From the NCBI RefSeq assembly GCF_017875765.1, contig NZ_JAGGNA010000001.1:62001-126000 (forward strand): DNA of 64,000 nucleotides, read 5' to 3'. Positions 1 through 64,000 of the stretch are shown here, piece by piece. This DNA is from Flavobacterium sp. CG_23.5 (GTDB taxonomy: Bacteria; Bacteroidota; Bacteroidia; Flavobacteriales; Flavobacteriaceae). Made by a program: the position numbers and the translations under genes. Numbering within the stretch: position 1 is the stretch's first letter; each line of letters begins with the position of its first letter. The notes beneath the pieces are model-generated. The model was not told where the DNA came from. It made no database searches and saw only the letters and a program-made list of their open reading frames with translations.

Positions 1-424
1 TACTGACTTTTAACCAATCGTGTAATGTTTCGCCTTTCATCAGTAAATCATAACCTCTGAATATCTCAGCGTTTACAACTTTACTTTTTGTTATATTGTC
101 TTCCCAATTGATGTCTAAATCGTGGTAACGTAACTTAATCATCGAGGACAAAATGCCATTTAAATTATGTACCGTAAATAGTGTTGGGTGAATACTATTA
201 GACGACATTTGAATATTGAGGAGTTCCTTGTTTCTTTTCTCGGTATCTGACAACCCAGCAATTAAACAAATACGCATCAGTTTTGCATTACCTTTTGGAG
301 TAACGTTTTTATGATTGTCTGTGTACTGTTTTAAATTGATGTGTTTTTCCAATCGCTCGCGCAAATCATTCATTTTTGAATTTAATGCCTCTGCTTGTCT
401 TAAACCTGTTTCTATTGCTGCCAT
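1..424 (-). CDS. Unrecognised protein, last visible gene of the defence operon (3' end outside window)
   Basis: The minus strand is open from an ATG at 422-424 to the window edge, giving 141 residues beginning MAAIETGLRQAEALNSKMND. The start lies only 6 bp beyond the stop of the DndD-like ATPase gene, so it is very probably co-transcribed with it. The visible part looks helical and charged, with no signal peptide or membrane segment, and I see no motif I can assign. It does not resemble DndB, DndC or DndE as I know them. Its position immediately after a DndD-like gene suggests a partner of that ATPase, but this is inference from context only. Confidence 0.7.
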   Translation of the reverse strand, partial: MAAIETGLRQAEALNSKMNDLRERLEKHINLKQYTDNHKNVTPKGNAKLMRICLIAGLSDTEKRNKELLNIQMSSNSIHPTLFTVHNLNGILSSMIKLRYHDLDINWEDNITKSKVVNAEIFRGYDLLMKGETLHDWLKVS

Positions 425-430
425 AACCGC

Positions 431-2440
431 TTAATTATATTTTTCAAAATACCCTTCGACAACATGTGTCAATTGGTTTTCTTTGTCTCTAACGAGTGTA
501 TATTTCTTTGAAATGAAGTTCTCAATTTTAGCCAAATCAATCGATTTTCTAATTTCACTATCGGTGCTTAATAAAATGGTTTGATGTGAAAGTTTTGGAA
601 AATAATTTTCTAATAGTGAAGCCCTGCTGTTTTCATCTAGATAACCGAAAACGGTGTCTATCATTACTGGTGGATTGTAATCACCAAAATAATGCAATGA
701 TTTTAGTAATACTTGAATGATTATTTGTTTTGACGCAGCATTTAATTCGTCTAGATATATTTCGTTTCCTGCTTTGTGGTATATTTTAAAGGATAGATTA
801 CTTAAATCCTCTGAAAGAACTACGCGATCTATTTGGTCTTTATACACGACTAAGGTTGTATTCAAATCATTTTTCATTTCCTCTTCAATACGTGCTTTTT
901 TGTTTATCAACAAAGCATTTGAAATTTTAGAAAATAAAGGGCCTAATTTTTTAAGTGCTTCCAGTTTAGGATTGGGTTCTTCCTCGTCAGACAAATCAAA
1001 CCTTTTAATTTTAGCATCTAGTTTGTCGCTTTCAATTTTATAATTATGAAGAGCGTCTTTGTAGTCTTTAATTTTTAGTTCATTGGCTTCAAAGCTTTGT
1101 ATTATATCTTCACTGCCACCAATATCGTTTTTTCTTAAATCTAGCAGCTGAATTCTTAAATTAGGCAAGGTGGCCAATTCCTTTTCTAGACTGCTTTTTT
1201 GTTGTTCTAGGGTAGTGTACTGGTTAATACTTGACCAACCCAATAACTGTTCAAAATAAGTGACATCTTTTTTATCAATGAAGTCGTATTCTGTTTTCTT
1301 ATTGTTCTGGCTTGATTTTGTTAAGATGAATTTTGCAAGTGCAGTTTTTTGTTCTTTAGATAATTCCCCTAAGATTAAATGATGTTCTTTTAGGAATTCC
1401 AATACTCTGTCCGTCAATTTATTGATTTGTTCAGGGTCTATAAAATCACTGCTGATTTGTTGTCCTTTTTCTGAAAGGATTAGTTCTATTTCGTATTGAA
1501 CAATGGTAACCAACTTTGGAATAAAAACCTGAATCTCAATATCATTTAGAAATTTTTCTGATTGCTCGATGAAGAGTGATTCTTTATTTAAAATATCTTC
1601 AATCTTTCTATCAACGATTAGGATTTGTTCTTTGATATCTGCTTGTAGATTTTTACCTTCTTTGGCACTTTCATAAAATTCCTTTTGAGAAATAGAGTAA
1701 TTTAATGCTCTTTCATTTAGTGTTGCTGTAGATTCGATTAATTCCTGGTACTTCTTTTGCTCCTCTATCAGGTTTTTGTACTGTGTTCTTTCTTCCCCAA
1801 TTTCTATGCTTTGCGCAATGTATTCTTGCGTAAGGGTATGAGTGGCATTTCCTAACTGGATGTATTTATTGAAACCCATTACATTTTCAATATTTTCTTT
1901 AATAACACGGTTTAGGTACTCGTCTTTCAACAAATTACCTGCTTCCATTGCATCAAAAAGGAAATATTTACTTAATTCTTGTGGCAGATTGGCTTTGATT
2001 ATTTTATTTACTTCGGCTTCTTTTTTTACTCTTTCGGCGTGAGGCGTTGCGGTGCCATAATTAAAAATGTCCCCGTTAAGATTAAGCATTACGGCTTCTA
2101 CTGGATTATTTTGAGCATTGATAGTATATAACCTTTTAATTATATATTTGTAATCAGTGTGTAATACTTTACCCGTAAAATGAATTTCTAATTCAATCTT
2201 GTTGCTACTATTACTGGAGGTTTTAGCTCTTTCACCAGCATTTTGTAATTTATTGAAGTGTTGTTCGTCTTTGACTTTTAGCCCATACAAAGCACTGTAA
2301 ATAGCTTGAAACAAAGTAGTTTTTCCGCCACCGTTTTCTCCACCAATTAAGATTATAGGCTGCTCTTCATTAACAGTCAAGTCTAAATCTAGTTCCTGAT
2401 AGGTTTTAAAGTTTTTGGCAATTATTTTGGTTATGAGCAT
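431..2440 (-). CDS. DndD-like SMC/ABC-type ATPase
   Basis: This is a 669-residue ATPase of the SMC/Rad50/DndD type. Residues 33-41 (GGENGGGKT) form the Walker A loop. The centre, roughly 190-520, is a long charged helical region likely to be coiled coil. A degenerate ABC signature (LNAASKQ) is followed near the C-terminus by the Walker B-like stretch VMIDTVFGYLD and by QTILLSTDSEI, an arrangement typical of DndD, the ATPase of DNA phosphorothioation systems. DndD acts together with DndC and DndE, and neither is visible here. The gene is embedded in a Type III R-M operon instead, 5 bp after a small gene. I infer a DNA-sensing or DNA-remodelling role in that system; sulfur modification is not supported. 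Confidence 0.85.
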   Translation of the reverse strand: MLITKIIAKNFKTYQELDLDLTVNEEQPIILIGGENGGGKTTLFQAIYSALYGLKVKDEQHFNKLQNAGERAKTSSNSSNKIELEIHFTGKVLHTDYKYIIKRLYTINAQNNPVEAVMLNLNGDIFNYGTATPHAERVKKEAEVNKIIKANLPQELSKYFLFDAMEAGNLLKDEYLNRVIKENIENVMGFNKYIQLGNATHTLTQEYIAQSIEIGEERTQYKNLIEEQKKYQELIESTATLNERALNYSISQKEFYESAKEGKNLQADIKEQILIVDRKIEDILNKESLFIEQSEKFLNDIEIQVFIPKLVTIVQYEIELILSEKGQQISSDFIDPEQINKLTDRVLEFLKEHHLILGELSKEQKTALAKFILTKSSQNNKKTEYDFIDKKDVTYFEQLLGWSSINQYTTLEQQKSSLEKELATLPNLRIQLLDLRKNDIGGSEDIIQSFEANELKIKDYKDALHNYKIESDKLDAKIKRFDLSDEEEPNPKLEALKKLGPLFSKISNALLINKKARIEEEMKNDLNTTLVVYKDQIDRVVLSEDLSNLSFKIYHKAGNEIYLDELNAASKQIIIQVLLKSLHYFGDYNPPVMIDTVFGYLDENSRASLLENYFPKLSHQTILLSTDSEIRKSIDLAKIENFISKKYTLVRDKENQLTHVVEGYFEKYN

Positions 2441-2445
2441 AGTAC

Positions 2446-2661
2446 TTATATTTTGTTTAAAGCCTTTTCGATAATTTTTTCAATCTTTTTGCTATCAATA
2501 TCTTCATTATTGATCTTTAGATTGTGGAACTCTTTTAGTATGTTTTCTTGCATCCATTCAAAATCCAAACCTTGTTCTTCACAAAGATTTTTGATAATTT
2601 CCATATCGTCTTTACGAATACCAAAATGAATAAAAGTGGTGTCTAAGCCTTTATTTATCAT
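2446..2661 (-). CDS. Small protein (71 aa) of the R-M operon
   Basis: This is a 71-residue, charged, probably all-helical protein beginning MINKGLDTTFIHFGIRKDD and ending in a Lys/Glu-rich helix. It lies 5 bp from both neighbours (RhuM upstream, DndD-like ATPase downstream), so expression as part of the operon is likely. Small proteins do occur in DNA-modification defence operons next to DndD-like ATPases, but I see no motif that fixes a function. It could be an adaptor for the ATPase. The tight spacing and the coding-like composition make a chance ORF unlikely. Confidence 0.7.
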   Translation of the reverse strand: MINKGLDTTFIHFGIRKDDMEIIKNLCEEQGLDFEWMQENILKEFHNLKINNEDIDSKKIEKIIEKALNKI

Positions 2662-2666
2662 AACTT

Positions 2667-3653
2667 TTACTTGTTATTGAGTTTTTTTATTTCCCGATCT
2701 AAATCAGAAATGTATTTTTTATCCTGTTCTACTCTGAACTGTTCGTATTCTGAATGTGCTTTCTCTACTGCTTGTTCGTGCGAAATATTTCCTGCATTTG
2801 GTAGTACTTCTAAGTCGTTACTTTCTAAAAACTTATTGGTTCGTTCTAACCAATCTTTCATATTCATTAATTGGTTTCTACGTGCTTGAAACTCTGCCAA
2901 ATCTAAATAGGCACTGACCAATAAATTCAAATCGCCAATTTCATTTTCCTGCAAATAGTTCTTTGCAATGGTCACATCGCTTTTTAAGACCTTGCCTTCT
3001 GGTGCTTTTTTCCAAGAGGTTAAACCCATAAAATCTTTGGTTTTATCGGCACGAGTGTAGACAATTTCGGCAGCTGTTTTCCCGGTTATAGCAAAATGCA
3101 GTTTGTTTTGGACCATTTTGTAAAACAGCTTTGTTTCTTCCGCTTCTTTGTTGTAATCAGCGCTGCATTGTTCAAAAATATCACCTAGTTTTTGGTATAA
3201 CCGTCGTTCGCTTGAGCGAATTTCTCTAATACGCTCCAGTAATTCATCAAAATAATCTTTACCAAATGGTTTTCCGTTTTTGAGCATTTCGTCATTCAAG
3301 ACAAAACCTTTGATAATGTATTCTTTAAGCGTTTGTGTAGCCCAAATACGGAATTGTGTGGCTTGTTTTGAATTTACTCTGTAGCCAACCGCTATTATAG
3401 CATCTAGATTGTAAAAAGAAGTAGTATAGTTTTTACCGTCTGATGCAGTTGTTTCCATTTTGGAAACAACTGCATTTTCGATGAGTTCTCCCGACTCAAA
3501 AATATTTTTCAAATGCTTACTTATGGCAGGCACTGCTACACCAAAAAGCTGCGCTATTAGCTTTTGGGTAAGCCAAAAATTATCCTCAAAATAAGTTACA
3601 TCTATTACTACATTGCTATCTTGACTTTGATAAAAAATAATTTTGTTTACCAT
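2667..3653 (-). CDS. RhuM-family protein
   Basis: This 328-residue protein matches the RhuM family, named from a Salmonella pathogenicity island. The N-terminal half contains the recognisable stretches NFWLTQKLIAQLFGV (HTH-like), ISKHLKNIF and the segment around YNLDAIIAVGYRVNSKQATQFRIWAT, which are hallmark RhuM sequence. The C-terminal half carries TGKTAAEIVYTRADKTKDFMGL, related to the Fic/Doc-associated region of the same family. The biochemical role of RhuM is unknown. RhuM genes are often found in mobile and restriction-modification loci, and here it sits 9 bp after res and 5 bp before the small gene, inside one operon. Confidence 0.88.
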   Translation of the reverse strand: MVNKIIFYQSQDSNVVIDVTYFEDNFWLTQKLIAQLFGVAVPAISKHLKNIFESGELIENAVVSKMETTASDGKNYTTSFYNLDAIIAVGYRVNSKQATQFRIWATQTLKEYIIKGFVLNDEMLKNGKPFGKDYFDELLERIREIRSSERRLYQKLGDIFEQCSADYNKEAEETKLFYKMVQNKLHFAITGKTAAEIVYTRADKTKDFMGLTSWKKAPEGKVLKSDVTIAKNYLQENEIGDLNLLVSAYLDLAEFQARRNQLMNMKDWLERTNKFLESNDLEVLPNAGNISHEQAVEKAHSEYEQFRVEQDKKYISDLDREIKKLNNK

Positions 3654-3662
3654 GGTGTATGC

Positions 3663-5957
3663 TTAAAGTGCAATCGGGTTAAACATATCCATACCCTTAG
3701 TGTCTTTTGTATTACTGATCGTATTATTCCAATACCACCAAGTAGATGTCGTACCGTTTACTTTTTCAATTAAAATCCCTCCAATAGTTTTTAATCCTTT
3801 GCTATTTCTAACTGCAATAAACTCTATTAAAGCATTGTGTTTTAAATGTGCATTTGCTGGGTCACTTCCGGCTGTTTTAGTGTCGAATAAATAAGTAATA
3901 TTAGTTTTACTCAGTATGACAAAATCAACATAAAAAAGACTTTGTTTGCCCAAATAATCGATGTACGGAACTGCAAAATGCTCTTTGGCTTTTTCCCCAT
4001 TTTTATACCACCATTCTAAATGTGCTGCATTATCTTCTAAAAACTCTGCAAACTTAACTTCGGGTTTTGATGCCCTATTGTATTCATAAAAAGGTTCTAA
4101 AGCGTGGATTTTTACTTCCTCTTTTTCCTCGTATAATTCATTGTAAATTCGTTCAATTGGAACTTCCCATTGGTAATTTTGAACATCTTTTGTAGCATTA
4201 TTTGCTTTCTGCTCTTGCATTTCCTGATAGCGCTCTTTAGCCTTTTCTATTAACTCAATAAAAACAGGCTGGTTTTGGTCGTACAACATTATTTTAATAG
4301 CATCGTATTCAATAATTCCAAAATAGTCTTCAAAGAAATATTTCATAGCTCCTTCTAAAACTGGCGTACTATCTACAGCTGCATAAGGTGCTATTAAACC
4401 TCTACAAAAATCTTTGAATAATCTTGCCATTTCACTTGGCGTTTTTGCAAAACGAGCCGTTTCGGTTACCAATTTCGTTTGCTCTTCTCCAGTCAATAAT
4501 ACATTCTCTGGAATAACAATTTCAATAGTATTTATATCTGTATTTATGAAGCGTTTTTTAAGAAGTTCTTTATTGGTTTCAAAAAAATGGTCTGAACCCA
4601 TTTCTCTTTTTAATTCCCAATTCAGTTCGGCAATTTCATATAACGCTTTTCTGAATTTTGCACCTAAACGATTACGAACTATTCGGGTATTGATATAAGT
4701 AGAATTCAATTGAACAGGAATATAGTTTTCTATTCTTCGTGCTTTATTCGTTGTAATATAACTCATATCGTCTTTAACAATTTCGATTTGATTTTTACTT
4801 AAATTGGTAAAAACATATCCTTGATTTAGCAACGGATTTGGATAATGTTTTTGTTCGGGCATACGTAAAATTCTACCTACGGTTTGAATGGTGAACGTGG
4901 TGCTTTTTAATTCTCTAAAAATCAATAAAACTCCTGCTCGAGGACAATCCCAACCTAATGCAATGGCTTGTTTGAAGAGTAAAACCTCGACCATATTATT
5001 TGGCTTTTCAATATCTTCTACATTGTCTTTTCTACCTGATAACCAAACTGCTAATTTATTATTACTGACTGTAATGTTATATTTTACTTCCAAATTCTGT
5101 AAAACCACATCAATATACTTTTGATCATCTACTGTGTTATTATCACTGGTATCGTTGGGTAGTTGTATTAACAATAACGGATTGATTTTTACACCTAAAC
5201 TTTCATACGCTTGGCATAATTCCTCTCTTTTTGTTAGAGCTTGATGTAATAAAATTTCTTCTAAAGAACGACCTTCTTGCTTTACTAGATCTAAAGCAGG
5301 ATTTAAAATAATCCCTTCTTTGATCATTTCTTCAGCAATAACATCCTGACGTTCTACCAATGTTCTGTAATCGCTATTGGTTGTTGGTGTTGCCGAAACT
5401 CTAATTTCTACTTTCGGATAAATTTTTTGCAATACTTCATTAGCTCGTTTTGCTGTTTTAGTATTAGCAAACATATGTTCTTCATCAATAATAACAATGA
5501 TTTCAGTATCGTTTAGTTTGGCTTTGTTAATGAAACTGTATAGATTTTTATTAGTTTCATTTTCTCTAATCATGGTGTTTTTCTCTTTGTTGATGCTTTC
5601 CCAATTGACAAACAACACCTCGTTTGGTTGTAATTCATTATCTGAAACATCTTCAAAGAAAATAGGCTTTATAGAACGCATTTCGGCAAAATACCCTTTT
5701 AGAGCATTGTAACTCTGAATGTATAATTTGTTTGGTGCTATCCAAATAAACGCTGCTTTTCGTTTTTCTAATTCGTAACGTTCTGGTAACTCCTCGCAAA
5801 ACTTGTTTAACAACGAAGCCATCATCACAGTTTTACCTGAACCTGTAGGTGCTTTGAAAATTAAATTCTGTCTGCTTCCTGATTTTTTTAACAGTTTACA
5901 TAAATTAGTGGAAAGATCGTTAACCGCTTCGTCTTGGTATTTTTTTAAATGTATCAT
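3663..5957 (-). CDS. res: Type III restriction endonuclease subunit (Res)
   Basis: This 764-residue SF2 helicase-nuclease is the restriction subunit of a Type III system. Motif I is APTGSGKT (residues 36-43), motif II is DEEH (158-161), and QTVGRILRMPEQ is motif VI. The C-terminal endonuclease is a PD-(D/E)XK fold with Asp678 in YVDFVIL and the catalytic pair in FDTKTAG (Asp692 and Lys694), so cleavage looks intact. Res needs Mod for site recognition and uses ATP to find a second, oppositely oriented site before cutting unmodified DNA. It lies 7 bp after mod. The start MIHLKKYQDEAV is close to the usual N-terminus of this family. Confidence 0.92.
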   Translation of the reverse strand: MIHLKKYQDEAVNDLSTNLCKLLKKSGSRQNLIFKAPTGSGKTVMMASLLNKFCEELPERYELEKRKAAFIWIAPNKLYIQSYNALKGYFAEMRSIKPIFFEDVSDNELQPNEVLFVNWESINKEKNTMIRENETNKNLYSFINKAKLNDTEIIVIIDEEHMFANTKTAKRANEVLQKIYPKVEIRVSATPTTNSDYRTLVERQDVIAEEMIKEGIILNPALDLVKQEGRSLEEILLHQALTKREELCQAYESLGVKINPLLLIQLPNDTSDNNTVDDQKYIDVVLQNLEVKYNITVSNNKLAVWLSGRKDNVEDIEKPNNMVEVLLFKQAIALGWDCPRAGVLLIFRELKSTTFTIQTVGRILRMPEQKHYPNPLLNQGYVFTNLSKNQIEIVKDDMSYITTNKARRIENYIPVQLNSTYINTRIVRNRLGAKFRKALYEIAELNWELKREMGSDHFFETNKELLKKRFINTDINTIEIVIPENVLLTGEEQTKLVTETARFAKTPSEMARLFKDFCRGLIAPYAAVDSTPVLEGAMKYFFEDYFGIIEYDAIKIMLYDQNQPVFIELIEKAKERYQEMQEQKANNATKDVQNYQWEVPIERIYNELYEEKEEVKIHALEPFYEYNRASKPEVKFAEFLEDNAAHLEWWYKNGEKAKEHFAVPYIDYLGKQSLFYVDFVILSKTNITYLFDTKTAGSDPANAHLKHNALIEFIAVRNSKGLKTIGGILIEKVNGTTSTWWYWNNTISNTKDTKGMDMFNPIAL

Positions 5958-5964
5958 GCTAAAT

Positions 5965-7797
5965 TTATACGGTTTCTTGATTAAATAAATATCCTTCTTC
6001 GTCTATTGCATCTTCTTCTAAATCTGGAACAGTAGTCCGTTTCTTGTTTGGCAACACATTTTGATAGGCTTTATATATTGCATCAGGTAAAGCACAGAGT
6101 GTGATAAGTGCTAAAACTTCCTCAAAATCCTCCGTATAGGGATATTGGCCATTACTGAATACATATACTTTAACAGGATTGTCGTTTTTCTTTTCGTCAA
6201 AGAGCTTTTTAATGATTTCAAAGCTATCTTCGATCTTCATATCCTCATAAATAATGATAAACTGTGATTTTTGTCCAGAGAAGGCGCGGTACCATTTCAC
6301 TTTACTATGCAATTCATGGTAACAATCTTCTTTAATACATAATAGTTCTGTGGCCAGTTTTGCAAGTTCTTTTTTGTTCTTCATGGATTGATCCCGACTA
6401 ACATATTCACTTTTAAAATACCTCAAATTATTGTTTTTTAAACCTTCAACTGCAGCACCTTTAGCATTGTTATAGCCTTCAATCACTCTTTTATTACGTT
6501 CATAGGTCACTTCTTCACAAATATTATTTTCATTGTTGGTTACTAAAATACATTGACGATTTCCACCGTCTTCTGCATTGAGTGCCATTGTAGAATGTAA
6601 TGATGTTCCTGTACCAGCAAAAAAATCTAGAATTATTGGACTTTCATTTTTTGAATAGAAAGTTAAAGTATTAATCAAATATGAAATTAAAGTAGAAGGT
6701 TTTGGATAGGTCATTACACCTTCTGCATTAAATATATTAATTAACTCTTGATATGCATCTTCATTTGTGCCAACACCAATTTCAGGATTTATTAAAGAAG
6801 ATGGTCTTTTAATTTTATCACTCTGATTGTGCCTTAAAGTATTAAAACCAAATTTGGAAGAAAGGGATATCGCACTACCCAGTTTAATTTCTTCATTTAA
6901 TTTTTTTTGAACCCAAACGAAAGAGGCCTCAACAGTAATGCTTTCCAAAATTATACCTTCCTCGATATTGAAATCATTTTTAATTTTTATTGATGAAGTA
7001 CCGTTTCCATATTTACCAGCTAAATATTTACCGTTTTTTAAAGTAGTTTGTAAAAAATTTTCTGGAAAAACTAAATTTTTAAGTGAATTAGTTCTTTTAA
7101 CTAATGGTTGCCATTTATCAGCATATGCTTCTTCACCATATAATTCAATGTTTTTTATTGATTTTGAATAACACAAAACATACTCTGTCATACTTCTCAA
7201 AGTCTTAGAAAGATGACTTCCCTTCTTCTTTTTTACCCATATAAAAGTGCCTACAAAATTATTTTCAATAAAGATTTCGTCACATAATAATTTCAATTGA
7301 GATTGTTCATTATCATCAATACTTATATAAACAATACCATTTTCATGTAATAATTTTTTAGCAATTTTTAACCTCTTATACATAAAGGAGAGCCATTTAC
7401 TATGGCGAAAGCTGTCTTCTTTATCTACAAAGGTATCGTTGTATTTAAAATCTTTATTACCAGTATTATAAGGTGGATCAATATAAATCACATCTATTTT
7501 GCCTTCGTGTGTAAACGTCAGAGCAGTTAATGCATGCAGGTTGTCGCCTTCAATTAAAATATGGTTTGGATGTTCCTCACCATTAATGATGGCTTTTTCT
7601 TTTACTTCTTTCAATACAGGAAGATTTTCTCGTAATTGTTCCTCCACATCTTCGGGTTTGTCTTCCCAAACTAAGCCGTATTTCTTTTTGGTGTTTACCA
7701 AATTAATTAAATAGGCACGCTCGTCTTGAGTTACGCCCTCTAGTTTTTTTATTTTTGAGATAAGTTCTTGTTTGTTCATATTTGAATTAGTTTGCAA
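5965..7797 (-). CDS. mod: Type III DNA methyltransferase (Mod)
   Basis: This is a 610-residue beta-class adenine-N6 DNA methyltransferase. The catalytic motif IV DPPY is at 107-110 (VIYIDPPYNTGN) and the SAM-binding motif FFAGTGT follows at 392-398. That order defines the beta class used by Type III Mod proteins. The region between, about 200-380, should hold the target-recognition domain. Mod both protects host DNA and supplies sequence specificity to Res. The ATG follows the stop of the TPR gene directly (7798/7797), and a second in-frame Met at residue 7 is an alternative start. The recognition sequence cannot be read from the protein. Confidence 0.93.
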   Translation of the reverse strand: MQTNSNMNKQELISKIKKLEGVTQDERAYLINLVNTKKKYGLVWEDKPEDVEEQLRENLPVLKEVKEKAIINGEEHPNHILIEGDNLHALTALTFTHEGKIDVIYIDPPYNTGNKDFKYNDTFVDKEDSFRHSKWLSFMYKRLKIAKKLLHENGIVYISIDDNEQSQLKLLCDEIFIENNFVGTFIWVKKKKGSHLSKTLRSMTEYVLCYSKSIKNIELYGEEAYADKWQPLVKRTNSLKNLVFPENFLQTTLKNGKYLAGKYGNGTSSIKIKNDFNIEEGIILESITVEASFVWVQKKLNEEIKLGSAISLSSKFGFNTLRHNQSDKIKRPSSLINPEIGVGTNEDAYQELINIFNAEGVMTYPKPSTLISYLINTLTFYSKNESPIILDFFAGTGTSLHSTMALNAEDGGNRQCILVTNNENNICEEVTYERNKRVIEGYNNAKGAAVEGLKNNNLRYFKSEYVSRDQSMKNKKELAKLATELLCIKEDCYHELHSKVKWYRAFSGQKSQFIIIYEDMKIEDSFEIIKKLFDEKKNDNPVKVYVFSNGQYPYTEDFEEVLALITLCALPDAIYKAYQNVLPNKKRTTVPDLEEDAIDEEGYLFNQETV

Positions 7798-9762
7798 CTA
7801 TTTTATTTTCTTTGCCATTTCATATTCTTTTTTAAAATCCAAACCAAGATGTTGCACTTGTTCTGGCATGGCTAAAGTCCAAGAAACATAATAGTAGGCA
7901 AGGATTTGATTACCTGAAAAGCGTTTGCCGGTTATGCTGGAAATGATGTAGTCTTTTTTATTGGGATCAATACCCATTGTGCCTAACATGGCAATTTCAA
8001 GCGCTGTTTGTTTTATATCTTCTGCTGCTTTGTCTTTGAAGTACTTTAGGGCATCAACCATAAACATGACAATAGCCATGTTGGTTCCAATTTCTTCTTG
8101 ATGTTTTTGGAATTTTTCCATTTCCCTTTTTTGCAAAGGATCTTCCACTTCCTCTAAACCAAAAGGATCTTGTTGCAGCTTTGTTAGGAAATCATCGATG
8201 TTATTTTTAGTCTCGAATTTAGTTTCGCTTTCTAACTCGAAGAAAGAGTCTAAATTGAGTTCTTTTCCCCAATGTTTTACTAGTTCGAACTCTTGTCCAG
8301 GTTTGCGATCGTCTTTGATTTCTGAAAATTCGTTGAAAAAAGATTGGGCTTGTTTTAATTCGGCTGTTGAAGCTTTGAATTCCGGAATTAAATCAATCCC
8401 AAATAATGCTTTGAATTGCATGGCGTTTACCAAGCTATATGTTTTAGTTTTTGAAACTATATTTTGCGGGGCTAAATCTAAAACTCTTTCATCCGTTACG
8501 GACTTAATTGCTTCTTGAAGCAAGTTAAAAAGGGATAGGAATTGGTACGATCTTAATTCTGCATATTCTTTGTACAGGAAGTCCTCAATGAACACATCAA
8601 TTGGTGTGTTGTAGGTTTGAAGATTTAATCCATTAAAGATTCCATCCGTAAATTTAGTAACCATTGTTTCTTCTACTCCCATGCTTTTCAGTTTTTGAAT
8701 AGCTGGTTGTATGGTTTGGAGGAAATCCTGTTTGTTTTTTTGAGTAGATAAGAATACTTGGTTCAGATTTTCTTTACGTGCCTGGATTACAAAATCTAAA
8801 TGGACCAATTCGTGCATTACTAGATGTTCTACTGCAGGATAGGTCGATTTGTATTTAACGATATGTTTGTCGCGATTGTGTCTTTCCGCAAATTCTATTT
8901 TGGCAGCCGTTTGGATTTCGTCGTCTTTGAAAATGTCAATTTCAATTCCGCCCTGAGCTTCTAATTGGCTTCTGTAGGTTTTAAATAGTTTTTTACCATC
9001 GGAATCGCTTGCAATTTTATTGGCCAAGGAAAAGGCTTGTTTTAATGCGTTTTGGTAAAGTGCCTCTTCGTTAGTTGACTGTTTTATAGCTTGAATCGTA
9101 CTATAAAAAGCAGATTGTAAATCATTTTCCTTTTCTGCAATCAGTGAAAGAATAAAAGAGGTATTTGGATAATTGTCTTTTAACTTGATTGCTTCGTAAG
9201 CATATTTTTTAGCGTCTTCTAGTTTGTTTTCCTGTAAGAGGAGGTAAGCAATGTTAGCTAAAGTGATGTGATCAGCTTTATTAGCCAATATCGCTTGGTC
9301 GTAATACTTCAAAGCTGTAGTAACATCGTTTTTGTGTCTGGCAAAAATGTTCCCCATCATCATTAGAGCCCAACCGTTAGTTGAATTCCAACGTAGTGCA
9401 TCGATTAAAGCATTTATGGCTTCGTCCTGGTCACCTTGCTCGGAAAGTATTTGTCCCAGAATTCTATGAAACTCTGAATTAGTAGGGTTTTTATCGATTA
9501 ATTTTTCGAGGATTGCTCTTGCTTCGTCAAATTTTCCTTTGTCGCACAAGGCAACGGTTTTGTTGTAATCAGCGTCTTGGGTTATAATAGTTTCGGTATC
9601 GACATCAATTATAACTAAATCTTCCTGCAAAGTAACCGTTGGTATAAAAGGACCATAAGAGTACTGTTTTTTAATTGCATCAGTTATTACATCCTTGTTA
9701 TCAGGAGTTAAATCTGGAAATAGTGTAAAAAAGAAATCGTTTATTTTATGAATAATTTGCAT
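7798..9762 (-). CDS. TPR protein with zincin-like HExxH motif, first gene of the R-M operon
   Basis: This 654-residue protein has two parts. Residues about 65-230 form several tetratricopeptide repeats (for example DEARAILEKLIDKNPTNSEF, then two to four more helical pairs). The second part contains HELVH at 317-321, preceded by a hydrophobic helix (AVEHLVMHELVHLDFVI), the zinc-binding signature of gluzincin-type metallopeptidases. A Glu in YKEYAELRSYQ further on could be the third ligand. There is no signal peptide, so it is likely cytoplasmic. It leads the operon and abuts mod without any gap. A protease or sensor role is inference, since the fold could also be inactive. I do not know a named family for the whole protein. 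Confidence 0.85.
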   Translation of the reverse strand: MQIIHKINDFFFTLFPDLTPDNKDVITDAIKKQYSYGPFIPTVTLQEDLVIIDVDTETIITQDADYNKTVALCDKGKFDEARAILEKLIDKNPTNSEFHRILGQILSEQGDQDEAINALIDALRWNSTNGWALMMMGNIFARHKNDVTTALKYYDQAILANKADHITLANIAYLLLQENKLEDAKKYAYEAIKLKDNYPNTSFILSLIAEKENDLQSAFYSTIQAIKQSTNEEALYQNALKQAFSLANKIASDSDGKKLFKTYRSQLEAQGGIEIDIFKDDEIQTAAKIEFAERHNRDKHIVKYKSTYPAVEHLVMHELVHLDFVIQARKENLNQVFLSTQKNKQDFLQTIQPAIQKLKSMGVEETMVTKFTDGIFNGLNLQTYNTPIDVFIEDFLYKEYAELRSYQFLSLFNLLQEAIKSVTDERVLDLAPQNIVSKTKTYSLVNAMQFKALFGIDLIPEFKASTAELKQAQSFFNEFSEIKDDRKPGQEFELVKHWGKELNLDSFFELESETKFETKNNIDDFLTKLQQDPFGLEEVEDPLQKREMEKFQKHQEEIGTNMAIVMFMVDALKYFKDKAAEDIKQTALEIAMLGTMGIDPNKKDYIISSITGKRFSGNQILAYYYVSWTLAMPEQVQHLGLDFKKEYEMAKKIK

Positions 9763-10034
9763 TTATATGGTACTAATATGAGAAAGTAAATCTATAAATT
9801 TTTAAACTTATAACCTATTCAATTAATGAACAGCTTACCTCAGTGTTTTTAAATTCCTAATCCACTTTTAAGCGAGAAATACAAAAATAAATATTCTGAT
9901 TTGTTTTACTTTACGGTTTACCACATTTTGATGGAATTGGTAGCGTTTTTACGATCCATTGATTCATTCGTTTTGTAATGGATTGGTACGTTTTGGTTCA
10001 TAAAATGTAAAATAACAGCGATTTTATTGCATTA
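9763..10034. other. Intergenic region upstream of the R-M operon
   Basis: This AT-rich stretch of 272 bp lies upstream of the TPR gene, which begins at 9762 on the minus strand, so the operon promoter must lie here. I see only weak matches to the TAnnTTTG element on that strand and do not place a promoter. It contains the CTTTACGGTTTACCACA block that has an inverted counterpart near 17,930. Confidence 0.5.
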
Positions 10035-10058
10035 ACAATACCCACTTTTAGTGATATT
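10035..10058 (+). repeat. Left copy of a 24-bp perfect inverted repeat
   Basis: The sequence around CCCACTTTTAGTGATA is repeated, exactly inverted, at 17981-18004. The core CACTTTTAGTG is itself a short palindrome. This copy ends at the stop codon of the 209-residue gene. A further 17-bp block, CTTTACGGTTTACCACA at 9909-9925, recurs inverted with two mismatches at 17920-17936, so similarity extends beyond the 24 bp, but with unequal spacing. No target-site duplication is visible outside the repeats. It may be a module boundary or a shared regulator site. Confidence 0.7.
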
Positions 10059-10687
10059 CAATCTATTTTAAAAGAATCAAGATAGTATTGTAATTCATGT
10101 AGTTTAATCCCGTTTTGCGCTATATCTGGAAGCTGTGCCAGTTGGACAAAATTACTATTTTGGGATAATGATCCTTGTGTCATTTGGTTTTGTAAAATTA
10201 TGTAAATGACTTGGGAAAGTGTTTTTGTATTACAAAGTAAAATGTAGTTTTTTAGAGAAATATAGATTTCAAACTTATGCGTTTCGTGGTCATGATCTAA
10301 TGCTATAAAATTCAGATTTTTTGCTTTTAAAGTGTTCTCGCGAATTATGTATGGTTTTTCCAGTTCTTCAATAACTTTATTGATTTTCTCAGTTGGCATC
10401 AGGAACGCCGTGAATTTCCAGGTTCTCAGTCTTGGTGCATTGTCGATTAAAAGGGTGACTTGTTGGAAATAATCGGAACTTCCATTGGCTGTGACAATGA
10501 ATTCTGTTTTGCTATTTTCTTTTTTTGGAAAGACAATTATAAAATCTATTTCCCTGCAGTAGTAGCTGATATTTTTGCCTAACCAAAATAGAATTTCCTT
10601 TTGTTTTTCAGGAGATTCATTGCAACTATTTTTGATTCTTTGATTGTTGTCTTGGAACCAGTTCCAGAAGGTGTTGATTTTTTTCAT
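10058..10687 (-). CDS. Uncharacterised 209-aa protein of the mobile module
   Basis: This is a 209-residue soluble protein beginning MKKINTFWNWFQDNNQRIKN. Residues 50-110 show alternating beta-like segments (REIDFIIVFPKKEN, TEFIVTANG) and a WKFTAF stretch, suggesting an alpha/beta fold, but I recognise no family. There is no signal peptide or membrane helix. It is the last gene on the minus strand of the DnaC-like/replication/RteC module, 96 bp after the DnaC-like gene, and the inverted repeat ends at its stop codon. The gap before it contains a short interspersed repeat. A cargo or accessory function is possible. Confidence 0.7.
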   Translation of the reverse strand: MKKINTFWNWFQDNNQRIKNSCNESPEKQKEILFWLGKNISYYCREIDFIIVFPKKENSKTEFIVTANGSSDYFQQVTLLIDNAPRLRTWKFTAFLMPTEKINKVIEELEKPYIIRENTLKAKNLNFIALDHDHETHKFEIYISLKNYILLCNTKTLSQVIYIILQNQMTQGSLSQNSNFVQLAQLPDIAQNGIKLHELQYYLDSFKID

Positions 10688-10743
10688 TGTGTGAAAAGGT
10701 TATTTGGTTACTCGTTTAGGGTTTAAAGTTCGTTTGTTACGGT

Positions 10744-10767
10744 CTTTGGACTCCGCTTGAGATGACA
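10744..10767 (-). repeat. Short interspersed repeat, copy A
   Basis: Read on the minus strand this is TGTCATCTCAAGCGGAGTCC, a member of a small dispersed repeat type (TGTCAT-C-C-AGCGG-GTC) that I associate with Bacteroidota intergenic regions. It lies between the DnaC-like gene and the 209-residue gene. A related copy is at 11744-11769 inside a coding sequence. Confidence 0.6.
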
Positions 10768-10783
10768 GAGAGGTTGGTTGCTA

Positions 10784-11395
10784 TTATCGTTTGTCTTTGG
10801 TGGTTTTGTCAAAAGGGATTAAGTTCAGCATGTTTCTCAAGCGAGACCGGACTCGATTACCGTAGGCGGTTTCTATTTCGGATGCGGAGAGGTTTGTGGT
10901 GATGTGGGTGTAGATTTTCTTGGATATAAAAATGTCGTACCTGGAGAGAATAATCTCTGCCATGACATTACATTCGTTTCCGAAGTATTTGAGGTTCTTT
11001 TCGGTGCCTAAATCATCGAAACAGTAGTTTTTATGTTCGGCATGGGTGTTGTGGCCATGGCTGTAGCGCTGAATTACTTCATATCCATCTTTGATGAACT
11101 CAAAACTAATGTCCCGGCTCGTTTTCATGAAGAACTTTTTATTTGGTTGAGGTACGTAGCGCATTAATGCCATCAAAGAAGTTTTACCGCAGCCTACTGG
11201 GCCAGAAAGAAGAATTCCTTTGCTGAGGTCGATTTCAAACTTAGCTGCAGTACATTGATCATCTAGAAAATAACAAATCAGTTTTGTGATGTTTGTCGTG
11301 TCTTGTTCTAGGAATTGAAATTTGTCTCCAAAATCCTTTTTGCCTTTTTTTTCTAACCAAGCAATAATTTCTGGATAATTGTATTTTGATGTCAT
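10784..11395 (-). CDS. DnaC/IstB-like ATPase
   Basis: This 203-residue AAA+ ATPase resembles DnaC-type helicase loaders and IstB. Walker A is GPVGCGKT at 65-72 and Walker B is CFDDLGTE at 125-132. The segment THITTNLSASEIETAYGNRVRSRL holds sensor-1-like and arginine-finger-like positions. It follows the replication-type protein by 75 bp on the same strand, and the pair is common in Bacteroidota conjugative and mobilisable elements, where it is thought to load a helicase at the element's replication origin. The role here is inferred from the family and the neighbours. Confidence 0.8.
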   Translation of the reverse strand: MTSKYNYPEIIAWLEKKGKKDFGDKFQFLEQDTTNITKLICYFLDDQCTAAKFEIDLSKGILLSGPVGCGKTSLMALMRYVPQPNKKFFMKTSRDISFEFIKDGYEVIQRYSHGHNTHAEHKNYCFDDLGTEKNLKYFGNECNVMAEIILSRYDIFISKKIYTHITTNLSASEIETAYGNRVRSRLRNMLNLIPFDKTTKDKR

Positions 11396-11450
11396 AGTGT
11401 GGGGTGAGAGGTTAGAGATTGGCAGTGAGAGGTGTCTTTCGAATCGTAGA

Positions 11451-11471
11451 GAACCTGAAACAAGTTCAGGT
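11451..11471. repeat. Palindromic interspersed repeat (AACCTGAA/TTCAGGTT)
   Basis: AACCTGAA and TTCAGGTT form an 8-bp hairpin with a 5-base loop, overlapping the 3' end of the replication-type gene. The CCTGAAACAAGTTCAGG type of palindrome recurs in many Bacteroidota genomes. There is no T-run, so it is unlikely to be a strong intrinsic terminator. Confidence 0.5.
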
Positions 11472-12361
11472 TAAAGTGGTTCCCCGTAGTTTTTATCCGC
11501 AGCTGCGTGGAGATTATACGCTCTCGTTTGCTCTTTTACTGGGATGTTTTGTGGCGTTTTTACATTAAATTTATTAGTGTTCATCATCCAATTTCGTGCA
11601 GCTGCTTTCCAATCTTTCATTTTTGTTTTTCCACCAATCAGCCATCCGTTGCTGGAGTAATAATTAAAAAATCGCTCTGCTTCAAACTCGGAATATTCTT
11701 GAAACTTGAAATACTCTTTTGTCAATTCCAATGTTGGGTTTTCGTCCCTCGACGCCGCTCGGGATGACACGTTCGAAGTGACAGCTTTAACCTTTTCTTT
11801 TTTGGCGGAACTTTTTTCTTTTCTCTTATTTTTTTCTGGATTTTCTAAAATTAAATTATCATCTAAAATTTCAAACTCGGGTGTTCTCTCTATATTGTTT
11901 TTATTGTTTTTATATGTTTTTTTATTCTCTATATAGAGCTGACCATTAACCTGTTCAGTTGCCTGACCAATAGGCTGTTCATTTTTTGAACTAGTACGGT
12001 CATTTTTTGAACGGGTTGATTCATTTTTTGAACAGGTCAGCTCATTATCATCGGATTTTGATTTGTATCCCTCTGAGAAATTGTGGACTGTAATAGAAGT
12101 ACCGGAATACGGATTGAAAGAGGGGTTGTAATCTAAATAACCCAATCTTTGTAAGTCTTTGATGCATTTATGATAGGTGGCATTAGAAGCAATTTTACTT
12201 CCTTTCATCATTTCGTCTCGAGTAATAGTTATTGGATTCTTGAACCGGTTCACATTCCAACATTGAAAAATAGTAATGTATAAACTGATGTGCGTTGGAT
12301 TAAGTGTGTTTTCAAGCGCTATTCGATTAAAGAAACCTGTAAGGTGTTTGATGTAGTTCAT
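11471..12361 (-). CDS. Replication-type winged-helix protein of a mobile element
   Basis: This is a 296-residue protein. Residues 1-95 form a winged-helix-like DNA-binding region (HISLYITIFQCWNVNRF, then ITITRDEMMKGSKIASNATYHKCIKDLQRLGYLDY). It is followed by a low-complexity linker (100-215) and a C-terminal DnaD-like part (EYSEFEAERFFNYYSSNGW, then DWKAAARNWM). Such proteins sit upstream of DnaC-like ATPases in Bacteroidota elements and phages, where they probably open or mark the origin. The linker has three 7-residue repeats (SKNE/SKND) at about 109-130. At about 194-208 a stretch is encoded by an interspersed DNA repeat. Both additions lie outside the two folded parts. Confidence 0.78.
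   Translation of the reverse strand: MNYIKHLTGFFNRIALENTLNPTHISLYITIFQCWNVNRFKNPITITRDEMMKGSKIASNATYHKCIKDLQRLGYLDYNPSFNPYSGTSITVHNFSEGYKSKSDDNELTCSKNESTRSKNDRTSSKNEQPIGQATEQVNGQLYIENKKTYKNNKNNIERTPEFEILDDNLILENPEKNKRKEKSSAKKEKVKAVTSNVSSRAASRDENPTLELTKEYFKFQEYSEFEAERFFNYYSSNGWLIGGKTKMKDWKAAARNWMMNTNKFNVKTPQNIPVKEQTRAYNLHAAADKNYGEPL
11744..11783 (-). repeat. Interspersed repeat, copy B, read in frame inside a coding sequence
   Basis: On the minus strand the block reads TGTCATCCCGAGCGGCGTCG, closely matching copy A at 10744-10767. It is preceded on that strand by TGTCACTTCGAAC, which resembles the other arm of the same repeat type. It is translated as residues about 194-208 (VTSNVSSRAASRDEN) of the replication-type protein without breaking the frame. 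Confidence 0.65.
11980..12033 (-). repeat. Three 21-bp tandem repeats in the linker of the replication-type gene
   Basis: CATTTTTTGAAC occurs at 11980, 12001 and 12022, exactly 21 bp apart. On the coding strand these encode three copies of a 7-residue unit containing SKN(E/D). This is a small in-frame minisatellite in the disordered linker. Confidence 0.8.
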
Positions 12362-12400
12362 AACTTGGTTCTTTTATTTGTTTTTTTGAAATTTTAATGG

Positions 12401-12709
12401 TTAATTGATTTCGAGCAATTTTTGGATATCGGTATAATTGTAATAAATAATACTTCCAATTTTGGTGTAGTTTAATGTTCCGTTGACGCGCAGGTTTTGT
12501 AGTGTGCCAGGGGAGATCTTGAGTAGTTTCTTAACTTCAGAAGATTTGAGCCATTTTTTGGGTTCCGGATTGTGATTGATGATTTCCTTAATTTCCGCTA
12601 TAAGGTTGTTTTTGAATTCTACTAAATCACCTTTAGTAATAAGCTGATGGGTAAATAGGGTAGGGTTTTCTGTTGTCATACTGTTGTTTTTTAATACGTT
12701 ATGATGCAA
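12401..12709 (-). CDS. Helix-turn-helix (excisionase/MerR-like) protein
   Basis: This small DNA-binding protein has 102 residues, or 92 if translation starts at the second Met at 12679 (MTTENPTLF), which I find equally plausible. The C-terminal half has the HTH_17/excisionase pattern: KKWLKSSEVKKLLKISPGTL is the helix-turn-helix and INYTDIQKLLE-like wing residues follow. Proteins of this kind next to RteC act in excision or regulation of Bacteroides conjugative transposons. It lies between rteC (separated by a terminator) and the replication-type gene, 39 bp away. Confidence 0.8.
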   Translation of the reverse strand: MHHNVLKNNSMTTENPTLFTHQLITKGDLVEFKNNLIAEIKEIINHNPEPKKWLKSSEVKKLLKISPGTLQNLRVNGTLNYTKIGSIIYYNYTDIQKLLEIN

Positions 12710-12728
12710 AAGAAGTGAAGTTGAAATG

Positions 12729-12768
12729 AAAAAACACCCAAGTTGGGTGTACCTTGGGTGTTTTTTTT
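12729..12768 (-). terminator. Intrinsic terminator after rteC
   Basis: AAAACACCCAAG (12731-12742) pairs perfectly with CTTGGGTGTTTT (12753-12764) around a 10-base loop. Both flanks are A/T runs, so it could work in both directions. It sits 22 bp beyond the rteC stop. Confidence 0.85.
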
Positions 12769-12790
12769 AATCAAAAGATAGTAAAGTCTA

Positions 12791-13636
12791 TTATTTCCAG
12801 TCTTGTTCGTCGAAGCGTTTGTTGAGATTTTCGCTTAAAGTATCTAAGAATTTAGTTTTGTTTATTTTACGATTTTTAATTTCATTGAATACCCTGTAAA
12901 TATCTCCCAATTCTATATCAAAGACTTTTTCCAAGTATTTTGCTATTTCTACAATACCTACTTTTCCATGATTGAATGCTTTTTGGGTATGTAATGCATA
13001 AACTGTTTCAATTAAAGCCGTTTTACTCTCTGTCCATTTTAAAGTTTTAAAGTCTACTACTGGTACCATATACGGAGATATGTTCTCGTTTAAGTTTCGA
13101 ATTTTATTTTCAATGTATTTTTGAAAAATTTCATTAGCCAGAATGCTAGCTACTTTATAGTCATGAGTTGTTGAAAAGCGATGATCTAATTCGTGGTAAA
13201 ATGTCTCTAAATTATAATTGATTTCAGCATTATTTCGAATAAAAATTTTACTATCAATGAACTCGCCTCCTAATCGATAATAATTATAAAATTCTATATT
13301 TTCAGTAAAATTGATATTGAGTTTGTTTAACTCAGAATCCAAATACTCACGCTGAATTCTTTTGCTGCCAAGCGGTTTTCGAGTTTCCAGTTTTCTAACT
13401 TTCTTGAAGTATATTAATTTTGAAGTGAATTTTGGTTTTATGATTTTAAAAAAGTGAATTTCATCTTTTTCATTTTCAAATTCATTTTCTAAAACGAAAC
13501 TTTTAAGAATTTTAAAATGCTTTACAATCGTTTCTATGGATTTCTCGCACATAATGATTGGATTGTCATAATCAAAAAAAATAGTGTTTAATTCTTCTTC
13601 TAGTTCACTGAGAACTTTACGACTGAATTTTAGCAT
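12791..13636 (-). CDS. rteC: RteC-family mobile-element regulator
   Basis: This 281-residue protein has the RteC domain. The diagnostic pieces are DHRFSTTHDYKVASILANE (about 157-175), LKWTESKTALIETVYALHT, and the C-terminal YRVFNEIKNRKINKTKFLDTL. In Bacteroides CTnDOT, RteC is a transcriptional activator of excision genes in response to the RteA/RteB two-component system. Neither rteA nor rteB is in view. The gene is followed by a strong terminator and an HTH protein. Its presence marks this region as derived from an integrative or mobilisable element. Confidence 0.92.
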   Translation of the reverse strand: MLKFSRKVLSELEEELNTIFFDYDNPIIMCEKSIETIVKHFKILKSFVLENEFENEKDEIHFFKIIKPKFTSKLIYFKKVRKLETRKPLGSKRIQREYLDSELNKLNINFTENIEFYNYYRLGGEFIDSKIFIRNNAEINYNLETFYHELDHRFSTTHDYKVASILANEIFQKYIENKIRNLNENISPYMVPVVDFKTLKWTESKTALIETVYALHTQKAFNHGKVGIVEIAKYLEKVFDIELGDIYRVFNEIKNRKINKTKFLDTLSENLNKRFDEQDWK

Positions 13637-13769
13637 ATAATAATTTAGGTTTGATGGTTGTTATTGATTAATTGAATGAAAAATCATCTAAATTATATGA
13701 ATAGTTTTTATAATAATTTAATAAAATGTGTAACTACAGGTATGTGATTTATCTTCAGTAGTTTAAGTA

Positions 13770-13890
13770 TTAATTTTTTTTAAGCTGTTCGAGTGCTAGT
13801 GTGTTGAGCTTTTCAAGTAGTATTTCCATGTCTTTACTTACTTTTTTGTCTAAAATTTTTGCGTAATGCCGGGTGGTAAGTAAGTTTTTA
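13770..13890 (-). pseudogene. Remnant of a tyrosine integrase C-terminus
   Basis: On the minus strand the 40 or so codons ending at the TAA at 13770-13772 read KNLLTTRHYAKILDKKVSKD and then a Glu/Leu-rich tail. This closely matches the C-terminus of the intact integrase at 21844-23091 (KNLRTTQHYAKVLDKKVSED), including the catalytic Tyr in HYAK. An in-frame stop lies just upstream and no catalytic core is present, so only the last part of a second integrase survives. It marks an older element boundary or a recombination scar next to rteC. Confidence 0.85.
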
Positions 13891-14059
13891 TATCATTATG
13901 ATCGGTATGGGGACTTCACATAATTCGCGAGGCTCTCGGTACACGATAACCATTTGATTCTTCGTCAAAACTCTAAACAGTTGGGTTAATTGCAGTTCGT
14001 AAAAAACCTTTTTTTAGTATTTTAAAAAGGATGGTCTAATGGGGTCAATAAAAATTAAT

Positions 14060-14095
14060 CCCGAATTGACAAGTAATCCTCCCGAATTGACAAGT
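14060..14095. repeat. Two 15-bp direct repeats spaced 21 bp, upstream of the PAS gene
   Basis: CCCGAATTGACAAGT occurs at 14060-14074 and again at 14081-14095. The 21-bp period, two helical turns, would place two protein molecules on the same face of the DNA. They lie about 165 bp before the PAS gene in an otherwise gene-free 370-bp stretch (13891-14257). This suggests an operator, but no regulator can be assigned. Confidence 0.65.
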
Positions 14096-14257
14096 TTACA
14101 ATAAATGAATGATGTAACATTGTACATGGTTTTTACCAGTTTTTTCAGCTTGAAATTATGTAGAGGCAGCTTCTGGCCAAATTGTACTTAAAAATTAGTA
14201 GTACTGATATTTTGTTTGGCTTTATTTAGAATTTACAACAGTTTAATTAATGATATT

Positions 14258-14812
14258 ATGCAGCAAGAAATACATCACGAAAAAAATCAAGAACGTATGA
14301 ACACTATCTGTCAAATGTTTCTAAAAATGGGAGAAGGAAATTTTGCCTATCGGATAGCTAGAACTGGGAATAATGATAAACTGGAGTCTGTAGCAATTCT
14401 AGTAAATTTGTTGGCTAAAAAAATGGAGGAATCTGTTTCTCAGTTGGATTACATTTATCCCTTACCGAGCCACTCGTTAGTTGCGCAAGGTGTGTTTCGT
14501 GTAAGTAGTAAATTTGAAATAAACAATATTAGTGCTGCAGTAACTACTGTGACGGGCTACAATGCTGACCAACTCATAGGAAAAGATTTTGCAGAAATAC
14601 TTGTGAAAGAATCCTTGCCCTTATTGGAGAAGGTAAAAACTGAAATTATAGCGAATAAGTCTTATAATAACATTGTCTCATTGGAATTTATAACTATCGA
14701 TAAATTATCTATTTTAGTTAGCTGTATTTTTTCAAAATTATCGAAAAGTCAAGACATAGTTATTACTTTGTTTTCCCCTGTAAACGATAATGTAATGGGA
14801 AAGAAATCTTAG
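14258..14812 (+). CDS. PAS-domain protein
   Basis: Starting at the ATG at 14258 (MQQEIHHEKNQERMNT) this is a 184-residue protein. An upstream in-frame TTG at 14216 is a less likely start. The N-terminal third is a helical HAMP-like stretch. The second half has PAS-fold sequence (GVFRVSSKFEINNISAAVTT, then GYNADQLIGKDFAEIL and later beta strands). There is no output domain, so it may be a stand-alone sensor or a partner of another regulator. It is the first plus-strand gene of the module and is preceded by two 15-bp direct repeats. Confidence 0.75.
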   Translation: MQQEIHHEKNQERMNTICQMFLKMGEGNFAYRIARTGNNDKLESVAILVNLLAKKMEESVSQLDYIYPLPSHSLVAQGVFRVSSKFEINNISAAVTTVTGYNADQLIGKDFAEILVKESLPLLEKVKTEIIANKSYNNIVSLEFITIDKLSILVSCIFSKLSKSQDIVITLFSPVNDNVMGKKS

Positions 14813-14928
14813 AGAAGGAGCTATATAGTGAAAGGTTTATTTAAAATCCAATTGTTAGAATAAATTGTGATTATAAGTTAGTAGCTTTTACTACAAACAT
14901 AGTTTTTCATGACAAAAAAAAGAGACCG

Positions 14929-14950
14929 TAAAGTCTCTTTGCATTATTTG
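14929..14950. terminator. Bidirectional terminator between convergent PAS and XRE genes
   Basis: AAAGAGAC (14929-14936) pairs with GTCTCTTT (14943-14950) around the loop CGTAAA, flanked by an A-run. It lies between the end of the PAS gene and the end of the minus-strand XRE gene. Confidence 0.75.
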
Positions 14951-14956
14951 TGGTAT

Positions 14957-15343
14957 TTATTTATCTTTAAGTAACTTTTCTAAATAAATTATTTTTTCTT
15001 TTTCAGCTGACAATAGACGTTCATAAAGTTCAAGAATTTTATCCAGTGGATTAATTGAACATAAATAATTATTGTTATTAGAACTACTATCTGTGAAGGT
15101 ATTATTTATAATATTAAATACAGTTTCTTCACTGAATTGTCTTATTCCTTCTGGAGAAACGTTTAAGAGAGTTGAGATTTTTTCCAAAAGCGCATCTTCA
15201 ATTGTTTCACTACCTTCCATATTAGAAACGGTTTGTTGACTTACACCCATGGCAACCGCCAAAGCTTCCTGTTTCATACCACGAAGTTCACGAATGCGAC
15301 TGATGTTACGACCTATGTGTTTTGGTTTTGTTGCTGTGTTCAT
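14957..15343 (-). CDS. XRE-family transcriptional regulator
   Basis: This 128-residue protein has an N-terminal helix-turn-helix of the XRE/Cro type at about residues 10-66 (ISRIRELRGMKQEALAVAMG, then VSQQTVSNMEGSETI). It is followed by an Asn-rich linker and a C-terminal helix rich in Glu/Lys (LYERLLSAEKEKIIYLEKLL) likely to dimerise. Such regulators are frequent in Bacteroidota integrative elements. It is transcribed divergently from the large 15,514-17,205 gene, with about 170 bp between them, and could control that gene. This is inferred from arrangement. Confidence 0.88.
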   Translation of the reverse strand: MNTATKPKHIGRNISRIRELRGMKQEALAVAMGVSQQTVSNMEGSETIEDALLEKISTLLNVSPEGIRQFSEETVFNIINNTFTDSSSNNNNYLCSINPLDKILELYERLLSAEKEKIIYLEKLLKDK

Positions 15344-15513
15344 AATTCAAAGATAGTAATTCTGGTTAAAAAAGTTCGATGGTAAAAAACAAATAATCAT
15401 TAGTACGATACCGGTGCTATTGGTTCGGTACGCCATGAAATCTTCTTTCCTTCGTTTGACGTTAAACAAAAATACAAATTTTGCAACTATGTTTCACTTC
15501 AAAAATAAGATTT

Positions 15514-17205
15514 ATGTATCACAACACTTTAATTCAGAAAAATCACCCGGAACAAGAGTCACTTGAAAAAGTTATTGAACTCGTTTTAGGGTTTGTCGAG
15601 GCCGATAGTATCTATTTTTCTTCGCAGGTAGAAGATGGTCTTAACGACGGTATATTAATAGTTATTATAGGCGAAAATAGTCCCCATTATTGGGATGACG
15701 TATATGAGTATTCCTGGAAGATATTCCATAATTATCCTCAATTTTCTTTTCGAATATTTGATTCCAGTTGGGTAAAAGAAGAAATTGAAAACGGAAATCT
15801 CTTTTATGTTATGCACTGTAACTCGGATACTCTTGTTTATAGTTCAACAGAAAGTTGTGACACTTTATATCCTGAAAGTATTAAATTAAAACGATTTTTA
15901 AAGAACGCTCGAAGCCGATACCGAATCGAAGATGAATGTGCGTTTACAATAAGTTTGAATGTAAAATATTATAAAAAGGGTAAAAACTACCTACAGGCTG
16001 CCTATACCTTGCATCAGTCGATTAGGTGTCTATTCATTAGCGCTTCCTGGTTCTTAACGGGCGAATGGCTGGTTTTGAAAAGTTTGGCAAAACAGCAAGA
16101 ACATATCAGTAAATTTTCGCAAACGCTAGGTCGTTTATTTAATATGGAGGATGAAAAGGAATGTTTACTAATGGAACAGCTTGACAATGCCTGTGCGGCA
16201 GTTCAAGGGAATCAACGTATTCCGGAAATTGATTTAGCAATTATTGAAGCAGTGGAAGCCAAATTGGATCCCATGAGAAAAGAGGTTCTGCGTTTGTTTG
16301 AGATATGTATCAGTAGATGCGAGAATGTCTTTTTTCAAAAGAGTCCGGCTGTAATTGAACTAGAAGATTCTAATCCGCAGCAACTTCTAGCAAAAATAAT
16401 AACAGGCTTTATTGAAACGAGGGCAATTTATTGTTTTGGACAGCGCACGTCTTCCTACGTACAAAACAGCGTAGTAGTCCAAAAAGATAATAGTCCCATT
16501 GAAAACACCCATTTTTATTTGTTAGTTTTCGTTGAAAAGTACCTTGATAATGCTACCGCCGATATAATTGATATTGTTAAGACTAAAACAAATGGGAGAT
16601 ATACAGCTACAATCCTTATGCATAGTAAAAAATCTTTGCAAGCTAAAAGTGGAGATCAACAGTATTTTTTTTTTCAAATAATGCAGCAAGGTCAGCTCAT
16701 TTTTAAAAATGTTGCTAAACCAGCTATACTTCATTGTGATAAAATTCCTTCTCGAAATATTAAATCTACAACTAATTATCTACAGCAACGAAACTTAATT
16801 GTAAACACTTTGATGGAACATGAAAATTTTGAAAATAAGGGAGCTACGAAAGTGAATACTGTTTTTAAACATCTTATTGTAGAGCAAATTTCTCTGGGCC
16901 TTATTCGCTTATTTCTGGGTTATACACCTCAACATTATTCTTTAGGGTTTCTATTTGACCTTTGTGAACATTTCACTTTTTTGACTGCAGAAATTTTCCC
17001 ACGCAAAACCGAAAAAGACAAAGCACTTTTTAGAACACTTGCAAACGGTACTAGTTTCTTAAGATATGGTGCTGCTGATACAATTGATTTCAGTAATTAT
17101 GAAATCTTACGTAATCGTTGTGATGAATTTGCTCAGAGGGCAAGTGAATTGACTAAAAATGAGTTGGAACGTATTCAAAATAAAAATAATACACTTAACA
17201 ATTAA
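15514..17205 (+). CDS. Uncharacterised protein with two tandem nucleotidyltransferase/HEPN-like modules
   Basis: I chose the ATG at 15514 (MYHNTLIQKNHPEQE), giving 563 residues; a TTG 33 bp earlier is also open. The protein appears to be internally duplicated. An alpha/beta N-terminal part (AGILIVIIGEN-like strands) is followed by a helical HEPN-like segment near YYKKGKNYLQAAYTLHQSIR. The pattern recurs after residue about 290, with beta strands and then a helical region (FKHLIVEQISLGLIRLFLGY). I do not see a clear HEPN catalytic RxxxxH or a complete nucleotidyltransferase GSxxxGxxxxxSDxD motif, so enzymatic activity is doubtful. It lies 3 bp before a small gene, likely its partner, and divergent from an XRE regulator. 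Confidence 0.7.
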   Translation: MYHNTLIQKNHPEQESLEKVIELVLGFVEADSIYFSSQVEDGLNDGILIVIIGENSPHYWDDVYEYSWKIFHNYPQFSFRIFDSSWVKEEIENGNLFYVMHCNSDTLVYSSTESCDTLYPESIKLKRFLKNARSRYRIEDECAFTISLNVKYYKKGKNYLQAAYTLHQSIRCLFISASWFLTGEWLVLKSLAKQQEHISKFSQTLGRLFNMEDEKECLLMEQLDNACAAVQGNQRIPEIDLAIIEAVEAKLDPMRKEVLRLFEICISRCENVFFQKSPAVIELEDSNPQQLLAKIITGFIETRAIYCFGQRTSSYVQNSVVVQKDNSPIENTHFYLLVFVEKYLDNATADIIDIVKTKTNGRYTATILMHSKKSLQAKSGDQQYFFFQIMQQGQLIFKNVAKPAILHCDKIPSRNIKSTTNYLQQRNLIVNTLMEHENFENKGATKVNTVFKHLIVEQISLGLIRLFLGYTPQHYSLGFLFDLCEHFTFLTAEIFPRKTEKDKALFRTLANGTSFLRYGAADTIDFSNYEILRNRCDEFAQRASELTKNELERIQNKNNTLNN

Positions 17206-17208
17206 ATT

Positions 17209-17532
17209 ATGGGAACAAATGAATTTACTACGCTAGAAGAATTTAAGGAATATACTGTCCGTTATTACCGAAACCTTGAGTCGGTAGTAGGGAAGGAGAA
17301 TCTCTATACAAATGAGGTGAGAGTTTGTGGCTATATAGACATGCTTCATGTTGCCACTACTCTTATTAAATTATGCGTTATTGCAACAGATCCAGAAGCA
17401 CCGAAGATTTCCAAGTTAGTCAAAAATACAAGCGTGGATATAAACCGAATACTGGAGCTTGCCCTACAATTTTTGCCTTACGATGAGGTTGAATTATTAG
17501 ATGAAATAAAAGAAATGTGTGTAAATGATTAA
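17209..17532 (+). CDS. Small helical partner protein (107 aa)
   Basis: This 107-residue, mainly helical, acidic protein begins MGTNEFTTLEEFKEYTVRYY. Its ATG follows the stop of the preceding large gene by 3 bp, so the two are almost certainly co-expressed. I recognise no family. The two-gene arrangement, a large HEPN-like protein followed by a small acidic protein beside a divergent XRE regulator, resembles a toxin-antitoxin or immunity-type unit, but there is no direct evidence for that. It is followed by about 590 bp without genes. Confidence 0.65.
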   Translation: MGTNEFTTLEEFKEYTVRYYRNLESVVGKENLYTNEVRVCGYIDMLHVATTLIKLCVIATDPEAPKISKLVKNTSVDINRILELALQFLPYDEVELLDEIKEMCVND

Positions 17533-18126
17533 AAATAATTTATTAGAAACATTCTTTAAAGTTTTTTTATTCTGGAAGAAACCTTTTAAGATTTTCTACA
17601 ATGTATTGGTCAATATTTTGGATTTTCTCTATTTTATATTGTCTAGGTAAAATATTATTTGTCGACGTGGAATTGACAATTTGAGAGAATGAGGTTTCAA
17701 AAACAAAACTTAGTATTATATGTAAAAGAAATAGTATTTAAGTACTCTATATAGTAAATAGGTAATGATCTGAAATAGTATGCTTTGTGCTTTGTAGAAT
17801 GCAGATTTTTATTTGAGAAAGAGTGATTATGAATTTAGGAGGGATTATTTTTATAATGATAGTTGGAGGAGGAGGGATAGGAAATAAAGATGCTGACAGG
17901 TGTCTTTTTTTTGCGATAATGCGGAAAACCGTAAAGAATCTAAATTGTACTGTAATACTTTTACTTCATAGATATGTATAAATATCACTAAAAGTGGGTA
18001 TTGTAAAAATGATTTAAAAAGTTTTTATTTACGATTTGGGATAAATAGCGTAACTATTATTGTATTTTAAAAAAAGAATAAGATGTTGATGGTATTTATT
18101 AGTTGTCAGCAAAACCAAAAAAAAAC
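17533..18126. other. Gene-free stretch between the mobile module and the OLD-type defence pair
   Basis: This is AT-rich DNA with many stops in all frames. It holds the 17-bp TGCGGAAAACCGTAAAG block at 17920-17936 and the right copy of the 24-bp inverted repeat at 17981-18004. Nothing else is recognisable. Confidence 0.6.
17981..18004 (-). repeat. Right copy of the 24-bp perfect inverted repeat
   Basis: This is the exact reverse complement of 10035-10058, with core TATCACTAAAAGTGGGTA. Together the two copies bound 7.97 kb that contains all the mobilisation-type genes. It lies about 120 bp upstream of the nuclease-like gene, so it could equally be a promoter-proximal regulator site. Confidence 0.7.
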
Positions 18127-19305
18127 ATGAGTGAATCATTTGATAAAGGAAAAAAAGGAGAAGATTTCGTCGAATTTTTAGCAGAAAAAGCATATTTAAA
18201 ATATTGGTGTTTTGCAAATCCAATGGATTTAGAAGGAGATGGAAAGGAAATTTGTGATTTCTTAATACTCTTCTACGATACTGCAATTATCATATCAGTT
18301 AAAAACTATTATGTTAACGGAAATTATGATCGCTTTCTTAAAAAGGTCATTGGAAAGTCTACTAAACAATTATTCGGCGCACAAAGGAAATTTAAGCAGC
18401 GTGACAAAATTAAACTAAAACACGAAATTCAGGGTGAAGTTGAATTTGATACAAAAACTTTCCAAAATATTTTCAAAATAACCATTAGTGTTGGAGAAGA
18501 TTTTGAACACTATGAATTCGTAGACTATCATAACGAGAAAGGAATTGTAAATATTTTTAATCGTGAAACTGCTGGAATTATATTCAATGAGCTGGACACT
18601 ATAAAGGATCTTGTACAATATTTAAAAGCACGAGAAACACTTTTGCAGCTAAATAATAAAAAAGTATGTTATTGTCGAGAAAAGGACTTAATAGCTGACT
18701 TTGTGACGAATGCACGAGAATTCAGTCCTACCCTTTTAGATAATTTCACTGAAGAAACAAAAGTTATCGCAGGGAAATGGGAAAATTATATTGAACAACG
18801 CGAAGTAATTTTAAAAAAATTAGAAGATGAAAATAGCTATTTCATAGACAAAATGGTTAAGGAAAACATTTTACCAATGCAAGATGGGGAATTGTTAGCC
18901 AAAAAATTTATGACGATGAGTAGATTTGAACGAAGAGTATTAGCCAACAACTTATTCGAGTTAGTCACTAAATATGAAAATGAAAAAGATTTTCTTGCTA
19001 GACGTTTTACAGTGTTCAACGGAGTTGCATTTCTTTTTATTTATTATCCAATAGAACGAACTCAAAAAGAAATTGATCAAATACTCTTATATGCACAGCA
19101 ATTATATGCATACTATAAAAATACTGATCAAATTGTATTACTCGCAGCCTCAAAAGGGATAAAGGAATGGAAATTTGGGCTTTTTCAATCAACTGAAATA
19201 ACACAAGACTCAGAAAAATACTTGAAAGCTTTGTCCAAACAATTAGGATGGTTTCAAAACGAGAAAAAATCAGAATCGATTATAAGCGAATATAAAAACA
19301 TATAG
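18127..19305 (+). CDS. PD-(D/E)XK nuclease-like protein paired with an OLD ATPase
   Basis: From the ATG at 18127 (MSESFDKGKKGEDFVEFLAE) this is a 392-residue protein; an upstream TTG at 18103 is less likely. The N-terminus has the layout of NERD/PD-(D/E)XK nucleases: GKKGEDFVE with Glu12, CDFLILF with Asp44, and IIISVKNY with Lys59. The usual acidic residue two before the Lys is Ser57, so catalysis may be altered or lost, or the acidic residue may be supplied elsewhere. The rest is helical with no recognised domain. It lies 186 bp before the OLD-family gene on the same strand. A defence role is inferred from that pairing and the island context. Confidence 0.7.
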   Translation: MSESFDKGKKGEDFVEFLAEKAYLKYWCFANPMDLEGDGKEICDFLILFYDTAIIISVKNYYVNGNYDRFLKKVIGKSTKQLFGAQRKFKQRDKIKLKHEIQGEVEFDTKTFQNIFKITISVGEDFEHYEFVDYHNEKGIVNIFNRETAGIIFNELDTIKDLVQYLKARETLLQLNNKKVCYCREKDLIADFVTNAREFSPTLLDNFTEETKVIAGKWENYIEQREVILKKLEDENSYFIDKMVKENILPMQDGELLAKKFMTMSRFERRVLANNLFELVTKYENEKDFLARRFTVFNGVAFLFIYYPIERTQKEIDQILLYAQQLYAYYKNTDQIVLLAASKGIKEWKFGLFQSTEITQDSEKYLKALSKQLGWFQNEKKSESIISEYKNI

Positions 19306-19491
19306 GTTTAGCTGCTTACAGGGGTTCTCCTATATATTGGGGTTTTTAGTGGAATTACCGTTTCGCAGTGATGTCCACAATAAGTCGAAAATACTTGAAT
19401 TAAGCATGACAGATCATCTCAAACAGGAAAAACCTTATGGGATAAGTGCTCGGAAAAACATAGTTAACTACAAACATTAAAGCGATCAAAT

Positions 19492-21417
19492 ATGGCAATG
19501 ATTACATTAACTCAAGTTACAATAGATAAGTATAAGAGTATTCAAAAAAAACAAGTTGTCGAGATTGATCCGGCAATCACAACTATTGTCGGTATGAATG
19601 AAGCAGGAAAGACTTCTTTTCTAACCGCAATTGCAAAAACTAATTACTTTACTGTAGATTCGGATTTTGAATTTGACATGACACAAGATTATCCAAGAAA
19701 TGAGTTAATTGATTTTCAACATGGAGATGAAGATTCTGATATCATTACTTGTAAATATGAGATTTCTGCAGAACTTTTAAAAGAGATTGAAGATGAATTT
19801 GGGGTAGGAGTCTTTACAGTTAAAGAATTTAGCTACACAGTTCACTATAAGGCTGAGGCAAATTCATTTTCTGGAGTTACTGCTAACCTCAAAAAATTTC
19901 TTGAGTTAGAGGTAGAAAAATATGAATTGTCAGCTGAAACAAAAGAAATTATTAAAAAGCTTTCTGCTTTAGATGAAGTAGAAAAGATTGTTGGTATTGA
20001 AGCAGACGAGGATCTTCCTGTTTTTAAAAAGGAAGTTAAAAAGATTATTGATGGAGCATATCCTAAATGGGGTAATGATCTTGCTGGGTATATTGGTAAA
20101 AAATGGATTAAAGCTAAGATGCCAAAATTTTGGTATTTTGATGATTATTATCCGCTAAGAGGTAAAATCAACATTAATACTTTAATTAATCAGCCACCGA
20201 CAAATGAAAAAGATAAAACTTCGAAAGCATTATTTGAATTGGCAAGAATAAAACCTGAAGATATTCTAAATGCAACTGAACAAGAATATGAAAAATACAT
20301 AGCTCTTTTAGAAGCTTCCTCCAACAAAATTACTGCAGAAATTTTTAAATATTGGTCTACAAATAAAAATCTTGATATAGAGTTCAAAATTCAAAATACA
20401 ACTAATATACAAGGTCAGCCCGAAAAAATTCTAGATATACGGGTTAAAAATCAACGACACAAAATTACATTGCCTTTAGACAGAAGAAGTAAAGGATTTA
20501 ATTGGTTCTTTTCTTTTATTATTTGGTTTAGCAAAATTCAAGCTGATAAAAATTCAGATTATATTTTGTTACTCGACGAACCAGGTTTGAATTTACATGC
20601 GTCCGCGCAAGCTGATTTACTAGGTTTCTTTCATGATTTGTCAAAAAAATATCAAATAATTTATACAACTCATTCTCCATTTATGGTCGAAACTGAGCAT
20701 TTAGATCGAGTAAGAACTTGTTTCGAAACTGAGGATGGAACTATAATATCGGATTCTATTCAAGAAAAAGATCCAAATACTTTATTTCCACTTCAAGCAG
20801 CTTTAGGTTATGATATTGCACAAAATTTATTTGTTTCAAAAAACAATCTTCTTGTTGAAGGTCCAGCAGATTTAATTTATTTGACGGTTATTTCATCTTT
20901 ACTTGAAGGAGAAAAACGAACATTTCTAAATGAAAATATTACTATTGTTCCTGTTGGTGGTTTAGACAAAGTCACGACTTTTATATCATTATTAAGGGGT
21001 TCAAAACTTAATGTTGGATGTTTACTTGATACATTCACTGATCAAAAAGGAAAGCAAAAAGTTGAGGATTTAGTTATGCATAAAATTATAAAAGATAAAA
21101 ATATTAGGTTTTTTAATGAATTTACCGACAATGGTAAGTCTGTTGCTGATATTGAAGACCTTTTTGATAAAGAAGAATATCTAAATCTATTCAATTTGGC
21201 ATTTGACAAAGAGCATCCAGAAATCAAATTAGCTGATTTGGACACAAGTCTTGATACAATTCTTAAACAAATAAATAAAGTGATTAAAAAGTCGAGATTT
21301 AATCATTATCGTCCCGCAAATAAACTGAATCAGTTAGGAATTGATGAAAATTATTTAAAACCAGCCACTTTAGACAGATTTGAAAAAATGTTTACCGAAA
21401 TTAATAAGTTATTTTAA
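19492..21417 (+). CDS. OLD-family ATP-dependent nuclease (ABC ATPase plus Toprim)
   Basis: This 641-residue protein has the two-domain plan of OLD nucleases. The ATPase has Walker A GMNEAGKT (34-41), a signature-like RRSKGFNWFFSF (331-342), Walker B LLLDEPGLNLHA (359-370) and a His switch in YTTHSP (His394). The Toprim domain follows: NNLLVEGPADLIYL with Glu456, then CLLDTFTD with Asp513 and VADIEDLF near 551-558. OLD proteins include P2 Old and GajA of Gabija, which restrict phages by DNA cleavage. No UvrD-like GajB follows; a terminator ends the unit instead. The partner seems to be the nuclease-like gene upstream. Confidence 0.88.
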   Translation: MAMITLTQVTIDKYKSIQKKQVVEIDPAITTIVGMNEAGKTSFLTAIAKTNYFTVDSDFEFDMTQDYPRNELIDFQHGDEDSDIITCKYEISAELLKEIEDEFGVGVFTVKEFSYTVHYKAEANSFSGVTANLKKFLELEVEKYELSAETKEIIKKLSALDEVEKIVGIEADEDLPVFKKEVKKIIDGAYPKWGNDLAGYIGKKWIKAKMPKFWYFDDYYPLRGKININTLINQPPTNEKDKTSKALFELARIKPEDILNATEQEYEKYIALLEASSNKITAEIFKYWSTNKNLDIEFKIQNTTNIQGQPEKILDIRVKNQRHKITLPLDRRSKGFNWFFSFIIWFSKIQADKNSDYILLLDEPGLNLHASAQADLLGFFHDLSKKYQIIYTTHSPFMVETEHLDRVRTCFETEDGTIISDSIQEKDPNTLFPLQAALGYDIAQNLFVSKNNLLVEGPADLIYLTVISSLLEGEKRTFLNENITIVPVGGLDKVTTFISLLRGSKLNVGCLLDTFTDQKGKQKVEDLVMHKIIKDKNIRFFNEFTDNGKSVADIEDLFDKEEYLNLFNLAFDKEHPEIKLADLDTSLDTILKQINKVIKKSRFNHYRPANKLNQLGIDENYLKPATLDRFEKMFTEINKLF

Positions 21418-21545
21418 AATGTTTAGGCAGCACACAACAGCTAAGGCTCCTATCTCTTGAAAAGACGAACAATGAAGACTATTTTGAACGGAAGTGATTA
21501 CACTACCGTTGCTGGTATTATCATGATTGGAGTTTAGAAGATTCT

Positions 21546-21570
21546 AGAGGCTTTTTAGCCTCTTTTTTTT
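21546..21570 (+). terminator. Intrinsic terminator after the OLD gene
   Basis: AGAGGCT (21546-21552) pairs with AGCCTCT (21557-21563) around a 4-base loop and is followed by eight T residues. It closes the nuclease/OLD unit about 130 bp after the OLD stop. Confidence 0.85.
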
Positions 21571-21603
21571 GTGGTTTAGGCAAATTTATAGTGTGGGATT
21601 CAC

Positions 21604-21750
21604 GAATTACACACTATGTTATTTGCGTATTAAGTAAAAAAGTAAATGCCTAAGGTATTTTTAATTTTAGATAGTTTAAGACTAACCGTAGAGTGTGTAA
21701 TTCTAGAATTTAATGTACTCAATTCCAGAATTACACACTGTATTATTTGC
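21604..21750. repeat. Iterated sites near the integrase 3' end, probable arm-type integrase sites
   Basis: GAATTACACACT(A/G)T(G/A)TTATTTGC, 23 bp, occurs at 21604-21626 and 21728-21750 with two differences. AGTGTGTAATTC, the inverted half, is at 21692-21703. Clustered direct and inverted copies just beyond the integrase stop are what one expects for arm-type binding sites of a tyrosine recombinase or its accessory proteins. The 270-bp stretch holds no gene. Confidence 0.7.
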
Positions 21751-21843
21751 TTTTGATATTTTAATACAGTGTCGATTTTGTAGGCCTAGACCACTATACA
21801 CTATTGTAAATCCACTAAGTGTTAAGTTCAATTAGTGAAAATT

Positions 21844-23091
21844 CTAATTGGCCTTTTTGCTAATTTTATCATTGTTGCTGTTTAACATTTTCTTTCTCAA
21901 AATCATCATGTCCTCGCTGACTTTTTTGTCTAGCACCTTTGCATAATGTTGTGTGGTTCTTAAGTTTTTGTGTCCAAGCATTTTACTTACACTTTCGATA
22001 GGAACTCCGTTTGTGAGAGTTACTGTGGTTGCAAAAGTATGTCTAGCAATGTGAAAGGTTAGCTCTTTTTCGATTTCGCAGACGCCAGCAATTTCCTTTA
22101 AATACGCATTCATTTTTTGGTTACTCAAAATGGGAAGCAGTTTGTTTTGATTGCAGCATTCCGGATGATCCTCATATTTATCAATAATCATTTGGGTAAT
22201 TGGAAGAATTGGAATCTTTGAAGCCGTTTCTGTTTTCTGGCGGTGGGTGAATATCCACTTTTCTCCATCAATACCGAGGCTTATGTGGGACTTTGTTAGG
22301 TTTTTGACATCAATGTAGGCTAAACCTGTAAAGCAGCTAAAAAGGAAGATATCGCGTACTAATGAGAGTCTATCTGTTTTGAAATCTTTGTTGATGATAT
22401 TCTCAATCTCTTCCTCGGATAAATACACCCGTTCCACTTCTCTGATTTTGGCTTTGTAGTTGCTGAAAGGGTTTCTGTCAATCCAATTGTTGGCCAAACA
22501 AATCTTTATGATTTTGCTAAAATTCTTGATGTACTTCACCGCGGTGTTGTTGGCGCAATTTCGAACGCTTCGCAAGTAGAACTCATAGTCGGTAATAAAA
22601 GCATGATTTATTTTATCAATCTCGATATCGGATATTTTGTATTTCCATTCAAGAAAATCGATCGTATGTTTTAACGAGGTCTTGTAGCGCTCCAATGTAC
22701 CTGGTGCATATTCTTTACCTACCAATTCTTTAATTTTATTGTTATGGTCTTGGAAGATGGGGACCAACATTCGTTTGCGTTCTTCAAAACCAAGGATTTT
22801 GTTTTTGATAGTTTCTGCAGTAACCGGAATGTTTTTGTGTATTAATTCCATTTGCCCATCAATAATTTTGATTTTAAACATATCAAGATGGCTATTTATT
22901 GAACGGGCTTCTTCTGAATTGCCTTTCATTTTGCCTGCTTCTGTAGACCATTTGGAAATGTCGACAAATCGGTTTGTGCTTAATTCAATTCTTTTGCCAT
23001 TAATGGTGATTCTTATGTAGATCGGAACTGAACCGTTTACGCTGGCTTTTGCTCTCTTTGCATAAAAGAGAATTGATACTTTTGTTTTCAT
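21844..23091 (-). CDS. int: Tyrosine recombinase (integrase) of a Bacteroidota integrative element
   Basis: This 415-residue integrase has an N-terminal arm-binding domain (1-95), a SAM-like core-binding domain (about 110-210) and a catalytic domain. The C-terminal catalytic residues are present: HIARH with His347 and Arg350, LGHKN with His374, and QHYAK with the nucleophile Tyr383. The position of the first catalytic Arg reads TGLAYID (Ala258) instead of TGLR. That substitution is known from IntDOT-type enzymes, so the gene is not necessarily inactive. The gene begins 282 bp from the 3' end of tRNA-Ser, a typical attachment target, and is flanked by iterated repeats on both sides. Confidence 0.95.
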   Translation of the reverse strand: MKTKVSILFYAKRAKASVNGSVPIYIRITINGKRIELSTNRFVDISKWSTEAGKMKGNSEEARSINSHLDMFKIKIIDGQMELIHKNIPVTAETIKNKILGFEERKRMLVPIFQDHNNKIKELVGKEYAPGTLERYKTSLKHTIDFLEWKYKISDIEIDKINHAFITDYEFYLRSVRNCANNTAVKYIKNFSKIIKICLANNWIDRNPFSNYKAKIREVERVYLSEEEIENIINKDFKTDRLSLVRDIFLFSCFTGLAYIDVKNLTKSHISLGIDGEKWIFTHRQKTETASKIPILPITQMIIDKYEDHPECCNQNKLLPILSNQKMNAYLKEIAGVCEIEKELTFHIARHTFATTVTLTNGVPIESVSKMLGHKNLRTTQHYAKVLDKKVSEDMMILRKKMLNSNNDKISKKAN

Positions 23092-23166
23092 CGCGGTAAC
23101 CTTTTAGTTTATATTAAATTTAAATCTAAAATGACTACAACACAAGATGTTCATATTCTGAACAAC

Positions 23167-23190
23167 TTAATGAACATGTTAATGAATATG
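23167..23190. repeat. Tandem 12-bp repeats upstream of the integrase
   Basis: TTAATGAACATG (23167-23178) is followed directly by TTAATGAATATG (23179-23190), and TTAATGAATAT recurs at 23287-23297. These lie between the integrase start and the tRNA, where excisionase or integrase sites would be expected. Confidence 0.55.
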
Positions 23191-23222
23191 TTCGAAAGCC
23201 TTGTGTATACTAGCCCGAGATA

Positions 23223-23267
23223 AAAATCGGTTACCCAAAAGTCATGAGTTTTAGGGTAACCGATTTT
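23223..23267. other. Large perfect-stem hairpin between integrase and tRNA
   Basis: AAAATCGGTTACCC (23223-23236) is perfectly complementary to GGGTAACCGATTTT (23254-23267), with partial pairing in the loop. Read on the minus strand it is followed by a T-run, so it could terminate transcription coming from the tRNA side. It could equally be a cruciform near the attachment site. Confidence 0.65.
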
Positions 23268-23318
23268 ATCCCTTTCAGTACACGCATTAATGAATATTTT
23301 GGAGGGAGTATAAAAGAA

Positions 23319-23352
23319 AAAACCCTTTAAATCATACGATTTAAAGGGTTTT
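23319..23352 (-). terminator. Intrinsic terminator of tRNA-Ser
   Basis: AAAACCCTTTAAATC (23319-23333) pairs perfectly with GATTTAAAGGGTTTT (23338-23352) around ATAC. It starts 21 bp beyond the tRNA 3' end and is followed by a T-run on the minus strand. Confidence 0.88.
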
Positions 23353-23372
23353 AATTCAATTTGTATTTATAC

Positions 23373-23460
23373 TGGCGGAGAAAGAGGGATTCGAACCCCC
23401 GGACCTGTAACAGTCAACAGTTTTCAAGACTGCCGCATTCGACCGCTCTGCCATTTCTCC
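23373..23460 (-). tRNA. tRNA-Ser (anticodon TGA)
   Basis: On the minus strand the 88-nt gene starts GGAGAAATGGCAGAGCGGTC and ends with an encoded CCA. The acceptor stem GGAGAAA pairs with TTTCTCC, the T-arm contains GGTTCGAATCC, and the anticodon loop is CTTGAAA in a GCAGT/ACTGT stem, giving anticodon TGA. The long variable arm (TTGACTGTTACAGGTCC region) fits a class II tRNA such as serine. The neighbouring integrase makes its 3' end the likely attachment site of the island. Confidence 0.96.
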
Positions 23461-23492
23461 AGTGAGCGACAATCATTTGCTGATTGCGAGTG

Positions 23493-23524
23493 CAAATATA
23501 AGTACCTTTTTCGGTTTACAAAAA
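23493..23524 (-). promoter_or_regulatory. Bacteroidota-type promoter of tRNA-Ser
   Basis: On the minus strand TTTTTG is followed after 18 bases by TATATTTG, a full match to the TAnnTTTG -7 element with a correctly spaced -33 TTG. Transcription would start about 26 bp before the tRNA 5' end. Confidence 0.8.
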
Positions 23525-23626
23525 CAATTTAGATAAAAATTTAAGCTATTTTTGAGACTGTTTTTTAAATGTTTCATTTCCTTTGGTTTAGGGGAAATAT
23601 ATTTTTTAAAAAGAATTGAAAAAGGG

Positions 23627-24760
23627 CTAATAATTTACATATTCGGTTATTTCTAAGCCGTAACCTATCATTCCAACCCGTTTTCCTTGTTCTGTATTTG
23701 ATACCAATCGAATTTTAGAAATATCTATATCATGAAGTATTTGAGCTCCAATTCCAAAATCTTTACTATCAATCTTTATTTTTGGGGCTTTCATTTCTCC
23801 TTTTGCCTGCAATGTTTTAAGTTCAGTAATGCGATTAAGTAAATTTACAGATTGCATGTCTTGATTGATAAAAATAACGGCTCCCTTTCCTTGCTCGTTT
23901 ATTATTTTAAACATACTGTCAAGTTTTTGGTCTGCATCATTAGTCAAAGTACCTAATAGATCATTGTTTACTTGAGAGGAATTTATTCGAGTTAGAATAG
24001 ATTCGCCTGAATTCCAAGTACCTTTTGTCAGTGCAATGTGGATTTGCTTATTGGTTTTTTGCTCATATGCTCTTAAACGGAAAGTGCCAAAACGAGTATC
24101 GATATCAAAATCTTCTTTTTTTGTAATTAAACTGTCGTGTAACATTCTGTAAGCTACTAGCGCTTCTATAGAAACCAATTTCAAATCAAATTTCTTAGCC
24201 ACTTTTACTAATTGAGGTAAGCGAGCCATGGTTCCATCTTCATTCATGATTTCTACAATCACTCCTGCCGATTTAAAACCTGCTAAACGTGCAAAATCAA
24301 TTGCAGCTTCAGTATGACCAGTTCTTCTTAAAACGCCACCTTGTTTAGCTATTAATGGAAAAATATGTCCTGGTCTTGCTAAATCATGGGGTTTAGTGTC
24401 TGCATTAACTAGAGATAAAATTGTTTTGGCTCTATCAGCTGCGGATATTCCTGTTGTAACGCCATTTCCTCTTAAATCAACCGAAACCGTAAAAGCAGTT
24501 TCCATTGGATCCGTATTATTGGTAACCATCACATGCAAACCTAATTCTTTACAGCGGCTTTCTGTCAATGGAGCGCAAATTAATCCACGTCCATGTGTTG
24601 CCATGAAATTAATCATTTCAGGAGTCACCTTTTCGGCTGCCGCCAAAAAATCACCTTCATTTTCTCGATCTTCATCATCAACAACAATAATAATTTTACC
24701 TTGACGAATATCTTCAATGGCTTCTTCTATAGTGTTGAGGTGTATTTTATTTGTAACCAT
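23627..24760 (-). CDS. ribB: 3,4-dihydroxy-2-butanone-4-phosphate synthase with degenerate GTP cyclohydrolase II domain
   Basis: This 377-residue protein is built like RibBA. The N-terminal domain (1-205) converts ribulose-5-phosphate to the four-carbon riboflavin precursor. It has the acidic active-site loop [10 protein letters not shown] (28-37), RPGHIFPL and [11 protein letters not shown]. The C-terminal domain (about 218-377) aligns with GTP cyclohydrolase II, ending in [10 protein letters not shown], but the zinc-binding Cys cluster is missing: where active enzymes have a CLTGD...CDCG pattern, this has [13 protein letters not shown]. The GTP-opening step is therefore probably not catalysed here. 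It is last in the ftsK-lolA-LptF/G run, 9 bp from the permease gene. Confidence 0.92.
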
Positions 24761-24769
24761 GATTGGTAT

Positions 24770-26203
24770 TTATTTTTGAGATGGAAATATTTTTTTAAAT
24801 ATTTTTTGAAATGGAGCTAAAATAACATCCATATTTATTAATCCAATATCATTTGTCGCTCTGTATGATAAAAGAATTGCTAAAGGCGTTAACACAAAAG
24901 AGGACATCCATGCCCCCATAAACGGAGAAAGACTGTTTTCTTGTGAAATTCTTTTGCCAAAAGTATTTATAAAATGAAATGTAATGAAAATCAAAACGGC
25001 AAAAATGATAGGAAGTCCCAATCCGCCTTTTCTGATAATAGCGCCTAAAGGTGCACCAATAAAAAACATTAAAAAACAAGCAAATGCGATTACAAATTTG
25101 TCGTAAAAGGCTAAAATATGATTATTTATATTTTTTTGCTTATTTTTAAATTCGGTATTACTGGCATCGATTGAATATTTTGTACTTGCCAAATTACTGA
25201 TTGCCAAATCCAAGATTTTTGATTTTTGATCATTAGTATATAACGATAATATGTTATTAGGGAGTTTTTTATTTTTTTTGACGGCAATTATCTTGTTCTC
25301 TTTCGGGATTCCAATTCGCTGATTCATGTTTTCCGAAAACGAAATAATATCAGTTTTTAGATTTTTATGTAGAGAATCTAGAGTGTAGTTTAATTCACTA
25401 ACGTTAAGCATGGTATTTGTACCGGCAATGCTTTGGTCGTTTGCATCAGTTTTATTTAATTGGGATAAGTCGATATTGATGATGTATTTTTTGAAAGTGC
25501 TTTTCGCAAAAGGCATTTTGCTACGATCTTCATATTTTTTTGGAACAATATCTTCATAATAATATCCATCATTCAAGACTAGTTGAAGAATACTGGATTT
25601 TTCACTGCTTACTAATTCGCCATCTTTTGCCTTGATAACTGTTTTGCTACCATCGCCTAAATTTGATTTCTTATGAATTGTAATTCCTGTTAAAGTGTTT
25701 CCGTTTTCTCCTGATTTTTTATTGACTTTAATATTATAAAATCCTACATCACTGAACTGCCCTTCTGTAATTGCGAGGGCAGGCTTTGCTTGTGCTATAT
25801 TTTTTCGAAAATTTATAAACTTATATTCCGCAAAAGGAATTACATTATTGGAAAAGAAAAAAGCGACAATACTCAAAAATAGAATAAAAACAGTTAAACT
25901 TTTCATCGCTCTTTTTAGCGAAACACCCGCAGATTTCATTGCTGCCAATTCATAATTTTCAGACAAATCTCCAAAAGTCATTATAGAAGCCAGTAAAACC
26001 GACAACGGCAGTACCAGCGGGATAATTCGAGGCATCGAAAAAGCCAAGAATTTGACAATCATTAGTAAATCCAAATCTTTACCGGCTAATTCAGCTATGA
26101 ACAACCAAATAGTTTGAAGTATAAAGATGAAAAAGAGGATTACAAATACAGTCGTAAATGTAGTCAGAAATGTTTTTAATAAGTATTTGTCAAGAATTTT
26201 CAC
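24770..26203 (-). CDS. LptF/LptG-family permease (YjgP/YjgQ)
   Basis: This 477-residue inner-membrane protein has three N-terminal membrane segments (about 10-110), a large periplasmic beta-rich region (about 130-370) and three C-terminal membrane segments. The start MKILDKYLLKTFLTTFTTVF and the phrase GDLSENYELAAMKSAGVSL are hallmarks of LptF/LptG. These permeases pair with the LptB ATPase and pull lipopolysaccharide from the inner membrane toward the Lpt bridge. Whether this is LptF or LptG cannot be decided. It lies 7 bp after lolA and 9 bp before ribB, so the genes are probably one transcript. Confidence 0.92.
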   Translation of the reverse strand: MKILDKYLLKTFLTTFTTVFVILFFIFILQTIWLFIAELAGKDLDLLMIVKFLAFSMPRIIPLVLPLSVLLASIMTFGDLSENYELAAMKSAGVSLKRAMKSLTVFILFLSIVAFFFSNNVIPFAEYKFINFRKNIAQAKPALAITEGQFSDVGFYNIKVNKKSGENGNTLTGITIHKKSNLGDGSKTVIKAKDGELVSSEKSSILQLVLNDGYYYEDIVPKKYEDRSKMPFAKSTFKKYIINIDLSQLNKTDANDQSIAGTNTMLNVSELNYTLDSLHKNLKTDIISFSENMNQRIGIPKENKIIAVKKNKKLPNNILSLYTNDQKSKILDLAISNLASTKYSIDASNTEFKNKQKNINNHILAFYDKFVIAFACFLMFFIGAPLGAIIRKGGLGLPIIFAVLIFITFHFINTFGKRISQENSLSPFMGAWMSSFVLTPLAILLSYRATNDIGLINMDVILAPFQKIFKKIFPSQK

Positions 26204-26210
26204 CTACGAA

Positions 26211-26900
26211 TTAATCTAATTTATTGATGTAGTAATTTGGGTATTTACTTTGGGTAAAGGTAAATTGATTTTTTGACAATGGTTGGTTCGTTTTAAAAGA
26301 ATTAACCGTTAAAGTCGTTTTTGTGCCTTTTTTACCCATTTCAATCAAATTGTAGATGTGTTTGGTCTGAATATCTATTCCCAACAGCACTTCTTTTCTT
26401 TGATCTTTACCGCTTGTAGGAATTAGTTTGATATACTGAATTTTTCGGCCTTTTATATCTTGCAAAATATCCATAGAATATTTGTAACCAGTATTAAAAA
26501 AAGTCAGCATTTTTGAAGGTGTGATGGCATTATCATCTTTTTCATTTACTTTAGAAATAGTGATTTCTTCATCCTCAGGTACAATAGTGTAGGTTTTATT
26601 CCCATCAAAAATTTTAGTAACGCCCATAAAGTTCAAGACATATTGATTGCCTTTCATGATTACATTTCCTTTACTGTCTTGATTGATGTTTTCTTTAGCG
26701 TTGTTTAAAGTATATTTAAAATCGATTGTAATTGTATTATAGCTTCTCACTTTTGCGGTAACCTGGTCTAAAAGATCTTTTGCTTTTTTATCTTGTGCTT
26801 GGGTCAAAAAACTAAAAAACAGTAAGGCTGTAATTAAAAGGTACTTTTTAGTCATGTTTTTTATATTGTTTTTTTTGAATTGTGAATTCGTTGATTTCAT
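26211..26900 (-). CDS. lolA: LolA-like outer-membrane lipoprotein carrier
   Basis: This is a periplasmic carrier that shuttles lipoproteins toward the outer membrane. I place the start at the ATG at 26900 (MKSTNSQFKKNNIKN), just clear of the ftsK stop. A later ATG at 26855 gives MTKKYLLITALLFFSFLTQA, a cleaner signal peptide, and is equally possible. After cleavage near TQAQ the mature part has the LolA pattern: repeated beta strands such as TITIDFKYTLNNAKENINQ, GNVIMKGNQYVLNFMG and TKIFDGNKTYTIVPEDEE. It is followed 7 bp later by the LptF/G permease, linking two envelope-transport functions. Confidence 0.88.
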   Translation of the reverse strand: MKSTNSQFKKNNIKNMTKKYLLITALLFFSFLTQAQDKKAKDLLDQVTAKVRSYNTITIDFKYTLNNAKENINQDSKGNVIMKGNQYVLNFMGVTKIFDGNKTYTIVPEDEEITISKVNEKDDNAITPSKMLTFFNTGYKYSMDILQDIKGRKIQYIKLIPTSGKDQRKEVLLGIDIQTKHIYNLIEMGKKGTKTTLTVNSFKTNQPLSKNQFTFTQSKYPNYYINKLD

Positions 26901-26904
26901 GGTA

Positions 26905-29352
26905 TTAATTATTTTGTTCATTATTAAAAAATTGATCAAGAGAACTCATGTCTAGGATATTTACACTGCGTGCTTTACTTCCTTCAAAAGGCCCTACAAT
27001 TCCCGCAGCTTCGAGTTGATCAATCAATCTACCTGCTCGGTTATAGCCTAATTTTAGTTTTCTTTGTAACAATGAAGCCGATCCTTGTTGTGCGTTTACA
27101 ATGATTTCAGCGGCTTCTCTAAACAAAGTATCTCTGTCGGAGATATCCATATCAAGATTAATGCCACTTTCCTCTCCAACAAATTCTGGAAGTAAATAAG
27201 CGGTGGCATATGCTTTTTGAGAACCAATAAATTCAGTGATTTTTTCTACCTCAGGCGTATCTATAAAAGCGCATTGTACACGCACTACATCATTTCCGTT
27301 TGTGTAAAGCATATCACCACGACCAATTAATTGATCAGCTCCTTGCGTATCAAGAATAGTTCTTGAATCAATTTTGGAGGTAACTCTAAAAGCTATTCTA
27401 GCCGGGAAATTGGCTTTAATCAAACCTGTAATCACGTTTACTGATGGTCTTTGTGTCGCTATTATTAAGTGAATTCCAATGGCACGTGCTAACTGAGCTA
27501 AACGTGCAATCGGTACTTCTACTTCTTTTCCTGCGGTCATAATTAAATCGGCGAATTCATCAACGACTAATACAATATAAGGAAGAAATCGGTGTCCATT
27601 TTCGGGATTCAATTTTCGAGCCTTAAATTTATCATTGTATTCTTTTATGTTACGCACCATCGCATCTTTAAGAAGCGAATAACGGTTATCCATTTCTACA
27701 CAAAGGGAGTTCAATGTATTGACCACTTTTGCATTATCAGTGATAATAGCGTCATCCATATCTGGAAGTTTTGCTAAATAATGTCTTTCAATTTTATTAA
27801 AAAGAGTCAACTCCACTTTTTTAGGGTCAACCAAAACAAATTTAACTTCAGCAGGATGTTTTTTGTATAAAAGGGAAGTCAGAACAGCATTTAAACCAAC
27901 TGATTTTCCTTGACCAGTTGCTCCAGCCATCAATAAGTGGGGCATTTTGGCCAGATCGACTACGAAGGTTTCATTCGAAATAGTTTTACCCAAAGCAATT
28001 GGTAATTCCATCTCTGCTTCTTGAAATTTGGCTGAGCCAATAACACTTTTCATAGAAACCATTGTTGGATTTTTATTGGGAACCTCAATTCCTATGGTTC
28101 CCTTTCCGGGAATAGGAGCGATGATACGGATCCCTAATGCCGATAGTGACAAGGCAATATCATCCTCTAAACTTTTAATTTTAGAAATACGAATTCCAGC
28201 CTCCGGTACAATTTCATATAAAGTAACCGATGGACCAACGGTCGCTTTTATCTGGGCAATTTCTATTTTGTAATTGCGAAGTGTATCTACAATTCGGTTT
28301 TTATTTTCTTCTAATTCTTCTTGATTTATGGTGATTCCTCCCGTTGAATATTCTTTTAATAAATCGATGGTGGGGAATTTATAGTTGGATAAATCCAAAG
28401 TTGGATCGAATAATCCAAAATCTGCAACCAGTCTTGAAGCCAAATTCTCTTCTATAATATCTTCCTCCGGTGCCGTTTCAATTACAAATTCCTCTTTATG
28501 AGCGGAAATAACTTCTGGAAAAGGCGGCGGCGTCACCATCATAGTTAATGGTTTTGCGATAGGATCCAAATTGATTTCAGAAGAATTATTGATAGTTGGT
28601 TTCAACGCTTCCTTATTAATTTCGAATTGTGAACCATTTGTCTTTAAATGGATTTCATCGAGTTCCTCTTCAGCAACTGCAAATTCTTCCAAATTGTAAG
28701 CGTTTTTGCTAATACCAATTGCATTAGTCGCTAATTCAGCTTTCATTTCTTTTTTGGTACTATCAAAGAAAGATTGAATATTTTCAGGAGAAATTTTAAG
28801 CTTGAATATCACGTATATGATTAATCCAAAAAATAGAATTAACAAAGTTCCTGTTTTTCCAATATAATCTTGTGAAAATAAATTCAATTCATATCCAATT
28901 GTTCCTCCTAATTCAGGTACGGAAGTAGCAAAAAAACCAAATAAAACAGACAAGATAATAACTACAAATAAATCCCAAAACCAAATATTCTTTAATTTTT
29001 TTAAGGGCATAGCAAGAATAAGATACATTCCCGTCAGGAAAAATAATCGAACAAAAATAAAGGAAGCAAGCCCAAATCCTTTATAAACAATTAAATCAGC
29101 CAAAAAAGCGCCAAATTTACCTAACCAATTATGAACAATTTCAGATCTGTCAGCCAATTCTGCAACTGCACTTTGATCTTGTTGCCCATAAATAAAGAAG
29201 GAAACAAATGCGAGTAGTAACGCAATTGAAAATAATACCAAAAGACAACCAAAAACTATTTTGTGTTGTTTCGTCAATTTCACTGGATTATTTGCCTTAG
29301 ATTTAGAGTCGGTTTTTTTATCTAAAGGTTCTTTTTTTGTCGTTTTTGCCAT
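26905..29352 (-). CDS. ftsK: DNA translocase FtsK/SpoIIIE
   Basis: This 815-residue membrane-anchored DNA pump moves the chromosome termini apart during division. The N-terminus has four to five membrane segments between residues 30 and 185, then a short linker. The motor domain has Walker A GATGQGKS (477-484) and Walker B VLVVDEFADL (594-603). The C-terminal winged-helix gamma domain (LLQRKLKLGYNRAGRLIDQL) reads orientation sequences on DNA. The length is typical for Bacteroidota. It stands upstream of lolA, and the dgkA gene lies 18 bp before it. Confidence 0.96.
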   Translation of the reverse strand: MAKTTKKEPLDKKTDSKSKANNPVKLTKQHKIVFGCLLVLFSIALLLAFVSFFIYGQQDQSAVAELADRSEIVHNWLGKFGAFLADLIVYKGFGLASFIFVRLFFLTGMYLILAMPLKKLKNIWFWDLFVVIILSVLFGFFATSVPELGGTIGYELNLFSQDYIGKTGTLLILFFGLIIYVIFKLKISPENIQSFFDSTKKEMKAELATNAIGISKNAYNLEEFAVAEEELDEIHLKTNGSQFEINKEALKPTINNSSEINLDPIAKPLTMMVTPPPFPEVISAHKEEFVIETAPEEDIIEENLASRLVADFGLFDPTLDLSNYKFPTIDLLKEYSTGGITINQEELEENKNRIVDTLRNYKIEIAQIKATVGPSVTLYEIVPEAGIRISKIKSLEDDIALSLSALGIRIIAPIPGKGTIGIEVPNKNPTMVSMKSVIGSAKFQEAEMELPIALGKTISNETFVVDLAKMPHLLMAGATGQGKSVGLNAVLTSLLYKKHPAEVKFVLVDPKKVELTLFNKIERHYLAKLPDMDDAIITDNAKVVNTLNSLCVEMDNRYSLLKDAMVRNIKEYNDKFKARKLNPENGHRFLPYIVLVVDEFADLIMTAGKEVEVPIARLAQLARAIGIHLIIATQRPSVNVITGLIKANFPARIAFRVTSKIDSRTILDTQGADQLIGRGDMLYTNGNDVVRVQCAFIDTPEVEKITEFIGSQKAYATAYLLPEFVGEESGINLDMDISDRDTLFREAAEIIVNAQQGSASLLQRKLKLGYNRAGRLIDQLEAAGIVGPFEGSKARSVNILDMSSLDQFFNNEQNN

Positions 29353-29370
29353 TCTTGAATTTTATTATAC

Positions 29371-29745
29371 CTAAAAAAATAAAGGTATATATATGATTAA
29401 ACCGATTGCTATTGCCGTCAATGCAGCAAAAAATACTGCTCCAGCGGCAATATCTTTGATGAAACCAATTCTTTCGTGATAATTAGGGTGAATAAAATCA
29501 GCCATTTTTTCTACGGCTGTGTTTAATCCTTCAATACTCATAACTAAACCAATGGCAAAGGTCTGAAAAAGCCATTCTGTTTTAGTAATACCAAAATAAA
29601 CCCCAGCTACGGCCATCAATATTCCTATAGAAAATTGAACCATGACGCTGTGTTCTGTTGTGATTAATTTTACGGCTCCTTTAAAAGCATAAGTTACACT
29701 TTTCAGTCGACCGGTGAGTAAGCTATTGTCCTTTTGAAATTCCAT
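29371..29745 (-). CDS. dgkA: Diacylglycerol kinase family membrane protein
   Basis: This 124-residue protein has three membrane helices and the DgkA signature: EGLNTAVEKMADFI followed by IGFIKDIAAGAVFFAAL. The family phosphorylates diacylglycerol or undecaprenol in the inner membrane. In many bacteria outside the Proteobacteria the substrate is undecaprenol, and this cannot be decided from sequence. It lies 9 bp after tpx and 18 bp before ftsK on the same strand. Confidence 0.9.
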   Translation of the reverse strand: MEFQKDNSLLTGRLKSVTYAFKGAVKLITTEHSVMVQFSIGILMAVAGVYFGITKTEWLFQTFAIGLVMSIEGLNTAVEKMADFIHPNYHERIGFIKDIAAGAVFFAALTAIAIGLIIYIPLFF

Positions 29746-29754
29746 TCTTATTTT

Positions 29755-30252
29755 TTAAAGTACAGCTAATGCAGCGTCGTAATTTGGCTCATCCGCAATT
29801 TCAGGAACTTGCTCCGTATGGGTAATTATTCCATTTTCATCAACTACAATTATGGCTCGTGAATGCAATCCTGCCAAAGGACCGTCAGTGATTTCCAACC
29901 CATTTATTTTACCAAAACTTCCTTCTGGAAAATCAGATAAATTAACTACATTTTCAAGTCCTTCAGCACCACAAAAACGTTTTTGGGCAAAAGGTAAATC
30001 TCTTGAAATGCATAATACATTTGTGTTTACTAAGTTACTTGCACTTTCGTTAAATTTTCTAACAGAAGCTGCGCAAGTTCCAGTATCAACGCTTGGAAAA
30101 ATATTAAGTACTAATTTTTTCCCTGCATAATCACCTAATGTAGCAACTGAAAGGTCTGTTTTTACTAATTTAAAATCAGCTAATTTTGTACCAACTTTTG
30201 GTAACTCTCCCGAAGTATGTATTGGATTTCCGCCTAATGTTATTGAAGCCAT
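29755..30252 (-). CDS. tpx: Thiol peroxidase
   Basis: This is a 165-residue atypical 2-Cys peroxiredoxin of the Tpx type. The peroxidatic Cys60 sits in the motif SVDTGTCAASVRKFNESA and the resolving Cys94 in QKRFCGAEGLENV, the same positions as in the well-studied family members. It reduces hydrogen and alkyl peroxides at the expense of thioredoxin. A thioredoxin and a second peroxiredoxin are encoded within 1.7 kb on the same strand. There is no signal peptide, so it acts in the cytoplasm. Confidence 0.95.
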   Translation of the reverse strand: MASITLGGNPIHTSGELPKVGTKLADFKLVKTDLSVATLGDYAGKKLVLNIFPSVDTGTCAASVRKFNESASNLVNTNVLCISRDLPFAQKRFCGAEGLENVVNLSDFPEGSFGKINGLEITDGPLAGLHSRAIIVVDENGIITHTEQVPEIADEPNYDAALAVL

Positions 30253-30541
30253 GATGTGTGTTTTTTAATGAAGTTCAAAAGTATGAAAATTTTTTAAGAT
30301 TTAGTTCCGAATCTTCGGGATAAAGTTTCTCGTTTTTGGAACAATAAGTAAAGCATTAGATTCCAATTTTTATTTGGTGAAAGCACAAAAAAAAACGCAC
30401 CCATGACAGAGTACGTTTTTGTAAAGTTTGATTTCGATACTATTCGGTATTAGGACAAAATCTAATGTCGGACAACTTGCCTACATTAAATTTTGAATAA
30501 AGAATAATCAATTTTCAAGTTTATAAGAGAAATGACAAGCT

Positions 30542-30799
30542 TTATTTGTCAATAGAACCCAGAACTCGTTTCATAAACGTATTCAAGGCCTCTTTTTTAT
30601 CAGTTCCATTTTTCACCAGTTTATTCACTTCTAATGCGCCATACATATTCGAAATTAATTCGCCTATCACATCTAATTCTTCGTCTTTCAATGAAGAAAT
30701 CTCGGTCATTGATTCTAGAACTTCAATTGCTTCAATGATATAATCTTGGTCGTTATCTTCTATGAACTGCGTTAAATGCTTGATTACTGGTAATTTCAT
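30542..30799 (-). CDS. Small conserved protein (probable DUF6952 type)
   Basis: This is an 85-residue acidic helical protein (MKLPVIKHLTQFIEDNDQDY). I recognise it as a small protein usually found beside thioredoxin and peroxiredoxin genes in flavobacteria, probably the DUF6952 family, although that name is from memory. No catalytic motif or cysteine is visible. It lies 54 bp after the thioredoxin gene on the same strand, and this conserved position suggests a role in the peroxide-stress set. Confidence 0.75.
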   Translation of the reverse strand: MKLPVIKHLTQFIEDNDQDYIIEAIEVLESMTEISSLKDEELDVIGELISNMYGALEVNKLVKNGTDKKEALNTFMKRVLGSIDK

Positions 30800-30853
30800 T
30801 TTTTTTAATTTAGGAATTTTGATTTAGGATTTAGGAATGAAAAAACTCAACAA

Positions 30854-31162
30854 TTATACAATTTCGTTCACTAATTCCGTTAAAACTTCCGCTTTATTTG
30901 TTTGCGTTTCATTCACTAATTTCCCATTTACGAAAGTAGCAAAGGTTGGCAAATTACTCACATTAGCTAATTTTCTAGATTCGGGAGAATTTTCTGCATC
31001 TATGAGAACAAAAGTGATCGCATCGTTTTCTGTCGCCAATTTTTTGAATTTTGGTTTCATAATTCGACAGTTTCCGCACCATGAAGCCGAAAATTGAACA
31101 ACTACTTTTTCGTTTTTGCCGATTAAATCAGCTAACGTATCTTCATTTAATTCGATTAACAT
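30854..31162 (-). CDS. Thioredoxin-family protein
   Basis: This 102-residue single-domain thioredoxin fold has the redox motif WCGNC (Cys29 and Cys32) in place of the classical WCGPC, and the cis-Pro loop in NLPTFATFVNG. There is no signal peptide, so it is cytoplasmic. It probably recycles the neighbouring peroxiredoxin (90 bp upstream) or the thiol peroxidase. The Asn in place of Pro in the active site would shift its redox potential relative to TrxA. Confidence 0.92.
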   Translation of the reverse strand: MLIELNEDTLADLIGKNEKVVVQFSASWCGNCRIMKPKFKKLATENDAITFVLIDAENSPESRKLANVSNLPTFATFVNGKLVNETQTNKAEVLTELVNEIV

Positions 31163-31252
31163 ATATTTTTTTTTAATTCAATATCAATAGCAAAAATCAA
31201 TGTCAAAAGGCTAAAATTGAAATTGATTTTTGCCATTGCTATTTCTTTTTTA

Positions 31253-31891
31253 TTAGTTTAAAGTCAAATATTCTGCAGTACTTTTTCTGTCAGCGCTCAT
31301 TGCTTCTTTTCCAGCTTCCCAGTTTGCAGGACAAACTTCTCCTTTTTCTTGAATATGAGTGTAGGCATCAACCATACGCAAATATTCATTTACGTTACGA
31401 CCTAATGGCATATCATTTACACTTTCGTGGAAAATTTTACCAGTCTCATCAATTAAGTAAGTCGCTCTGTACGTTACATTAGATCCCTCTACAATTATTG
31501 AATCTGTTTCATCACTGTAACTTGTTGATTCAATATCAAGAATTCCTAAGATATTAGATAAATTTCTATTAGTGTCAGCAAGAATTGGGTAAGTAACTCC
31601 TTCAATTCCACCATTGTTTTTTGCAGTATTTAACCATGCAAAATGTACTTCATTGGTATCACAAGAAGCACCAATTACAAGTGTATTTCTTTTTTCAAAT
31701 TCCGGTAAAGCTGCTTGAAAAGCATGTAATTCAGTTGGACAAACAAATGTGAAATCTTTTGGGTACCAAAACAAAAGTACTTTTTTGTTGTTGTTTGTTG
31801 CTTCTTCAAAGATGTTGATTTTTAAATTATCACCCATTTCAGAGATAGCGTCTACTGCAATACTTGGGAATTTTTTTCCTACTAATGACAT
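31253..31891 (-). CDS. 2-Cys peroxiredoxin (AhpC/Prx type)
   Basis: This 212-residue typical 2-Cys peroxiredoxin has the peroxidatic Cys51 in FTFVCPTELHAFQ and the resolving Cys187 in KGEVCPANWEAGKEAM. It detoxifies peroxides as a dimer or decamer and is reduced by thioredoxin, here likely the product 90 bp downstream. The C-terminal extension after the resolving Cys matches the AhpC-like subgroup. No ahpF is visible, which supports the thioredoxin as reductant. Confidence 0.95.
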   Translation of the reverse strand: MSLVGKKFPSIAVDAISEMGDNLKINIFEEATNNNKKVLLFWYPKDFTFVCPTELHAFQAALPEFEKRNTLVIGASCDTNEVHFAWLNTAKNNGGIEGVTYPILADTNRNLSNILGILDIESTSYSDETDSIIVEGSNVTYRATYLIDETGKIFHESVNDMPLGRNVNEYLRMVDAYTHIQEKGEVCPANWEAGKEAMSADRKSTAEYLTLN

Positions 31892-32029
31892 ATTCTTTAT
31901 TTTTAGTTATTTTTTTTGATGGTGCAAAAGTAACTCAAACAAGAGGTTTGTTCTAATAACATTTGATTATAATTATTTATTTTTAAATAGTTATTTCTTA
32001 TCAAATGGAATTAAGTGTTTGATTTTTAG

Positions 32030-33640
32030 TTAAATGGTGCTGATTATCACGGGTAAGGTTCCTTTACATTCTGCGTTTTCCAGTAATTGAATGGCAGCTG
32101 CTTCTTGAAATTCTGTAAAATCCTGATACATTTGAACGATTCCTAGTGTCGATTCTAAATTTGGGATAACTTGCAAGGCATATGGATTTCCAAAAACATA
32201 TAAAAGACACTTTTTGGACCCAAACAAGTTACCTAAAAATTGAAGCACACTGTCCTCAATTTCAAAATTATTTAAAGGTTTTGCTTTTGGAACAAACAAA
32301 GAAATAATAACAGTGTCATATCTTGTTAAGCTTTTTTCCAATTCCTTTATTGCTGCATCACCACCATTTTCATAAGAGAATTCTGCCGAGGGCAATAGGG
32401 TGTCAAGTGCTTTAAAAAATGTATTATCAGTGTTTTTATAAAGACTTAATTTAGCAAGATCACCTCTGTTTTTTGCGTCAAAAACGGTAACAGCGTTGTG
32501 ATTGTCTTTTATTTTTGTAATACAATTTTCTGCAATTTTTAGATTTAAATCCGAAGTAGTTTCAAAATCAAATTCACCTTCTGATATGGTTGTCAAAGTC
32601 GCTTTTGCGTCAAGAATCCCTGCTTTTTGTTTGCATTTCCATAAACGGTTAAAGCTTTCTTCGATGCGTTCTGGCGAGGCATTTTTAAGGATTTCCTGTA
32701 TTCCTTCGGGAACATTTTCGGCAAAACATAATACATCATTTCCTGCATTAAAAGCTTCCCATTCTAATTGTCCTTTTTTGTCATATAAACTCGAAACAGA
32801 ACGCATATTCAGTGCATCAGAAATTACTAAACCATCATAACCTAATTGCTTTCGCAAAAGCGTTTCTATAATGGGTTTTGATAATGTTGCCGACGTGTTT
32901 TTGCCTTCATTTAGAGCCGGAACAGCCAAATGACCAATCATAATAGAATCGACATTATTATCGATTCCTTTTATAAACGGATATAATTCATTTTCAAGTA
33001 ATTGTTCTAAATTTTCTTCTAAAATAGGTAAGCCCAAATGCGAATCTACATTGGTATTTCCATGTCCTGGAAAATGTTTTAGGCAGCCTAATACTCCTGC
33101 GTCAGACAATCCTCTTAAATATTCGAGGGCAAATCTTGCCACTTTCTTTTTATTTTGACCAAAAGAACGATAGCCAATTACAGGATTATTTGGATTGTTG
33201 TTAATGTCAGCCAAAGGAGCTAAATTATAATGGATTCCAACAGATTTAAGGTCTAAACCAATTTGTTTTCCCACTTTGTAAACTAAGTGTTTTTCACTGT
33301 AAGGCAAAGCGCCAAGGGTAATGGCATAAGGATATTGAGGTGTTTTTTCAACTCGCATCGCTAAACCCCATTCCGCATCAATACTCATCAACAATGGAGT
33401 GGAAGCGCATTTTTGGTATCGGATGATGAGTTCCTTCAAACGTTGACAACTATCGTCGTTTAAAATTACTTGTTTCTTATTTTCATAGTTTGTGGCAGCA
33501 CTTGCTCTACTGTGAAAGAAAGTAAGTCCGCCTATATTGTAATCACGTATTAGTCGTTCGGTTTCCTGAATGTTTTCTTCGGTGTCGTTTATGAAAACGG
33601 CGGGGAAGAAAAATTGTCCTATTTTTTGTTCTAATGTCAT
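32030..33640 (-). CDS. Glycoside hydrolase family 3, NagZ-type beta-N-acetylglucosaminidase
   Basis: This 536-residue GH3 enzyme has the NagZ-specific loop KHFPGHGNTNVDSH (188-201), whose His193/Asp199 pair acts as general acid/base, and the nucleophile Asp275 in LVISDALNM. NagZ removes GlcNAc from anhydro-muropeptides during cell-wall recycling. It is longer than E. coli NagZ (341 aa), with an added C-terminal domain from about 350 but no beta-lactamase-like fusion. No signal peptide is evident, so a cytoplasmic role is likely. The AmpG-like importer and the GHL10 hydrolase upstream fit the same pathway. Confidence 0.92.
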   Translation of the reverse strand: MTLEQKIGQFFFPAVFINDTEENIQETERLIRDYNIGGLTFFHSRASAATNYENKKQVILNDDSCQRLKELIIRYQKCASTPLLMSIDAEWGLAMRVEKTPQYPYAITLGALPYSEKHLVYKVGKQIGLDLKSVGIHYNLAPLADINNNPNNPVIGYRSFGQNKKKVARFALEYLRGLSDAGVLGCLKHFPGHGNTNVDSHLGLPILEENLEQLLENELYPFIKGIDNNVDSIMIGHLAVPALNEGKNTSATLSKPIIETLLRKQLGYDGLVISDALNMRSVSSLYDKKGQLEWEAFNAGNDVLCFAENVPEGIQEILKNASPERIEESFNRLWKCKQKAGILDAKATLTTISEGEFDFETTSDLNLKIAENCITKIKDNHNAVTVFDAKNRGDLAKLSLYKNTDNTFFKALDTLLPSAEFSYENGGDAAIKELEKSLTRYDTVIISLFVPKAKPLNNFEIEDSVLQFLGNLFGSKKCLLYVFGNPYALQVIPNLESTLGIVQMYQDFTEFQEAAAIQLLENAECKGTLPVIISTI

Positions 33641-33806
33641 TTTTAGATGAATATGATACTAAATTTAAACATATAAGTTATGTAAGCCAAAATATATAGA
33701 ATAAATAATTACATAAAAAAGGTTGTGATAAACAGTTATTCTAAGAGAGTTTTACTTACTTAGATAAACTTATATGACTTAAATGTTTAAAAAAAAGCTA
33801 GTTTAT

Positions 33807-35081
33807 TTATTCTTGTTCTAATTTCTTCCCAAAATCCTTAGGAAAAATCAAAAATCGAGACAAAATCAAACCTGGAATTGTGGCGCAAAATACCCAAATA
33901 AAGAAATTAGCATAACCCAAGTATTCTTGAATAAATCCACTTAACATTCCCGGGAGCATCATTCCTAAAGCCATAAAACCAGTTGCGATAGAGTAATGTG
34001 CTGTTTTTGATTCTCCATCTGCAACATAAATTAAAAACATCATAAAAGCAGCAAAACCAAAACCATAACCAAATTGTTCCGCAATTACAGCAATGTATAT
34101 GTATATTTCCGATTGAGGATGAAAATACGATAATAAAATGAATCCGATTATGGGTAAATGCATCATTAAAATCATGGGTAACATCCACTTTCCTAATCCG
34201 TGTTTTGAGATGGCAATTCCACCTAAAATCCCACCAATTACCAAGGCTGTAACGCCAAAAGTGCCGTAAATAATACCAACATCTTCTGTTGTTAATCCTA
34301 GACCTCCAACTTCTTTACCATCTATTAAAAACGGAGTTAACATTTTTAATAATTGTGATTCTCCCAGTCTAAATACTAAAATAAAAGTCAAAACTAATCC
34401 AATTTGCTTCTTCTGGAAAAAAGTAACAAAAACATGTCCGAAACTAACTTTTGGTTGTACTTCAGATTCTTTCTGCGAGATAATTGTTTCGTTTTTTGGA
34501 GTAGAAAAGTAATTGTAAATGGTAATCAGAGCCATAATCGCAGCAACAATAATCATTGTGTAGGACCAAGCTTTTTGTTTATCGCCATATTCTTGTTCAA
34601 GATAACCCGCAATAATCACGATTAATCCATTTCCCGTCAGCATCGAAAGGCGATAAAACGTACTTCTGATTCCTAAGAAAAAGGACTGTTGTTCTTTTTC
34701 TAAAGCCAGCATATAAAATCCGTCACTTGCAACATCATTCGACGCAGATGCAAATGCAGCTACCCAAAAAACAGCCAAACTCATTACAAAAAAACTGCTT
34801 AATGGAATCGTTAAACCAACTATTAAAAAAGCAATGGAAATGAGCAATTGCATGCTTAAAAACCATTTCCTTTTAGTGGCGTAAATATCAATAAATGGGC
34901 TCCATAAAGGTTTGATAACCCATGGTAAATACAATAAACTAGTATAAATTCCTATATCCTCATTATTAATTCCAAGGCTTTTGTACATAATAACCGAAAC
35001 CGAAAGAATAATTGCATAAGGCAATCCAGAAGCAAAATTTAATAAAGGAATCCACAACCAAGGTTTATTGTCTATTTTCAT
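33807..35081 (-). CDS. MFS permease, AmpG-like
   Basis: This 424-residue integral membrane protein has twelve predicted segments. Features such as WVIKPLWSPFIDIYATKRKW (the loop after helix 2) and ASNDVASDGFYMLALEKEQQ match the AmpG/SLC33-like group, which imports GlcNAc-anhydroMurNAc muropeptides. The ligand is inferred from similarity and from its place between a GHL10 peptidoglycan-type hydrolase (33 bp upstream) and a NagZ-type GH3 enzyme (166 bp downstream). Confidence 0.88.
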   Translation of the reverse strand: MKIDNKPWLWIPLLNFASGLPYAIILSVSVIMYKSLGINNEDIGIYTSLLYLPWVIKPLWSPFIDIYATKRKWFLSMQLLISIAFLIVGLTIPLSSFFVMSLAVFWVAAFASASNDVASDGFYMLALEKEQQSFFLGIRSTFYRLSMLTGNGLIVIIAGYLEQEYGDKQKAWSYTMIIVAAIMALITIYNYFSTPKNETIISQKESEVQPKVSFGHVFVTFFQKKQIGLVLTFILVFRLGESQLLKMLTPFLIDGKEVGGLGLTTEDVGIIYGTFGVTALVIGGILGGIAISKHGLGKWMLPMILMMHLPIIGFILLSYFHPQSEIYIYIAVIAEQFGYGFGFAAFMMFLIYVADGESKTAHYSIATGFMALGMMLPGMLSGFIQEYLGYANFFIWVFCATIPGLILSRFLIFPKDFGKKLEQE

Positions 35082-35114
35082 ATTTTTAAATAACGAATTA
35101 TAATCTATTCAGTT

Positions 35115-36647
35115 TTACAGCGAAAAATTCACTAAAGTTGCAGCGCTTTCATTGCCATAAAAATCGATGAACGTAATAGCACAATTGTTATTTTTATCCA
35201 ATTTTAATGTCGGAATTTTTATATCAAGGGCATTATTTTTATCTTTAAATGCAATTTTTTCAATGATTTGACTTGGATCATTCACATTAATTTTTGTGTC
35301 ATTTTTTGCACCATATACCATAACATAACGCACCTTACTGTTTAAGGGATATCGTACAGTGAAACTGGAGGAAATTGGGTTTTTTACAATGGTGTTTATC
35401 ATCGGGACATCCATCACTTTTCGAACAGAATTAGGAACAACATTAGGAAGCGCAGGATATTTATATTGATTGTCTTTTAATAGTTGCGCTACATTTAGAT
35501 TTTTATTCAAAAATGATTTTGCACTAAAAAACGCATTTCCCTGCACATTTTTATAGGTTCGGGTGATATTTATCTGATCTGGAATTTCATTTGGATTACT
35601 CCATTTTTTATCCGAATCGGCATTTATTTTATAAGTTCCATTTCCTATATAAAGAGCGGTGTTAGTTGAGTTCTCTGACCACCAACGCAGCAGTTTTGAG
35701 TATGATGCACGAGGATGATCCATACTCCAGTATAATTGTGGAACAAGGTAATCAATCCAGTTGTTTGCCATCCAGGCTATCGGATCTGCATACAAATCAT
35801 CATAATTTGTTTGACCAGCTTGTGTATCCGAACCTTTGGGATCTACTGATTTATTTCTCCAAACACCAAATGGGCTGATGCCAAATTGTACCCAAGGTTT
35901 TAGTTTTTTTATGGAAACCGAAATGTTTTTCACCAAATTATTTACATTGGATCGTCTCCAGTCATCTACATTTAGACCGCAACCATATTTTTTAAAACTA
36001 ACTGAGTCATTAAATACTTGCCCTTTTTCTTTGTACGGATAAAAATAATCATCAAAATGTATGGCATCAATATCATAATTTTTAACCACTTCGTCAACAA
36101 CGGCGATTAAATGATCTTGAACGTCAGGCAGTGCTGGATTGTAATAATATTTGCCGCCATATTTAATCATCCATTCCGGATGCTGGTAAAAATCATGTTT
36201 TGGACTTAGAATATCTGTTTTCAAATCCATCGTGGCGCGATACGGATTTAACCAAGCATGAAATTCAAAACCTCTGGCATGAGTTTCGGCAATCATCCAT
36301 GCTAATGGATCGTAGTATGGTTTTGGAGCGTCTCCTTCTTTCCCAGTTAAATAGCGGGACCAAGGAGCAAATTGGGAAGGATAAAAAGCATCCCCAACAC
36401 TTCGAATCTGTACAATTACAACATTATAATTTAATTTTTTATAAGTATCTAAAATTTCAATGAAATCAGTTTTTTGTTTTTCGATATTGTCAGTACGACT
36501 GATAGGCCAGTCAATATTGGCAACCGTCGCGATCCAAACGGCTCTAACTTCATTCTTAGGATTTGTGGCCAATATTTGTGCATTTACATTCGAAAACGAA
36601 AGTAAAAGAAACGAAATAAGTAATCCTATATGCTTGTAATTCTTCAT
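35115..36647 (-). CDS. Exported GHL10-family glycosyl hydrolase (DigH-like)
   Basis: This 510-residue protein has a signal peptide (MKNYKHIGLLISFLLLSFSN, cleavage near VNAQ) and a GHL10/DUF187 TIM barrel (about 30-360): EVRAVWIATVANIDWPIS, FEFHAWLNPYRA, and IDAIHFDDYFYPY with acidic residues likely to be catalytic. A C-terminal Ig-like part follows. E. coli DigH (YddW) of this family cleaves peptidoglycan strands stripped of peptides. The signal peptide places it in the periplasm or outer membrane. It is first in a three-gene run with an AmpG-like permease and a NagZ-type enzyme. Confidence 0.9.
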   Translation of the reverse strand: MKNYKHIGLLISFLLLSFSNVNAQILATNPKNEVRAVWIATVANIDWPISRTDNIEKQKTDFIEILDTYKKLNYNVVIVQIRSVGDAFYPSQFAPWSRYLTGKEGDAPKPYYDPLAWMIAETHARGFEFHAWLNPYRATMDLKTDILSPKHDFYQHPEWMIKYGGKYYYNPALPDVQDHLIAVVDEVVKNYDIDAIHFDDYFYPYKEKGQVFNDSVSFKKYGCGLNVDDWRRSNVNNLVKNISVSIKKLKPWVQFGISPFGVWRNKSVDPKGSDTQAGQTNYDDLYADPIAWMANNWIDYLVPQLYWSMDHPRASYSKLLRWWSENSTNTALYIGNGTYKINADSDKKWSNPNEIPDQINITRTYKNVQGNAFFSAKSFLNKNLNVAQLLKDNQYKYPALPNVVPNSVRKVMDVPMINTIVKNPISSSFTVRYPLNSKVRYVMVYGAKNDTKINVNDPSQIIEKIAFKDKNNALDIKIPTLKLDKNNNCAITFIDFYGNESAATLVNFSL

Positions 36648-36859
36648 TATTGTGGTGTTTATAAAGTATTCAAAAGTAGTTTTTTTAGTGAAATTAGTCC
36701 GTTAAAATCCAGATAAAATTTGACTTAATTTAACTGCTACAATTTCTTTGCCAGTTTTTTCATCTGTTGGTTCCAATTAAATTTTTGTAAAACAGTAAAC
36801 TATATTCGAAATTTGAATTTTTCTTATTTGATTTTTTAAATTATAATCTGTTATATATT

Positions 36860-36867
36860 TATATTTG
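36860..36867 (+). promoter_or_regulatory. Probable -7 promoter element of the FAD/Fe-S dehydrogenase gene
   Basis: TATATTTG matches the TAnnTTTG consensus 47 bp before the ATG at 36915. No well-spaced -33 element is obvious. Confidence 0.4.
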
Positions 36868-36914
36868 TCAAATAATACTGTAGTAACAGTTTTTTATAAA
36901 ATAATATATCCGCC

Positions 36915-39830
36915 ATGTTGACCTCTCTGCAATTACAACATTTATCAAAATCATTAGAAGGAACACTTTTATACGACGAACTTCACAAAACACTTTATGC
37001 AACGGATGCTTCTGCCTATAGAATTAAGCCGGTTGCTGTAGCTTTTCCAAAATCAGAAGAGGACATTATAAAATTAATGCATTTTGCAGAAAAAAACAAC
37101 ACTTCACTTACTCCCAGAACAGCAGGAACTTCGTTAGCAGGGCAAACTGCGGGTAGCGGAATTATTGTAGATGTCTCCAAACATTTTACGAAGATTGTTT
37201 CTTTTGACGCAGAAAAAAAAACAATAACCGTTCAGCCTGGAGTTATTCGTGATGAATTAAATTTGTATTTGAAGCCTTTTGGTTTGTTTTTTGGTCCTAA
37301 CACCTCTACTTCAAATAGATGTATGATAGGAGGGATGGTAGGGAATAATTCGTCTGGAACCACGTCTATTCGTTATGGAGTTACCCGAGATAAAATAGTG
37401 GAAATTAAAGCCCTTTTGAGTGATGGGTCGAAAGTGGTATTTAAAGAACTTTCTTCGGCAGAATTTATTGAAAAGACAAAAGGCGATTCACTCGAAAGTA
37501 AAATTTATAAAACAATTTATGAGGAACTTTCGAATCAAGAAACTCAAAAGGAAATAGTAAAAGAGTTTCCAAAACCTGAAATTCACCGAAGAAATACGGG
37601 ATATGCGGTTGATTTACTATTGAAATCTGAATTATTTTCCGGTTCTGAAAAAACAATCAATCTCGGGAAATTACTTTGTGGTAGCGAAGGAACTTTAGCT
37701 TTTACTACCGAAATCACTTTGAAAGTGGATGATTTACCTCCTACTCAAAATATTATGGTTGCTGCTCATTTTCATAGCATTCAAGAGAGTTTGGAAGCGG
37801 TTGTGGTGGCGATGAAGCACCATTTATATACTTGCGAAATGCTGGACGATACCATTTTAGATTGTACTAAAACCAACAGAGAACAATTTAAAAACAGGTT
37901 CTTTTTGCAAGGAGAACCAAAAGCCATCATGATGTTTGAAGTTGCTTCTGATAGTATGGAAGAAACCGAAAAACAAGCTGATGCTTTGATTGAAGACCTT
38001 CAGAAGAATCATTTTGGTTACGCTTTACCCAAAATTTACGGGACAGATATCGATAAAGTTGTCGAGTTAAGAAAAGCTGGATTGGGACTTTTGGGAAGTA
38101 TTGTCGGAGATAATAAAGCCGCTGATTCCATTGAAGATACTGCTGTTGAATTGAGTGATTTGCCAAATTATATTGCTGAATTTGCCGCAATGATGAAAAA
38201 ATACGGTCAGGACGCGATTTATTACGCTCATGCCGGAGCCGGTGAATTGCATTTACGTCCCATTTTAAATTTAAAGAAAAAAGAAGATTTAATACTTTTT
38301 AGAACCATTGCAACGGAGGTCGCGCATTTAGTAAAAAAATACAGAGGTTCGCTAAGTGGGGAACATGGAGACGGAATAGTGCGTGGTGAATTTCTTCCTT
38401 TTATGATTGGTGATAAGAACTATGAATTATTAAAACGAATAAAAAAAGCTTTTGATCCAAACACCATTTTAAACGTTGGGAAAATTGTAAATGCTTTCAA
38501 AATGGACGAAAACCTGCGGGTGGAAGCCGGAAGAGAGGAACCAAATATCCAAACTATTCAGGATTTTTCGGATAGTATGGGGATTTTGAGAGCTGCAGAG
38601 AAATGCAACGGTTCGGGGGATTGTAGAAAATTACCTTCGGCTGGTGGGACTTTATGTCCAAGTTATCGTGCCACCCGAAATGAAAAAGACACGACTCGTG
38701 CCAGAGCAAATGCACTTCGAGAATATCTGACTCATTCAGAAAAAGATAATAAATTCAATCATAAGGAATTATACGATGTTTTTGAATTGTGCGTGAGTTG
38801 TAAAGCCTGTGCAAGTGAATGTCCCAGCAATGTTGATGTCGCTGCGTTGAAATCGGAGTTTTTGTACCAATATCAAAAAGCAAATGGATTTTCTATTCGA
38901 AATAAAATATTTGCCAATAATGCAAAGCTGAATAAATTAGGAAGTGTATTGCCGAGTTTTACAAATTTTGTGTTGAACCAAGGATTTGTTAAAAAGAGCA
39001 TGGGAATTGCTTCCAAAAGAGAAGTTCCATTATTGGCTCCTGCAACTTTTAGAAAATGGGTGGAAAAGAATAAAATTAGATTGCAAAATGATTCCTATAC
39101 AAATGGGAAAGTGTATTTGTTTTGTGATGAGTTTACTAATTATTACGATGTGTCTGTAGGTATTGATGCATACGAGTTACTGACATCATTGGGTTACCAA
39201 GTTATGGTAATTGATCACGAGGAAAGTGGAAGAGCTTATATTTCCAAAGGTTTTCTTGAGGAAGCAAAAGTTATTGCCAATAAAAATGTAACGATTTTTG
39301 GGGATATTGTTTCTGAAAACTGTCCGTTGATAGGAATAGAACCATCTGCTATATTGACTTTTAGAGACGAATACATCCGATTGGCAGATGACAAAAAGAA
39401 AGCAGAAAAACTGGCAAAAAATGTATTCACCATTGAAGAATTTTTCAAAAATGAAATTGCAAATAATAAAATTCATTCCGAACAATTTTCTGATGTAGAG
39501 AAAAAGATAAAAATTCACGGACACTGTCATCAGAAATCATTGAGTTCTATTGAAGCGACTTTTGCCATGTTGAATTTGCCAAAAAATAGTTCGGTTACCA
39601 TTTATAATTCGGGTTGTTGTGGTATGGCAGGGTCTTTTGGATACGAAAAAGAGCATTATGACATCAGTATGCAAATGGGAGAGGATACTTTGTTTCCAAA
39701 AATTAGAGCCACGGAAACTAATGTTGCGATTGCAGCAGCAGGAACCAGTTGTCGTCATCAAATTTTTGATGGAACAAATAGAAAAGCTTTACATCCGGTT
39801 ACTATTTTGAAAAGTTGTTTAAAATCGTAA
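36915..39830 (+). CDS. FAD-linked oxidase/Fe-S dehydrogenase (D-2-hydroxyacid type, YdiJ-like)
   Basis: This 971-residue fusion has an N-terminal FAD-binding GlcD-like half (about 1-540: PRTAGTSLAGQTAGSG and GMVGNNSSGTTSIRYG) and a C-terminal iron-sulfur half. The latter has the clusters CNGSGDCRK and CVSCKACASECPSNVD, then two cysteine-rich CCG-type modules (HGHCHQKSL and NSGCCGMAGSFGYEK). It would oxidise a D-2-hydroxyacid, such as D-lactate or D-2-hydroxyglutarate, and pass electrons to the respiratory chain. The exact substrate is not readable. It is a single-gene unit, divergent from the GHL10 operon. Confidence 0.92.
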   Translation: MLTSLQLQHLSKSLEGTLLYDELHKTLYATDASAYRIKPVAVAFPKSEEDIIKLMHFAEKNNTSLTPRTAGTSLAGQTAGSGIIVDVSKHFTKIVSFDAEKKTITVQPGVIRDELNLYLKPFGLFFGPNTSTSNRCMIGGMVGNNSSGTTSIRYGVTRDKIVEIKALLSDGSKVVFKELSSAEFIEKTKGDSLESKIYKTIYEELSNQETQKEIVKEFPKPEIHRRNTGYAVDLLLKSELFSGSEKTINLGKLLCGSEGTLAFTTEITLKVDDLPPTQNIMVAAHFHSIQESLEAVVVAMKHHLYTCEMLDDTILDCTKTNREQFKNRFFLQGEPKAIMMFEVASDSMEETEKQADALIEDLQKNHFGYALPKIYGTDIDKVVELRKAGLGLLGSIVGDNKAADSIEDTAVELSDLPNYIAEFAAMMKKYGQDAIYYAHAGAGELHLRPILNLKKKEDLILFRTIATEVAHLVKKYRGSLSGEHGDGIVRGEFLPFMIGDKNYELLKRIKKAFDPNTILNVGKIVNAFKMDENLRVEAGREEPNIQTIQDFSDSMGILRAAEKCNGSGDCRKLPSAGGTLCPSYRATRNEKDTTRARANALREYLTHSEKDNKFNHKELYDVFELCVSCKACASECPSNVDVAALKSEFLYQYQKANGFSIRNKIFANNAKLNKLGSVLPSFTNFVLNQGFVKKSMGIASKREVPLLAPATFRKWVEKNKIRLQNDSYTNGKVYLFCDEFTNYYDVSVGIDAYELLTSLGYQVMVIDHEESGRAYISKGFLEEAKVIANKNVTIFGDIVSENCPLIGIEPSAILTFRDEYIRLADDKKKAEKLAKNVFTIEEFFKNEIANNKIHSEQFSDVEKKIKIHGHCHQKSLSSIEATFAMLNLPKNSSVTIYNSGCCGMAGSFGYEKEHYDISMQMGEDTLFPKIRATETNVAIAAAGTSCRHQIFDGTNRKALHPVTILKSCLKS

Positions 39831-40094
39831 ATTGTTTCAAAAAGGTATGAATTTAAATGGTCCTCAGTTAAATATAATTTTTTTTATAAATGATTATAAA
39901 GTGCAATCTGACTTATTAAACATACGTATAAAGTCAATTTTCTTTTTTATTAAAATAATAAAAAAATAGCACTTAAGAGACTCCATTAATTCAATTTGTT
40001 TTATACTTTTGAAATTTCAAGGTAAATTGCATTATTTGCAAAATAAAAGATTAAAAATTACAGTATATTAATATTTAATGATAAAATTTAGAAT

Positions 40095-42026
40095 ATGGCA
40101 TTATCAGGGTTATTTAGAAAAAAGACAGTACAAGACATTTTAAAACAAGTTGAGAAAAATAATGCAGACGGTCATAATGCCTTAGGAAAACATTTAACCG
40201 CTCGAGATTTAACCGCTTTTGGTATTGCGGCAATTGTAGGAGCAGGTATTTTTAGTACTATTGGTAAAGCCAGTTTTGATGGAGGTCCAGCTGTAATATT
40301 TCTTTTCTTGTTTACTGCTATCGCTTGTAGTTTTGCTGCTTTTGCTTATGCTGAATTTGCTTCAATGGTTCCCGTTTCCGGAAGTGCTTATACGTATTCT
40401 TATGTCGCTTTTGGCGAAATAATCGCTTGGATTATTGGCTGGGCTCTTATTATGGAATATGCGGTTGGAAACATAACCGTTGCCATTTCTTGGAGTGATT
40501 ATTTTACGGGACTACTGGAAAGTGGAGGAATTAAATTGCCTCAATATGTTCAAATGGATTATTTGTCGGCATCAAATGGTTTTAAAGATGCAACCGCTTT
40601 GATGCAAGGTGGAAAATCATTTGGAAACTTATCTTTAGGTTTACAAGAAGCTTATACCGCTTGGACAACTTCCCCAGTTATAGGATCATTTCATCTTGTT
40701 GCCGATCTTCCTGCATTATTAATCATTATTTTGATTACTGCTTTGGTATATCGTGGGATGAAAGAGTCCCGAAATGCCAGTAATATAATGGTTGTGGTAA
40801 AATTATGCATAGTGTTACTTGTTATTGCTGTCGGTATTTTTTATGTTGACACCAATAATTGGCATCCTTTTACACCAAATGGAGTAGGTGGTGTGCTGAA
40901 AGGAGTTTCGGCGGTGTTTTTTGCTTACATCGGTTTTGATGCTATTTCTACTACTGCCGAAGAGTGTAAAGATCCTCAACGCGATTTGCCTAGAGGGATG
41001 ATGTGGGCTATCATTATTTGTACTATTTTATATATTGCAATAGCTTTAGTACTGACTGGTATGGTAAGTTATAGAGAGTTGAATGTGGGTGATCCATTAG
41101 CTTTTGTATTTGATAAATTAGATTTAAAATGGATGTCGGGAATTATTGCGGTAAGTGCAGTAGTTGCTATGGCGAGCGTTTTATTGGTTTTCCAAATGGG
41201 GCAACCACGTATTTGGATGAGTATGAGCCGCGACGGATTATTGCCTAAAAAGTTTTCTACAGTGCACCCAAAATTTAAAACACCTTCTTTTGCTACAATA
41301 GTTACTGGTTTTGTAGTGGCAGTTCCTGCTTTATTTTTGAACTTAACAATGGTAACGGATTTGTGTAGTATTGGAACTTTATTTGCGTTTGTCTTAGTTT
41401 GTGCTGGCGTTTTAGCATTACAAAATAGAACGGATATTCCTCGTGGAAAATTCAAAACTCCTTACGCAAATTCAAAATATATTTTCCCTGTTTTAATTGC
41501 GATTGGATTGGTTTATGCATTCGGTTTCAGTAAGAAAGCGACAATGGATTTTGTTACCAATGAAACCCAGATAAATAATTCGGCTGATATTGTAACCTCA
41601 TTAAATAAAGAAGAAACTCAAAAAGTATATGAATATTTAGTAGGTGTAGATGCTAAAAACATCACTACTGAAACACCGGATTTAGAGCAATTGTTAGGTC
41701 AATACCAACAAGATGACGCGAAATATGCCGCAGTGATAGCTGGTTTACCTATTGCAGATTCCGTTAAATATGAAAGTGGTTTTAGTTTATTCAAACATAA
41801 AATACCAATGTGGATTTTTCTTATCGTTATGGTAGGATTAGTAGTTTGGTCATGGAAAGAAAACCTATCATTAATTCCGTTATTAGGTTTAATATGCTGT
41901 TTGTATATGATGGCTGAGCTTAGTGTTTGGAACTGGATTTATTTCACAATTTGGCTACTTATAGGCTTAACAATATATTTTGGCTTTAGCCGAAATAACA
42001 GCAAATTGAATATGAAAGAGATTTAA
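40095..42026 (+). CDS. APC-family amino-acid permease
   Basis: This 643-residue protein has about twelve to fourteen membrane segments. The N-terminal segment GIAAIVGAGIFSTIGKAS is the unwound helix-1 substrate site of the APC superfamily, and FFAYIGFDAISTTAEECKDPQRDLPRGM is typical of the cationic amino-acid transporter branch. A soluble insert (about 495-565) lies between the late helices. It would import amino acids; specificity is not readable. A strong terminator follows, and the next gene is convergent. Confidence 0.93.
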   Translation: MALSGLFRKKTVQDILKQVEKNNADGHNALGKHLTARDLTAFGIAAIVGAGIFSTIGKASFDGGPAVIFLFLFTAIACSFAAFAYAEFASMVPVSGSAYTYSYVAFGEIIAWIIGWALIMEYAVGNITVAISWSDYFTGLLESGGIKLPQYVQMDYLSASNGFKDATALMQGGKSFGNLSLGLQEAYTAWTTSPVIGSFHLVADLPALLIIILITALVYRGMKESRNASNIMVVVKLCIVLLVIAVGIFYVDTNNWHPFTPNGVGGVLKGVSAVFFAYIGFDAISTTAEECKDPQRDLPRGMMWAIIICTILYIAIALVLTGMVSYRELNVGDPLAFVFDKLDLKWMSGIIAVSAVVAMASVLLVFQMGQPRIWMSMSRDGLLPKKFSTVHPKFKTPSFATIVTGFVVAVPALFLNLTMVTDLCSIGTLFAFVLVCAGVLALQNRTDIPRGKFKTPYANSKYIFPVLIAIGLVYAFGFSKKATMDFVTNETQINNSADIVTSLNKEETQKVYEYLVGVDAKNITTETPDLEQLLGQYQQDDAKYAAVIAGLPIADSVKYESGFSLFKHKIPMWIFLIVMVGLVVWSWKENLSLIPLLGLICCLYMMAELSVWNWIYFTIWLLIGLTIYFGFSRNNSKLNMKEI

Positions 42027-42044
42027 TTTTAAAATTTAAAGCCT

Positions 42045-42084
42045 AAAAAAAGCGTTTTGATAAATAGTCAAAACGCTTTTTTTT
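42045..42084. terminator. Bidirectional terminator between the APC permease and the prolyl oligopeptidase genes
   Basis: AAAAAAAGCGTTTTGA (42045-42060) pairs with TCAAAACGCTTTTTTT (42068-42083) around a 7-base loop, with A- and T-runs on the outside. It suits both convergent genes. Confidence 0.92.
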
Positions 42085-42142
42085 GTTCTAAATGGGATTA
42101 TAACTTTCCTATAAAAATATTTTTTTATTTTACTTAAGTAAA

Positions 42143-44299
42143 TTATTTCTTCAACTGAAAATCGGGATGACCGCATTGCCATAGCGCAAAAGCATATTGA
42201 TCAGCAAAATTTGCAAAAGTAACCTCTTTGTCTTCGGTGAAATGACCGTTGTCGTAGTTTACTTTCATCAATACTGGTTTGCCGGAAGTAGAAGCATTTT
42301 GAACAGCAGCTGCAAATTTTCCAGGTTGCCATGCGACCACTCGAGGGTCGTTCCAACCAGCAATACAAATTACAGCAGGATATTTTACCCCCGTTTTAAC
42401 ATGTTGCATTCCGTCCATCTCACATAGAGCTTTACATTCAGTTTCATCTTTTACGGTGCCAAATTCTGGGATATTGACTGGTCCATTTGAAGAAAATTCA
42501 GCCCGCATGGCATTGGCGACACCAACATTGCAAATAGCAGCGGCAAACAAATCTGGTCTTTCTGTAATTGCTCTCGTAATTAATATTCCGCCAGCACTCG
42601 TGCCTGTTCCTGCCAATTTACTTGGTGAAGTATAACCCTGTGCAACAAGGTATTCTCCACAACTGATAAAATCTTTCCAAGTGTTGGGTTTTGTCGTTTT
42701 GTAAGCTGCTTTGTACCAATCTTGTCCTTTTTCACTACCGCCGCGTACATGCGGAATAGCGATGACAACTCCTTTTACTGCAAGTGAATTTAATCTAATG
42801 TTAAAATAGGGCGACATACTGATACCGTATGCTCCATATGCATCTATTAAGCAAACATTCGAACCATCTTTTTTTAATCCTTTTTTATAAATAATAGAGA
42901 GCGGTATCATTACGCCATCGTGTCCTTTAACCTCCACTTCTTCCACAACTAAATTCTTGTAGGAGTCTGGATAGACTGCTGGTTTGTTAAACGGGCTCGC
43001 TGAAAAAGTATCCGTATTGGCATCAAATAAAAATTCGGTGAATGGTTTGTTCCAAGAAGTTATGGCTATAAAAAAATCATTGCTTTTGGTGTCCATGCAA
43101 GAAATATTTACTAAACCAGTAAAGGGTAATTTTACTTCTGTACTCGAAAAATATTTAGTGTTGTATTTGTACACATGATTATTAATACCGTCACTGTAAG
43201 TAAGTAATAAAAAGTCTTTACTGCGGGTAAACGATTCCAGTGTTTGTGTTCCTTTTTCTGGTCCAATTATTTTAGCGGTAGTCCAATTTGGTTTTTTTAA
43301 ATCTGTGGTGATAAGTTTGTAATTCTTGGCACCATTGTAGGTGATTGCATATATATTATCACCATTCATATCAACGCTTCGAACTAATTTATCATCTATA
43401 GTACTAAGAGGTTTCCATTGGATATTTCCAGATTGCAATTGAGCAATAGGTGCATAATAAAATTTCATTTCTCTTTGTACTGTTCCTTCTCCTGCAAAAA
43501 TATAATCTTTAGAATCTTCAACAAAAAAAGCATAAGGATAAGCTTTGGATTCAATTTTTAAAGCGGGATAGCTTTCATTACTAAAAAAATCAATGTCGGT
43601 TTTAACGTCCGTGCTCAATTTGTGTAATTTGGTTTTTGGGTTCAAACGGCTGGTGGGATCAGTGTTGTCAGCAGATTTAATCCACATATAAGTGAAGGCA
43701 GTATTATCAAAAGTCCAACTGCCAGGCCCAGCGGTAGCCGTTATAATATCAGGTAAAAACTGTTTGTTGTCCACATTCATAACTTGGATTGTAGAAACTT
43801 CGGCGCCACTTTCTGAATAGGCAATCACCAATTTTTTACCATCATAACTGGGGATGATTTGCTGAACGGACAATGTTTTTCCTGGAATAAAAGTCAAGGG
43901 ATCAAAGAGCAATTGTTCGGCTCCTTGCATACCTTCGCGGTAATATACTTTGCTAACTTTTTCTCCAGGCATTCTTTTTTGATAAAAAATTCTACCATTC
44001 TCTTTGATTGGAGCATAATAAACTGCAGGCTGGAGTTTGTCTAATTTTTTCCATTCGGCAATAAGCTCATCTCTTCCTGAGATTTTACTCAAAGTAGTGT
44101 TGGTAAGGTCAGCTTGCTCTTTAAACCACGAAATGACATTTGGGTCTTTAAGGTCTTCTAACCAGCGATAGGGATCATTGTAAGTTACCCCAAAATAGGT
44201 ATCAGTAACGGTTGCCATTTTAGTTTTAGGATAATTCCATTGCGCAAATAATGTTGAACCAAGTAGTAATAAGACGGACGAACTAATAATTTTTTTCAT
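42143..44299 (-). CDS. Exported prolyl oligopeptidase (S9A)
   Basis: This 718-residue serine peptidase has a signal peptide (MKKIISSSVLLLLGSTLFAQ). A seven-bladed propeller (about 75-430) precedes the alpha/beta-hydrolase domain. The catalytic Ser568 lies in GTSAGG, Asp651 in GWNDPRV and His686 in DNGHF, a complete triad. It cleaves short peptides after proline, probably in the periplasm. The nucleophile elbow reads GTSAGG instead of the commoner GGSNGG. It is a single gene, with 437 bp upstream before the next gene on its strand. Confidence 0.94.
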   Translation of the reverse strand: MKKIISSSVLLLLGSTLFAQWNYPKTKMATVTDTYFGVTYNDPYRWLEDLKDPNVISWFKEQADLTNTTLSKISGRDELIAEWKKLDKLQPAVYYAPIKENGRIFYQKRMPGEKVSKVYYREGMQGAEQLLFDPLTFIPGKTLSVQQIIPSYDGKKLVIAYSESGAEVSTIQVMNVDNKQFLPDIITATAGPGSWTFDNTAFTYMWIKSADNTDPTSRLNPKTKLHKLSTDVKTDIDFFSNESYPALKIESKAYPYAFFVEDSKDYIFAGEGTVQREMKFYYAPIAQLQSGNIQWKPLSTIDDKLVRSVDMNGDNIYAITYNGAKNYKLITTDLKKPNWTTAKIIGPEKGTQTLESFTRSKDFLLLTYSDGINNHVYKYNTKYFSSTEVKLPFTGLVNISCMDTKSNDFFIAITSWNKPFTEFLFDANTDTFSASPFNKPAVYPDSYKNLVVEEVEVKGHDGVMIPLSIIYKKGLKKDGSNVCLIDAYGAYGISMSPYFNIRLNSLAVKGVVIAIPHVRGGSEKGQDWYKAAYKTTKPNTWKDFISCGEYLVAQGYTSPSKLAGTGTSAGGILITRAITERPDLFAAAICNVGVANAMRAEFSSNGPVNIPEFGTVKDETECKALCEMDGMQHVKTGVKYPAVICIAGWNDPRVVAWQPGKFAAAVQNASTSGKPVLMKVNYDNGHFTEDKEVTFANFADQYAFALWQCGHPDFQLKK

Positions 44300-44679
44300 A
44301 ATAGTATTAATTTGAGTGTTAAAAATAAAATGCTATATTTTTTACCGGTCACTTCTTAATACTTTGGGAAGTTATAGGCTAGTGATAATCATAGAATTAA
44401 TACAAAATCAACTTTCGTATCAATTGTTAAGGTTTGGGGTATGTTGAAAAGGGGGAGTTTGACTATTAATAGGTAAATCAAATATAGTAAATTTTAATAA
44501 AAAATCATCTAATTTAATAGGTAAAGTATTGATAAACAGTGTTTTTTTTGTTTTAAAAATAAAACACTAGTGGAGAAAATAACAAGAAATTTGCACTTTA
44601 GTTTAGGTTTTAATATTTTTTACCACCAATTAAATGGCGTAAACTTTCCCGTGTATGGCAGTTAAATTTTGATCAAAAA
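44300..44679. other. Gene-free stretch upstream of the prolyl oligopeptidase
   Basis: This 380-bp AT-rich stretch should contain the oligopeptidase promoter. I see no convincing promoter, repeat or RNA structure apart from the terminator next to it at 44680. Confidence 0.5.
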
Positions 44680-44713
44680 AAATCCGTTCGAAAGTTTAAT
44701 TTCGAACGGATTT
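44680..44713 (-). terminator. Intrinsic terminator of the methionine gamma-lyase-like gene
   Basis: AAATCCGTTCGAAA (44680-44693) pairs perfectly with TTTCGAACGGATTT (44700-44713) around GTTTAA, and an A-run on the far side becomes a T-run on the minus strand. Confidence 0.9.
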
Positions 44714-44736
44714 CAGTAAATAAAAACTAAAAATAA

Positions 44737-45963
44737 TTATGCAGTCTGAGTAGCTTTAGATCTTAAAATCCCCAAATCCATCATGCAGGCGCGCATCATT
44801 TGATACGTTCTTTCGATATCGTTGTCCAAACCTATAGAAAACCGGATTAAACCATCCGTCAATCCCATCTCTATTTGTTCTTCCATAGGAATTTCGCTTG
44901 ATGTAGAAGTTCCAGGAGCACTAAACAACGTTTTATAAAACCCTAAACTAACAGCAAGATAGCCTAGATTTTTTGCCTGCATCAATTCCATTAATTCATT
45001 GGCTTTCTCCAAAGTTCCCACGTCCAAAGTCATCATTCCTCCAAAACCATATTCCGGATTAATCATCGTTTTATAAATTTCGTGACTTGGATGACTTTCT
45101 AAACCGGGATAAACTGTTTTTAGACCGTCTTTTTCAAAACGCTTAGCCAAATACATCGCATTATGACTGTGTTGTTTCATGCGGATGTGTAGTGTGCGCA
45201 AGTTTTTCATCACACTCGCTGAACGCAAACTATCCATTGTAGGTCCAAGTAACATGCTGGCACCACTATTCACATTTTTCAAACTATCAATGAATTCTTG
45301 TGAGGCACAAGTTACTCCACCCACAGTATCACTGCTTCCGTTGATGTATTTTGTCAAACTGTGAATCACAATATCAGCCCCTAATCTTGCAGGAGAAACG
45401 GATAATGGCGAAAAAGTATTGTCAACAACAAGCGTTAAATTATGTCTTTTTGCAATTTTGGACAAGCCTTCAATATCAGCTACTTCCAGTAAAGGATTGC
45501 TGACAGTTTCACAGTATAAAACTTTAGTGTCCCGAGTAATGGCAGTTTCAACAACGTCAAGTTTTGTAATATCTACAAATGTAGTTTTGATGCCTAATCT
45601 TGGAGTAAAATTCTTCAAGAAAGCGTACGTTCCACCATAAATTGTTCTGCTTGAAACAATGTGATCACCGGTTCCACATAATTGTAGAAGAGTAGGAGTG
45701 ATTGCTCCCATTCCTGAAGCCGAAACATTCGCCGTTTCCGTACCTTCCATCGCCGCCAAGGCTCTGTCCAAATATAAATTACTTGGTGAAGAATGACGCG
45801 AGTACAAATAGCAACCTTCCATATTGCCTTCAAAAGTATCGAACATGGTTTTTGCCGATAAAAAAGTATAGGTTGATGAATCAGAAATCGAGGGATTTAC
45901 ACCACCAAATTCGCCAAAGTACTGTAAATCCTGAATGTTGTCTGCGGGATTGAAATTTTTCAT
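44737..45963 (-). CDS. Cys/Met-metabolism PLP enzyme (methionine gamma-lyase-like)
   Basis: This 408-residue PLP enzyme belongs to the cystathionine gamma-synthase/gamma-lyase family. The cofactor Lys205 lies in HSLTKYINGSSDTVGG, Tyr109 in RTIYGGTY stacks on PLP, and YSRHSSPS (54-61) is the phosphate-binding region of the neighbouring subunit. Family members break or form C-S bonds of methionine, cystathionine or homocysteine; which one applies here is open. The divergent Lrp-type regulator 280 bp away suggests amino-acid-controlled catabolism, favouring a lyase. A structured element lies in its upstream region. Confidence 0.88.
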   Translation of the reverse strand: MKNFNPADNIQDLQYFGEFGGVNPSISDSSTYTFLSAKTMFDTFEGNMEGCYLYSRHSSPSNLYLDRALAAMEGTETANVSASGMGAITPTLLQLCGTGDHIVSSRTIYGGTYAFLKNFTPRLGIKTTFVDITKLDVVETAITRDTKVLYCETVSNPLLEVADIEGLSKIAKRHNLTLVVDNTFSPLSVSPARLGADIVIHSLTKYINGSSDTVGGVTCASQEFIDSLKNVNSGASMLLGPTMDSLRSASVMKNLRTLHIRMKQHSHNAMYLAKRFEKDGLKTVYPGLESHPSHEIYKTMINPEYGFGGMMTLDVGTLEKANELMELMQAKNLGYLAVSLGFYKTLFSAPGTSTSSEIPMEEQIEMGLTDGLIRFSIGLDNDIERTYQMMRACMMDLGILRSKATQTA

Positions 45964-45983
45964 AGTTGTTTTTTATTGTTATT

Positions 45984-46072
45984 CGAAGCTGTTCCTGCTA
46001 TTCGCTATATCTTTTATTTTTTAAAGAAAAAAGTAAAAGGATGCCGCTACTATCAGGGCTAGGGGATTTCGG
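45984..46072 (-). ncRNA. Structured intergenic element, possibly Flavo-1-like RNA
   Basis: On the minus strand this reads CCGAAATCCCCTAGCCCTGA, then TAGTAGCGGCATCC, a long U-rich/A-rich hairpin, then GATATAGCG and AGCAGGAACAGCTTCG. AGCCCTG near the start can pair with CAGGaacaGCT near the end, and the central arms (CCTTTTACTTTTTT and AAAAAATAAAAGAT) pair with small defects. I recall this block as recurrent in flavobacterial intergenic regions, and it resembles the Flavo-1 RNA motif; that identification is from memory. It sits between the lyase-like gene and lrp, oriented toward the former. Confidence 0.45.
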
Positions 46073-46242
46073 TCTTTATAAAATCTATTTCAAAATAAAA
46101 CCATTGTAGATTAATTATCAATAGTATTGTTTAATATTGGATTTTAAAACTATAAAATAGGATTAATGTTATTTAATTTTCTAAATTAGCTACTTAAATA
46201 GGATTTATATAGATTTTATTTCAATTCAAATATTTAATAAAA

Positions 46243-46701
46243 ATGACATTAGACGCCATCGATAAAAAACTGCTTTTTTTATTACAATCGGATAGTAAAA
46301 AAACAACTAAAGAACTTTCCTTAAAACTCAATCTCTCCGTTACTGCGGTTTATGAACGAATCAAAAAACTCGAAAGAGAAGGAATTATCGATAAATATGT
46401 AGTGTTAGTCAATCGTTCGAAAATCGAAAAAGGTTTTGTGGTTTTTTGCCATCTCAAATTAATACAGCATACCAAAGAGTTTCTTACCAAATTCGAAAGT
46501 GAAGTAGTAAAACTTAAAGAGGTCCTTGAATGCCATCATGTAAGTGGTGACTACGATTATATTCTGAAAATAGTGGTAAAAGATATGGAAGCCTATCGGG
46601 AATTTTTGGTTACCAAACTGACTACTTTGCAGCATATTGGAAGCACGCACAGTACCTTTATGATTAGCGAAGTAAAAAATACGACGATTGTTGATATATA
46701 G
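46243..46701 (+). CDS. Lrp/AsnC-family transcriptional regulator
   Basis: This 152-residue regulator has an N-terminal helix-turn-helix (LDAIDKKLLFLLQSDSKKTT, then LSLKLNLSVTAVYERIKKLE) and a C-terminal RAM domain (about 65-150, with HHVSGDYDYILKIVVKDMEAY) that binds amino acids and assembles the oligomer. It is divergent from the methionine gamma-lyase-like gene. Family members commonly control the adjacent amino-acid gene, so that enzyme is the likely target. Confidence 0.94.
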   Translation: MTLDAIDKKLLFLLQSDSKKTTKELSLKLNLSVTAVYERIKKLEREGIIDKYVVLVNRSKIEKGFVVFCHLKLIQHTKEFLTKFESEVVKLKEVLECHHVSGDYDYILKIVVKDMEAYREFLVTKLTTLQHIGSTHSTFMISEVKNTTIVDI

Positions 46702-46757
46702 GTATCGTTTGTTTTATAGCCATAAAATAATTAAATTTGAAATAAATCAGTTGTCCC

Positions 46758-47003
46758 ATGAATACTAAAGAAATTAGACAGAAGCTTATTGAGAATTTTG
46801 GAAAACTTATTCAAGACGATACAAAATTAGCGGTTCTTGAAGGGGTTTTTGATGCTATAAAAAATGAAGAAATAATTTCATTGATTCCAGAAAATCACTA
46901 TCAAAAAGTGGAAGAAGCTAGATTCGAATATCATTCTGGAATTAGTTCTGGAATTTCATGGGAAGAATTAGAAAAGCGATTGAATACTAAATATGGCTTT
47001 TAA
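46758..47003 (+). CDS. Putative antitoxin of a RelE/ParE-type pair
   Basis: This is an 81-residue acidic protein (MNTKEIRQKLIENFGKLIQD) with helical N- and C-terminal parts. The segment PENHYQKVEEARFEYHSGIS ending in WEELEKRLNTKYGF resembles the toxin-binding tail of addiction-module antitoxins. Its 3' end overlaps the toxin start by 11 bp, indicating translational coupling. No clear DNA-binding domain is seen, so autoregulation is uncertain. Confidence 0.78.
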   Translation: MNTKEIRQKLIENFGKLIQDDTKLAVLEGVFDAIKNEEIISLIPENHYQKVEEARFEYHSGISSGISWEELEKRLNTKYGF

Positions 47004-47283
47004 AATTGTTTTTTCAAGATTAGCGGAAAATGAAATGGAAGTAGCCATTGATTTTTATGAAAGTAGAAGAAAAGGATTAGGTAAGTATTTTTTTGGTTAC
47101 ATAAAAGGATATTTAAAAATAATAGAAGCGAACCCTAAATTATTTGCGATAAAAAAAGAGCCTTGCTTTAGAGAAATAGCGCTTAAAAAATTCCCTTTTG
47201 TAATCATCTATGAAGTATTTAAGAATGAAATTATTGTCTACTCTATTTTTCATACTTCTAGAAATCCTTCCAAAAAACCTTAA
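46993..47283 (+). CDS. RelE/ParE-type toxin
   Basis: This 96-residue basic protein has the ParE/RelE fold pattern: KIVFSRLAENEMEVAIDFYE, then RKGLGKYFFGYIKGYLKII and, at the end, CFREIALKKFPFVIIYEVF followed by VYSIFHTSRNP. The IFHTSRNP ending is typical of the ParE/YoeB-like branch in Bacteroidota. Such toxins act on gyrase (ParE) or ribosome-bound mRNA (RelE), and the target here cannot be decided. It overlaps the antitoxin gene by 11 bp. Confidence 0.85.
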   Translation: MAFKIVFSRLAENEMEVAIDFYESRRKGLGKYFFGYIKGYLKIIEANPKLFAIKKEPCFREIALKKFPFVIIYEVFKNEIIVYSIFHTSRNPSKKP

Positions 47284-47365
47284 ATCTTATTTTCACTAAA
47301 GTTTATAACTGCATTTTCGTAACAAAAAACCTTCTGAATTAAACTTTAAACAAAACTTAATTCCT

Positions 47366-47373
47366 TAATTTTG
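47366..47373 (+). promoter_or_regulatory. Probable -7 promoter element of lpdA
   Basis: TAATTTTG matches TAnnTTTG 38 bp before the lpdA ATG. The -33 region is weak (TTTA about 20 bp upstream). Confidence 0.45.
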
Positions 47374-47411
47374 TGCAACATTTTATAAAAACACAATAAA
47401 AAAAATATACT

Positions 47412-48815
47412 ATGAGTTCATTTGACGTAGTCATTATAGGTTCTGGACCAGGCGGATATGTAGCAGCAATTCGTTGTGCACAATTGGGTTTCAAAACAGC
47501 AATTATCGAAAAATATTCCGCTCTTGGTGGAACTTGCTTGAATGTAGGCTGTATTCCTTCAAAAGCATTACTTGCTTCTTCACATCATTACAGCGACATC
47601 GCTCATTTTGCAGATCATGGAATTGAAGTTTCGGGTGAAGTAAAAGTGAATCTGGAAAAAATGATTGCACGTAAACAAGCCGTTGTTGACCAAACAGTAG
47701 GTGGTGTAAAATTTTTGATGGATAAAAATAAGATTACCGTTCTCGAAGGATTGGGTTCTTTTGTTGATGCTACACATGTTGCTGTTGCAAAAGCAGACGG
47801 ATCTTCTGAAACTATCGAAGCTAAAAATATCATTATCGCCACAGGTTCTAAACCATCTTCTTTGCCATTTATCAAAATCGATAAAGAAAGAATCATCACT
47901 TCTACCGAAGCGCTGAAACTTCCTGAAGTGCCAAAACATTTGGTCATTATTGGTGGTGGAGTTATTGGAATTGAACTTGGACAAGTGTATTTACGTTTAG
48001 GAGCTCAGGTTTCTGTAGTTGAATACATGGACAGAATAATTCCAGGAATGGATGCATCGTTGTCTAAAGAATTGACTAAAGTATTGAAAAAACAAGGCAT
48101 GAAATTCTACGTTTCACATAAAGTGAAATCAGTAGAAAGAAATGGCGATATTGTTGCTGTTCAAGCCGAAAATGCAAAAGGCGAAACAATTACTCTTGAA
48201 GGGAATTATGCATTAGTTTCTGTAGGTCGTCGTCCTTACACGGATGGATTAAACGCTGATAAAGCAGGAGTGAAAATAACTGATAGAGGAATGGTTGAGG
48301 TAAACGATCATTTACAAACTAATATTCCTAATATCTATGCAATTGGTGATGTAGTTCGTGGAGCGATGCTTGCTCACAAAGCAGAAGAAGAAGGAACAAT
48401 GGTTGCCGAAATATTAGCAGGTCAAAAACCACATATCGATTATAACTTGATTCCTGGTGTTGTTTATACTTGGCCAGAAGTTGCTGCAGTGGGACAAACA
48501 GAAGAACAATTGAAGGCAGCTGGAATCGAATACAAATCTGGAAGTTTTCCTTTCAAAGCACTAGGTCGTGCAAGAGCAGGAGGAGATTTAGACGGGTTTG
48601 TAAAAATTCTTGCGGATGCAAAAACGGATGAAGTTTTAGGTGTTCACATGATTGGTGCTCGTTGTGCCGATTTAATCGCCGAAGCAGTAACTGCAATGGA
48701 ATTCAAAGCATCTGCCGAAGATATTTCTAGAATGTCTCATGCACATCCTACATTTGCGGAAGCAATAAAAGAAGCTGCATTAGCCGCTACTGATAATAGA
48801 GCGTTGCATGTGTAA
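47412..48815 (+). CDS. lpdA: Dihydrolipoyl dehydrogenase
   Basis: This 467-residue flavoenzyme (E3) reoxidises dihydrolipoamide in the pyruvate and 2-oxoglutarate dehydrogenase complexes and in the glycine cleavage system. The FAD motif GSGPGG is at 10-15, the redox disulfide is Cys42/Cys47 in GGTCLNVGCIPSKALL, the NAD-binding motif is GGGVIGIELG, and the C-terminal HAHPTFAEA supplies the catalytic His. Length and motifs are complete. It is a single gene with its own terminator. Confidence 0.97.
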   Translation: MSSFDVVIIGSGPGGYVAAIRCAQLGFKTAIIEKYSALGGTCLNVGCIPSKALLASSHHYSDIAHFADHGIEVSGEVKVNLEKMIARKQAVVDQTVGGVKFLMDKNKITVLEGLGSFVDATHVAVAKADGSSETIEAKNIIIATGSKPSSLPFIKIDKERIITSTEALKLPEVPKHLVIIGGGVIGIELGQVYLRLGAQVSVVEYMDRIIPGMDASLSKELTKVLKKQGMKFYVSHKVKSVERNGDIVAVQAENAKGETITLEGNYALVSVGRRPYTDGLNADKAGVKITDRGMVEVNDHLQTNIPNIYAIGDVVRGAMLAHKAEEEGTMVAEILAGQKPHIDYNLIPGVVYTWPEVAAVGQTEEQLKAAGIEYKSGSFPFKALGRARAGGDLDGFVKILADAKTDEVLGVHMIGARCADLIAEAVTAMEFKASAEDISRMSHAHPTFAEAIKEAALAATDNRALHV

Positions 48816-48845
48816 ATAGAAAACACAATTTTTTTTTATAATAAT

Positions 48846-48879
48846 AAACCCGTCTCGTTTTAATACGTGACGGGTTTTT
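48846..48879 (+). terminator. Terminator of lpdA
   Basis: AAACCCGTC (48846-48854) pairs with GACGGGTTT (48869-48877), extended inward by CG/CG, and is followed by T residues. It may also serve the convergent DoxX-like gene. Confidence 0.85.
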
Positions 48880-48896
48880 GTATTTATAAAGCCAAA

Positions 48897-49274
48897 TTAT
48901 TTAGCCACAAATAAACTTTTATAATTTCCCCAGTGGGTAAAGATTAAAAATATGTTTCCAAAAAACACAAATAATGCAATAGGTAAGTTCTGCGGTGTTA
49001 GGAAAAAATTGATCAATAATATATTTAAAGTAACCGGTAAAATTATAAGATTAGCCAGGGTTACATATCGACCGGTAATAAATGAAACTCCACAGAGAAA
49101 TTCGAGAGATTTTGCTAAAGGCAACAAATAGGTTGACGCCATTAAACCGACATTGAATGCTTTGAAGTTTCCGGTTGTTTCAGCCTCTGGTGTTAGATGT
49201 AAAAAAAAACTAATTGAGGTATAAAGAAAAAGGATTCCAAGTAATGATCGAACAACTATGATTGCAATTTTCAT
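48897..49274 (-). CDS. DoxX/DoxD-like membrane protein
   Basis: This 125-residue protein has four predicted membrane helices. The layout (MKIAIIVVRSLLGILFLYTS at the start, LLPLAKSLEFLCGVSFITGRY in the middle, then a helix pair ending GNYKSLFVAK) fits the DoxX family of small inner-membrane proteins. No catalytic residues are obvious and the function is not known. It is transcribed alone, convergent with lpdA and divergent from pabB. Confidence 0.78.
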   Translation of the reverse strand: MKIAIIVVRSLLGILFLYTSISFFLHLTPEAETTGNFKAFNVGLMASTYLLPLAKSLEFLCGVSFITGRYVTLANLIILPVTLNILLINFFLTPQNLPIALFVFFGNIFLIFTHWGNYKSLFVAK

Positions 49275-49550
49275 GATATATGGTTTTAAATTGGTTACAC
49301 ATTTAAAATATATTATTGAGATTTGGCACTTTCATTCTTTAAAAAATTCCCGTTTGCATATAACTGAATGTGGATTTAAATTTAATCCCAGTTTAGTGTA
49401 AAATTAAATAATTTTGTAGGCCTTAAATCGTTAAATTCAAATAGAATTAGACCGCTCAGACAATACTGATTCAAAAGGTTAAGAAATTAAAAATCAATCT
49501 ACTATAACAAATTTACAAAAAAATCAGTTAATTTTTACAGTAATCTCTTA

Positions 49551-49578
49551 TTGAAGGAAATATTTTATTGTAATTTTG
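49551..49578 (+). promoter_or_regulatory. Promoter of pabB
   Basis: TTG (49551-49553), 17 bases, then TAATTTTG (49571-49578) fits the Bacteroidota consensus. It places the transcript start about 15 bp before the TTG start codon at 49600 and supports that start. The rest of the 325-bp gap (49275-49599) holds nothing I recognise. Confidence 0.65.
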
Positions 49579-49599
49579 AATTTTAAAGAAAAATAATTT

Positions 49600-50886
49600 T
49601 TGAGAACTTCTATTCACAAGCAAATTTCGGATCCAAAGGCGTTCAAACAGCAACTTTTATTTTGGGGACAACAATTCCGTGAAGTCATTTTTATGGATAG
49701 CAATTCTTATCCGCAACAGTATTCCAGTTATGATTGTATTCTTGCCGTAGATGCTTTCACCGCTATAAAAACAGATTATCACAACGCTTTCGAAGATTTA
49801 AATCAATATCAGCAAATTACTAAAGATTGGCTTTTTGGCTATTTGTCGTATGATTTAAAAAACGATGTGGAACATTTGAAATCTAATAATCTTGATGGTT
49901 TGGATTTTCCCGATTTATTTTTTTTTCAACCTAAAAAAATATTTTTATTGAAGGGAAATCAACTCGAAATTCAATATCTCAAAATGTGTGATGAAGAAGT
50001 GGAAGAAGACTTTGAGGAAATGGTCGAGAGTCAAAAGTCGAAAGTTGAAATTGAAGAGAAAATAACAATCCGGCAACGAATTTCAAGAGAAAATTATCTT
50101 GAAAAAGCGGCAAAAATATTGGAACACATTCATCAAGGCGACATTTATGAAGCTAATTTTTGTATGGAGTTTTTTGCCGAAAATGCAACTATCAATCCAT
50201 TAGAAAAATTTGTAAAACTCAACGAAATTTCTCAGCCTCCGTTTGCCATTTATTTTAAGAACAACAAGCATTTTTTACTATCAGCTTCACCGGAACGGTA
50301 TTTAAGGAAAGAGGGAGATGTATTAATTTCGCAACCTATTAAAGGGACGACCAAGAGATTTTTGGATGCAATTGAAGATGAAAAATCAAGAAATAAATTG
50401 GCTTTAGACCCAAAAGAACGTGCCGAAAATATCATGATTACTGATTTAGTTCGGAATGATTTGTCCCGAACGGCTCAAAAAGGTTCTGTTGAAGTCACTG
50501 AATTATGTGTCATCTATTCTTTTATGCAAGTGCACCAAATGATTTCTACGATTACTTCAAAATTAGATAGTCAATACTCCGCTGTTGACGCTATAAGAAC
50601 TACTTTTCCTATGGGAAGTATGACTGGAGCACCAAAAATTTCGGCACTGAAAATTATTGAAGAACTAGAAGAAACAAAACGCGGTTTGTATAGTGGAGCC
50701 GTAGGTTATTTTACACCAAATTGCGACTTTGATTTCAACGTGGTGATCCGAAGTATTTTGTACAATGAGGAAAATAAATACGTTTCGTTTTCAGTAGGAA
50801 GTGCCATAACTTCACAATCTATTCCGGAAAAGGAATATGAGGAATGTTTGCTCAAGGCAAAAGCGATGTTTGCTGTTTTACAGTGA
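49600..50886 (+). CDS. pabB: Aminodeoxychorismate synthase component I
   Basis: This 428-residue chorismate-binding enzyme makes aminodeoxychorismate for folate synthesis. PIKGT at 246-250 contains Lys248, the residue that distinguishes PabB from TrpE (PIAGT). ITDLVRNDLSR and GSMTGAPKISALKIIEELE are the other chorismate- and magnesium-binding motifs. Translation seems to start at a TTG, since the next in-frame Met is residue 32 and would remove conserved sequence, and a promoter lies just upstream. The glutamine amidotransferase partner is not in view. Confidence 0.92.
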   Translation: MRTSIHKQISDPKAFKQQLLFWGQQFREVIFMDSNSYPQQYSSYDCILAVDAFTAIKTDYHNAFEDLNQYQQITKDWLFGYLSYDLKNDVEHLKSNNLDGLDFPDLFFFQPKKIFLLKGNQLEIQYLKMCDEEVEEDFEEMVESQKSKVEIEEKITIRQRISRENYLEKAAKILEHIHQGDIYEANFCMEFFAENATINPLEKFVKLNEISQPPFAIYFKNNKHFLLSASPERYLRKEGDVLISQPIKGTTKRFLDAIEDEKSRNKLALDPKERAENIMITDLVRNDLSRTAQKGSVEVTELCVIYSFMQVHQMISTITSKLDSQYSAVDAIRTTFPMGSMTGAPKISALKIIEELEETKRGLYSGAVGYFTPNCDFDFNVVIRSILYNEENKYVSFSVGSAITSQSIPEKEYEECLLKAKAMFAVLQ

Positions 50887-50898
50887 TCTTAAATTTTA

Positions 50899-50959
50899 TG
50901 TAATTTCAAAATTGAAGTCGTGTAATTTCAAAATTAAAGTATTGTATATTCGAAATTAA
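50899..50959. repeat. Three 22-bp iterons upstream of the DUF4143-type ATPase gene
   Basis: TGTAATTTCAAAATTGAAGT at 50899-50918 and TGTAATTTCAAAATTAAAGT at 50921-50940 are followed by a weaker copy (TGTATATTCGAAATTAA) at 50943. The starts are exactly 22 bp apart. They occupy the whole space between pabB and the ATPase start, suggesting an operator. Confidence 0.7.
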
Positions 50960-50989
50960 TTAATATATTTGCCTTATAAACAATACGTT

Positions 50990-52144
50990 ATGACTGTCGA
51001 TAGAGCGATTGTAAAACAAATGCTTTTTTTCAAGGATAAGTATCCAATACTTGCCTTAACTGGTCCAAGACAATCCGGAAAAACAACGCTGTTAAAAGAA
51101 GTTTTTCCCGACTATACTTATTTGAGTTTAGAGAATCCCGATTTGAGAGCATTCGCAGAAAATGATCCCAATGGTTTCTTCGAAAAATATTCGAAATATT
51201 GCATTTTTGATGAAGTACAAAGAGTTCCTCAACTGTTTTCTTATTTACAGAACATTGTAGATGATAGTAAAATAATGGGGCAATTTATTTTATCAGGCTC
51301 ACAGAATTTTCATTTGATCAACAATATCGCACAAAGTTTAGCCGGAAGAGTGGCACTTTTTAAATTATTACCTTTCGATTTTAATGAAATGAAATCGGCT
51401 AATTTGCTTTCAAATGATTACATAAAAGCCATGATCAAAGGATTTTATCCCGCTATTTATGACAGGGATATCCCAGCAGGTTCTTTTTATAGCAATTATA
51501 TTCAAACCTATGTAGAGCGTGATATTACCGAACTTATAAATATTAGGGATATTAGGACTTTCAGGACTTTTTTGAGTTTATGCGCATCCCGTGCGGGTCA
51601 ATTATTGAACTTAAATTCATTGGCTAATGATTGCGGTATTACCCAACCTACTGCCAAAGCTTGGATTTCGGTTTTAGAAAGCAGTTACATCCTGTTTTTA
51701 CTGCAACCTCATCATAAAAATTATGACAAACGGGTAATCAAAAGTCCAAAACTCTATTTTTATGACACAGGATTGCTTTGTCATTTATTGAAGATAAAAG
51801 ATGAAAATCAAGTTAAATTCAATTCATACATAGGACATCTGTTTGAAAACATGATAGTTTCTGAATATGTGAAGCAAAATTATCATCAGAATTTAATGAA
51901 GGAATTTTGGTTTTGGCGCGATTCAGCCGGTCATGAAGTCGATTTGATTTCGCAGGACGATGATTTGCTGGATGTAATCGAAATTAAGGCTACGGCAACA
52001 GTGTCTCAGGATTTATTTAAGGGATTGCTTTATTTTGAGAATCTCGCCAAGGATAATGTGAGGGGCAAAACGTTGGTTTACGCAGGATTGGATAATCAAA
52101 AACGTACCATTGCCAATGTTATTTCTTGGTATGATTTAAAATAA
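50990..52144 (+). CDS. AAA-family ATPase with DUF4143 C-terminus
   Basis: From the ATG at 50990 (MTVDRAIVKQMLFFKDKYPI) this has 384 residues; a TTG 21 bp earlier is also open. The N-terminal AAA_14 ATPase has Walker A GPRQSGKT (25-32), Walker B CIFDEVQ and the sensor-like FILSGSQNF. The C-terminal half is DUF4143 (LNSLANDCGITQPTAKAWIS winged-helix-like, then DSAGHEVDLI and DVIEIKAT). The VDLI...EIKAT pair has the layout of a PD-(D/E)XK nuclease core. The biological role of this family is unknown. It separates pabB from tilS and is preceded by three 22-bp iterons. Confidence 0.9.
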   Translation: MTVDRAIVKQMLFFKDKYPILALTGPRQSGKTTLLKEVFPDYTYLSLENPDLRAFAENDPNGFFEKYSKYCIFDEVQRVPQLFSYLQNIVDDSKIMGQFILSGSQNFHLINNIAQSLAGRVALFKLLPFDFNEMKSANLLSNDYIKAMIKGFYPAIYDRDIPAGSFYSNYIQTYVERDITELINIRDIRTFRTFLSLCASRAGQLLNLNSLANDCGITQPTAKAWISVLESSYILFLLQPHHKNYDKRVIKSPKLYFYDTGLLCHLLKIKDENQVKFNSYIGHLFENMIVSEYVKQNYHQNLMKEFWFWRDSAGHEVDLISQDDDLLDVIEIKATATVSQDLFKGLLYFENLAKDNVRGKTLVYAGLDNQKRTIANVISWYDLK

Positions 52145-52157
52145 CTAAATTTGAAAA

Positions 52158-53465
52158 ATGCTACACAAATTACAAAATGATCTCACCCATAATTTCCAGT
52201 TTTTAAAGGGGAAAAAGTTGCTTTTGGCCACAAGCGGAGGATTAGACAGTATGGTAATGGCTAATTTGTTTCATAAGTTAAATTATGAAATAGCGATTGC
52301 GCATTGCAATTTTCAGCTTCGAGGAATGGAAAGTTTTGAAGATCAGAATTTTGTTCAGGAATATGCAAATGCGAACACGATTCCTCTTTTTGTAACACAA
52401 TTTGATACTAAAGCTTTTGCTGAAGATTATAAATTATCGACGCAAGTTGCCGCTCGGGAGTTGCGATACAATTGGTTTTATGAGCTTTTGGAAAATGAAA
52501 AGTACGATTATATTCTGACGGCACATCACGCCGATGATAATCTGGAAACCTTTCTGATAAATCTTACTCGAGGAACCGGATTAGAGGGTTTGACTGGAAT
52601 ACCGGAGAAAAATGAAAACATAATTAGACCACTTTTACTTTTTTCGAGGGAAGAAATTGAAAATTATGCAAAAGAAAACAATATACATTGGAGAGAAGAC
52701 AGCTCTAATGCTTCGGATAAATATTTGAGGAATAAAATCCGTCATCATTTAGTTCCAATGTTAAAAGAACTAAATTCCAATTTTCTAACTGCCTTTCAAA
52801 AAACGCAAACCTATTTGCAGGAAGCACAAGATATGGTTGAAGATGCTTCAATAATAGTTTATCAGCAAGTGGCAAAGCAAGAAGGTGACGATATTCATTT
52901 TGATTTGAATCAACTGAAGAAATTACCGAATTATAGATCGTATTTGTACCAATGGCTCAATGAATTTGGATTTTCGGCATGGGACGATATTTATGATTTG
53001 GTCGAAAGTCAATCAGGTAAACAGGTTTTTTCTGCGGAATATCGATTGTTGAAAGATAGAGATTCTTTAATTCTAAGTCCAATAAATTTTGTACATGAAG
53101 AAGAGTTTGTAATTGAAGAAAATCAGCAAGAAGTTAAGATTCCCTTAAAACTTTCGTTTTGTAAAGTAGCCGACATTAGTTTAGTTTCAAATACAACTAT
53201 ATTTGTGGATGCGGAAAAATTACAATTTCCTATGGTTTTGCGCCATTGGAAGGAGGGAGATATTTTTCAGCCCTTTGGAATGGAAGGAAAATCCAAAAAA
53301 GTAAGCAAGCTTTTTAAAGACGAAAAATTGTCCTTAATTGAAAAAGAAAATACATGGCTTTTATGTTCCAATAATCAAATAGTCTGGGTTATTGGGATTC
53401 GTCAGGATGAACGTTTTAGAATAGAAAATAAAAAAGAAAACATACTTAAAATACAATTAGAATAA
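52158..53465 (+). CDS. tilS: tRNA(Ile)-lysidine synthetase
   Basis: This 435-residue PP-loop ATPase attaches lysine to C34 of the tRNA-Ile that reads AUA codons, an essential decoding step. The ATP pyrophosphatase motif SGGLDS lies at 26-31, HCNFQLRGMES and AHHADDNLETFLINLTRGTG follow in the usual order, and the C-terminal TilS domain (HWKEGDIFQPFGMEGKSKKV) is complete. It starts 13 bp after the ATPase gene, and its TAA overlaps the dsbD ATG by one base, so the three genes are likely co-transcribed. Confidence 0.96.
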   Translation: MLHKLQNDLTHNFQFLKGKKLLLATSGGLDSMVMANLFHKLNYEIAIAHCNFQLRGMESFEDQNFVQEYANANTIPLFVTQFDTKAFAEDYKLSTQVAARELRYNWFYELLENEKYDYILTAHHADDNLETFLINLTRGTGLEGLTGIPEKNENIIRPLLLFSREEIENYAKENNIHWREDSSNASDKYLRNKIRHHLVPMLKELNSNFLTAFQKTQTYLQEAQDMVEDASIIVYQQVAKQEGDDIHFDLNQLKKLPNYRSYLYQWLNEFGFSAWDDIYDLVESQSGKQVFSAEYRLLKDRDSLILSPINFVHEEEFVIEENQQEVKIPLKLSFCKVADISLVSNTTIFVDAEKLQFPMVLRHWKEGDIFQPFGMEGKSKKVSKLFKDEKLSLIEKENTWLLCSNNQIVWVIGIRQDERFRIENKKENILKIQLE

Positions 53466-55492
53466 TGAGGAATAAAATTATTTTTTTACTGCTTGTTTTT
53501 TTGGCTTTCGCCAAAGTAAATGCACAAATTCTGGATCCTGCAAAATGGACTACTAAAATCGAAAAAAAATCGGAGAATAATTACCTGCTTACTTTTAATG
53601 CCGTTATAGAAAAGGACTGGCATATGTATTCCCAGTTCACTCCTGACGGTGGACCACTGCCATTAGAGGTTATTTTTAAAAATCAAAAAGGGAATTTTAC
53701 CTTAGTGGGCAAAGCTAAAGAAAGCAAAACTACCACCGCTTTTAATGATGTTTTTGGTGTTAATGAAACTTTTTTTCGCGATAAAGCTCAAATTCAGCAA
53801 CAGGTTACAATCATAAATCCAAAGCTTACTACAATTGAAGTCGATTTGAATTATCAGGTCTGTAAAGAGGCGTGTATTAATTTGGAAAAAAAATTCACTT
53901 TTGCGATTCCTTCAGCGTTAAAAACCTCAGTTGATGCTTCTAAAAAAGAGGCTATAGCTGCAGGTACTGTAAAATCAGATTCAACGGTTGTAAAAACCGA
54001 AGTAGAAAAAGCGACTGTTATTCCTACTAAAGTTAATATGCCTGATTCAAATCCTGTAACTAAAAGAGGGCTATGGTCCATATTTTTTATCGCTTTTTTC
54101 TCTGGATTTGCCGCTTTGCTTACGCCTTGTGTCTTCCCGATGATTCCAATGACGGTAAGTTTCTTTACCAAGCAAAGTAAATCAAGAGCCAAAGGGATTA
54201 AAAATGCACTTATTTACGGGGTTTCCATTATATTTATCTACGTCGTCTTAGGATTTTTAGTGACTTGGATTTTTGGTGCCGGAGCTTTGAACGCATTATC
54301 AACGAATGTTTGGTTTAATATCATTTTCTTCGTTTTATTAATTGTTTTTGCATTTTCATTTCTTGGTGCATTCGAAATTATGCTGCCTCAATCGTGGGCT
54401 AATAAAGTAGACAGTCAAGCCGACAGAGGCGGAATAGTTGGAATTTTATTTATGGCATTGGCACTGGCCATTGTGTCGTTCTCTTGTACGGGACCTATTG
54501 TAGGAACATTATTAGTGGAAGCCGCTTCCAAGGGAGGTATCGCTCCAATTATAGGAATGTTCGGTTTTTCATTAGCATTAGCCTTACCATTTATGTTGTT
54601 TGCCATGTTTCCGGGTTGGTTGCATTCTTTACCAAAATCAGGTGGATGGCTGAATACTGTAAAGGTAGTATTAGGTTTTCTGGAGTTGGCTTTGGCTTTT
54701 AAATTTTTGTCGAATGCTGATTTGGTTTTGCAAATGCATTTATTAGAACGGGAAGTTTTCTTGGCTATTTGGATTGCTATTTTTGGAACGTTAGCCTTCT
54801 ACTTATTCGGAAAAATTACTTTACCGCACGACAGTCCTTTACCTCATATTTCTGTGGGAAGATTATCCTTTGGATTAGTTGTTTTAATCTTTACCATATA
54901 TTTAATTCCCGGACTTTGGGGAGCACCATTAAAATTAATTAATGCTTTTCCGCCGCCAATGGAATATAGCGAAAGTCCAATGGGTTTTGGAGGTTCCGGA
55001 GTAACGGAATCATCAGTTGTTTTGCCGGATGGGGCAAAAAGCGGACCACACGGTTTGGTTGTTTTTGATGATTATGAGAAAGGTTTGGCCTACGCCAAAA
55101 CAGTAAATAAACCCATAATGCTTGATTTTACGGGTTATGCCTGCGTGAATTGCAGAAAAATGGAAAATAATGTCTGGTCAGTACCTAGTGTTTTATCCTT
55201 GTTAAAAAATCAAGTCGTACTAATTTCTTTATACGTGGATGATAAACGAGAGTTGCCTAAAAACGAACAATTTGTTTCGAAAACAACAGGTTCTGATATC
55301 GAAACGACAGGGGATAAGTGGACGGATTTTATGATTTCAAAATATAAAACCAATACCCAGCCTTTATATGTTCTAACTGATTTGGAAGGAAATAGTTTAA
55401 ATATTTCAAAACCAACAATCAGTTATGTAGCAGCCGCTGAATATGAAATGTGGCTAAAAACTGGAATCGAAAGTTTTAATAAGACAAAGTAA
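53465..55492 (+). CDS. dsbD: Thiol:disulfide interchange protein DsbD
   Basis: This 675-residue protein carries reducing electrons across the inner membrane. A signal peptide (MRNKIIFLLLVFLAFAKVNA) leads to the periplasmic alpha domain with Cys133 and Cys137 (VCKEACI). The transmembrane domain (from about 205) has Cys222 in LTPCVFPMIPM and a second Cys in VSFSCTGPIVG. The periplasmic gamma domain carries the thioredoxin-like pair Cys560/Cys563 in YACVNCRK. All six redox cysteines are present. The start overlaps the tilS stop by one base, and a terminator follows. Confidence 0.95.
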   Translation: MRNKIIFLLLVFLAFAKVNAQILDPAKWTTKIEKKSENNYLLTFNAVIEKDWHMYSQFTPDGGPLPLEVIFKNQKGNFTLVGKAKESKTTTAFNDVFGVNETFFRDKAQIQQQVTIINPKLTTIEVDLNYQVCKEACINLEKKFTFAIPSALKTSVDASKKEAIAAGTVKSDSTVVKTEVEKATVIPTKVNMPDSNPVTKRGLWSIFFIAFFSGFAALLTPCVFPMIPMTVSFFTKQSKSRAKGIKNALIYGVSIIFIYVVLGFLVTWIFGAGALNALSTNVWFNIIFFVLLIVFAFSFLGAFEIMLPQSWANKVDSQADRGGIVGILFMALALAIVSFSCTGPIVGTLLVEAASKGGIAPIIGMFGFSLALALPFMLFAMFPGWLHSLPKSGGWLNTVKVVLGFLELALAFKFLSNADLVLQMHLLEREVFLAIWIAIFGTLAFYLFGKITLPHDSPLPHISVGRLSFGLVVLIFTIYLIPGLWGAPLKLINAFPPPMEYSESPMGFGGSGVTESSVVLPDGAKSGPHGLVVFDDYEKGLAYAKTVNKPIMLDFTGYACVNCRKMENNVWSVPSVLSLLKNQVVLISLYVDDKRELPKNEQFVSKTTGSDIETTGDKWTDFMISKYKTNTQPLYVLTDLEGNSLNISKPTISYVAAAEYEMWLKTGIESFNKTK

Positions 55493-55593
55493 TACTGGAT
55501 TCTAAAATTGGATTGCTACCGCGGTTAGTTTTAAAATTGTTTACTTGTTACGTTTAAAACGTAAATTTTTAGATTCGAAAAAACAAAACCATT

Positions 55594-55622
55594 AATCTCA
55601 ATTTAATCATTGAGATTTTTTT
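55594..55622 (+). terminator. Terminator after dsbD
   Basis: AATCTCAAT (55594-55602) pairs with ATTGAGATT (55609-55617) around TTAATC and is followed by T residues. Confidence 0.85.
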
Positions 55623-55653
55623 ACCTTTCAAAACATTTTATCTAATCAAACTC

Positions 55654-57501
55654 ATGAAAAAATTACTTGTTATTTCACTTTTATTTATTGGAGCACTAGT
55701 CTTTGCACAAGACAATAAAGTGAATTTTGTTGCTGAAAATTACACTAAAAAAGAGGTTCACATTAAAATGCGTGATGGAGTAGAGCTCTTTACTGCTATT
55801 TATTCTCCAAAGGATGTCTCCAAAAAATATCCGATTATCATGCAAAGAACACCTTATAATTGCGCTCCTTATGGGGAAAGCGAATTTAAAAAAAGCATCT
55901 CGCCAAGTGAGACAATGATGAAAGAGGGTTATATTGTGGTATATCAAGATGTTCGTGGTCGTTTTATGAGCGATGGATTATACGACAATATGCGTGCATA
56001 TATACCCAATAAAAAAAGTAAAAAAGACACCGATGAGGCATCAGATACCTACGATACTATTGATTGGTTAGTTAAAAATATTGCTAATAACAATGGGAAT
56101 GTGGGTACTTGGGGTATTTCTTATCCTGGATTCTATGCTACCTATTCTTTATTGAGTAATCATCCTGCATTGAAAGCCGTTTCTCCACAGGCCTGTATCA
56201 GTGATTTCTTTTTTGATGATTTTCATCATAATGGAGCGTACTTATTAAGTTATTGGAAGGCAACTCCATTGTTTGGACCACAAAAGTCAAAACGAACTAC
56301 TGAAGCATGGTACAAATTTCCGGATTTAGGTACAAAAGATGATTATCAGTTTTTTTTAGACGCTGGTTCTTTATCTAATTTAGATAAATATTATGGAAAG
56401 GAAGACGAATTTTGGCAACAGCTAAAAGAGCATGTTAACTATGATGATTTTTGGAAAAAAAGAGGCATTTTACAGCATTTGAAAACGATTAAACCAGCAG
56501 TAATGATTGTTGGAGGTTGGTTCGATGCCGAAGATTTGTATGGTCCATTAAACACCTACAGTACGATTGAAAAAAGCAGCAAAAATTACAATACTATCGT
56601 GATGGGTCCTTGGAGTCACGGGGATTGGGCAAGAAATTCAGCCGAACAGGTTATTGGTAATATTAAATTTGGAGATAGTATTTCTGGATTTTTTCAGAAA
56701 AATATTGAAGCCAACTTTTTTCGTCACTTTTTGAAAAATAATGGAAAAGGGGAAAATAAACTACCCGAAGCCTATGTTTTTGATACTGGTAACAAAGAGT
56801 GGAAAACATACGAGACTTGGCCACCCAAAAATACGGAGAAGCAAGATTTCTTTTTGCAGGAAAATAAATTGAGAAAAATGGGAGCTAAGAATATATCATT
56901 TCAAGAATTTATAAGTGATCCTAAAAAACCGGTTCCATCATTTGAAGATATTAATCAAAAAGGAATCACGCCAAGGAAATATATGACGGACGATCAGCGA
57001 TTTGCTTCAAGACGCCCAGATGTAGTAGTTTTTGAAACCGAAATTCTAAATGACAATACTACTTTGGCAGGAGATATTTTAGCCAAACTGCAAGTTTCCA
57101 CTTCAGGAACTGACGCCGATTGGATTGTTAAAGTAATTGATGTTTTTCCAAAAGACGAACCGGAAACCAAGGAAATTGCTCCATACCTGAAAATGAGTAA
57201 TTATCACATGATGGTTAGAAGCGAAGTGATGCGTGGCCGTTTTAGAAATAGTTTTTCAATTCCGGAACCTTTCGTTGCCAATGAAAAAACGGCTGTTAAC
57301 ATCAAATTGCAAGATGTTTTCCATACTTTTAAAAAAGGACACAAAATCCAAATTCAAATTCAGAGCACTTGGTTTCCATTAATAGATTTGAATCCACAAA
57401 CTTTTGTAAATAATATTTTTTATGCAAAACCAGAAGATTTCCAAAAACAGACACATAGGGTTTATAATGACTCTGAAATTGAGTTTACTGTTTTGAAATA
57501 A
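55654..57501 (+). CDS. CocE/NonD-family serine hydrolase (S15-like acylase)
   Basis: This 615-residue exported hydrolase has a signal peptide (MKKLLVISLLFIGALVFAQD). The alpha/beta-hydrolase domain has the nucleophile Ser156 in GTWGISYPGF, the probable Asp in GGWFDAEDLYGPL and the His in GPWSHGDWA. The C-terminal jelly-roll (from about 400) is characteristic of the X-Pro dipeptidyl peptidase/glutaryl-7-ACA acylase family. Substrates may be N-acyl compounds or peptides; this cannot be decided. It is flanked by terminators and appears monocistronic. Confidence 0.93.
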   Translation: MKKLLVISLLFIGALVFAQDNKVNFVAENYTKKEVHIKMRDGVELFTAIYSPKDVSKKYPIIMQRTPYNCAPYGESEFKKSISPSETMMKEGYIVVYQDVRGRFMSDGLYDNMRAYIPNKKSKKDTDEASDTYDTIDWLVKNIANNNGNVGTWGISYPGFYATYSLLSNHPALKAVSPQACISDFFFDDFHHNGAYLLSYWKATPLFGPQKSKRTTEAWYKFPDLGTKDDYQFFLDAGSLSNLDKYYGKEDEFWQQLKEHVNYDDFWKKRGILQHLKTIKPAVMIVGGWFDAEDLYGPLNTYSTIEKSSKNYNTIVMGPWSHGDWARNSAEQVIGNIKFGDSISGFFQKNIEANFFRHFLKNNGKGENKLPEAYVFDTGNKEWKTYETWPPKNTEKQDFFLQENKLRKMGAKNISFQEFISDPKKPVPSFEDINQKGITPRKYMTDDQRFASRRPDVVVFETEILNDNTTLAGDILAKLQVSTSGTDADWIVKVIDVFPKDEPETKEIAPYLKMSNYHMMVRSEVMRGRFRNSFSIPEPFVANEKTAVNIKLQDVFHTFKKGHKIQIQIQSTWFPLIDLNPQTFVNNIFYAKPEDFQKQTHRVYNDSEIEFTVLK

Positions 57502-57575
57502 GAAAATCAGCTTTTTAAATTGATTTTAAATTTTTTAATTTCAAAAATAATATAAGTTTTAATTATAAAACGAAG

Positions 57576-57608
57576 AATCCCATTCGCCAAGGTGAATGGG
57601 ATTTTTTT
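57576..57608 (+). terminator. Terminator after the CocE/NonD hydrolase
   Basis: AATCCCATTC (57576-57585) pairs with GAATGGGATT (57594-57603) and is followed by a run of T residues. Confidence 0.9.
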
Positions 57609-58217
57609 GCTCAATATTTATTGATTGCTGCTTAGATTATTCAATCGAATCCTAGGTATATCTACAACCTTTGAACGATTAATTAACGCAATGAAGATAC
57701 GGATAGGAATTATATTTTTTTCAATCCGGCAGTATGGAAATGTAATTATATATGAGTTTTCTCAATTTCAGTTTTGTGAATTAATAAAAACAGCATTGAT
57801 TTTTGTTTTTAGTTAGATGTAGAACACTTTAGATTACGATAATTCAACAATTTTTTTAAGAAAAATTTTTTCAATTTAATATAAAAATTGATTTTAAAAA
57901 ATTACATTCTTACTATTTTTTTTCATTTTCATTAAGTTGAAAACACAATATATGTAGTTGGTAGCTTTAAATATTCATTTCATCGAAAATGTAAAAAAAA
58001 GAAGATTAATGAATTCTTAATTTTATACATTAGTACTCAAGTATCTAAAAATTAGGCTCTTATTAAGATGTTTTTTTACCTACAGAAAAGCATTTTTTGT
58101 TTTTTTCAAATGATTTCCATTGCAATAAATCAGCCAAATAGAACCCCCATTCTATTGATTTACATTTTACAGTTAGACATATCGTATTTTTTATATAATT
58201 ATTTTAATTCAATAAGT
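57609..58217. other. Gene-free stretch upstream of the giant adhesin
   Basis: These 609 bp are AT-rich. One open frame (57625-57816) starts at TTG and has no recognisable content. The adhesin promoter should lie here, but I see no full -33/-7 pair. No repeat or RNA structure stands out. Confidence 0.5.
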
Positions 58218-61200
58218 ATGAAAACATTTCTACCTAAATCAAGATTTTTAACCTTCGTTTTTTTAATTACCAATTTGTTTTTTGCTAGTCTGGCTTTTGG
58301 GCAGACAATTGCAACTGATCTATTGGATTATCCTCCTGGAGCAACCGCAATAATTACAGGAACTGGTTTTACGCCAGGTGAAACGGTAACCTTACAAGTC
58401 TTACATACCGATGGCGTTCCCTCCGGTACGGATGCACAATACCATCAACCATTCACCGCTATTGCAGATGCAAATGGGGATGTTTCATCCACATGGTGGG
58501 TGCCTAATGATGGGGATGCCGCTGGGGCAAATTTTAAATTAACTGCGGATGGGGTTACATCATTAAGACATGCGGAGTGGTTGTTTACGGATAGTGCTTC
58601 ATGGACATTGTCTATATCACCCACGTCAGCATGTCTTAACACTTCTACAAATTTTACATTAACGGCTACAGGAACTAGTAATAGCTCTAATAATAAGGTT
58701 GGTTGTATTAAGGTAACCTTACCTGCAACATTTTCGAGTTTAGGTACCCCAACAATTATTTCCTATACCTCGGCTGGATGGACTATTAGTCTATCAGGTA
58801 ATATAGTTACATTATCGAATTCCACAAAACTTGGATCAAATGATGATGTGGTATTCTCAATCAATGCTACACCAACAACTACAGCGGGCTCTCCATTTTC
58901 ATTGACTGGCTTAGCATCTTTAAATAGTAGTTGTCCGAGTATTCCAACGGGACAGGACATATATACGAGTCCAACTTTAAATCCAACTGTTACAGTTAAT
59001 CCAATTCTTACACCGTCCGTAAGCATTTCAATTACCAGCGGAGCTAATCCTACCTGTTCTGGAACACCAGTAATCTTTACAGCAACGCCAACCAATGGCG
59101 GAGCAACACCATCATACCAGTGGAAGAAAGATGGAGTGAATGTAGGAACAAACAGTGCTACTTATTTAGATGCAGGTACAGCAGGTGGTGTTATTACAGT
59201 TGTAATGACAAGCAATGCGATTTGTCCGTCTACACCAACTGCAACAAGCAATGCTATTACACTTGCAGTAACTGCAAATGTTACACCATCAGTAATCATA
59301 GCGATAACATCAGGAGTTAATCCAACTTGTAATGGTAGCTCAGTAACCTTTACCGCAACGCCAACCAACGGCGGTACACCTTCTTACCAATGGAAAAAAG
59401 CCGGTGTTGATATTGCAGGTCAAACAGCTTCAACATATACTGATACAGGAACAACAGGTGGTAGTATTACTGTTGTTATGACAAGCAATGCAATTTGTCC
59501 CTCTACACCCACTGCAACAAGTAATTCTATCGCACTTGCTGTAACTGCTAAGGTTACACCATCGGTAAGCATAGCAATTACATCAGGAATCAATCCAACT
59601 TGTAATGGCAGCTCAGTAACCTTTACTGCAACACCATCCAACGGTGGTACACCTTCATATCAATGGAAAAAAGCCGGTGTGGATATAGTAGGTCAAACAG
59701 CTTCAACATATACCGATCCTGGAACAATAGCAGGTAGCATTACAGTTGTAATGACCAGCAGTCTTAGCTGTGTTACATCACCAACTGCAATAAGTAATGC
59801 AATTGGCTTAACAGTTAATCCAATCCTTACAACATCCGTAAGTATAGCACTAACATCAGGAGTGAATCCAACATGTTCTGGAACCGGAGTAATCTTTACT
59901 GCAACTCCAACCAATGGTGGAACTACGCCTTCTTACCAATGGAAAAAAGACGGAGGGAATGTCGGAACAAACAGTGCTACTTATTCTGACGCAGGATCAA
60001 CAGGAGGTGTTGTTACCGTCGTAATGACAAGCAATGCAAGTTGTCCGTCTACACCCACTTCAACAAGCAATGCTATTACGCTTGCAGTAACTGCAAATGT
60101 TACACCATCAGTAAGCATAGCGATAACATCAGGAGTTAATCCAACATGTTCTGGATCCGCAGTAACCTTTACTGGAACACCGACCAACGGTGGTACACCT
60201 TCTTACCAATGGAAAAAAGCCGGTGTTGATATTGCAGGTCAAACAGCTTCAACATATACTGATACAGGAACAACAGGTGTTAGTATTACTGTTGTTATGA
60301 CAAGCAATGCAATTTGCGTGTCTACACCCACTGCAACAAGTAATTCTATCGCACTTGCTGTAACTGCTAAGGTTACACCATCGGTAAGCATAGCAATTAC
60401 ATCAGGAATCAATCCAACTTGTAATGGCAGCTCAGTAACCTTTACTGCAACACCATCCAACGGTGGTACACCTTCATATCAATGGAAAAAAGCCGGTGTG
60501 GATATAGTAGGTCAAACAGCTTCAACATACGCCAATCCAGGAACAACAGCAGGTAGCATTACAGTTTTAATGACGAGTAGTCTTAGCTGTGTTACATCAA
60601 CAACTGCAACAAGTAATGCAATTGCCTTAACAGTTAATCCAATCCTTACAACGTCCGTAAGTATAGGAATAACATCAGGAGTGAATCCAACATGTTCTGG
60701 AACCGCAGTAACCTTTACTGCCACACCAACCAATGGTGGAACTACGCCTTCTTACCAGTGGTACAAAGGAACTACAGCAGTTGGAACTGGAGTAACATAT
60801 ACAGAGACAGGAACAACAGGTGGTAGTATTACTGTTGTTATGACAAGCAATGCAATTTGTCCCTCTACACCAACTGCAACAAGTAATGCGATTACGCTTT
60901 CAGTTAATCCGCGTCCAACAGGGATAATCAGTGGAACGCAAACCATTTGTACTGGCAACAGTACGACATTAAATATAGCAGTAGCAGGAACTGGTCCTTG
61001 GAGCGGAACTATAACTGGCGGCATTCCGTTTAGTGGAAGCAGTAGTCCTATTAGTGTTTCTGTCAGTCCAAGCATAGCAACTACTTATAGTATCCTTACT
61101 TTAAGCAATGCAAACTGTTCATCAATAGCAGCAGATCTTTCAGGCAGTGCAACGGTATCCCTAAGAGCTTTACCTGCTGCAACTATCTCAATTACTGGCG

Positions 61201-64000
61201 CTAACCCAATTTGTTCTGGCTCTACGACATTAATCAAATTCACTGGTCCAAATGATGGAACAGTAACTTATAATATTAATGGAGGTTCTAACATTACAGC
61301 CAGTCTAAATAATGGTGGGAATTTTACACTCACAACAGCAGCTTTAACTTCTGATACAACTTATAATCTTGTTAGTGTCGCCTACGGAGATACACCAGGT
61401 TGTAGCGCATCGGCAAGTGGTAGTGTAACTATTACAGTGAACAAAGCTCCAGTATTCGCTACTTGCCCTTCAAATTTAACTTCAGATACTTCAGCAGGCG
61501 TTTGTAATGCAACAGTAAGCTACACAGCAACTGCTACAGGTACACCTGCGCCAACCTATACTTATTCACTAAGCGGCGCAACTACATTAGCAACAACTAA
61601 TGGTACTGGAAGTGGTGCAACTTTTGGAAAAGGTGTAACAAATGTAACTATTACAGCAACAAATTCTTGTGGCACAGATACATGTAGTTTTACGGTAACG
61701 GTGAAAGATAACATTAACCCAACGATTACTGCACCTACAGCTACAACAGGCACAACGAATGCTGCATGTACTTCTACCAATGTGGTTTTAGGCACTCCAG
61801 TAACAGCAGATAATTGTTCAGTAGCTTCAGTCAGCAATGATGCACCTACTGCGTTCCCATTAGGATTAACAGTGGTGACTTGGACCGTAACAGATGGTGC
61901 TGGATTAACAGCAACAGCTACACAAAACATAGTTGTAAAAGACAATACTGCTCCGGTAACACCAATCTTGGCTGATGCCACAGGAGAATGTTCGGCTACT
62001 GCCACTGTTCCAACAACTACAGACAACTGTTCAGGAATACTTACTGGAACTACTTCTGATGCTTTGACAAGAAGCACTCAAGGAACTTCGGTTATTACTT
62101 GGACTTTTGATGATGGAAATGGAAACACTACTACAGCTACACAAAACGTAGTTGTAAAAGACAATACTGCTCCGGTAACACCAATCTTGGCTGATGCCAC
62201 AGGAGAATGTTCGGCTACTGCCACTGTTCCAACAACTACAGACAACTGTTCAGGAATACTTACTGGAACTACTTCTGATGCTTTGACAAGAAGCACTCAA
62301 GGAACTTCGGTTATTACTTGGACTTTTGATGATGGAAATGGAAACACTACTACAGCTACACAAAACGTAGTTGTAAAAGACAATACTGCTCCGGTAACAC
62401 CAATCTTGGCTGATGCCACAGGAGAATGTTCGGCTACTGCCACTGTTCCAACAACTACAGACAACTGTTCAGGAACAATCACTGGAACTACTTCTGATGC
62501 TTTGACAAGAAGCACTCAAGGAACTTCGGTTATTACTTGGACTTTTGATGATGGAAATGGAAACACTACTACAGCTACACAAAACATAGTTGTAAAAGAC
62601 AATACTGCTCCGGTAACACCAATCTTGGCTGATGCCACAGGAGAATGTTCGGCTACTGCCACTGTTCCAACAACTACAGACAACTGTTCAGGAACAATCA
62701 CTGGAACTACTTCTGATGCTTTGACAAGAAGCACTCAAGGAACTTCGGTTATTACTTGGACTTTTGATGATGGAAATGGAAACACTACTACAGCTACACA
62801 AAACATAGTTGTAAAAGACAATACTGCTCCGGTAACACCAATCTTGGCTGATGCCACAGGAGAATGTTCGGCTACTGCCACTGTTCCAACAACTACAGAC
62901 AACTGTTCAGGAACAATCACTGGAACTACTTCTGATGCTTTGACAAGAAGCACTCAAGGAACTTCCGTTATTACTTGGACTTTTGATGATGGAAATGGAA
63001 ACACTACTACAGCTACACAAAACATAGTTGTAAAAGACAATACTGCTCCGGTAACACCAATCTTGGCTGATGCCACAGGAGAATGTTCGGCTACTGCCAC
63101 TGTTCCAACAACTACAGACAACTGTTCAGGAACAATCACTGGAACTACTTCTGATGCTTTGACAAGAAGCACTCAAGGAACTTCGGTTATTACTTGGACT
63201 TTTGATGATGGAAATGGAAACACTACTACAGCTACACAAAACATAGTTGTAAAAGACAATACTGCTCCGGTAACACCAATCTTGGCTGATGCCACAGGAG
63301 AATGTTCGGCTACTGCCACTGTTCCAACAACTACAGACAACTGTTCAGGAATACTTACTGGAACTACTTCTGATGCTTTGACAAGAAGCACTCAAGGAAC
63401 TTCGGTTATTACTTGGACTTTTGATGATGGAAATGGAAACACTACTACAGCTACACAAAACGTAGTTGTAAAAGACAATACTGCTCCGGTAACACCAATC
63501 TTGGCTGATGCCACAGGAGAATGTTCGGCTACTGCCACTGTTCCAACAACTACAGACAACTGTTCAGGAATACTTACTGGAACTACTTCTGATGCTTTGA
63601 CAAGAAGCACTCAAGGAACTTCGGTTATTACTTGGACTTTTGATGATGGAAATGGAAACACTACTACAGCTACACAAAACATAGTTGTAAAAGACAATAC
63701 TGCTCCGGTAACACCAATCTTGGCTGATGCCACAGGAGAATGTTCGGCTACTGCCACTGTTCCAACAACTACAGACAACTGTTCAGGAATACTTACTGGA
63801 ACTACTTCTGATGCTTTGACAAGAAGCACTCAAGGAACTTCCGTTATTACTTGGACTTTTGATGATGGAAATGGAAACACTACTACAGCTACACAAAACA
63901 TAGTTGTAAAAGACAATACTGCTCCGGTAACACCAATCTTGGCTGATGCCACAGGAGAATGTTCGGCTACTGCCACTGTTCCAACAACTACAGACAACTG
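58218..64000 (+). CDS. Giant secreted repetitive adhesin (3' end outside window)
   Basis: The plus strand is open from the ATG at 58218 to the window end, at least 1927 codons. A signal peptide (MKTFLPKSRFLTFVFLITNL, cleavage near FGQT) is followed by a domain seen in flavobacterial surface proteins (DYPPGATAIITGTGFTPGET, then STWWVPNDGDAAGANFKL). Next come seven or so Ig/PKD-like repeats (about 59,030-60,900), a variable stretch, and HYR-like domains with the pattern VKDNTAPVTPILADATGECS and DNCSG that become 73-residue near-identical repeats from 61,941 onward. The protein is Thr/Ser-rich and Cys-containing. By analogy with SprB-like proteins it is probably exported by the type IX system and acts in adhesion or gliding, but the diagnostic C-terminal signal is outside the window. 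Confidence 0.9.
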   Translation, partial: MKTFLPKSRFLTFVFLITNLFFASLAFGQTIATDLLDYPPGATAIITGTGFTPGETVTLQVLHTDGVPSGTDAQYHQPFTAIADANGDVSSTWWVPNDGDAAGANFKLTADGVTSLRHAEWLFTDSASWTLSISPTSACLNTSTNFTLTATGTSNSSNNKVGCIKVTLPATFSSLGTPTIISYTSAGWTISLSGNIVTLSNSTKLGSNDDVVFSINATPTTTAGSPFSLTGLASLNSSCPSIPTGQDIYTSPTLNPTVTVNPILTPSVSISITSGANPTCSGTPVIFTATPTNGGATPSYQWKKDGVNVGTNSATYLDAGTAGGVITVVMTSNAICPSTPTATSNAITLAVTANVTPSVIIAITSGVNPTCNGSSVTFTATPTNGGTPSYQWKKAGVDIAGQTASTYTDTGTTGGSITVVMTSNAICPSTPTATSNSIALAVTAKVTPSVSIAITSGINPTCNGSSVTFTATPSNGGTPSYQWKKAGVDIVGQTASTYTDPGTIAGSITVVMTSSLSCVTSPTAISNAIGLTVNPILTTSVSIALTSGVNPTCSGTGVIFTATPTNGGTTPSYQWKKDGGNVGTNSATYSDAGSTGGVVTVVMTSNASCPSTPTSTSNAITLAVTANVTPSVSIAITSGVNPTCSGSAVTFTGTPTNGGTPSYQWKKAGVDIAGQTASTYTDTGTTGVSITVVMTSNAICVSTPTATSNSIALAVTAKVTPSVSIAITSGINPTCNGSSVTFTATPSNGGTPSYQWKKAGVDIVGQTASTYANPGTTAGSITVLMTSSLSCVTSTTATSNAIALTVNPILTTSVSIGITSGVNPTCSGTAVTFTATPTNGGTTPSYQWYKGTTAVGTGVTYTETGTTGGSITVVMTSNAICPSTPTATSNAITLSVNPRPTGIISGTQTICTGNSTTLNIAVAGTGPWSGTITGGIPFSGSSSPISVSVSPSIATTYSILTLSNANCSSIAADLSGSATVSLRALPAATISITGANPICSGSTTLIKFTGPNDGTVTYNINGGSNITASLNNGGNFTLTTAALTSDTTYNLVSVAYGDTPGCSASASGSVTITVNKAPVFATCPSNLTSDTSAGVCNATVSYTATATGTPAPTYTYSLSGATTLATTNGTGSGATFGKGVTNVTITATNSCGTDTCSFTVTVKDNINPTITAPTATTGTTNAACTSTNVVLGTPVTADNCSVASVSNDAPTAFPLGLTVVTWTVTDGAGLTATATQNIVVKDNTAPVTPILADATGECSATATVPTTTDNCSGILTGTTSDALTRSTQGTSVITWTFDDGNGNTTTATQNVVVKDNTAPVTPILADATGECSATATVPTTTDNCSGILTGTTSDALTRSTQGTSVITWTFDDGNGNTTTATQNVVVKDNTAPVTPILADATGECSATATVPTTTDNCSGTITGTTSDALTRSTQGTSVITWTFDDGNGNTTTATQNIVVKDNTAPVTPILADATGECSATATVPTTTDNCSGTITGTTSDALTRSTQGTSVITWTFDDGNGNTTTATQNIVVKDNTAPVTPILADATGECSATATVPTTTDNCSGTITGTTSDALTRSTQGTSVITWTFDDGNGNTTTATQNIVVKDNTAPVTPILADATGECSATATVPTTTDNCSGTITGTTSDALTRSTQGTSVITWTFDDGNGNTTTATQNIVVKDNTAPVTPILADATGECSATATVPTTTDNCSGILTGTTSDALTRSTQGTSVITWTFDDGNGNTTTATQNVVVKDNTAPVTPILADATGECSATATVPTTTDNCSGILTGTTSDALTRSTQGTSVITWTFDDGNGNTTTATQNIVVKDNTAPVTPILADATGECSATATVPTTTDNCSGILTGTTSDALTRSTQGTSVITWTFDDGNGNTTTATQNIVVKDNTAPVTPILADATGECSATATVPTTTDN
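59162..60733 (+). repeat. Ig-like repeat array with 819-bp higher-order period
   Basis: Within the adhesin gene, domain-sized units of about 258-288 bp are arranged so that a three-domain block recurs after 819 bp. Sequence at 59,390-59,690 reappears almost unchanged at 60,209-60,509, and the blocks before and after it are likewise offset by 819. Typical phrases are SYQWKKAGVDI and TPSVSIAITSG. The block was probably duplicated as a unit. Confidence 0.85.
61941..64000 (+). repeat. 219-bp (73-residue) near-identical tandem repeats in the adhesin
   Basis: Copies start at 61941, 62160, 62379, 62598, 62817, 63036, 63255, 63474 and 63693, and a tenth begins at 63912 and runs off the window. Copies differ at only a few sites: residues GIL or GTI after DNCS, Val or Ile before VVKD, and TCG or TCC in a serine codon. 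Each unit is one HYR-like domain containing two Cys. Confidence 0.97.

What the first reader, a model, noticed from the sequence alone, without database searches (positions are those of the whole stretch)
1..9762. Expanded Type III R-M operon with TPR/HExxH, RhuM, a small protein and a DndD-like ATPase
Seen: seven minus-strand genes with gaps of 0 to 9 bp run from a TPR/HExxH protein through Mod and Res to RhuM, a 71-residue protein, a DndD-like SMC ATPase and an unrecognised gene cut by the window. Known: a classical Type III system is only Mod and Res; DndD normally works with DndC/DndE in phosphorothioation. Inference: this is a composite defence system in which the ATPase and the HExxH protein add a sensing or effector step to Type III restriction. 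I know no described system with this exact set.
Basis: partly seen in the sequence, partly recalled or inferred. Interest (0 to 1): 0.8.

Follow-up and report, generated by a model that had tools for sequence, protein, structure and literature searches.

The report
Type III restriction with DndD partner
A bacterial anti-virus gene cluster couples a Type III restriction-modification pair to three further proteins related to the DNA sulfur-modification (Dnd) machinery; the five-gene set recurs in the same order in many Bacteroidota, while two of the seven genes first noticed are exchangeable extras.

Summary
In detail: seven tightly packed minus-strand genes. The gene cut by the window edge is a 526-aa HerA/FtsK ATPase; the 71-aa protein belongs to Pfam Sp-DndD (PF20306).

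Homologous loci show that the conserved unit is five genes, Mod-Res-Sp-DndD-HerA. Of 39 DndD-baited loci with at least 5 kb upstream, 37 have Res and 36 have Mod and Res. Sp is in 53 of 55 assessable loci, HerA in 52 of 54. RhuM (4 of 58 loci) is one of several exchangeable inserts, with Abi_2, Fic and DUF1016. The TPR/HExxH gene is an accessory that also heads BREX and other defence operons.

The set is two modules: Sp, DndD and HerA diverge in step (r 0.87-0.92), while Mod and Res are swapped against them. This DndD family has a degenerate ABC signature, LN[TA]AS[KT]Q, in 52 of 52 rows. HerA's N-terminus is predicted to fold like DndE; sequence comparison did not confirm it.

Best reading: a Type III R-M variant in which a DndD/DndE-HerA complex, tied in through Sp, scans or moves DNA for Mod-Res. 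How it acts is inferred. Searches of the held library found no description; a 2020 survey was not held. New variant of a known kind; interest 0.62.

The parts
1..424 (-). DndE-like/HerA (FtsK-type) ATPase, 526 aa; continues outside the window to G000:C1:60844. Core gene 5.
   Evidence: DUF87 1.7e-11; DndH 1.7e-21; PDB 7es4 DptH 3e-12 with the profile of 44 rows; AF2 model with strand-helix-helix twice at the N-terminus
431..2440 (-). DndD-like ABC ATPase with degenerate signature LNAASKQ, no cysteines. Core gene 4.
   Evidence: PADLOC DndD 1.4e-54; TIGR03185 9.7e-50, below cut-off; LN[TA]AS[KT]Q in 52 of 52 full-length rows; no Cys
2446..2661 (-). Sp, 71-aa small protein (Pfam Sp-DndD). Core gene 3.
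   Evidence: PF20306 4.2e-7; alignment of 37 rows
2667..3653 (-). RhuM-family protein; accessory insert in the Res|Sp slot
   Evidence: PF13310 2.4e-109; in 4 of 58 baited loci
3663..5957 (-). Type III restriction subunit Res (SF2 helicase plus C-terminal D-x13-DxK motif). Core gene 2.
   Evidence: ResIII 3.1e-18; REase_III 6.9e-17; D678, D692, K694 invariant in 33 of 33 rows
5965..7797 (-). Type III methyltransferase Mod (TTG start; in-frame ATG at 7779). Core gene 1.
   Evidence: N6_N4_Mtase 1.5e-29; MTase_III 6.3e-90; PDB 6k0w 3e-50, 4zcf EcoP15I Mod 2e-34
7798..9762 (-). TPR protein with HExxH metallopeptidase-like motif (HELVH, residues 317-321); accessory at the operon head
   Evidence: HExxH in 10 of 10 aligned rows, window included; heads other defence operons
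21844..23091 (-). tyrosine integrase of the element that carries the system
   Evidence: PF00589 2.2e-14, Arm-DNA-bind_5
23312..23391 (.). 80-bp att-like repeat overlapping the 3' end of tRNA-Ser (23373-23460, -); identical copy at G000:C1:47957-48036

Best explanation
This is a five-gene defence system, Mod-Res-Sp-DndD-(DndE)HerA, carried here on a 37-kb integrative element at tRNA-Ser. Shown by sequence: the five genes, their order and recurrence, intact catalytic motifs in Mod and Res, swapping of Mod-Res against a co-diverging Sp/DndD/HerA trio, and the modified DndD signature. Inferred: Mod methylates host sites and, with Res, tells self from non-self as in ordinary Type III systems. DndD (an ABC ATPase) and the DndE-like part of HerA form a DNA-clamping and scanning complex, and HerA is its DNA translocase. 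Sp, which weakly resembles the C-terminal tail of DndC, links that complex to the modification/restriction enzymes. The trio would act after Mod-Res engages unmodified DNA, holding or pumping the invader so that Res cleaves it efficiently, without depending on which sequence Mod reads. Variable genes in the Res|Sp and Mod|Res slots (RhuM, Abi_2, Fic, DUF1016) and at the operon head (TPR/HExxH) act as back-up effectors or regulators.
For: 58 DndD-baited loci annotated: Res in 37 and Mod+Res in 36 of 39 with 5 kb upstream; Sp in 53 of 55 (51 by script; L053 and L073 read from the frames printed); HerA in 52 of 54. Tight spacing (median 5 b for Sp>DndD over 50 pairs, 3 b for DndD>HerA over 53). 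Distance correlations over 28 rows: Sp/DndD/HerA 0.87-0.92, Mod and Res against DndD 0.38 and 0.49, each still above all 999 permutations; L016 and L066 share 98% DndD but 47% Res. Res of the system forms one clade apart from 4 stand-alone Res (100/98, long-branch warning). The trio without Res in two genomes of one genus, three unlinked genes each. DndE topology in the model (against PMC10853773 section 13). Five genes with no insert beside a relaxase on record MT835906.
Against: No function was tested; no methylome or phage data. L055 keeps Sp-DndD-HerA without Mod-Res, L065 and L067 are lone DndDs, and the unlinked trio lacks Res, so the trio can exist alone. Bait bias: loci were found through DndD. 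The DndE domain is not significant by sequence (hhalign probability 0.7%, E 0.083; the full-length profile comparison aligned only residues 154-501), and no fold search could be run. The Sp-DndC resemblance is weak (E 0.009-0.06; neither DndC was clearly separated from shuffles with the system-only profile, one of two with a broader profile). The degenerate ABC signature leaves open whether DndD hydrolyses ATP.
Confidence: 0.55

Rival explanations
1. The trio assists modification rather than restriction: as DndD and DndE serve DndC in phosphorothioation, here they load or activate Mod, so that Mod alone methylates poorly.
For: In Dnd systems DndD-DndE is proposed as the core to which modification enzymes are recruited (PMC10853773, abstract and passages). 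Sp weakly resembles the DndC tail. Two Type III m4C systems needed Mod and Res together to methylate well (PMC8259958 abstract and passages).
Against: Mod keeps its catalytic motifs, and Type III Mods are generally reported to act alone (PMC8259958 abstract). Mod is exchanged freely against the trio, which argues against a tight Mod-specific fit.
Confidence: 0.25
2. Two separate defence systems side by side: a Type III R-M pair and an autonomous Sp-DndD-HerA system that travel together for shared regulation or mobility.
For: Partly different histories of the two halves; the trio without Res in G283 and G275 and without Mod-Res in L055; accessory genes often inserted between Res and Sp.
Against: 36 of 39 loci with enough flank have both halves in the same order, and Res of the system forms its own clade against the 4 stand-alone Res sampled.
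Confidence: 0.15
3. One reading: RhuM and TPR/HExxH are obligate parts of one sensing and killing cascade.
For: Uninterrupted spacing of 0 to 9 bases in the window.
Against: RhuM in 4 of 58 loci; a clear TPR/HExxH relative in 1 of 58, cut by the locus edge. The TPR gene heads other defence operons, and RhuM is reported in other R-M loci (PMC3710099 passages).
Confidence: 0.03

Closest known systems
Type III R-M (EcoP15I, EcoP1I)
   Same: Mod and Res in order, Type III Mod homology (PDB 4zcf), SF2 helicase plus C-terminal D...DxK motif in Res
   Different: Three further genes are linked 3' of res in nearly all loci; Res is 764 aa, and the PDB sequence searches listed no EcoP15I Res
Type III m4C systems with an extra ATPase (Eco86II, BspHIV; PMC8259958, abstract and passages)
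   Same: Type III pair with a conserved extra ATPase of unknown role
   Different: That gene is an SF2 helicase-like protein 5' of mod; here a DndD-like ABC ATPase, a small protein and HerA lie 3' of res
CxC ABC-ATPase/DndE systems (PbeABCD; PMC10853773 section 16)
   Same: ABC ATPase of the DndD/CxC group, small protein, DndE, helicase-nuclease, sometimes methylases
   Different: Those use an HKD nuclease-helicase and cytosine methylases. Here the nuclease and methylase are Type III Res and Mod, the ABC ATPase has no CxC or CxxC (0 of 51), and the DndE-like domain is joined to HerA
Dnd modification loci with DndE-HerA fusion (clade-3 HerA, PMC10853773 section 22; here L015)
   Same: DndD near a DndE-HerA fusion of the same layout (Walker A at 185 against 186-193)
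   Different: A PAPS reductase (DndC-type) is present in L015 and absent here; ABC signature LSxGE there, LN[TA]AS[KT]Q here

Membership tests
Type III R-M | Mod: beta-class amino-methyltransferase of Type III type | tested here: met
   DPPYN[TR]G in 37 of 37 rows
Type III R-M | Res: SF2 helicase with C-terminal PD-(D/E)xK nuclease | tested here: met
   D678, D692, K694 invariant in 33 of 33 rows. By motif only: EcoP15I Res not listed in PDB searches, fold not tested
Type III R-M | ATP-dependent cleavage at two inverted unmethylated sites | not testable with these tools
   needs biochemistry
Type III R-M | only two subunits | tested here: not met
   Sp, DndD, HerA linked in nearly all loci; whether they join the enzyme complex is unknown
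Dnd phosphorothioation | DndC PAPS-reductase-like sulfur transferase in the locus | tested here: not met
   no PAPS_reduct in the tables for the ten genes scanned
Dnd phosphorothioation | DndD ABC ATPase | tested here: inconclusive
   full-length match but below the equivalog cut-off; signature motif changed
[quoted passage not shown]
   predicted topology fits; sequence comparison not significant; fold search could not run
CxC/PbeABCD | CxC zinc hook in the ABC ATPase | tested here: not met
   0 of 51 with CxC or CxxC, and no Cys at all in the window protein
CxC/PbeABCD | HKD nuclease fused to SF2 helicase | tested here: not met
   no HKD/PLD family in the Res tables; Res carries a D...DxK motif
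DndFGH | DndH with C-terminal HerA plus DndF and DndG | tested here: not met
   only the HerA part matches DndH (residues 165-507); no DndF or DndG in the tables shown (three of ten capped at 25 rows)

The most novel reading that the evidence does not exclude
Sp-DndD-DndE/HerA is a general DNA-scanning and translocating chassis that accepts different modification enzymes through a small adaptor. In Dnd systems the adaptor would be the fused tail of DndC, in CxC systems a free small protein beside methylases, and here a free small protein beside Type III Mod-Res. A DndD with a broken ABC signature would act as an ATP-gated clamp that hands Mod-Res target DNA to a HerA pump: a Type III system whose DNA transport is done by added machinery.
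Probability: 0.35. Interest if true: 0.78.

Novelty: new variant of a known kind. Interest (0 to 1): 0.62.

Why it matters
Type III enzymes are described as Mod2Res1 complexes that communicate between distant sites on their own. A conserved set that adds an ABC ATPase, a DndE-like domain and a HerA translocase in many Bacteroidota would show a second way to couple recognition to action. It would also show that the DndDE core is not tied to DNA sulfur chemistry, a point raised in PMC10853773 for cytosine methylases. The freely swapped Mod-Res half makes the role of the trio directly testable with one trio and several Mod-Res pairs.

Tried and rejected
Seven-gene system: rejected on homologous loci. 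Canonical Dnd or CxC membership: rejected (no DndC, no CxC, changed signature). Plasmid carriage: no HerA match in 72,556 plasmid records at 1e-20. Phage carriage: one phage-labelled, unannotated record (MT835906) of 50,697; it has a relaxase and integrase-like ORFs by eye, so it reads as a mobilisable element. Viral contigs: 286 pattern stretches, none a DndD relative. PDB search with the Sp profile: best IsdG, E 0.012, taken as chance. MADS literature search: the 15 listed of 3,114 were unrelated; the mad8 similarity was not pursued because only the HerA part matches. Literature on the set: listings (1 paper; 2; 0; 20 of 29 listed; 12 of 18 listed; 2; 1); opened: PMC10853773 (abstract, sections 13, 16, 22, passages), PMC12839542, PMC12707154, PMC12602166 and PMC3710099 (passages), PMC8259958 (abstract, passages). 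None of what I saw describes Mod-Res with DndD/HerA. PF20306's description shows that its curators had seen Sp in Dnd systems; the 2020 survey that probably described it (recalled: Krishnan et al., NAR) is not held. Not achieved: structural search of the HerA model, a Res model, a Mod tree, whole-phylum prevalence of the full set.
Full report
WHAT IS THERE. The window is G000:C1:62001-126000 of a 3.67-Mb genome in one contig. Two genomes of the same genus share contig lengths and DndD loci with Flavobacterium granuli DSM 19729 and F. cyanobacteriorum TH021, so the genus is Flavobacterium. The seven minus-strand genes and the gaps of 0 to 9 bases are as reported. Extending leftward completes the seventh gene: a 526-aa HerA/FtsK ATPase ending at G000:C1:60844. 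Beyond a 564-base gap follow a DRT2-type reverse transcriptase and a pair matching PADLOC PDC-M16A and M16B.

GENE IDENTITIES. Mod matches Type III methyltransferases (PADLOC 6e-90; PDB 6k0w, and EcoP15I Mod 4zcf). Res matches ResIII and Type III REase models; D678, D692 and K694 of its C-terminal motif are invariant in 33 of 33 rows, though PDB searches listed no EcoP15I Res. The 71-aa protein is Sp-DndD, PF20306. The ATPase matches DndD over its full length, below the curated equivalog cut-off. HerA matches DndH and mad8 models and PDB 7es4 (DptH).

CONSERVED UNIT. One scan of GTDB species contigs with a three-sequence DndD alignment gave 58 loci: 50 of 58 with Bacteroidota-type record titles, the rest Ignavibacteria or Kapaibacterium (4), single MAGs labelled Opitutales and Alphaproteobacteria (binning not checked), and two unplaced bacteria. 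I annotated all 58. With at least 5 kb upstream (39 loci), 37 have Res and 36 have Mod and Res; in L018 Mod would lie beyond the locus edge, and L055 and L065 have neither. With at least 2 kb upstream (52), 48 have Res; missing in L048, L055, L065, L067. With at least 300 bases upstream (55), 53 have Sp (51 by script, two read in the printed frames), missing in L065 and L067. With at least 1 kb downstream (54), 52 have HerA, missing in the same two. L047 and L068 lie on one contig, and L052 and L066 repeat G447 and G411, so the counts are not all independent. Spacing is tight in most. In 299 genomes of the genus, the window's included, PF20306 rings in 13; 7 of these have the DndD of this family, at 47% identity or more.

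EXCHANGEABLE GENES. RhuM sits between Res and Sp in 4 of 58 loci and in G495. The window's RhuM is only 46-48% identical to those 4, which are 75-98% identical among themselves, so independent insertion is likely. The same slots hold Abi_2, Fic, DUF1016, AlbA-type and multi-gene inserts. RhuM, Fic/Doc and Abi2 proteins have been described in R-M operons, and RhuM proposed as a toxin in a multilevel defence (PMC3710099, passages). The TPR/HExxH gene has one clear relative among the 58 loci (L041, cut by the locus edge). A search of 247 phylum genomes found the family in 16, the window's included. Of six neighbourhoods fetched, five place it first in a defence-type run: BREX (L120); a DrmD-like helicase with a IIG enzyme (L122); a MazG-like gene with a Schlafen-type helicase (L123); a similar small gene, by eye, and an AbiO-like protein (L124); and a partial Mod-like pair (L121). 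The sixth (L125) does not. HExxH is kept in 10 of 10 aligned rows.

TWO MODULES. For 28 rows with all five genes full-length (27 loci plus the window), pairwise distances of Sp, DndD and HerA correlate at 0.87-0.92, Mod with Res at 0.63, and Mod or Res with the trio at 0.38-0.56; all pairs exceed 999 permutations, so the halves are partly co-inherited. L016 and L066 are 97-99% identical in the trio but 47% in Res and 52% in Mod. In L028/L030, L042/L044 and L021/window the middle of Mod varies while the ends stay alike, as expected for target-recognition changes. Stand-alone relatives of Res were found in 4 of 395 genomes besides the window's; three have enough flank to show that no Sp or DndD follows. 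In a tree of 44 Res proteins the 40 from this system form one clade (100/98) apart from the 4 stand-alone ones, with a long-branch warning.

THE TRIO ALONE. In two genomes of one genus (G283 and G275; neighbouring genes match L065, Candidatus Kapaibacterium, and L067, Ignavibacteria) HerA, DndD and Sp each exist as single genes on different contigs, with no Res found. The same Res query rings in other genomes, but an empty answer remains weak. This supports the trio as a unit and shows it can exist without the R-M half.

DndD AND DndE. All 52 full-length DndD rows of this family (window and 51 loci; split or cut copies left out) read LN[TA]AS[KT]Q, where the six compared Dnd and CxC-type proteins read LSxGE. 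None of 51 has CxC or CxxC. The HerA model has mean pLDDT 80 and pTM 0.67; in its first 140 residues 10 of 14 ten-residue blocks are at 80 or more (range 61-93). Its elements are E9-11, H14-29, H46-59, a short H66-69, E73-77, H81-87, H89-99, H110-129, H133-139. Taking H81-99 as one kinked helix, this is the strand-helix-helix pair with linker, long last helix and C-terminal extension that PMC10853773 section 13 gives for DndE. By sequence the match is in register but not significant, and the full-length comparison aligned only the HerA part. The same paper (section 22) mentions HerA fused to DndE beside DndD in some Dnd systems; L015, L132 and L134 are such cases.

Sp AND THE DndC TAIL. DndC-type models match Sp proteins only near their C-terminus (PDLC02662 404-457/481, E 0.0093; NF005316 405-458/505, E 0.02; TIGR03183 400-446/447 for a CxC-type Sp, E 0.063). 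In the PADLOC scan 2 of 37 Sp proteins match DndC and 2 match PbeB. PF20306 itself rings below its cut-off in one 448-aa frame that is a PAPS reductase. A system-only Sp profile does not separate DndC from shuffles; a broader one ranks one of two DndCs above all 500. I treat the link as a lead.

MOBILITY. An 80-bp perfect repeat joins the tRNA-Ser 3' end (window 23312-23391) to G000:C1:47957-48036, delimiting about 37 kb with an integrase next to the tRNA; a second integrase lies just left of the left repeat. Record MT835906 carries a relaxase and the five genes with no insert.

MECHANISM AND NOVELTY. Shown: composition, order, conservation, exchange pattern, intact Mod and Res motifs, altered DndD signature. 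Inferred: the roles of the trio. Closest precedents are Type III systems with an extra SF2 ATPase 5' of mod (PMC8259958, abstract and passages) and CxC/Pbe systems with methylases (PMC10853773, section 16). Nothing I saw in the held library describes Mod-Res with DndD, Sp and HerA (listings; passages of two reviews), but the 2020 survey that may mention it was not available. I file it as a new variant of a known kind.

Noticed in passing
window 7798-9762 and L120, L122, L123, L124: TPR/HExxH family recurs as first gene of unrelated defence operons (BREX; DrmD-like helicase with IIG enzyme; MazG-like gene with Schlafen-type helicase; an AbiO-like locus): a possible general defence-operon metallopeptidase.
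   Followed up: partly
window 23312-23391 and G000:C1:47957-48036: 80-bp perfect repeat at tRNA-Ser bounding a 37-kb integrative element; a second integrase (L003:6514-7770) outside the left repeat suggests tandem elements.
   Followed up: partly
L002:8723-10279, 5723-8704, 3180-5735: DRT2 reverse transcriptase and a PDC-M16A/M16B pair (NERD and UvrD-type domains; TPR and TOTE-type domains) beside the system: a defence island.
   Followed up: no
window 19492-21417: OLD-like ATPase with TOPRIM domain near the integrase end of the same element.
   Followed up: no
L011, L012, L065, L067, L126, L127: Sp, DndD and HerA as three unlinked genes in two genomes of one Kapaibacterium-type genus, without Res found: role unknown.
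   Followed up: partly
L079, L080, L081, L083, L087: A second Flavobacterium system: a protein of about 490 aa or more (sigma-70 region 4 match in the one scanned, L081), a 60-aa Sp and a distant DndD (21-23% identity).
   Followed up: no
L020, L060, L061, L071: DndD reads as two ORFs in these loci (degenerate or sequencing error); described only.
   Followed up: no
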